From Dictyostelium firmibasis (Eukaryota; Evosea; Eumycetozoa; Dictyosteliales; Dictyosteliaceae), in the NCBI GenBank assembly GCA_036169595.1, contig CM069769.1:2136001-2200000 (forward strand): a stretch of DNA of 64,000 nt, in the 5' to 3' direction. The notes beneath the pieces are model-generated. The model was not told where the DNA came from, searched no databases, and saw only the letters and a program-made list of their open reading frames with translations. Positions within the stretch are counted from its first letter, which is position 1. The number at the start of each line of letters is the position of its first letter. Below are positions 1-64,000 of the stretch, piece by piece. The position numbers and the translations under genes were made by a program.

Positions 1-1
1 T

Positions 2-10603
<10,602 letters not shown>

Positions 10604-11299
10604 TTTATGAATATGGATCTTGTAAATTTATCCTTTCAAACAATTGCTAAATATTTATAATAAATAGACAATTTCAAAAAAAAAAAAAAATTATTTATTT
10701 ATTTTTATTTTATTTTTTTTTAATTATTTTTATTTTTATTTTTATTTTTATTTGCAGTTAGTAAAGTTCTTTAATGCATTATTATTTTTTTTTTTTTTTT
10801 TTTTTTTTTTGGAATTTTTGAATTTTTTCAATTTTTTTTATTTTTTTTATAAAAAAAGTCATTTTTTGACTAACCCTTTTTCTGTTGAAATATACAAATA
10901 ATAAATACAATATTTATTATAAAACGTAAGGCAAGAGATCTATAACAAGCAACAAAATTCGTACAAATCGTATTGAATTTATTGCACTATATTTCAAATA
11001 TTTGAAAAAAACCTTTTTTCAATAATTTTCTTTCTGTGATTTTTTTAAACACAAGATTTTTTTATTATTTTCAAAATCAATACCCAATTGAAAGAATAAC
11101 AAAAAAAAAAAAAAAAAAAAAAAAACAAAGAAATAACTATTTAATTGGCAACAATAAATTCAAATAATTGTTTACATTATTATTTCGAAAAAAAAAAAAA
11201 AACAAATTTTATTTTTTTATTTTAAAAAAAGAAATACCTCATTTAGACACAATATCAAATTCAATTCAATAAACCATTTCTTATTTGTATACAAATAAA
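10604..11299. other. Intergenic region between ASH gene and SR/RRM gene
   Basis: AT-rich spacer of homopolymer A and T runs. AATAAA-type signals lie just after the ASH stop. The stretch around 10905-11000 is less simple in composition and could hold the promoter of the downstream gene. No ORF or RNA gene is seen. Confidence 0.7.
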
Positions 11300-12782
11300 A
11301 TGGATAATGATTATAAATACAATAAATTCAAGAATACTCATAAGATTCAAGATAAAAATAAACCTCATCCACCAGCATCAAATCTCTATATTAGGAATAT
11401 TGATAGACCAGTTAATGAAAGAGAATTCCTTGATTTATTTTCAAAGTATGGTAAAATTAAAAATCATTCTATTGTTGAAACTCATCCAAAAGGACCATAT
11501 GCATTTGTCGTAAGTTTTTTTTTTTTTTTTTTTGTTAAATAAAAAAAAAAAAAAATTTAACGTAAAAAATTTTTTTTTTTTTTTTTTCTTTCTTTCTTTT
11601 ATTTTTTTTTTTTTCTTTCTCCTTTCTTTATAGGAATACGAAACACTTGAACAAGCTGATGAAGCAAAAGAAGCATTAAATAAATCAAATTTCAAAGGAA
11701 AAAAATTATTTATTGATTATGCTTCATCTTATAAGAATCCAGCCAAGCCAAATAATTTTAATTATAATTACGACAATGATTCTAATAATGCATCTTCACC
11801 ACCTTCTTCGTCATCAAACAACAACAATAACAACAATAATTACTCAAAGTCATATGATAATAATCATAATAATAATAATAGTTATAATAACAATTCATAT
11901 TTTAGTGCAAGTAGTAACTTTCCAAAATCTCGATTATATGTTGGTGGTTATAGCGAAAATACATCACCAAGTGAATTGTTACAATTGTTTCAAGAAATTG
12001 GTCCAATTATGAAAAGTCATTTTGATGAAAAGAAATACTTTGCATTCATTGAGTATCAATCAAATGAAGATGCTGAAAAAGCAATCGATAAGTATCATCA
12101 ATGGGATTTTCATGGTAAATTTTTAAAGGTTAATTATGCAAATGCACCAGGTGCTCGTGGTTATTCACCATCAAGAGGTAGAACAAGTATGTTATCTTTT
12201 AAAAAAAAACAATAATCTCTCATATCATTAGTTTCAAAAATGTTATGCTTCGAATTTGAAAATATTTCATTATCACTCATTGCATTCATTCGTTCATTCA
12301 TTCATTTATTAATTCATTCACAATTTATGATTTGCAAAAAAATAATTTTTAACAACCCATGGACTAATTCCGAAAATTTTATTTTATTTATTTATTTTTT
12401 AATTAATTATTTCCTCCTTCTTCTTCCATCTTCTAATTTAATTTTATTGTAATTCTCATTAATTAATTTCATTCAATTTATTTAATGTTACCCTTTTTTT
12501 GGTTATAAAAAAATTTTTAATTAAAATTTAAAAGGATCAGTTTCACCAAGTAGAAAAAGATTAAGATACGACAATGATAATGATAGAAGTAGATCAAGAA
12601 GCCCAAATAAATATAACAACTATAGCAATAATGGATATAACAATAACAACAATAATAGTTATTATTCATCTTCTTATTTAAATAATCACAATAACTTTAA
12701 CAAAGAAAGAAGTTCAAGCAGAGATGGTAATTATAACAACAATAGTAATGGTTATAACAATAATTACAATAGAAACAACAAC

Positions 12783-12828
<46 letters not shown>

Positions 12829-13148
12829 GTAATAATAATAACAATAATAATAATAATTTAAGAAACTCTTCAAATTATGTTGGTAGAAGCAGAGAAAGAA
12901 GTAAAAGTCCATCAAACGGAATGGTTAATAGTTCATCAAGTCGTGGTAGATCAAGATCCAGAAGTAATTCAAGATCGAGAGTAACTCCAACAAAGGATTC
13001 GAATCATTATCATAATAATAACTATAATAATAGTTTTAAAAATAATAATAACAATAACAATAATAATAATAATTATAGAAGAAATACAATTGGTGGTTAT
13101 AATAATAGCAACTATAACAACAATAATAATTATAATAATAAATCTTAC

Positions 13149-13202
<54 letters not shown>

Positions 13203-13205
13203 CAC

Positions 13206-13248
<43 letters not shown>

Positions 13249-13767
13249 GTGGCAATAAAAGATATAGCTATGGTAATAATAGTAATGGATATCATTATAA
13301 TAATTCAAATGATGATAAAGGAAGAGAAAGGGAAAGAGATGGAGATAGAGATAGATCAAGAACAAGATCTAAATCAAGAAATAATGAAAAATCAATTTCT
13401 TCAACCTCAACCTCAACCTCAACCAATGTAAATAGTAGTAGATTAATTAATAACTCAGCTGATGATTTTGACTCTGGCAAGAGACAACTTTCAATTTTGT
13501 CAAATGATACCATTAGTGATGCTCCATCAATTTCTTTAACTAAAACAAGTAGTAGTCTCGATGATGATGACGATTTCATTGCCAATAAATCCGATAACGA
13601 AGATAGAGATAAAGATTATGGTAATAATAGTAATAACGATTTGGGTTACAACGAAAACAATAATAATAGCAATGATTATGATGATAATCATAGTAGTAAC
13701 AATGATAATAATGATAATAATGTTAGAAATGATTATGATGATGATAATAATGATAATGATAATAATA

Positions 13768-13800
<33 letters not shown>

Positions 13801-14369
13801 ATAATAATAATAATAATAGTAATAAGGATGATTACGAAAACAATAACAATATTATAAACAATAATGATGAAGATAACAGTGGAATTTATGAAGATTTTGA
13901 TGATATGAATATTGAAGTTAAATCTGTTATCTATGATCCAAATCCAGTTATTGATGAAAATCAACAAGAAAATGATCAAATGAAAGATGAAAATGACCAA
14001 GAAAATAATGATGATAATAACAACACCACCAACAATACCAATTTCGATAATGAAGATAGTGAAAACAAAGATAAACTCGAAACAACTGATATGTCAGTTG
14101 ATTCTAATAAAGATCTTGAGTCAACAGAACAAAAGAAAGATACTCAGCATAATGAAGAACCTTCACAAAATTTAAATCAATTTGGAAGTACAAACACTAC
14201 GCCAATTATTTCAGAAACTAAAATTGATTCATCATCTTTGTCAAGCGTTCTTGAAAAAGTTAATGAAAAAAACGAAAAATCTGTTGAATCTTTAATATCA
14301 TCATTGCCATCAACCACCCCAATAACTGCCACGGTTACAACCCCAGTCACTTCATCAACAAACACCTCA

Positions 14370-14430
<61 letters not shown>

Positions 14431-15470
14431 GTAATAGTAATAATAATAGTAAATCCAATGAAAATAGAGTATCAAATAGAAACACTGGTAATAATAATAT
14501 TAATAATAGTCAGCAATCGGATTTAACAAGTGATTTTAATAAATTTAAAGAATTAATTACAAAGAGTAATTTTTCATTGATGACCGAGATTCAAAAGAAG
14601 AATAGTTCGCATAGTAAGAATTCAGAAAACAAGAGAAAAGAGATGGATTCATTAAAGAATGAAGTGTACAATTTGAAAAAGGATACATTGGGAAAACATG
14701 ATTATCTATGGAAGAAATCAGAGAGTGAAATGGATAAGAGATTCGGATTGTTAGACAAAAAACTGAATGAAGATATCATAAAGAGAATGAGCAATTTCGA
14801 AAACCGTATCATGGATGGTTTTTCTTCATTACTCGATAACGTTCAAGGTCAATTGGGTTCATTTAAATCTGATATTCAACAATTAAAGAGTGATGTTCGT
14901 TCGATTGAATCAAATCAAAACTTCAAATTGGAACAAATAATGGTGGAAATTAAAAATCTCAAAGGTACAATTGGTGCCAATGCAACCACTTCTTATAATA
15001 ATCATATGTATACAAGTGATAGCTTTTCCAAATTGTTTGACAACGTTAAAAAGATTGGTGATGATGTTCAACAACAAAAACTTAATCTACAATCGAATCA
15101 ACAAAATAATCAACAATCTGGCCAACAATCATCTGGCCAACAAAATAGTTCAAACTCCACCTCAAACTCTAATGTAGGTGGAGCCTTTATGAAAAAACTT
15201 TATCCTATTGATGCTTTATCAAATAAAATCTTTAGTGTTGAGAGTAAACTAGACAACTTGGAATCATTCATGTCCGATTTCAAAAATGATATCGTTAGTC
15301 AAGTTCAAAATGCAATTTCAACCTCAAATAGTGGCAATAATAATAATGCCAATAGTATGGATACCTCCAAGGATCAAATTACCTCTTCATTAAGTGATGA
15401 GGAAACTACTCCAACTCCAACTCCAAAAAGACCTGGTAGAATACCAAGAAAATTAAAAAATAAAGATTAA
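11300..15470 (+). CDS. Two-RRM SR-type RNA-binding protein with Asn-rich tail and coiled coil
   Basis: Spliced model: exons 11300-11509, 11634-12186 and 12535-15470, giving 1232 residues. The ATG at 11300 follows an A-rich leader. RRM1 (about residues 28-105) has RNP-like 'NLYIRNID' and, across intron 1, 'YAFVEYE'. RRM2 (about 167-240) has 'RLYVGGY' and 'YFAFIEYQ'. An Arg/Ser region follows ('SPSRKR', 'RSRSRSP', 'RGRSRSRSNSRSR'), then Asn- and Asp-rich low complexity, and a heptad-like coiled coil at about 925-1065. The tail ends in a basic 'KRPGRIPRKLKNKD'. The two RRMs plus RS region are typical of SR splicing factors acting in the nucleus; the 900-residue tail is unusual. Intron 2 (348 nt) is long for this genome and, if retained, ends the protein at 12215, eleven codons past the splice site. 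The splice joins keep phase and frame 12537-15470 is open throughout, which supports a single gene. Confidence 0.82.
12187..12534 (+). other. Long intron 2 of the SR/RRM gene, possible retained intron
   Basis: Donor GTATGT at 12187 and acceptor AAAAG at 12533-12534. At 348 nt it is several times the usual intron size here. The part 12240-12450 is less A/T-monotonous, with repeated 'attcattcattc'. Retention would give a short protein with both RRMs and 11 extra residues, a pattern like SR-protein self-regulation. The regulatory role is inference. Confidence 0.6.
13148..13251 (+). repeat. AAT tract coding polyasparagine in the SR/RRM tail
   Basis: Around 34 AAT codons with one CAC. Similar shorter tracts in the same exon are at about 12776-12856, 13770-13820 and 14370-14445. 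Confidence 0.93.
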
Positions 15471-15668
15471 TCCAAAATTGGAATTATAAAATTTAAATAA
15501 AAAAAAAAACTTGTTCGTTTTTGGGAATGAAAATTTTCATTTATTTTTATTTTTTTTGAATTTAATTTTAAATTTTTTTTTATTTTTTGGTATTTTTTTT
15601 TTTTTATTTTTTTTTATTTTATAATTTTCAACAATTGTTATTAATCCCAACTTACATTTGTATAATAA

Positions 15669-17111
<1,443 letters not shown>

Positions 17112-17906
17112 TAACTTTAAAAAATAAAAATAAATACTAATTTAAAAATTGAAAATAAAATTGAGTGTAAAAAAAAAAAAAAAACTAACACTAAATAGAA
17201 ATTATTATTAACAATAATAAATAAAATTATAATAATAAAAATAGTCTAATCACTTTTATTAATATTTTTTAATGATAATAAAAACAAAAAATTATAAAAA
17301 TAACTACTATGTAATAAAAAGGAAAAAAAAATAGTATAGAAAGGAAAATATTTTTTTAAAATGTAATTTAATAAAAAAAAAAAAAATAAAGAACCGTTTT
17401 ATGGTGAATATTGATTGTGGGGTTAAAGTGGTTGAAAAAATATTGTTAAGTGATTTTCTTTTAAAACTCAAATTGTGATTTAATCTTTCAATCAAAACAA
17501 CACATCGTGTGTTTGATTTTGTGTGTGTTATACATTTCTACCACAAAATGTGTCAAACTCAAACTAATATCATTGATTTCTTTGCCATCTTGTATTCCTT
17601 TCGAATAAAATTATAATGATAAGTTATAACTACCAATTGAATAACTCTACAAAATACAAGAAATGATTACCATTCTCACAAAAACCAATCACCTTTAAAA
17701 AGATTCAAAACTACTTTTTTTTATCTTTTTTTTTTTTTTTTTCTTTTTTTTTTATTTTTTAATTTTATTTTTTATAAATAAAAATAAAAATTATTATTTT
17801 GGAAAAGAATTTAATACTTTTGTTTTTATTATTCGAATAATAAAAATATCAAAAAATAATAAGATAAAAATAAAAAGAAAAATAAAAAAGAAAAAAAAAA
17901 ACAAAA
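17112..17906. other. Intergenic region after NKAP gene
   Basis: A/T-rich spacer with polyadenylation-like AATAAA motifs near 17140. The stretch 17395-17600 is richer in G and C and contains an imperfect inverted repeat, 'gtttga...tcaaac', at about 17511-17557 around GT/CA-rich sequence. No convincing ORF is present. It could be promoter sequence or a small RNA, but nothing identifies it. Confidence 0.5.
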
Positions 17907-18143
17907 ATGGGAGAAAATATGGAAATTCAAAAGGATAATAATAATGAATGTATTAAAAATAAAAATGATATTATTTCACTAGATGTTTCAAGAGAAAGTG
18001 GTAGTGATATCAAAGAAATTAAAAAAGAAAAATTAACAGTTTCAATGTGTATTAAAAAAAATTGTCTTCTAATATTTGCCTGTATATTAATAATGATTAC
18101 ATTAGTTGTAATCATTGTAGTTTTTTCAAGAGTTAGAAAGTAA
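17907..18143 (+). CDS. Small single-pass membrane protein
   Basis: An ORF of 78 residues preceded by an A-rich leader (typical start context here) and followed by AT-rich 3' sequence. The first 45 residues are polar and charged. Residues about 52-73 form one hydrophobic segment ('LLIFACILIMITLVVIIVVF'), followed by a short basic end 'SRVRK'. By the positive-inside rule it is tail-anchored or type II. No family is recognised. It lies 385 nt upstream of a decayed gene for a probably secreted or lumenal protein, so it may be the surviving N-terminus of one former gene. Whether it is expressed cannot be told. Confidence 0.55.
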   Translation: MGENMEIQKDNNNECIKNKNDIISLDVSRESGSDIKEIKKEKLTVSMCIKKNCLLIFACILIMITLVVIIVVFSRVRK

Positions 18144-18528
18144 TCCCCTCCTAAATATAAAAGAAAAAATCAAAATGAACTGTATTATATGTAAAATAAA
18201 AAATTAAAATAAAAAAAAAATTGTAATTTTCGAATTTGAAAAACAATAGTATAAATTCCCCTTTAACAATTTTTTTAAAAATACTATAAAAGGACAAAAA
18301 AATTTTAAAAAGAATTATTGATTTTTCTTTAGAAATTTCTATTTATTAAAAAAAAATTGTATTCAATATTATAATTTTTTTTTTAGTTATTATTGTTATT
18401 GAAGAAAAAAAAATGTGTAAAAAAATTTTAAAAAAAATAAAATTATTTTATTTTAAATTTAAAACTTGTAAAGTATTTAAATTTTACTCCAAAAAATTAA
18501 AATAATAGTGATAATAATAATAAAACTA
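18144..18528. other. AT-rich spacer
   Basis: No ORF, repeat family or RNA gene is seen between the small membrane protein and the decayed gene. Confidence 0.6.
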
Positions 18529-19601
<1,073 letters not shown>

Positions 19602-19667
19602 TATTTCAAAAACAAAAAATACCTTTTAAAAAAAATAAAAAAAAATAAAAAAAAATAAAAACACCAA

Positions 19668-19698
<31 letters not shown>

Positions 19699-19759
19699 GA
19701 AAACTTTTTTTCTTTTTTTATTTTTATCTTTTTTTTTTTTTTTTTTTTAATTAAATAAA

Positions 19760-20773
19760 ATGTCAAAATTTTCGAAATTATCAAGTAAATATATAATACC
19801 ATCATTACAAAGTAATACAATTATTGGTAATTTAGGGCAAAATAGTGCATCGATTAGCAATGTTGTAGTTGAAAGTAGTAAATTAAGTTCAGGTTCAAGT
19901 GGGTATTATACAGGTGGTCATTATGGAGGAGCACCACCACCACAATATTGGGGCTTAGGAGCAGGAGCAGGTTCAATGCATTCAGATCCATATAGAATGA
20001 AAGCAACAACTATTTTATCAGTTAGAAGAAATGGTAAAGTTGTTATTATTGGTGATGGTCAAGTTACACTTGGTCATTCTATAGTTAAACCAAATGCAAA
20101 AAAGATTAGAAAGTTAGCTGATGGTAAGATCATTGCAGGCTTTGCAGGATCTGTTGCTGACGCATTCACACTCTTTGAATTGTTGGAGAGAAAGTTGACA
20201 GAACATCGTGGTTTACTCTTAAAGAGTTGTGTTGAATTAGCACAACAATGGAGAACTGATAAATATTATAGAAGATTGGAAGCATCATTAATCGTAGCCG
20301 ATAAAGATATAACATTAAATATTGATGGTAATGGTGACGTTTTAGAACCAAACGATGGTATTCTTGCTATTGGTAGTGGTGGTGATTTTGCATTATCCGC
20401 AGCTCGTGCCCTCTTAACCGTACCAGATTTAGATCCTGAAGAAATAGCAAGAAGATCAATGAAAATCGCAGCTGATATTTGTATCTACACAAATCATAAT
20501 TTCATCTTAGAAGTAATCGATAATAATGAAACTTCTACCGCTGAAAACAAAGATAGCAACATAAATCCAATCATTGGTGGTGAAACAACAAATGATTCAA
20601 ATAATACAACAAATACAAATTCAATCACTGATTCAATAACTTCCTCAACTTTATCAACAACCTCTTTCCCTGATCAAACTCAACAACAACAACAACAACA
20701 ACAACAAAATCCTACTACCACAACAACTAATCCTATTACAAATGAAACTGAATCTTCAAATCCTAACCAATAA
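19760..20773 (+). CDS. hslV: HslV-type threonine protease, probably mitochondrial
   Basis: Single-exon ORF of 337 residues. Residues about 82-255 match the whole length of bacterial HslV (ClpQ): '[20 protein letters not shown]', '[20 protein letters not shown]', '[10 protein letters not shown]' and '[10 protein letters not shown]'. HslV is the peptidase ring of the HslUV ATP-dependent protease, related to proteasome beta subunits. Its nucleophile is the N-terminal Thr of the mature chain, here most likely Thr83. The conserved Lys and GDG follow. The first 80 residues are absent from bacterial HslV, have basic and Ser-rich features and would be removed on maturation; this suits a mitochondrial presequence plus propeptide. 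A Thr/Asn/Gln-rich C-terminal tail (about 260-337) is lineage-specific. No HslU ATPase gene is in the window. Confidence 0.93.
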
Positions 20774-21670
20774 ATTTTTTCTCTTCTTTTTTTTTTTATA
20801 TATATATATATAATTTTAAAAAAAAAAATAAAAAAAAAGAAAAAAAATTATAATCTATATATCTTTTGATTAAATTCATTGATTACTTTTTTTCTTTTTT
20901 TTTTTTTTTTATTTTTTATTCAAAATAAAATATTATTTTTTTATTATTTTTATATTTTATCATCTTGCAAATTTTGTTGATATCAAAACTTTTATTTTTA
21001 TTTATTAAATAATAATTTTTTTGTTTTATTTATTTAATTTTTTTTTTTTTTTTATTATTAATAAAAATAGAAGTGTACACTCAATTGGAGAATTCTATTC
21101 ACTACTTTTTTTTTATATTTTTCATCCATTTTTATATTTTTGTGTTGACACACATAGTTGTGTTTGTGTTTTAAAAACTTTTTCTCACATCGATAACCCC
21201 TATAATAGGAGTAATAATAAAAATAATAATTGAAATAATTAATTTAAATTCACCATAAATACATATAACACCCTAAAAAAAATGTAAAGTTTTTCACATA
21301 CAAACACACACACACTAACACTCACTCACACAAACAAACACACACCCACATTTCTAATTTAAATTATTTTTCAAAATTGATATAATTTTTTAATTATTTT
21401 TATTTTATTATTTTTTTTTTAAATAATTACCAAAATAATTAACTTACTTTTATGTATATTATTTTAATTATTATTTAATTTTAAAAAAAAAAAATTTTAA
21501 AAAAAAATAGTATTATATTTTTTAATTTAAAAATTTTTATCATTTATATTAATACACACAACATATTTCTATAATATATATATATATAATCAAAAATTAA
21601 AATTTATTATTTTTTTTATAAAATAATAGTAATAATAAAAATATAAATTAGAAAGAATAAAAAAAAAATT
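20774..21670. other. Intergenic region with CA-rich segment
   Basis: A/T homopolymers with a CA-rich simple segment at about 21293-21350 and short TA runs (20795-20812, 21570-21588). The ORF-like stretch 21021-21233 is low-complexity Phe/Ile sequence and is not taken as a gene. Promoter elements for the downstream coiled-coil gene are presumably here but none is identifiable. Confidence 0.6.
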
Positions 21671-22592
21671 ATGACAGAAGAAAATAGTAATAAAGAAGAA
21701 ATCTTAATTGATGAAGATGATGAATTTTTAGGAATTTATCATTTAAGCAAAGAAGAATTAATTGATACAATTAGAGATATTAGAGAGGAATATTTTGAAT
21801 TACAAGAGGATCATAGTAAATTAGAAGAACGTTATAAAGATAGATTAAAAGAGATTGAATTTAATCGTAAACTATTGACCGAGAGAGAGGATCTTTTGTT
21901 ACAATTACAGTGGGATCCAAATCAAGATACATCATATTTTCAACAAATGGGAACATCAGATAGTAATCAAGCAAATGAATTGAAAATGAAAGCGTTAATG
22001 GATCAAATGAGAGTAATGGAGCGTGGTATTTTCGAACGTGATGAAAAGATTAAACAAATGGAGAAGGTTATAGAAACATTCACTCTTCAACAGATAAATA
22101 GTGGATTATCACCACCAACACAAATCATCTATCCACAATTCAATACCATTAGACAACAACAACAACTATACTCTGCAAGTGAACCAAATTCTGCCACTAC
22201 CACTCCAGTCAAAGGTTCATTGGTTAATAAACTTTCACAATCCTCTTCGACTGTTGATGCTGGTGTTTTGTCAACTGCTGACGCTCCTAATACCTTTATT
22301 CCAATCTCAAAGTATCCATTACCAAGAGAAGCTTCAACTTTATTTGACTCTTCAAATTCACCACCACCATCAACAACTGTAAACATAGTTTCAGCAACAC
22401 AACCTTTAAATAGATCAACAAGCTTTTGGCAATCACCAAAAGCTTACGTTTCAAATCTTTTAGGATTATCATCAACTGATCAAGTCTCTAAAAAAGATAA
22501 TGATGAAAATGATAAGCCTATTGAATCAGAAGATTCTGAAATTTATGAAATTGATTCAAAACCAAATGTTATACCATCATCTTCTGCTATTA

Positions 22593-22600
<8 letters not shown>
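21671..22600 (+). CDS. Acidic coiled-coil protein, function unknown
   Basis: Single-exon ORF of 309 residues beginning after an A-rich leader. The N-terminus is acidic ('LIDEDDEFLGIYHLSKEEL'). Residues about 27-80 form a strong coiled coil ('IRDIREEYFELQEDHSKLEE', 'RLKEIEFNRKLLTEREDLL'). A second helical segment is at about 103-145. The rest is Ser/Thr/Pro-rich and probably disordered, with an acidic cluster near the end. The first 145 residues look conserved in style, suggesting a scaffold or adaptor, but I do not recognise the family. No signal peptide or membrane segment is seen. Confidence 0.8.
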
Positions 22601-22623
<23 letters not shown>

Positions 22624-22739
22624 CAATAACACTACTATTTCTTTTATAACAATACTAAAAATAATAAAAATTTTTTTTTTTTTTGTTTTTTTTATGAAAA
22701 AAAAAAAAAAAAATATTTGAAAAATTAAAGGGGTTCTCA

Positions 22740-22770
<31 letters not shown>

Positions 22771-22800
22771 AATTTATTTTAAATATTTTAAAAAAAAAAT

Positions 22801-24138
<1,338 letters not shown>

Positions 24139-24217
24139 AATAAAACTGATTAAAAATAGATAGATTATATAATATAAAAATTTTTTTTTTTTTTTTTAAG
24201 ATTATTTTATTTTTAGT

Positions 24218-24493
24218 TTAAACTTGAATAATAGGATTAAACCTATAAGAAGTTGTTGAAGTTTCAGATTGATTTGATTTTTCAAAACATCCAAATGAAC
24301 AAAAATGTTGAATGCTAAAGTATCTTTCCCGTGATAAAATTGGAATTGAATCTTTATGACAATTAAAACAAGAATATGATGCACATCTTTTCTTTGAAGA
24401 ATGGTGACGATGATGACGATGATGAATATTTTCTCCACCAAATGATGATGATGATGATGCTGATGCTGATGATCTGTTTGATGTGGTTGACAT
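24218..24493 (-). CDS. Small FCS-like zinc-finger protein
   Basis: Minus-strand ORF of 91 residues, convergent with the DXO gene 79 bp away. A Ser- and His-rich N-terminus (residues 1-33) is followed by a compact Cys motif, C-x2-C-x19-C-x3-C (residues about 42-69: 'CFNCHKDSIPIL' then 'HFCSFGC'). The 'FCS..C' closing half and its spacing resemble the FCS-like (FLZ) and MYM-type treble-clef zinc fingers, which usually mediate protein contacts. The upstream region is AT-rich and the ATG has an A-rich leader on the minus strand. The ORF is short, but the well-placed cysteines and absence of simple-repeat origin make it credible. The partner and pathway are unknown. Confidence 0.65.
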   Translation of the reverse strand: MSTTSNRSSASASSSSSFGGENIHHRHHRHHSSKKRCASYSCFNCHKDSIPILSRERYFSIQHFCSFGCFEKSNQSETSTTSYRFNPIIQV

Positions 24494-26041
24494 TTTAATT
24501 TTAAAATTTGGTTTTTTATTATTATTAATTTTGTATTTTATTTATTTAATTTTCTTTTCTTTTTTTCTTTTTTCTTTTTTTTTTTTTTTGATGACTTGTA
24601 TTGAATATTTATAGTTTTTATTTTTTTTTATATAAAATTCGAATCAATTATTAATTAATAGTATTATTTTTTAACCAACAGAAAATGAAGATGAAATATC
24701 AATAATATTTTTTATTATTATATTTTTATTTTTACTATTTAACTGCGGTATCGGATGATTCATTTAAAAATGTTGTAATAGTTAAAAAAATTGTTTCTTT
24801 TTTTTGTTGTTTTTTTTTTTTTTTCTTAGAGAAAAATTTTTAGTTATTTATATATATTATGAGTGTTTTTATTTAATATTAAATAAAAAAAATAAAAAAA
24901 TTTTTTAAAAAAAAATGAGAAATATTTTAAATTAAAAAATTAAAAAAGATGAGAAAAAAAATGAGAAAAAAAAGAGATACAAACCTCAATTTTTTTTTTT
25001 TTTGAGAATTTTTGGTGGTCTGAAACCGGTAATTACAACTTTCATAGTTTTTTTTTATTTTTTCATTAAAAAACCTACCAGTAATAAAAAAAATAAGTTT
25101 AGATGTTCCCAAAATAGAATCATTTTAAAACAAAACAATCTATTAAAACATATTATTTTTATTATTTTTTATTTTTTTTTTTTTTTAGTCAAAATGAATC
25201 AGATTAATTTATTTTTTATTTTTTTTTTTATAAAATTAAAAAAATAAAAAAAAATTAAGCAAATTTTTTAATATTAAGGATGAAACATTTTCTTATCTTA
25301 CTGTATGACCAAAGAAAAATATTTTACTCACCAAATTTTTTTTAAAAAAAATAAGGCATAAATAACCCTGATTTTTTAGTATATTGTATGATGATGGTTT
25401 GCATATTGAACAACTAAAAAATAAAAAGTTATAATAAAATATTTAAGATGATTTAATAAATAATTAACAAAATAAATACAAAAATAATAATATATATGCG
25501 TTTTTTTTTTTTTTTTTTTTTTTTTATAAAAAAATTTAAATTAAAATGTGCTTCAAACAACCCAATAGATTTACAGTTGTTTTTTTTATTTTATTTAATG
25601 TTTTTTTTTAGAAAAAAAAATATGTTTGAAATATAAAAATTAACCTTATTGTTATATCAAACATCCAAAAAAATAGAATTCGTTTAGTTTATTTATTTCT
25701 TTTTATCTTTTGTATTTATTTTACAAAAAAATTGAAATATTGAACAACCAAAAAAACCCTTTATAGTTTTTGAATAAAAATTATTATTAATATCTTTTCA
25801 AAAATAGTATTCAAAAAAATTATGGACACTTTTTTTCCTACTGTTTTATTTCATTTATTTTATTTTATTTATTTTTTTTTTTTTTTTTAAATTTTTTCAA
25901 ATAAAAAAAAAAATAAAAAAAATAAAAAAAATTAAATAAAAAAAAATTTTAATAGTTTTATTCATCAAAAAAGGTTGAATATTATTACACAAGAATATTA
26001 TTTAAGTAAATAGCTTAAAAAAAAAAAAAAAAAAAAAAAAA
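24494..26041. other. Intergenic region, no gene seen
   Basis: About 1.5 kb of A/T homopolymers with a few mixed patches (24725-24775, 25270-25420, 25540-25860). The open frame 25002-25247 is Phe/Ile/Lys low complexity and crosses T-runs; it is not accepted. The start of the dihydroxyacetone kinase gene is preceded by an A run. Confidence 0.6.
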
Positions 26042-28221
26042 ATGAAAAAAATAATTAATGAACCATCAAATGTTGTCTCGGATATGATTGATGGTTTTAC
26101 TCAATCATCAAGAGATTTATTAAAATTGAAAGGAAATTTTAATGTGGTAGTAAGATCAGATTATTCACAATTGTAAATATTTCTTAATTTTTTTTTTTTT
26201 TCAATATAAAACTAATTGAAAAATGATGATAAAGAAAAGATAAAGTAGCTCTAATATCAGGTGGTGGTAGTGGACATGAACCTGCACATATTGGGTATAT
26301 TGGTAGATCAATGTTAACAGGTTAGTATTAAAATAAATAGAAAATTCATAGATTTTTTTTTTTTTTCTTTACTTTCTTTTTCTAAAAATTTTAATTTCAT
26401 TAAATGAATAAACAGGTGCAGTTTGTGGCGATGTGTTTGCTTCACCAAGTGCAAAACAAATATTTATGGCAATTAAATCTATTGGAAGTAAAATGGGTTG
26501 TATATTAATTGTTAAGAATTATATGGGTGATATTGGTTCATTTAGTATTGCAAGGGAGATGTGTAAAAGCCAACTTCCAGATATCAGAGTTGAAATTATT
26601 GTAGTCGATGATGACATTTCTTCGATTTTAATGAAATTAAATAAATTTTCAAATAATGATATCGATAAAGATATTATTAGAGATAAATATAAAACTATTA
26701 CCAATAGAAGAGGTATTGCAGGTACAGTTTTAGTTCATAAAATTTTAGGAGGTTTAGCAGAACAAGGTAAATCAATTGATGAGATTTTAGAATTTTACAA
26801 TGAATTTATATCACCATCAAAGTCATTAAATTTAGTGACAATGGGAGTTGGACTTTCATCATGTACCATTCCATCAGTTGGTTCACCTTCATTCACATTG
26901 GGAGAAAAAGAAATGGAACTTGGTTTAGGTATTCATGGTGAATTTGGTATTGAAAAAGTTGAACTAAAACCTTCGAAACAAATCGTTAAATCGTTAATTG
27001 ATAATCTACTTAATATTTTACCTTATTCTTCAAATGAAAAATCATTAATTGTACTAATTAATAATTTAGGTAGTACAACTAATATGGAAATGGCAATTGT
27101 TATAAATGATTGTTTAAATTATTTAAATGAAAAAGGTTTCGCAATTGAAAGATTAATATCTGGTACTTTAATGTCATCATTAGAAATGTCTGGAATTAGT
27201 ATTTCATTATTATTAATCAAAAATAATCAAATAATTAATTTGTTTGTATTTTTTTTTTTATTAAAAAAAAGAAAAAAAAACCTTATTATTAATTTATTAC
27301 TATTATTTTATAATTTTAGAATTGACATTCAAACAAACGCAATGGGATGGCCAAATAATATTTTAAAACCATATAAAAATAAAAAAGATTCAATTTTAAC
27401 TTTAGATGAAAATGAATATCATGATATTAATTGTAAGGTTTTTAATTATAAATTTAAATATAATCTATAGATTAAAAATATCTAATTCTCTTTTTATTGA
27501 TTTTTTATTTATTTATTAATTAGATGATCATTTAAAATTAATAAAAACTTCAAAAAAAAATGGAGACATTTTAAAAGAAATGGTATTATTAGGTTGTAAT
27601 TCATTAATAGAGAATTCAAATGAATTAACAGAATTAGATAAACTAGTTGGTGATGGTGATTTAGGGACAACATTAGAGACTTTATCAAAATCAATTATAA
27701 ATTCTATAAATATAATTCCATTTGATCAACCATGCTATGCATTTAGAAAGATATCATCAATTATACAAGACTCTATTGGCGGATCAAGTGGACTTTTCTA
27801 TTCAATATTTTTCCTTAGACTTTCAAATAGTTTATATGAAAGATTAACAACCACAAATAATAATCAAATCTCCACTAAAGATTGGGGTTTATCATTAATT
27901 GATGCAGTTAATTCAATTAAAGAATTAGGTAAAGCTGATATTGGTGATTGTACAATGCTAGATTCTTTAATACCTGCAATTAATCAAATTAATAATTGTT
28001 GTTTTTCTGATGATGGAAATAATTTATCATTTATTTTAAATACCTTAAAACTTGCTTCAAATGAAGCTCAATTAGGTTGTGAAAGTACGATTGAAATGAT
28101 TGCAAAAAAAGGACGTTCATCTTATTTAGGTGAGAGAACTACAAATATTATGGATCCTGGTGCTTATGCAATTAATATTATTTTTAAATCTTTTCAATCA
28201 ATTAATTTAAATAAATTTTAA
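26042..28221 (+). CDS. Dihydroxyacetone kinase (DhaK-DhaL fusion)
   Basis: Five exons by phase and family match: 26042-26172, 26235-26320, 26416-27241, 27320-27432 and 27524-28221, giving 617 residues. The N-terminal DhaK domain shows '[18 protein letters not shown]', '[11 protein letters not shown]' and the substrate-binding His in '[13 protein letters not shown]' (about residue 243). The C-terminal DhaL (Dak2) domain shows '[14 protein letters not shown]', which binds Mg-ATP through Asp residues, '[14 protein letters not shown]' and '[14 protein letters not shown]'. The single-chain enzyme uses ATP to phosphorylate dihydroxyacetone (often glyceraldehyde too, and in animals it doubles as an FMN cyclase), feeding glycolysis in the cytosol. 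Intron 3 (27242-27319) has an unusual GTTTGT donor and is in frame without stops. The gene converges on the myotubularin gene with only 20 bp between stop codons. Confidence 0.9.
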
Positions 28222-28241
28222 TTTTTTTTTTTTTTACAAGT

Positions 28242-31961
<3,720 letters not shown>

Positions 31962-32103
31962 AATTTTTTAAAAAAAAAAAAAAAAAATTTCTTTTTTATT
32001 TTATAATCCATACATATATATTATATATGTTTAGGTTAACAAATAAAATAAAGAAAAAAAAATAATAAAAAAAAAAAAAAATTAAAAAATAAAAAAAAAA
32101 AAA

Positions 32104-32137
<34 letters not shown>

Positions 32138-32199
32138 TTGAAACAAAGACTTATTTTATTAACCGATAAAATTTCAAATAAAAAAAAAGAAAAATTTTG

Positions 32200-32233
<34 letters not shown>

Positions 32234-32814
32234 AAATCTAATCAAAAATATTAATATAAAAATAGGTAAAAATGTCTTTTTTTCAAATCTAGATTATTTT
32301 TTTTATTTATATTAAATATTAATTCTGATTTATTTAAATAAAAACAAAAATTTTAAACAATTAAAATTATGTTTTTAAGAATTGGATAATTAAATCGGAG
32401 ATGGGAGTAAAGTTTTAGGAAAATCCCGATCTCCATATTTTAACAATGAATGAGTTTGGTGCACTGATGATATTTGGAAATCTTGTATTTAAATGTAATA
32501 TGTGGGAAAATAAACAAAAATAATAAAATTTTCATGTGTATCCATATTGATTTTAATATATGGGTTGTTTTTTATTTTTATATTTTTTATAAAAAAAATT
32601 TCCTTTTTCTGGTTTTAATTTCTAGTCAATTATAAACTGGTGTTTGTTCATTTTTTATAATCCCAACTTACTTTTTGGTGGCAATCCCTTTTTATGATTT
32701 AAATTTTAAAAATTTTATTGTCAAAAAAAAAAAAAAAAAAAAAAAAAAATTTAAAAAACGAAAAAAAAATATATTATTAAAAAGTAAAGCTATTTATTAA
32801 GAAACATTATTTAT
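31962..32814. other. Intergenic region between myotubularin and EF-1alpha genes
   Basis: Mostly homopolymer A/T. The stretch 32380-32550 is more complex and holds a hairpin (stem 32397-32406 with 32424-32434, one bulged base, 17-nt loop). The ORF-like 31996-32235 on the minus strand is T-run artefact. The 3' end of EF-1alpha lies just left of 32815. Confidence 0.6.
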
Positions 32815-34313
<1,499 letters not shown>

Positions 34314-34480
34314 TTATACCTATTGAAATATATTTAACAGCAAAAAGAAAAATAAAAAAAAAAAAATTTTTATAATTTTATATTCAAAAAAAAAAAAAAA
34401 CTCATGTCGTAAAAAAAAAAAATTTAAAAAAAAATTAAAAAAAATTAAAATTAAATTATATTCAAATCGAAAAAAAAAAA

Positions 34481-34490
34481 GAAACGTTTC
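34481..34490. promoter_or_regulatory. GAAACGTTTC palindrome upstream of EF-1alpha
   Basis: A perfect 10-bp palindrome about 180 bp upstream of the EF-1alpha ATG, in otherwise A/T-monotonous DNA, followed by a GC-richer patch (34491-34515). It is a candidate transcription-factor site; no known factor is assigned. Confidence 0.3.
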
Positions 34491-34575
34491 TTCGGAAGTT
34501 GTGTGTGCAAGGCTTTTTTTTTTTTTAAAAATAAATATTTTTCGTAAATATCAAATAAAATTCTCTTAACAACCA

Positions 34576-34607
<32 letters not shown>

Positions 34608-34813
34608 CTTAGTTTTTTATTATTTTAATTATTAAATTTTTATTAATCTTTATTCCTCTTTTTTTATTTTTTTTTTTATTATAAAAAAAAAATACTATTT
34701 TTTATAATTTTATATATTATTTTTTTTTTTTAATTCATTGTCTCAACTACCACCATTTTTTTTTTTTTTTTTTCTTTTGTCTAATGTTTTTGTTAAAAAT
34801 TTTTTTTTAATTT

Positions 34814-34850
<37 letters not shown>

Positions 34851-34985
34851 ATTTTTTATTTTTTATTTTTTATTTGATGAAAAAGGGATTTATTGTTTTT
34901 ATTGAATTATTTGTGAATTTTTTATTCTAAATATTGAGTAACATTTTATTATAATTTTTTCCTTTGAAAAAAAACTAAATGACAC

Positions 34986-35152
34986 ACAAATGATCAATTA
35001 GATTATGTTGTTGGATTGGTATTTACTGTTATTGTATCATTTTGCAATCAAATATATGAAACCATTATTTAATAAACGTAGATAAGGAAATTACCAATGT
35101 ATGGAATTTACTACCATTAAAGAAACATTTTGAAGATTCAATAAAGAAATAA
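34986..35152 (+). pseudogene. Short gene relic with a former membrane segment
   Basis: One frame reads 'NDQLDYVVGLVFTVIVSFCN' then 'QIYETII' before two stops; a shifted frame continues 'NVDKEITNVWNLLPLKKHFE', then 'DSIKK' and TAA at 35152. Codon use and the hydrophobic stretch suggest the 3' end of a former membrane-protein gene. No start and no intact frame remain. Low certainty. Confidence 0.35.
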
Positions 35153-35458
35153 TTTTAAATATATTACTATCATAAAATATAATATAATGATAGAAAATAA
35201 AAAATAGGAATTAAAATTTTAAATAAATTTTTATATAAATAGTATTTTTTATTTTTTTTTTTTTCACCAAACAATTCTTTTTTTTTTTGAATGATGTTCA
35301 AAATTGAAGGACAAGATATTTTTTTAAAAAAAAATTTTCAACACCTTTTTTTTTTTTAAATTAACAAAAAATTAATTTTTAATTTTTTTTTTTTTAATTT
35401 TTTTATTTTTTTATTTTTTTTTTTATTTTTTCTTTTTATTTTTTATCTCATTGAAAAA

Positions 35459-36359
35459 ATGATTAAATCAATAATATTGAATTCAAATAAAACTTTAAAG
35501 GTTTTAAATAAATCAACATTGTTTTCATCAACATCAAATAAAAATTCAAATATTATTAACAATAAATATTATTGTAAATTTAATACTTTTAATTTTAATA
35601 ATTTTACTACCAATAACAATAATAACAACATTAATAATAGTGATAATAATTCCAATAATAATAATAATAATAATGGATTGGGTTTTAATTATTCAACAAA
35701 ATCATCACCAACATCAACAACAACAACAACAACAACAACAGCTACACCAATAAAAAATTCAAAATTTTTATCATCTAATATTAGTCATAATAATAAAACA
35801 AAAGTTGTTTTTGATATTGATAAGAATGGTGAGGATTATAAAATCGAAAATATATTAAAAGGTATTGAAGAACATCCAGATTTACCATTTTATTATTATT
35901 TTCTTTATGGAAGATTATTGGAGATGAATGAAAGTTCAATTAAATTATTGGATGGTAAAGAAATTGATTTAAAATATTTATTAGTTAAATCAATTGAAAA
36001 TCAAGAGAAACAACCAAATGCAGATTTCAAATTCATATCTTATAATTATTATGAACTTGGTAATCTATTAAAAGGTTTCCAAAAGGAAACTATCGTTATC
36101 AATGGTAAATCTTTAAATAAATTAGATTTAATCTTATTATCATTGGATAGAGATAGTACAAATAGACTTGCACTTGAAATGATTCAAAATTATATGATTT
36201 CATTTGGTGTAAGAACAGTTTCACTTTTAAATGGTGGTGGTGAAATTTATTTTAAAAAAAATCAAAATAATAATCCAAAAATATTTACACCAAAAAAAAA
36301 ACCAAATCCTGTAAAAAGTAATTTTTAAATTCTTTTTTTAATTTTAAAATAATTAGCTA

Positions 36360-36401
<42 letters not shown>

Positions 36402-36996
36402 GTTATTATTATTTTTAGATAAATTAATTAAAATTATTGAAAAGAATGAAAATAAATATGTTGTTGAAGATTCATTATTTAAATTAGTATCATCAATGGG
36501 TAATAGTGAAAAGGTTGAATTACTTGGTGGATTAGTAGATAAACTTGATATTGCCAAACGATTGTTACAAACACATGGTGTAATTTGTAACAAACTTTCA
36601 AATGCATATTTAATCGTTTATTTGATATTGAATGATTGTAATATAGAGTCGATAGAGTCAATGGATGGTATTAATATCACACAAAAACAATTATTAATAT
36701 CACATATCGAAAGAACTCCAAATAATCTTCAGTCACCACAATTGGATACAAATTATTTCAGTTATTATTTATTATCAACACTATTGAATGGTTTTACAGA
36801 TGATTTCGTTGTTATTCAAGGTAAGAGTTATAATAAGCTCGATCTCATCCTAAAGGCTTACGATATAAATGAAGCTAGTGAATCTTGTAAAAGACATTTG
36901 GAAATCTATTTATATTGCTATGGTGTAGATTCTTTAACTTTACTAAATAACAAAAAAGTTTCTTTAAACCAAAATAATGAACTTCAATTTTTGTAA
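35459..36996 (+). CDS. Protein with internally duplicated domain, possibly mitochondrial
   Basis: Two exons, 35459-36317 and 36419-36996, joined in phase 1 over a 101-nt intron made largely of TTA repeats; 478 residues. Without splicing the frame stops at 36328. The first 100 residues are basic and Ser/Asn/Thr-rich with almost no acidic residues early on, like a mitochondrial presequence plus linker. Two related blocks follow: about 125-262 ('YYYELGNLLKGFQKETIVIN', 'GKSLNKLDLILLSLDRD', 'FGVRTVSLLN') and about 340-470 ('YYLLSTLLNGFTDDFVVIQG', 'KSYNKLDLILKAYDIN', 'YGVDSLTLLN'). The clear pairwise similarity indicates an internal duplication. No known family is recognised and no catalytic motif is obvious. 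Confidence 0.75.
36360..36410 (+). repeat. TTA repeat inside intron
   Basis: About 16 TTA/ATT units fill the intron of the duplicated-domain gene. Confidence 0.9.
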
Positions 36997-37076
36997 AAAA
37001 AAAAAAAAAAATTTCCTTTGTGTTTTTAATAAATAAAATAAAATAAAATAAAATAAAATAAAATAAAATAAAATAA

Positions 37077-37107
<31 letters not shown>

Positions 37108-37831
37108 TAAAAATAAAAATAAAATAAAACATGTCATAAATAAAACAAATAAAAAATTTACACTTTAAAAAAAAAAAAAAAAATACTATGGTGTTTCTTA
37201 TTTTGCAAAATAGTGTTAGTTTAATAAATTGTTTCTAAAAACATGAAAATTTAATTATAGCTAATTAAAGGAGTGAGTTTTTGGCCATTCTTTATATATA
37301 TTTTTTTATTTTAATATCCTCATCCAAATGGATGTTTTTCAATCATACTTTATTACCATTTAATCTTACCCCAATCCGAAGTGTAGACCTTATAATTTAT
37401 AAAATGGATTTTCTTTCTCTTAGTCCCACTGGTATTTGATACTGATGTAAGCATTGGAAATGTGCCTACATATATTTTTTTTTTTAAATTAAAATATAAA
37501 ATTTTTTTTTACTGTCCCTCCTGATTAAAAAAACTTTTCAACAATTCATTCTTTCAATTTCATTTTGATACTCTTTTTTAATAATATAATATAATCAATC
37601 TGTTGTAATACATTCATCCCATTTCGGTGTCAACGATTTCTTTTTTTTTTAAATTGGATATTATAGTTTTTTATGGAGATAAAACCCAGATTCGATAGTT
37701 TTTTTTTTAAAATTTTGTTTTATGTAGTTAATATTATTATCCTTCCAAATTTAACGCTTTTTTTTTTTTTTTTTTTAAAAATTGCCAATTTAACGGCTAA
37801 ATTCAGCTATATTTTCTCATTATCTTCCAAA
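36997..37831. other. Intergenic region upstream of tRNA-Trp
   Basis: After the pentanucleotide repeat, 37180-37680 is more complex than usual spacer but has no ORF. A near-palindromic 'catccaaatggatg' at 37321-37334 sits in a roughly 35-nt stretch that resembles 43133-43170. This may be a dispersed repeat remnant near tRNA genes. Confidence 0.5.
37029..37128 (+). repeat. TAAAA / TAAAAA microsatellite
   Basis: About twelve tandem TAAAA units followed by about six TAAAAA units, just past the stop of the duplicated-domain gene. It contains many potential AATAAA signals. Confidence 0.95.
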
Positions 37832-37918
37832 GACTCCTTAGCATAGTGGTTTATTGTAATTGTCTCCAAAACGTTAGAAGCAAGCAGTTGGTCCAGGGTT
37901 CAACTCCCTGAGGGGTCT
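37832..37918 (+). tRNA. tRNA-Trp (anticodon CCA) with 13-nt intron
   Basis: A full cloverleaf can be drawn. The acceptor stem is gactcct/aggggtc (7 pairs, one G-T). The D stem is gca/tgt, with the box A sequence 'tagcatagtgg'. The anticodon stem attgt/gcagt pairs only when an intron is removed, leaving the loop c-T-CCA-a-a, the usual tRNA-Trp loop. The intervening 13 nt sit 3' of the anticodon in the canonical position. The T arm is caggg-ttcaact-ccctg. The total of 87 nt minus 13 is 74. A short T run follows at 37923. The anticodon reads UGG codons. Several wobble pairs in the anticodon stem are the only weakness. Confidence 0.87.
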
Positions 37919-37948
37919 ATAATTTTAACCCGAAAATATTAGGTCAAG

Positions 37949-37959
37949 GGTTCGACCCC
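37949..37959 (+). promoter_or_regulatory. External B box downstream of tRNA-Trp
   Basis: 'GGTTCGACCCC' lies 30 bp past the tRNA. Dictyostelium tRNA genes are known for extra B boxes outside the gene, which bind TFIIIC and are used by tRNA-targeting retroelements. The preceding 'aaatattaggtcaag' is identical to that before the external B box of the tRNA-Thr gene in this window. Confidence 0.75.
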
Positions 37960-37984
37960 TACAGATCCATGGTCCTAAGAATAA

Positions 37985-39034
37985 ATCTTAAAAATTTAAG
38001 AGATCTTAAGAATAAATCTTTTTTTTAAACGTAGTAAATTTTCTATTTGCGATAAATGTTTCCGATATCGCCGATATATATCCGAATCTTTGAGTTTTCA
38101 AGAAGAATCGCTTGGTTTTCTTTCTGAGCATTAAAAAAATAAATACAAAATTTGGTTGTAACCTTTTACATTCATTGGTCAAATAGTTCCTCATCCCAAT
38201 CTTTTTTCTCTGTTTCATCATCTTCGTAGACATCCTGGCCATCATCTGGATTGTTTTTGATTTTGATATCAGTTTTGAGAAAATTGATGATCAATTTGTA
38301 AATGGTTAGTGAAGACACCAATTATTCATATGATAATGATGATGCACCACCCATTAATAAATTTTTGGATCGTCAAATATTCAATTCAGAAATCTATTTG
38401 GTATTATTTAAATCAAACTACTTCTACTACTACTACCTCTTCATCCACCGCCATCCAATAATCCTGTTTGTTCACCAAGATCATCCAATACCACCACCAC
38501 TACTCCCACCACCTGCTTCTTCATCGCGATCATCCAATACACCTGCTTCTTCATCACAATAACAAACTCTCTTTAAATAATACCACTACTACTTCTACTA
38601 CCTCTTTATCATCACCATTGTACACCTGCTTCTTTATCAAGATCATCCAATACCACCACTACCACTGATAGGGCTACTGCTACTACTACTGCTAAAGCCA
38701 CACTCTTTTTCATCAGCACAATTTAATACACCTGCTTCTTCATAACAATCATCTAATATTATCTACATGGCATTCAAATCTTGTTCATTTGCATTGGCTA
38801 ATGATTTCAATTGTAAACGAATTTCTTTGATTTCTTTGAATTTTCATCTTCAGATGAAGAGTCGGATGATGAAGATTTTTCCATTTTAGCGTCTTCTTTC
38901 TCTTGTTTGATTAAAGAAAAAAAATCAAAAAAATCAAAAAAATCAATTAATTTCTCCAATATTCTAATTATTGCTTTTAAATAATCTATTCCATTAAATT
39001 TAATAAAAAAAAAAAAATAAAAAAAAAAAAACAT
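37985..39034. pseudogene. Degenerate coding relics on both strands
   Basis: Minus strand: '[17 protein letters not shown]' (about 38890-38830) continues in a shifted frame as 'KEIRLQLKSLANANEQDLNA'. Further on are 'NPDDGQDVYEDDETEKKDWD' (about 38250-38190) and 'KENQAILLENSKIRIYIGDI' (about 38120-38060), all broken by stops. Plus strand: 'MVSEDTNYSYDNDDAPPINK' from 38302, and repeated 'PASSSRSSNT'-like segments at 38510-38660. These look like fragments of at least two dead genes, mixed with tandem Ser/Thr/Pro-coding repeats. No intact gene survives. Confidence 0.45.
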
Positions 39035-39390
39035 ATAAAAATAAAAATAAAAAAAAAAAAATAAAAAAAAAAATTATTAAAAACAAATAAAAAAAATAAG
39101 TTTATTTATTAATATATAATTTACATCCACATTACCAAAATATTTTGAATAATGAAGAACCTAAATTTTTTTTTCCCCCTATATATATATCAAAAATTAT
39201 CACCAAATTTAAATCAACAATATATATATATTTAATTTAAAAAAGATTATTTTTCAACCAATCGTTTATTATTTTTTTAGAAAAATGTTTATTATTTTTT
39301 TTTTAAAATTTCTTATTTTTTTTTTTTTATGGTGTTTTTAATTTTTAATTTTTTTTTTTTTTTTTTTTTTCGAATAAATTTAATAATAAA
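39035..39390. other. AT-rich spacer before F-box-like gene
   Basis: A and T homopolymers; nothing recognisable apart from probable promoter sequence of the gene starting at 39391. Confidence 0.6.
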
Positions 39391-41305
<1,915 letters not shown>

Positions 41306-41529
41306 AAAAAAGTTTTATTCTTTGAACTGTTGCTTTTGGTTTAGTATTCTGCTAAAAGGAAAAAATAAATTTTAATTTATTGTTATACAAAAAAAAAACA
41401 AAAGATATTTAAAAAAAGGAACAATATTTTTTTTTTTTTTTTTTTGGTCCAAACTATTTATTTTTAAATTGATTATTTTTTTTTTATTTTGGTATTTATT
41501 TAATCATTTTTTTTTTTATAAACTCTATT

Positions 41530-42860
41530 TAAGAAATAGAAAATAGAATTAACAATAAAGAGTTTAATGCGGATAATGAACAAACAAACAACCGAATTGA
41601 AATTGAAATAAATAAAATTATAGAATCAATCATAGCAACACCAGAAACACTATTAGGATTGATCAAAGTTTTGAGAATATATGATAGTCATAAAGCAAAT
41701 GAATCAATTAGAATAGAATCAACAATTTATTTTAATTCCTATCATCAACATAAATACCAACATTATTTCGATAAAAAAGGATACATGAATTTCATTTTAA
41801 ATATATTCTTTGATACTTCATTCAATGTTTTTAATCAAATTAGTAATATTTGTTCAAGTTATATTAGATATAAACTTTATAAAAAAAATCATTAATGATA
41901 AAAGAGTAAGTTTTTCATTTAATTCTTTTTTATTATCATTTTATGAAAATGTTGTATTAATCGTTCAAATAAAATTTAATAATTTAATAATTGGTTCAAA
42001 GACTTATATGAGAATGATAGGGATCAATTAGAAAAAAGATTTCATATTATGAATGAAGATATTTCACCAAATCAGTATATTATTAATCATTTATATAGTA
42101 TGGTGTATGATGGAATAAAAGATAACTCCTCTGATTTAATAGAATTAGGATATTACTATGATAGGACATACTATCATAATAATTTAGAGTTCTAAAAACT
42201 TAAAAACAAATTGTAATAATAATAATAATAATAATGGTAGTAATTTAGAGAAGAAGTCATTTATTATATCAGATATTATAGTTGAAAAAATAGTTAGAGA
42301 TTCATTACGGTATTGTGGTGATGGGATGGATAAAGTCATTATAAATTATAATCTTTTATCATTTGCTTTGGTTTCAAAACAATTCTTTAAAGTATTATCT
42401 AAAATATTAAATGATGGATATTTTGAATGGAACAAATCAATGATTCAATTTAATGATAGCGAATTCAATTTAATTAAACAACCACCATTACACTTTGACT
42501 ATGATTCAATAAGATTAATACCATACTCAATTAATAAAGAGTATTTAGAATTATTATTCTCAAGAGTTCAATAATTCTGTATTAATAGTGATGAATATGA
42601 TTCTACTATAAATGATGGTTGCTCTAGAAAGTTTAAATCTCGTAAGAAATCCTTCGAAAAAGAAGAACTTAAATATAGAGAAGATATAAAGTCATCTGGA
42701 TATTTATCCACCACCAATGCCATCATTAAGAGTATCACTATCGGCACTACGGCAACAAGCTCGAGGTGGTCCACTTCCACAATAAAGGAAATTAAAACAT
42801 GTACATCAATAACACAGATATCAAAAGCACCATACAACATCTCCACCATACTAATTCAGT
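41530..42860 (+). pseudogene. Broken tandem copy of the F-box-like gene
   Basis: The sequence parallels the intact gene at 39391-41305 throughout. Lesions seen: no start codon (TAA just upstream of the first homologous codon); one extra A in the A-run at about 41880-41887, which shifts the frame just before the splice donor; a stop at about 42194-42196; and a TCA-to-TAA change at 42572-42574. The intron is short here and lacks the AAT expansion. The block 42245-42570 is almost identical to 40438-40765 (only scattered single differences), whereas the flanks are more divergent. That suggests recent duplication or local gene conversion. The end decays into unrelated sequence after about 42720. 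Confidence 0.85.
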
Positions 42861-43344
42861 TTCTGAAAAAGTAACAGTTTAAAATTTCAACAAAACATTT
42901 TATTTATTTAATTTTTTATTTATATATTGAGGATGTAGTTGAAGATGGAACTGTTGCTGGTGTAGTTGCTGTTAACTGATCTGAATTTGGTAGTTTATAC
43001 TCAGATTGCTAATAATAACTGAATTTGATTTCTTTAAGACAAAGTATGATCTATAATTTAATACTTTAAAAGAATTCATATAAAAAATAAATGAAAGACT
43101 ATTCCAACTATATCTTTGAATATGTGATTTTTTTTTAATAACCTCATCCAATTGGATGTGTTCGAATCTTGTTTTTATTTATTAATTATTTTTAATTTAA
43201 AGTTTTTTTTTTTCTGTGACCACGTTAATTCGTGGTATGACCAAGACTTGAACCAAGGCCATGGAGGCTGTGTTATTCTGTGTGAAACCACTATGATAAG
43301 CCCCCCCACGATATTATGTGAAATTAAGCTATATTAAATTTTTT
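42861..43344. other. Spacer with tRNA-like relic, left flank of the retroelement
   Basis: Contains the perfect palindrome 'catccaattggatg' at 43145-43158. On the minus strand (about 43315-43215) there is a tRNA-like stretch with a box-A-like 'tatcatagtgg' and a box-B-like 'ggttcaagtct'; the T stem and acceptor do not pair, so it is at best a dead tRNA. There is also a short hairpin, ccacg...cgtgg, at about 43220-43235. Confidence 0.4.
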
Positions 43345-43683
43345 TGTAATGAATAGCTATCGGGCAATATCACTTTCAATATCACTAATAAATATAATAT
43401 CTACATCTCAATATATCTCCAATAAATATCTAATTATTATAATAACAACTAGCGCTATAAGAAATATACAAGGAAAAGTAAACGCTCTATAGAACAACAT
43501 TCCAAAGGTTCCACGTTCCATCTTCATCACTATAAAAACCATAAATAATTTATAATAAATCATGCATCATTTTTTACACTATTTTATTTAAGTTACTTTT
43601 GTGTATAGATTTAATTATCTCTTTTAAAATACACTTTTAATAATTATTCTAATTAATAAATATATTAAGGAATAATTATTACA
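43345..43683 (+). repeat. 5' LTR (339 bp)
   Basis: Starts TGTAATGAATAG, ends AATTATTACA. It matches 52572-52910 base for base as far as I can see. A TATA-like 'actataaaaacc' at about 43531 may be the promoter. Confidence 0.96.
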
Positions 43684-43697
43684 TTGGCGACATCGCA
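43684..43697 (+). other. Candidate primer-binding site
   Basis: 'TTGGCGACATCGC' lies directly after the 5' LTR. The TGG would pair with the CCA end of a tRNA. The priming tRNA is not identified. Confidence 0.5.
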
Positions 43698-43823
43698 TTT
43701 TCGAACTTAAACGTCTTATATATTTTTAACTTTATATTTCAAAATTAATAATTTATTTTATTTTAAAAAAAAAAAAAAAAAAAAAATTTTTTCGAACTCA
43801 AAAAAAAAAAAAAAAAAAAAAAA

Positions 43824-44518
43824 ATGAACACAAATCATGATAATATAATTTTCACAGGGGATGGCAGAGGTTTATCATTCAATGCTTTCTTATCACTCTT
43901 GGCTCAAATTTACAACAAAAATACTAATGTATTAACCAAAGCTGAATTATTAAAAAGAATTAGGGGAGATGCACTAGATCTTGTGTCAGGTATGAATTCC
44001 GATGTATCAGCACAAGACATATTAGATGGATTAAAAGATACGTATAATGCAGCGGAACCAGATCAATTAGAAGAATTAATGAAATTGGTAGATACAAAAT
44101 TTCCCACACTCGAAATGGCAATTTCAAAATTTTTGGCAAAATGCACAAAATTAAATGAATCATTAAATGATAAAACAAAAGTATCATTATTTCTAAAAAT
44201 CATAGGAATAGAATTAGGTTTTGAAGTGAGAAAATCAGCTCCACAAAACATCAAAAGAGCCATAGAAATTGCGAGAACAATTGAGGCCAATTCAATTGAT
44301 CATATGGGAAGATCAATATATACCAACCAATTAACAAACAGATTACAACAAGACTATGTAGCTTATTATTATAATGACAATAATTCTCAAATAACTCAAC
44401 CATTTACATATTCAGTCACCACACCAATAAAACAAAACAGTTACGTTCCCAGTACTCCAATGAGCGCGGTTAACATATTACCACAAACCACTACAAACTA
44501 TCTTACCTTTCCACCCCT
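43824..44518 (+). CDS. gag: Gag (capsid part), cut by the nested transposon
   Basis: Opens with ATG after an A run and reads about 231 codons before the terminal repeat of the nested element; the frame continues to 44645 only through inserted DNA. The helix-rich sequence ('DLVSGMNSDVSAQDILDGLK', 'LMKLVDTKFPTLEMAISKFL') fits a gypsy-type capsid. The CCHC zinc knuckle expected at the Gag end is found on the far side of the insert (about 49105-49150), so the insertion splits capsid from nucleocapsid. Confidence 0.8.
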
Positions 44519-44555
44519 CCCCCACCCCCTAAATTTTTTGAAAAAAATTTTTACA
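44519..44555 (+). repeat. Left terminal inverted repeat
   Basis: Begins CCCCCACCCCC and ends TTTTTACA; imperfect inverse of 48931-48967. The C-run is striking in this AT-rich genome. Confidence 0.75.
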
Positions 44556-44712
44556 GGTGTGGGAAAATTTGCGCAATTTTTTTTTTCATTTTTTTTTTTT
44601 TTTTTTTTTTTCATTTTTTTTTTTCAATTTTATATAACACAATGAAATATATATTTGTTTTCGAAAATGTAATCATATATTAAAATTTTTTTAAATAAAT
44701 TATAAAATTTTA

Positions 44713-47700
44713 TTACAATATTATTATTTTAGTTTTACCTGGTTTAAAATCGATCGTTTTATTACCAAAATCACACAATAATACTTTTATGTTGTCTCTT
44801 CCTACCAATTGTTGAAATTTTGCAACATACCAGAAACTAGAAGGTAGGTGTCGATTTTTATCATCAATATATTCACCATTTTCATCACACACACCATTCA
44901 CAAACACAAACAACTTCTCATCAGGGAGCAATACATCTTTATTTGTGAAATTTAATTCAGTACGTGGCTTTGTTGAGATATGTGACGCAAGTGTTTGTTG
45001 ATATTCATTTTCACCTTCGCTATATATTATGATATAAATTATGATTTGAATAGTCATGTACACATACAATAATATTGTTAATTATAATTTATACTAACTC
45101 CATCAGTGATATATACATATATATATATATATATATAAACTATACTTACTTAAATTTTAATAGATACTCAATTTCACCATATATATCTGACCATCTATAT
45201 CCGATAATAGTTGCAGGCCAATATGATCGGTAGAATTGATTTTTACGTAGAAAAATGGATTCAACAATGCTTCCAACTGGTATTATTGATTTATTATATT
45301 TATTTTCTCTAGCAAAACATAATCGATATACTTTGAATAGTCTTAAAGTTAGTTCAAATGATTTTACATCTATAAGAGTGTATGTTGAATCGGGGAATCC
45401 CAAATATATTTGTTGGTCACCGATATTAAATGAACACTTCATATTATAAAATATTGTAGTAGTAGTAGTAGAAGTAGTTGCTGGTCTGGTAGCTGGTCTG
45501 GTGGTAGCTGATCTAGTGGTAGCTGATCTAATGGTAGCTGATCTAGTGGTAGCTGGTTTGGTGGCATTGGTAGTGGTAGTAGTGGTAGCAGGTCTTCTTG
45601 TTCTTGTGACAGCATTAGTAGTAGTAGTAGTAGTGGTAGTGGTAGTAGTAGTATTGGTTGGTGTTGATACTGCAGTCAAGGGTTGGGTTGGAGTTGTGTC
45701 ACAATCTCCATCAAAACATTCACCATCCAATAAATCATGGTCATTTGACATATCACCTAGTAATATTAAATTGATATCCAAGTTTGCATTATCATCTTCA
45801 TCATCACACGAATCAATGGTATACTCAAAGTATTCATCATCGTCATCGTCCGGTATGGATTCATTAAAACCATCATCATCATCATCGTCGTTAACTTCTG
45901 TAGTTGGTAATGGATTTGCTATTGAATTTGTTGGTTGGAATAGTGTTGTATATTCAAAATTATCAGGATTAAGATGTTTCTCTGAATATATTTTGTTTCT
46001 TGATGAAGTAGCCAACAAACCAGAGTAATCTTTTACAGTATGTGCAATCTTTGACATATAGTTAGTTCTTGTCATTTGTTGAATGGATGAATCTTCTGCA
46101 TCAGGTCCGTACCGATTTTTATTTGTAGCCCGATCCCAAATTAATTTATTCAAGTAATGTTTACCCTCGGTTGCAAAGTTAGCAAGACTTTCCACAACCA
46201 CATCAAACTCATCGCCCAACCAGTCTGCAAAATCACCCACATGACAAATAAATATATGGGTATATGTTGAAATAATTTCTCTTGTTGTTTGGTCTTTGTA
46301 GATTTCAAGGGCCAAATTACCAAATACAGATGAAAATGATAACCAACTATCAGAATCCACTCTTTTCTTTTTATTGGACAGTAATGTAATCAACGCAAAC
46401 ATTTGCTCCCAGAGCTTAGAAATCTGTTTATGGATAAGATTATATTGTTAATATATATATATATATATTCCCAACTATTATTACAATCAGAGTAAAAACA
46501 ATTACCTTTGATTTATGCGGATTTCTAGAATGTTTTTCGACAATCTCCATCAACTTTCTAAATTTAAATAGTATTCTTATTAATTCATTATACTTTATTC
46601 TAGACTTTGAAAAGTTGGTATGTAATTGGCCAATAGAACCATCAGAAGGTTTAATCAACTTGATCTTACATTTTTGTGTTAAAAATGCCTCCAACTCTCT
46701 CCTATACTCACTTTTACATGATGGATGTCCACTTATTCGAGTAACTTCACCATCTTCACAAATCAATTTAAAAAAGTGTTTTATCAACGCCTGGACCATG
46801 TGCAGAAAATCAGGAACTATTTTTTCTAAGGGTATCGGTAAAATTGGTCTACCTCTTTGTCCTCTATACTTGGCTTTCCCGGCATTTTCTGAACGTAGTG
46901 GTGGTGTGGTTTCATACATTTTGTAAATGTTACGGTATTGAAATTTTTTAAAAGTATTTATTTCATGTTTAGTACAGTAACACCATATACACCTGTATGT
47001 GGATTGCCTTTTCCATACAGTGTATAGGCCAAGGTAGTTGATCAGAAAAGCAAGATCAGCTACCAGTACAAATTGAAATGTATAATCGATGTTTTGGTTT
47101 GGTATTGGTGATTTAATTACAAATGAATTAAAGATGTTTCGACGATCACATTCCTTGGTCATTAATTTCAAATCTTTTTTCATTAGTTTTAGTTGTGGTG
47201 TAAGCATTTCTGGCTCTTCATTACCTTTGTATACCAAAAATTCATATGAATCATATGGTGATTTAGAAAGTGATGTTTTCTTTGAACCGTAAACCAACTG
47301 CATTGTTGCAATCACTTGAGATACGGACCCATTTCGTGTCATTGCAGCACCATCAACTCCCAAATGAACAAGAAATTTGTTTGGAGGTCTTTCGTTTAAT
47401 ATTGCTTGCTCTATCAAAGATTTTATTGGAATATACTTTCCAATAATGTTTGCTTCGGCTGTGTCGTTTGTAACATCCACAATCATTCTTCTAAAATGTT
47501 GCAACTCGATGTTACATCTTCTTTTCACTCTATTTAGCGAAAAACTGTTTGACATACGCATGCTAGATCTAAATGATTCCCAATTTTTATCAACTATTCC
47601 ATGTATCAACTTCATACATGCTACTGTTTGAATGTTCAGGTGACTTGAATCAATTAATGCAGTTTGATTTACCTCCAAACGATTCTGATTTCTTTCACGT

Positions 47701-48554
47701 AAAACCAACTCTTTACTACAACCTGGACAACCAACCTCTTCATTATTGGCCAAATCTAAATGGTGCTTTGTATCTTTTACATGTTTGGCAAAGTTTTTGT
47801 ATGAAACAACTACGTTACAACCTGTATGGATGCATGCCTTTCGCTGACGAATACCATCAACACCATTTTCATTTACAACCACTGGTGGAGTTATTTGCTG
47901 TCTTGGTGGGTTTGTATCATATCCTCTTTGAAGATTACGATTAGATGGAATAGAATAATACAAACAAACACTGCATTCCACTGTATGGTCGTTATTTATT
48001 GGATGAAGTCTTTTTTCGTGCTTGTTACGATAAATAGATTTTTTAAAACCTCTATCAACATCAGTATTATTGGCACAACCTTGGTGTCTACAAAAAAAAC
48101 GATTCAAATTATCATTCACTGTTCGAGTTGGTACTTCATCTTCACTTACATCAATATCTACTTCAACTTCAACTTCAACATCATCTTCATCATCATCATC
48201 ACCATCATCATCATCACCACCAACATTTGCAACTGGTACTCGACTTGTTGTTGGTTGTGTTGGTACCAGTAATTGAACATTTTCAAATTGCACTTGATTA
48301 GTTACTATTGGATGTGTAGGCGCAGGGTATGGAATATTATTTAAATGGCGATATGGGTGAAACCTTTGATTTGGAACGTAATTATCAGCAACCACGGCCA
48401 ACAAATTTAAATAGTTCTGATTCTGGTCTCCATTATTGTGTTTTTGGTTTCCATCATTCATACCACCACTCAAACCAACATTCAAGAAAAAGAAAATTAA
48501 AAAAATTATAATGGAATTCATCAAGAAAAAATATTTAGAAATATTTAGAAACAA
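44713..48554 (-). CDS. Three-exon putative transposase
   Basis: Exons 48554-46506, 46423-45150 and 45019-44713 join in phase to give about 1209 residues; the true start could be a later Met (48521 or 48461). Three zinc-finger-like motifs come first: 'CRHQGC...HEKRLH', 'CSVC' and 'CIHTGCNVVVSYKNFAKHVK' then 'DTKH', followed by 'CPGC'. A probable RNase H-fold core follows, with 'VHLGVDGAAM' (Asp near residue 401), 'VLVADLAFLINYLGL' (Asp near 500), a Cys motif 'CIWCYC' (near 525) and 'IVPDFLHMVQALIKHFFK' (near 582). That D...D...C-x2-C...D-x-LH order recalls large transposase-like proteins of animals and fungi. An acidic and Thr/Ala-repeat region lies at about 870-1000. The C-terminus contains a possible Tudor-like or chromo-like segment. 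All frames are intact, so it could be expressed. Function is inferred. Confidence 0.75.
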
Positions 48555-48930
48555 TAAAATTGTGGAACTATAATTATATGATAATAATACTAAAACAATT
48601 AAATAATAATATACTAGGGAAAATTAATAAAAAATAGTTAAAAAAAAAAAAAACTGAAAACAAACCAACCGACAATAATTTGGGCAAATTAAAACAAATT
48701 TTTCAAAAAAAAAAAAAACAATCTAATCAAACACCAACTCACAAATCAAATCAAGTTTATTTTAATCAAATCAAATCAAGTTTATTTTAATCAAATCAAA
48801 TCATTATTTTTCATTAAAAAAAAAAAATTAAATAAAGTTTAATGCACCTCATATTTATTACTATTAATTTTTTTGAATGAGAGGGAAACTACGAATGTTA
48901 GGTTGAATATGCAGTTTTCTTAGTGTGTCA

Positions 48931-48967
48931 TGTAAAAATTTCAATTGAAAAAAGTGGGGGGTGGGGG
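48931..48967 (-). repeat. Right terminal inverted repeat
   Basis: Ends GTGGGGGGTGGGGG on the + strand; imperfect inverse of 44519-44555. The motif 'ggaaactacga' occurs both inside (about 48885) and just outside (about 48995) this end, which leaves the exact boundary open. Confidence 0.7.
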
Positions 48968-49008
48968 TATTTTCCCACATTAATTTACCCCCACGGAAAC
49001 TACGATAA

Positions 49009-52559
<3,551 letters not shown>

Positions 52560-52560
<1 letters not shown>

Positions 52561-52571
52561 AAGGGGGATAA
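52560..52571 (+). other. Polypurine tract before 3' LTR
   Basis: 'aaagggggataa' directly precedes the LTR, the usual site for plus-strand priming. Confidence 0.7.
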
Positions 52572-52910
52572 TGTAATGAATAGCTATCGGGCAATATCAC
52601 TTTCAATATCACTAATAAATATAATATCTACATCTCAATATATCTCCAATAAATATCTAATTATTATAATAACAACTAGCGCTATAAGAAATATACAAGG
52701 AAAAGTAAACGCTCTATAGAACAACATTCCAAAGGTTCCACGTTCCATCTTCATCACTATAAAAACCATAAATAATTTATAATAAATCATGCATCATTTT
52801 TTACACTATTTTATTTAAGTTACTTTTGTGTATAGATTTAATTATCTCTTTTAAAATACACTTTTAATAATTATTCTAATTAATAAATATATTAAGGAAT
52901 AATTATTACA
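52572..52910 (+). repeat. 3' LTR (339 bp)
   Basis: Same length and sequence as the 5' LTR; its end lies 15 bp before the tRNA-Thr gene. Confidence 0.96.
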
Positions 52911-52925
52911 TTTTTAAACAAAAAT

Positions 52926-52997
52926 GGCTCCTTAGCATAGTGGTATTGCGCTTCCCTAGTAAGGAAGAGGTCATGAGTTCGATCCTCATAGGAGCCT
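52926..52997 (+). tRNA. tRNA-Thr (anticodon AGT)
   Basis: A 72-nt cloverleaf with perfect stems: acceptor ggctcct/aggagcc, D stem gca/tgc, anticodon stem cttcc/ggaag with loop c-T-AGT-a-a, and T stem atgag/ctcat around ttcgatc. There is no intron. Box A 'tagcatagtgg' and box B 'gttcgatcc' are good pol III promoters. A TTTT terminator follows at 52997-53000. It decodes ACU, and ACC after A-to-I editing. It is the evident target of the retrotransposon immediately upstream. Confidence 0.97.
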
Positions 52998-53025
52998 TTT
53001 AAACTAATCCAAATATTAGGTCAAG

Positions 53026-53036
53026 GGTTCGATTCC
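53026..53036 (+). promoter_or_regulatory. External B box downstream of tRNA-Thr
   Basis: A perfect 'GGTTCGATTCC' 28 bp past the tRNA, preceded by the same 'aaatattaggtcaag' as at the tRNA-Trp gene. It is a likely extra TFIIIC contact. Confidence 0.8.
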
Positions 53037-53369
53037 CTCTAATAAATAGAAAAAACTAATGGTGTGGGTATAACCTTTTCCTCACTAACAAAACCCTTAA
53101 CCTTTTGCTAAAATCATTACGAAAAAAATTAGCTAATTGTAGAGTGATTAATTTTTTAATGAGTCATAGGTTAAGATAAAAAAAAAAAATATAAATAAAA
53201 AGATCTTGGTGGTATCAAAAGGTCTTGATTTCTCAATAAAAAAAAAAAAAAAACATTTTGAGGCAAGTTTTAACCTAAAAACTTTAAAAAAAATCTAGAT
53301 TTTTTTTTTTTAATTTTTTTATTTTTTTTTTTTAAAATTTTTTTATTATTTTTTTCTTCGCCATAAAAA
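53037..53369. other. Spacer after tRNA-Thr
   Basis: Mixed sequence to 53220 with a repeated 'agatcttgg...ggtcttga' motif, then A/T homopolymers before the next gene. No ORF. Confidence 0.6.
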
Positions 53370-55374
53370 ATGAAAATATTTGTAATAATTGTTTTCATTT
53401 TTTATCTTTTAACAAATTCAAATGCTTATACTTTGGTTTCAACACAAAACAAAGCAGCAATTGATTTAGTTTCAATTACATTTGGAGTCACAACAACTTT
53501 ACCATGTGACTATCTTATTTGCAAACCAATTTCTCCAAACAGTAATGATTTTTGTGTAGATTCAATTATTGTTCCAAAAAAATCAAGTGCAATCATAATT
53601 TCAAATGACTTAACAGTTTTTAATAATTTAACAGTTTTATCTTTGGGTGAAAATATTATTTTAAAAGACGGATTTTTTAATAATTTAAATCAATTCAATT
53701 TTTTAATTTCAGTGTGGGTATTTTGAAAAAAAAAAGATTTTTGAAAAAAAGTTTAAAAAATTAATATATTTTTTTTAATTATTATCTTTTTTTTTTTTTT
53801 TTATAGTAATATTTTTAATTATTCAGGAATAATTTCAAATTTAATTGATTTTCCAAAATCTTTAAAAACTATAAACTTTAGTTATTTAGGATCATCCATA
53901 CCAAATTCAATTTTTAAATCTGAAATTACGTCATTGGTTGTTGAAAATTCTTTTAGTGGATATAGTTTAAATGGTTCAATGATTTCAACAAACTCAAAAT
54001 TAATTACATTAGGGTTACCAATTTCTTTGATAGAGAATAAGCTTCCAAAAAATTTAGAAAATTTAAAAAATTTAAAGTATTTTTCCCTCTATATTGATAA
54101 TGGTGAATCTATAAAATATTCTCTACCTGATTTTTCATCTTTAAAATTAACTCCAGTTCAAAGTCTTGTTTTCCGTTTTACTCAATCATCACCTTCTCAA
54201 ACTTGGGTATTACCAATTTATTTAAATTCAATTACTACTTTAAATAATTTTGAAATTTATTTAAATGGTTTTACAATTAATTCAACAATTGGTTATTTAG
54301 ATATATCATCACTAAAACAGAATTTAAATTTGTAAATATTTTAAAATTAACTTTTTTTATTTATTTTTATAATTGATGTATGTTAATATTCTAATATTTT
54401 CATTTTATTTTTAATTTTATTTTTATTTTATTTTATTTTTTTTTAAAAATAAAAAAGAAATTTTGAAAATGGTGGAATTAATTTTATTTCAAGTTGTAAA
54501 CAAAAACCATGTATTAAAGTACCAAATAATTCTCAACTGTATTTAAATTTTATTTTATTTTATTATTTATTAATAATATATTTTCAATTTTATTAATTAT
54601 TTTACTATAGTATTTCATTAAATAATGATTTTAATTTTAATAATTTAGATTTTTCAAAATATTTAAATATTTTTATTGAAAATAATAATTTTCAACAATT
54701 ATTACCAATTGAAACAATAGATTTTGAAAATTTGGAATCTTTAGAAATTATTAAAAGTAAGGTTGTAGGATCAGTTCCTAATCAATATTGTTTTATTAAA
54801 AATTTAAATTTACAAAATAATCAATTAAATTCAACAGTTCCATCATGTTATTTATGTGTTGGTGGTAAATTAGGTGATAATATTTTACCAAATTCATTTA
54901 CAAATTTTAATTCAAATACAAACCCTTCTTGTCGTATGTATTTTTTAAAATTTTTTTTTATTTTTTTTTTTTTTTAATATTAACTATTTTTTTATTTTTT
55001 TTTTGGTCCACTAAGCAAAATTTTCAATTAGCAACCAAAGTTACAATGTTAGTAGTGTAGGACAGAATTTAACAATAAATGGTAATGATTTTGGATGGGA
55101 TTTACAAACTTTAGAGGGACCACAATTAGTTATCACAATTCCAAATAAAGAAATAATAGTTAATATTCCATCTGGTGCTGTTGGTACATCTCATTCTTAC
55201 AAGACAACCTTTTATAATGGTACTTTCTCTTTCTTATTTAACTATACCTACATTAATCAAGAGGAAAACTCAGTTGATTCTAAAGAAAGTAATGAGCCTT
55301 CCTTTGGCAACAACCTTTTCCTTTCATATTTATTTATTGCATCTGCTTCTCTTTTTGTTGTCCTTTTAATTTAA
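53370..55374 (+). CDS. Leucine-rich, IPT-like cell-surface protein with GPI/C-terminal anchor
   Basis: Five exons joined by phase: 53370-53713, 53807-54331, 54458-54538, 54611-54933 and 55016-55374; 543 residues. Residues 1-19 are a clear signal peptide ('MKIFVIIVFIFYLLTNSNA'). The body has irregular leucine-rich repeats ('LKNLKYFSLYI', 'LESLEIIKSKVVGSVPNQYC' and 'LNLQNNQLNSTVPSCYLC') with Cys pairs. A C-terminal segment 'VSSVGQNLTINGNDFGWDL' resembles an IPT/TIG immunoglobulin-like fold, common in Dictyostelium adhesion proteins. The last 20 residues are hydrophobic with no cytoplasmic tail ('NNLFLSYLFIASASLFVVLL'), fitting a GPI-anchor signal. Many N-x-S/T sites are present. A role in adhesion or recognition is plausible but unproven. 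Confidence 0.8.
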
Positions 55375-55442
55375 TAAATCCAAAATTAATATTTATTGTT
55401 TTCAAAAAAAAATTATAAAAATGTTACAACCTTTGATTATAA

Positions 55443-55485
<43 letters not shown>

Positions 55486-55526
55486 TTATAAAGTTTTAAT
55501 GTGTTTTATTTCTATTATCATTTTTT

Positions 55527-58943
<3,417 letters not shown>

Positions 58944-60473
58944 ATTATTATTTTTTTTTATTTGTTTATTTTTTTTTTATGAGAGTATTAAATTTTTCAT
59001 TGAATTAAAGTTATTTTTTAATGAAAAAAATAAAATAAAATTTATTTGTTTTATTTTAAATTTTTTTGGTATTATTAATAATTTAATAGAATCTTTGAAT
59101 AATTTAATAAATTATAACAAATATTTCTTTCAAAAAAATTAAAATTTTAAAATTTTAAATAACAGAAAGGTGACAAATTTAGATATCGACAAAAAAAAAT
59201 TAAAAAAAATAAAAAAAAAAAAATTCAAAAAAAAAAAAAAAAAAATATTAATGTCTGAAAATGAGGTGATAATTTTCTAAAAAAAAACATTTGTAAGTTA
59301 TTATTATTTTTAAAATATTTCTTTTTTTAACGATTTTGCAATGAATTATAATAAAATTAAATAATTTCTATTCTATTACAAATTGGTTAAAAAGAGGTAA
59401 AAAAAAAAAAAAAAAAAATTCCAAACCCATAAGAAATATAAATTTCATTGTTTTTTTCAATGAAAAAAATTGAAAATATTAAATGATATTAATAATTTTT
59501 TTTTATTGTATTATTTAATAAAAATTAGAAATAAATTTTTTTGTTTAAACTTTACTAAAAAAAAAAAAAAAAAAAAAAATTCCTGGTTTTAAAATTGATT
59601 AGATTTGTTGTTTTAATTTTTAGTTAATGTGCACAATTATTTAGAGGATAAATTTCTTAAGCTGTTGTTTTTTGATGGGTCAAAAAAAAATTATTTTAAC
59701 AAAACCACAAATCAAATTTGGATGTTTGTGGGGAATTTTTATTAACATTAATTATTAAAATATTTTTTTTTTTTTTTTTTTTTACACTTTACAATTTGAA
59801 ACAAATTGCTTTGTGTTTTTAATATCTTTGGGATGTGGTAATTTAATTTAACAAATTGAAAGAAAAAAAAAACTAATAAATACCACCTTAAAATTGTTTA
59901 TGTTATTTATCCATTTAGAAAAAAAAAAGAAAAAAAAATTAAATTTTGAATTCAACAAAGACCTTTTTTCCAAAATAATAAATAAAATGAATAAAATAAA
60001 ATTAAAAAAAAAAAAATTAATGTTTTTTTAAAAAAAATATATTAAAAATTAAAACAAATACTTAAAAATTAATGTGGGGTGATTTAAAATCTTAAATATT
60101 AATATTAATACATGTATAGTCATGAGGAATATTAAATATTTTAATATAATTTTTTAAATTTTCACCTTTTTCATTTTATTAATTTTTATATTTATATTTA
60201 TTTATATTTTTATTTATATTTTATTTTTATTTATATTGATTTTATATTGAATTTTTTTTATAATAATTCAAACTTATATAGGTATTGCAAAAATAAGAAA
60301 ATAAAATAGTAAAAAATAAAATAAAAAATAAAAAAATAAAATAGTAAAAAATAATTAAAAATAAAAATAAAAAAAAAATTTTTTTGAAAAAAAAAAAAAA
60401 AAAAAAAAAAAGTAGAGAACAATTTTTTTTTTTTTTTTTAATAAATTTATTTTTATTGATATTTTTATATAAA
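58944..60473. other. Divergent intergenic region before ZIP gene, no gene seen
   Basis: About 1.5 kb of AT-rich DNA. The ORF-like 58936-59142 is low-complexity Phe/Ile/Asn and is rejected. Slightly mixed patches at 59580-59660 and 59780-59850 hold no ORF. Repeats of 'tttatattttta' lie at 60190-60245 and of 'aaaataaaatag' at 60295-60360. Promoters for the divergent TM9 and ZIP genes should be here. Confidence 0.6.
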
Positions 60474-63004
<2,531 letters not shown>

Positions 63005-63164
63005 ATCGATTAAAAATAAAATGAATTAAAATAAAAACATTATCCATATTGGAAAATAAAAAGCTCGATAATAATCAAGATTTAGGTAAAACTTAAAAGA
63101 AAATAATATATTTAAATAATTAAAGATTCACAATTATAGTTTTTTTTTTATTTGAACCAAAGGC

Positions 63165-63201
<37 letters not shown>

Positions 63202-63261
63202 CAAATTTTAGTTTTTTTTTTTTTTTTTAGTTTTTTTATTTTAAAATATAAAATTCTAATA
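63005..63261. other. Spacer between ZIP and Sld5 genes
   Basis: Short AT-rich spacer with T-runs of up to about 35 nt immediately upstream of the Sld5 start; no other element. Confidence 0.6.
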
Positions 63262-63650
63262 ATGATGAATGACGAATATGGTAATAGTAACAATAATTAT
63301 AAAGAATTAACATTATTAGATAAATTAAAGAGAGCATGGATTAATGAAAAATATGCACCTAATTTATTAATTTACGAAGAGGATATTATAAGAGATGTTA
63401 TGGAGAAGATTGAAGAAAAAGAATCGTTATGTGCAAGTGCTATATCCAATATAAATCTTCAATTCACAGCAAATATATATGAAATGGAAATTGAAAGATT
63501 AAAGTATATTATAAAATGTTATTTAGTAGAAAGAATAAAGAAAATTGATAAATACTATACATCAATTTTATTACAAATTGAAAATGGTGATGAATATGAT
63601 GATAAATTATTATCAGAATTTGAAATTAATTATTGTCAAAAGTATTTATT

Positions 63651-63695
<45 letters not shown>

Positions 63696-64000
63696 GTTTC
63701 ATTTATTTTTCTAAAGATTAAAAATAAATTAATCTTATATTTATTTTCTTTTTAAAAAAATAGATATAAAGCATTAATGGATGGATATTTTAAAAATACT
63801 TTATTAAATTCAATTCCAAAAGATTTTCAAAAAATGGATTCAAACGCTATAAATAAACCATTTTTAAATACATTTGTATTTTGTAAACCAAGAGAAGATT
63901 TAGGTGATTTTTTAGTTGATGAGTAAGTTGTATTTATTGCCTTAAAAAATATTATAACATATTAAATATTTTTTTTTTTTTTTTTTTTTTTAGTGAAACA
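63262..64000 (+). CDS. gins4: GINS complex subunit Sld5 (3' partial)
   Basis: Exons 63262-63641, 63764-63922 and 63994 onward, cut by the window end. The N-terminal A domain 'LLDKLKRAWINEKYAPNLLI' then 'YEEDIIRDVMEKIEEKE' matches Sld5/GINS4; later 'YIIKCYLVERIKKIDKYYTS' and, across intron 1, 'CQKYKALMDGYFKNTLLNSI' also fit. GINS (Sld5, Psf1-3) joins Cdc45 and Mcm2-7 to form the CMG replicative helicase in the nucleus. Intron 1 (122 nt) begins GTATTT and contains a run of more than 30 A. Exon 2 ends 'DLGDFLVDE', and the start of the C-terminal B domain lies beyond the window. Confidence 0.88.

Follow-up and report, generated by a model that had tools for sequence, protein, structure and literature searches.

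Transposons of the EnSpm/CACTA, Mirage, Chapaev and Transib groups (CMCT) share a C(2)C and an H(3-4)H motif between the second D and the E of their transposases, and the wider CMCT group has mostly CA..TG ends and target-site duplications of 2-5 bp, according to the part of PMC12730594 cited here. In Dictyostelium discoideum, the transposases of the Tdd, DDT and thug DNA transposons are described in a section of a review as having no significant similarity to known ones (PMC5633606), and the paper reporting the Dictyostelium firmibasis genome states, in the portion cited, that transposable elements were sought with D. discoideum Repbase entries (PMC11193728). The subject of this report is a transposon family, here termed F1, one copy of which lies in a stretch of 64,000 nucleotides of D. 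firmibasis DNA (the window; C5:2136001-2200000); the genome searched comprises 31,455,843 bases in 12 contigs. Among the matches listed, CC-licensed literature on CACTA/EnSpm/RAG1/DNA transposons with Dictyostelium, or on Transib/RAG1/CACTA/Chapaev, yielded no description of F1. The original prediction for this locus had recognised a DNA transposon within a retroelement, and what is added to it is the proposed placement of the F1 transposase with the RAG1/CACTA/Transib group.

A transposon nested in a retroelement

The nesting of a DNA transposon in a DGLT-A-like retroelement is borne out by the Ty3/gypsy Pfam domains that adjoin it and by a second retroelement copy that lacks the insertion. 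The features that delimit the two elements, in window coordinates, are the following.

43345..52912, plus strand: host retroelement, DGLT-A-like, with LTRs at 43345-43685 and 52572-52912; gag-pol interrupted by F1
52926..52997, plus strand: tRNA-Thr, about 13-15 bp downstream of the retroelement LTR end, the DGLT-A target pattern
44489..49017, minus strand (that of the gene): whole F1 transposon, 4529 bp; ends taken from 4 full-length copies with different flanks and from the empty site
44489..44512, plus strand: terminal inverted repeat flanking the gene at its 3' side, CACTACAAACTATCTTACCTTTCC; 8 of 9 scanned left-end loci carry this terminus
48995..49017, minus strand: terminal inverted repeat flanking the gene at its 5' side, CACTGCAAATTATCGTAGTTTCC; 11 of 15 scanned right-end loci carry this terminus
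44519..44529, plus strand: subterminal C-rich block, read from the sequence, CCCCCACCCCC
48956..48967, minus strand: subterminal C-rich block of the other side, read from the sequence, CCCCCACCCCCC on the minus strand

The open reading frame at 49009-52560 carries the Pfam domains RVT_1, RNase H and rve, which identifies the host as a Ty3/gypsy-type retroelement, and its two LTRs are identical over 341 bp, as had been predicted. DGLT-A is reported, in the review passage cited, to lie 13-33 bp upstream of tRNA genes (PMC5633606); the host fits DGLT-A by its domains, its single gag-pol frame and its distance from the tRNA, a fit of characters rather than a comparison with the DGLT-A sequence itself. 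The original prediction had looked to an empty retroelement copy for the exact junction, and an uninterrupted second copy in the same genome, at C5:2227666-2228097, provides it: the sequences on either side of F1 share exactly 2 bp in it, corresponding to an AC duplication, the empty site reads ...ACCACAAACTCCC..., and the gag and pol frames, read by eye, are continuous across it. The alternative that the segment is simply part of a normal, full-length DGLT-A without insertion is rejected, since this second copy lacks F1 and the two F1 flanks overlap in it by 2 bp. Given the identical LTRs, both insertions are young, with the transposon being the younger of the two.

The ends of F1 required revision. 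Positions 44519 and 48967, originally proposed, lie too far inside: the full-length copies remain alike for another 30 bp on the left and another 50 bp on the right, which sets the element at 44489-49017; beyond both termini the flanks of the full-length copies diverge. Comparison of these copies gives the termini as CACTACAAACTATC on the left and CACTGCAAATTATC for the other end, reversed, the right terminus on the window strand reading ...GATAATTTGCAGTG. The true terminal inverted repeat (CACTACAAACTATCTTACCTTTCC / CACTGCAAATTATCGTAGTTTCC) is imperfect and about 23-24 bp long, and the ends take the form CACTAC...GCAGTG, with CAC..GTG at both, CACTA at one and CACTG at the other. The C5-A-C5 blocks, previously taken as the outer terminal motif, are subterminal and lie just inside these ends, and the inner C-rich repeats are rejected as F1 ends because the full-length copies agree beyond them. 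A genome search for further copies, suggested with the original prediction, recovers others sharing the ends at the left-end and right-end loci counted above; a twelfth right end among the 15 belongs to a related family, B.

The F1 gene and its protein

A single gene was recognised in F1, on the minus strand, encoding 1198 residues in three exons; GT/AG is found at both introns and the frame is open across both joins, in agreement with the opposite-strand, three-exon gene with clean joins first described.

46506..48521, minus strand: exon 1, residues 1-672; zinc-finger-like Cys/His pairs (by eye); CxxC at 511/514; proposed catalytic D390 (codon 47352-47354) and D489 (codon 47055-47057)
46424..46505, minus strand: intron 1, GTAATT...CAG; family B has an intron at the homologous position
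45150..46423, minus strand: exon 2; HxxxxH at 728/733; proposed catalytic E758 (codon 46166-46168); acidic and Thr-rich stretches
45020..45149, minus strand: intron 2, GTAAGT...TAG
44713..45019, minus strand: exon 3, including the stop codon

The core residues follow one another in the order D390, D489, C511/C514 (CIWC, 511-514), H574, H728/H733 (HIFICH, 728-733) and E758. Exon 1 is matched over its full length, without a stop, at 6 places, five of them frames of 727 residues and one of 689. A Pfam scan of three transposon reading frames returned no transposase domain and no rve/integrase match, while the adjoining retroelement does give rve; a search of this genome with the Transposase_21 and RAG1 models also gave no match, a weak negative in that 14 controls likewise went without one.

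The absence of a Pfam match corresponds to what has been said of the DDT and thug families, whose transposases are unlike known ones in the review section cited (PMC5633606). The chances are close to even, though slightly below, that F1 is one of these D. discoideum families in a sister species, known but unclassified, an explanation that is compatible with membership of the CMCT group; F1 may thus be the sister of a D. discoideum family already named.

Target-site duplications

Flank comparison and the empty site place a duplicated dinucleotide on either side of the window copy:

44487..44488, plus strand: target-site duplication AC, left copy
49018..49019, plus strand: target-site duplication AC, right copy

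A further F1 copy, at C2:1328801, is inserted in a transposon of family B, where comparison with B copies without insertion (L049, L050) reveals a duplicated ATC. Over 8 end pairs, which include 4 broken F1 copies whose end pairing is assumed, the duplications measure 3, 2, 3, 2, 2, 2, 1 and 0 bp; 3 bp are thus found in two pairs and 2 bp in four (2-3 bp in 6/8), with none longer than 3 bp, and the two pairs without a 2-bp duplication, C2:5067070/5057989 and C6:141284/155146, are counted among the 8. When flanks were re-paired as a control, 56 of 40320 re-pairings reached six or more pairs with a duplication of at least 2 bp. These lengths indicate that the F1 family makes both 2- and 3-bp duplications, an observation that bears on how CMCT-type enzymes set the stagger of their cuts. 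Family B has in turn inserted into F1 at three sites: at C2:5060831, AT is duplicated (or ATC when the terminal C is assigned to the target), and at C6:95351 and C6:143313 only 1-2 bp are seen, in sequence that is repetitive or diverged.

Related families and similarity to RAG1

Relatives of F1 were collected in the same genome as families B, C and D, names coined in this analysis. The family B protein (L050) has 1111 residues after splicing and is 45% identical to F1 over aligned positions (473/1056); its gene has an intron at each of the two F1 intron positions and a further one besides, the last acceptor of the model having been chosen to fit the F1 alignment, and its ends are CACTGC/CACTAC. 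Families C (L049/L053) and D (L066) share 26-27% identity with F1 across the core and display the same order of motifs. The two D residues, CxxC, HxxxxH and the E are invariant in all three families of one core alignment (A2) and in all four of another (A3), and a conserved H between CxxC and HxxxxH, H574 in F1, is also kept in 4/4 families. Among viral contigs, 55 pattern matches were obtained, none of them a relative by tblastn.

Profiles of these core alignments, whose rows were spliced by hand, were searched against 177635 PDB sequences in three forward searches, A3 being the third. With the part of the core that precedes the homologous intron, from three families (A1), the best match is ProtoRAG RAG1L, at E 0.17; with the whole core of the same number of families (A2), it is V(D)J recombination-activating protein 1 (3jbw), at E 2.7e-4; and with four families (A3), the nine best matches are all RAG1 or RAG1L (from E 1.3e-5 up to 0.018), followed by an unrelated protein at E 0.29. 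The reversed A3 profile, used as a control against the PDB, retrieved no RAG1 and a single unrelated match at E 0.55, and a PDB search with F1 exon 1 as a single sequence, which lacks the HxxxxH and E part, found no RAG1. The A3 alignment to RAG1 starts shortly ahead of CxxC, takes in HxxxxH and extends as far as the last E, and it is in register at both motifs and in the region of that E; it consists of two stretches, each weak when taken alone (E 0.26 and 0.74). The RAG1 positions matched are presumably its zinc and catalytic residues. Since the match begins near CxxC, outside both D residues, the assignment of D390 and D489 rests on invariance and order only. Taken at the level of sequence, the proposed F1 transposase core appears to be a distant relative of RAG1, which in vertebrates carries out the rearrangement of antibody genes.

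It could be argued that F1 is a Transib- or RAG-type element proper, and that its likeness to RAG1 stems from Transib membership rather than from the wider CMCT group; in agreement with this, every A3 match with E below 0.02, nine in all, is RAG1 or ProtoRAG RAG1L, and the F1 ends start with CAC. However, we know of no CACTA transposase structure in the PDB, so that RAG1 could be the top match by default. Transib is further disfavored by the duplications of F1, which are 2-3 bp in six of the eight pairs and never longer, as opposed to the 5 bp given for a TransibSU element in the part of PMC4411706 cited, and the assignment is therefore improbable.

Copies and recent movement

The genome search with the 44519-48967 segment identified 4 full-length F1 copies among at least 123 matching pieces, these counts being lower bounds. 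The copies at C5:3414786, C2:1328801 and C5:735316 differ from that of the window by 0, 0 and 6 mismatches and by 0, 1 and 62 gap positions, respectively; the window copy and that at C5:3414786 are thus identical over 4529 bp and that at C2:1328801 is one indel apart, each at its own site. Two of the full-length copies on C5 are located as follows.

C5:2180489: window copy
C5:3414736-3419264: another full-length F1 copy

All 4 full-length copies lie in chromosome arms, and the other four F1 left ends fall in repeat clusters at C1 4.6 Mb, at the end of C2 and at the start of C6, as judged against the DIRS1 regions given in part of PMC11193728, among which chromosome 6 is not named. Full-length copies whose flanks differ point to recent transposition and not to the duplication of a region. 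F1 has moved recently and is younger than its host retroelement, as the original prediction had proposed from the nested insertion, and it has near-identical copies at different sites; it may well be active at the present day.

The identity of the copies could in principle have arisen by segmental duplication or gene conversion, and the same 3' flank is indeed found at C6:105573 and C3:4912934, which indicates that some broken copies were duplicated along with their surroundings. As an account of the identical copies this is very improbable, given that the 4 full-length ones have different flanks and their own 2-3-bp duplications, two of them with empty sites.

Classification and proposed mechanism

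F1 is very probably an autonomous, cut-and-paste transposon of the CMCT (CACTA/Mirage/Chapaev/Transib) group, with CACTA-like ends and duplications and a putative DDE transposase related to RAG1. It is termed a CACTA-like CMCT transposon and not a proven EnSpm element, the comparison with CACTA being one of described features. A Ginger/Tdd-4-like element with a retroviral-type integrase, a thought prompted by the Gypsy-integrase-like transposase of TDD-4 and TDD-5 (PMC2836005, in the passage cited), is hardly credible and an integrase-type transposase is rejected, as rve is absent from the three F1 frames scanned but present in the adjoining retroelement, and the motif order and RAG1 profile matches also speak against it.

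In the mechanism proposed for this CACTA-like element, the zinc-finger-like N-terminus would bind the terminal and the C-rich subterminal repeats, and an RNase-H-like core comprising D390, D489, C511/C514, H728/H733 and E758 would cut at CACTRC, upon which F1 would insert at breaks staggered by 2 or 3 bp. DNA binding, fold and catalysis are thus predicted properties of the F1 protein. The window copy landed in a DGLT-A-like retroelement that was already in place upstream of the tRNA-Thr gene, cutting its gag-pol frame in two. A link between a dictyostelid element and RAG1/CACTA would suggest how transposases that have been called unlike known ones are likely to work and where they belong in transposon evolution, and would widen the RAG-related group to include an element that moved recently in a social amoeba.

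Elements with C-type ends

Families C and D appear, from position, to carry CCCTCCG ends. Among the 11 longest matches to C, 10 have such an end 2.2-2.5 kb downstream, the remaining one lying near a contig end; for family D a single such end has been observed, about 1 kb beyond the gene. Inside one F1 copy lies an element (L067) that has C-type ends and no detectable transposase core, and inside a second lies a shorter element with C-type ends; with F1 serving as the empty site, neither insertion is accompanied by a duplicated base. If the C transposase moves elements of the L067 type, two branches of one transposase lineage would differ in target duplication.

These observations allow a tentative, rather doubtful generalization, namely that social amoebae hold a diverse, unclassified CMCT lineage (F1, B, C and D) with a core putatively closer to RAG1 than that of the usual CACTA elements, one branch having CACTRC ends with 2-3-bp duplications and the other CCCTCCG ends without duplication. 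If true, Amoebozoa would hold an intermediate between CACTA and Transib/RAG elements, and the 'orphan' Dictyostelium DNA transposons would gain a classification.

Comparison with known systems

The Dictyostelium DDT, thug and Tdd elements, compared by description only, share with F1 the host group and transposases described as unlike known ones (PMC5633606, section cited). Plavaka B, a fungal CMCT lineage, also makes duplications of 2 or 3 bp within one lineage, but its ends are CATCA..TGATG, in contrast to the CACTRC of F1 (part of PMC12730594; a comparison of descriptions and not of sequences).

RAG1, ProtoRAG RAG1L and Transib resemble F1 in the profile similarity that extends from CxxC via HxxxxH to the last E, whereas F1 differs in having 2-3-bp instead of 5-bp duplications and CACTRC ends, and the overall similarity is weak. 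Furthermore, in contrast to RAG1/ProtoRAG, a second gene was not recognised among the larger open reading frames of F1.

CACTA/EnSpm elements differ from F1 in that full-length ones are described as having a second ORF (PMC4158355, in the part cited), whereas F1 has one recognised gene; one F1 end is CACTG, 2-bp duplications are commoner in F1 (four of eight end pairs) than those of 3 bp (two of eight), the length taken as characteristic of CACTA/EnSpm, and F1 gives no match to Pfam Transposase_21, which is not a defining feature of CACTA/EnSpm in the literature covered. The likenesses to CACTA/EnSpm include CAC...GTG ends with CACTA at one of them, 2-3-bp duplications, a multi-exon transposase and the C(2)C and H(3-4)H motifs between the second D and the E. 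The features of the wider CMCT group are thus present in F1, with C(2)C and H(3-4)H between D489 and E758, CA..TG ends, and duplications of 2-3 bp in 6/8 pairs, and it is the combination of CACTRC ends with 2-3-bp duplications that places F1 nearest to CACTA.

Genomic distribution and reciprocal nesting

The four full-length copies of the CACTA-like family F1 all lie in chromosome arms, in contrast to most ends of the related family B, of which 35 of the 41 left ends fall inside chromosomal repeat clusters, as judged from positions read by eye. The two families are also reciprocally nested, each having inserted into a copy of the other, and copies of F1 have in addition received elements with CCCTCCG ends (contig coordinates are those of the D. 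firmibasis genome, G000).

C2:5060831-5065450, family B insertion within a copy of F1; the duplicated bases are AT, or ATC when the terminal C is assigned to the target
C2:1328801-1333250, F1 insertion in a family B copy; ATC duplication
C6:149582-154165, CCCTCCG-ended element L067 in an F1 copy
C2:4878014-4880048, CCCTCCG-ended element (L062, L063) in another F1 copy

No target duplication was found at either of the two CCCTCCG-element insertions in F1 copies (0 of 2 sites). The 30-base CCCTCCG-type end, with up to two mismatches allowed, occurs at 64 places in the genome, most of them in repeat clusters, and at none in the control. Five fragments that resemble the F1 5' end at 80-84% lie within approximately 40 kb (C6:1177182-1217008), four of them being L042, L043, L045 and L046.

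Protein start and neighboring genes

The modelled F1 and B proteins open with a hydrophobic, signal-peptide-like stretch (window 48459-48521 and position 318-380 of the B copy L050, respectively), which is odd for a nuclear enzyme and may be artefactual, arising from AT-rich sequence ahead of the true start.

Elsewhere in the window, two related genes stand in tandem (40154-42874); the second copy, which agrees at 94% over a 300-base repeat, is broken across several reading frames. GC content peaks at 0.44 at approximately 32900-34300, where the minus strand carries what looks, by eye, like an elongation factor 1-alpha gene.

Related transposase families

Two further families encode transposases whose core motifs follow the D-D-CxxC-HxxxxH-E order of F1, and a family C element appears to have landed within the (AAT)n intron of one copy of family B.

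C5:4164200-4172400, family C transposase (L049/L053)
C1:4617300-4622800, family D transposase (L066)
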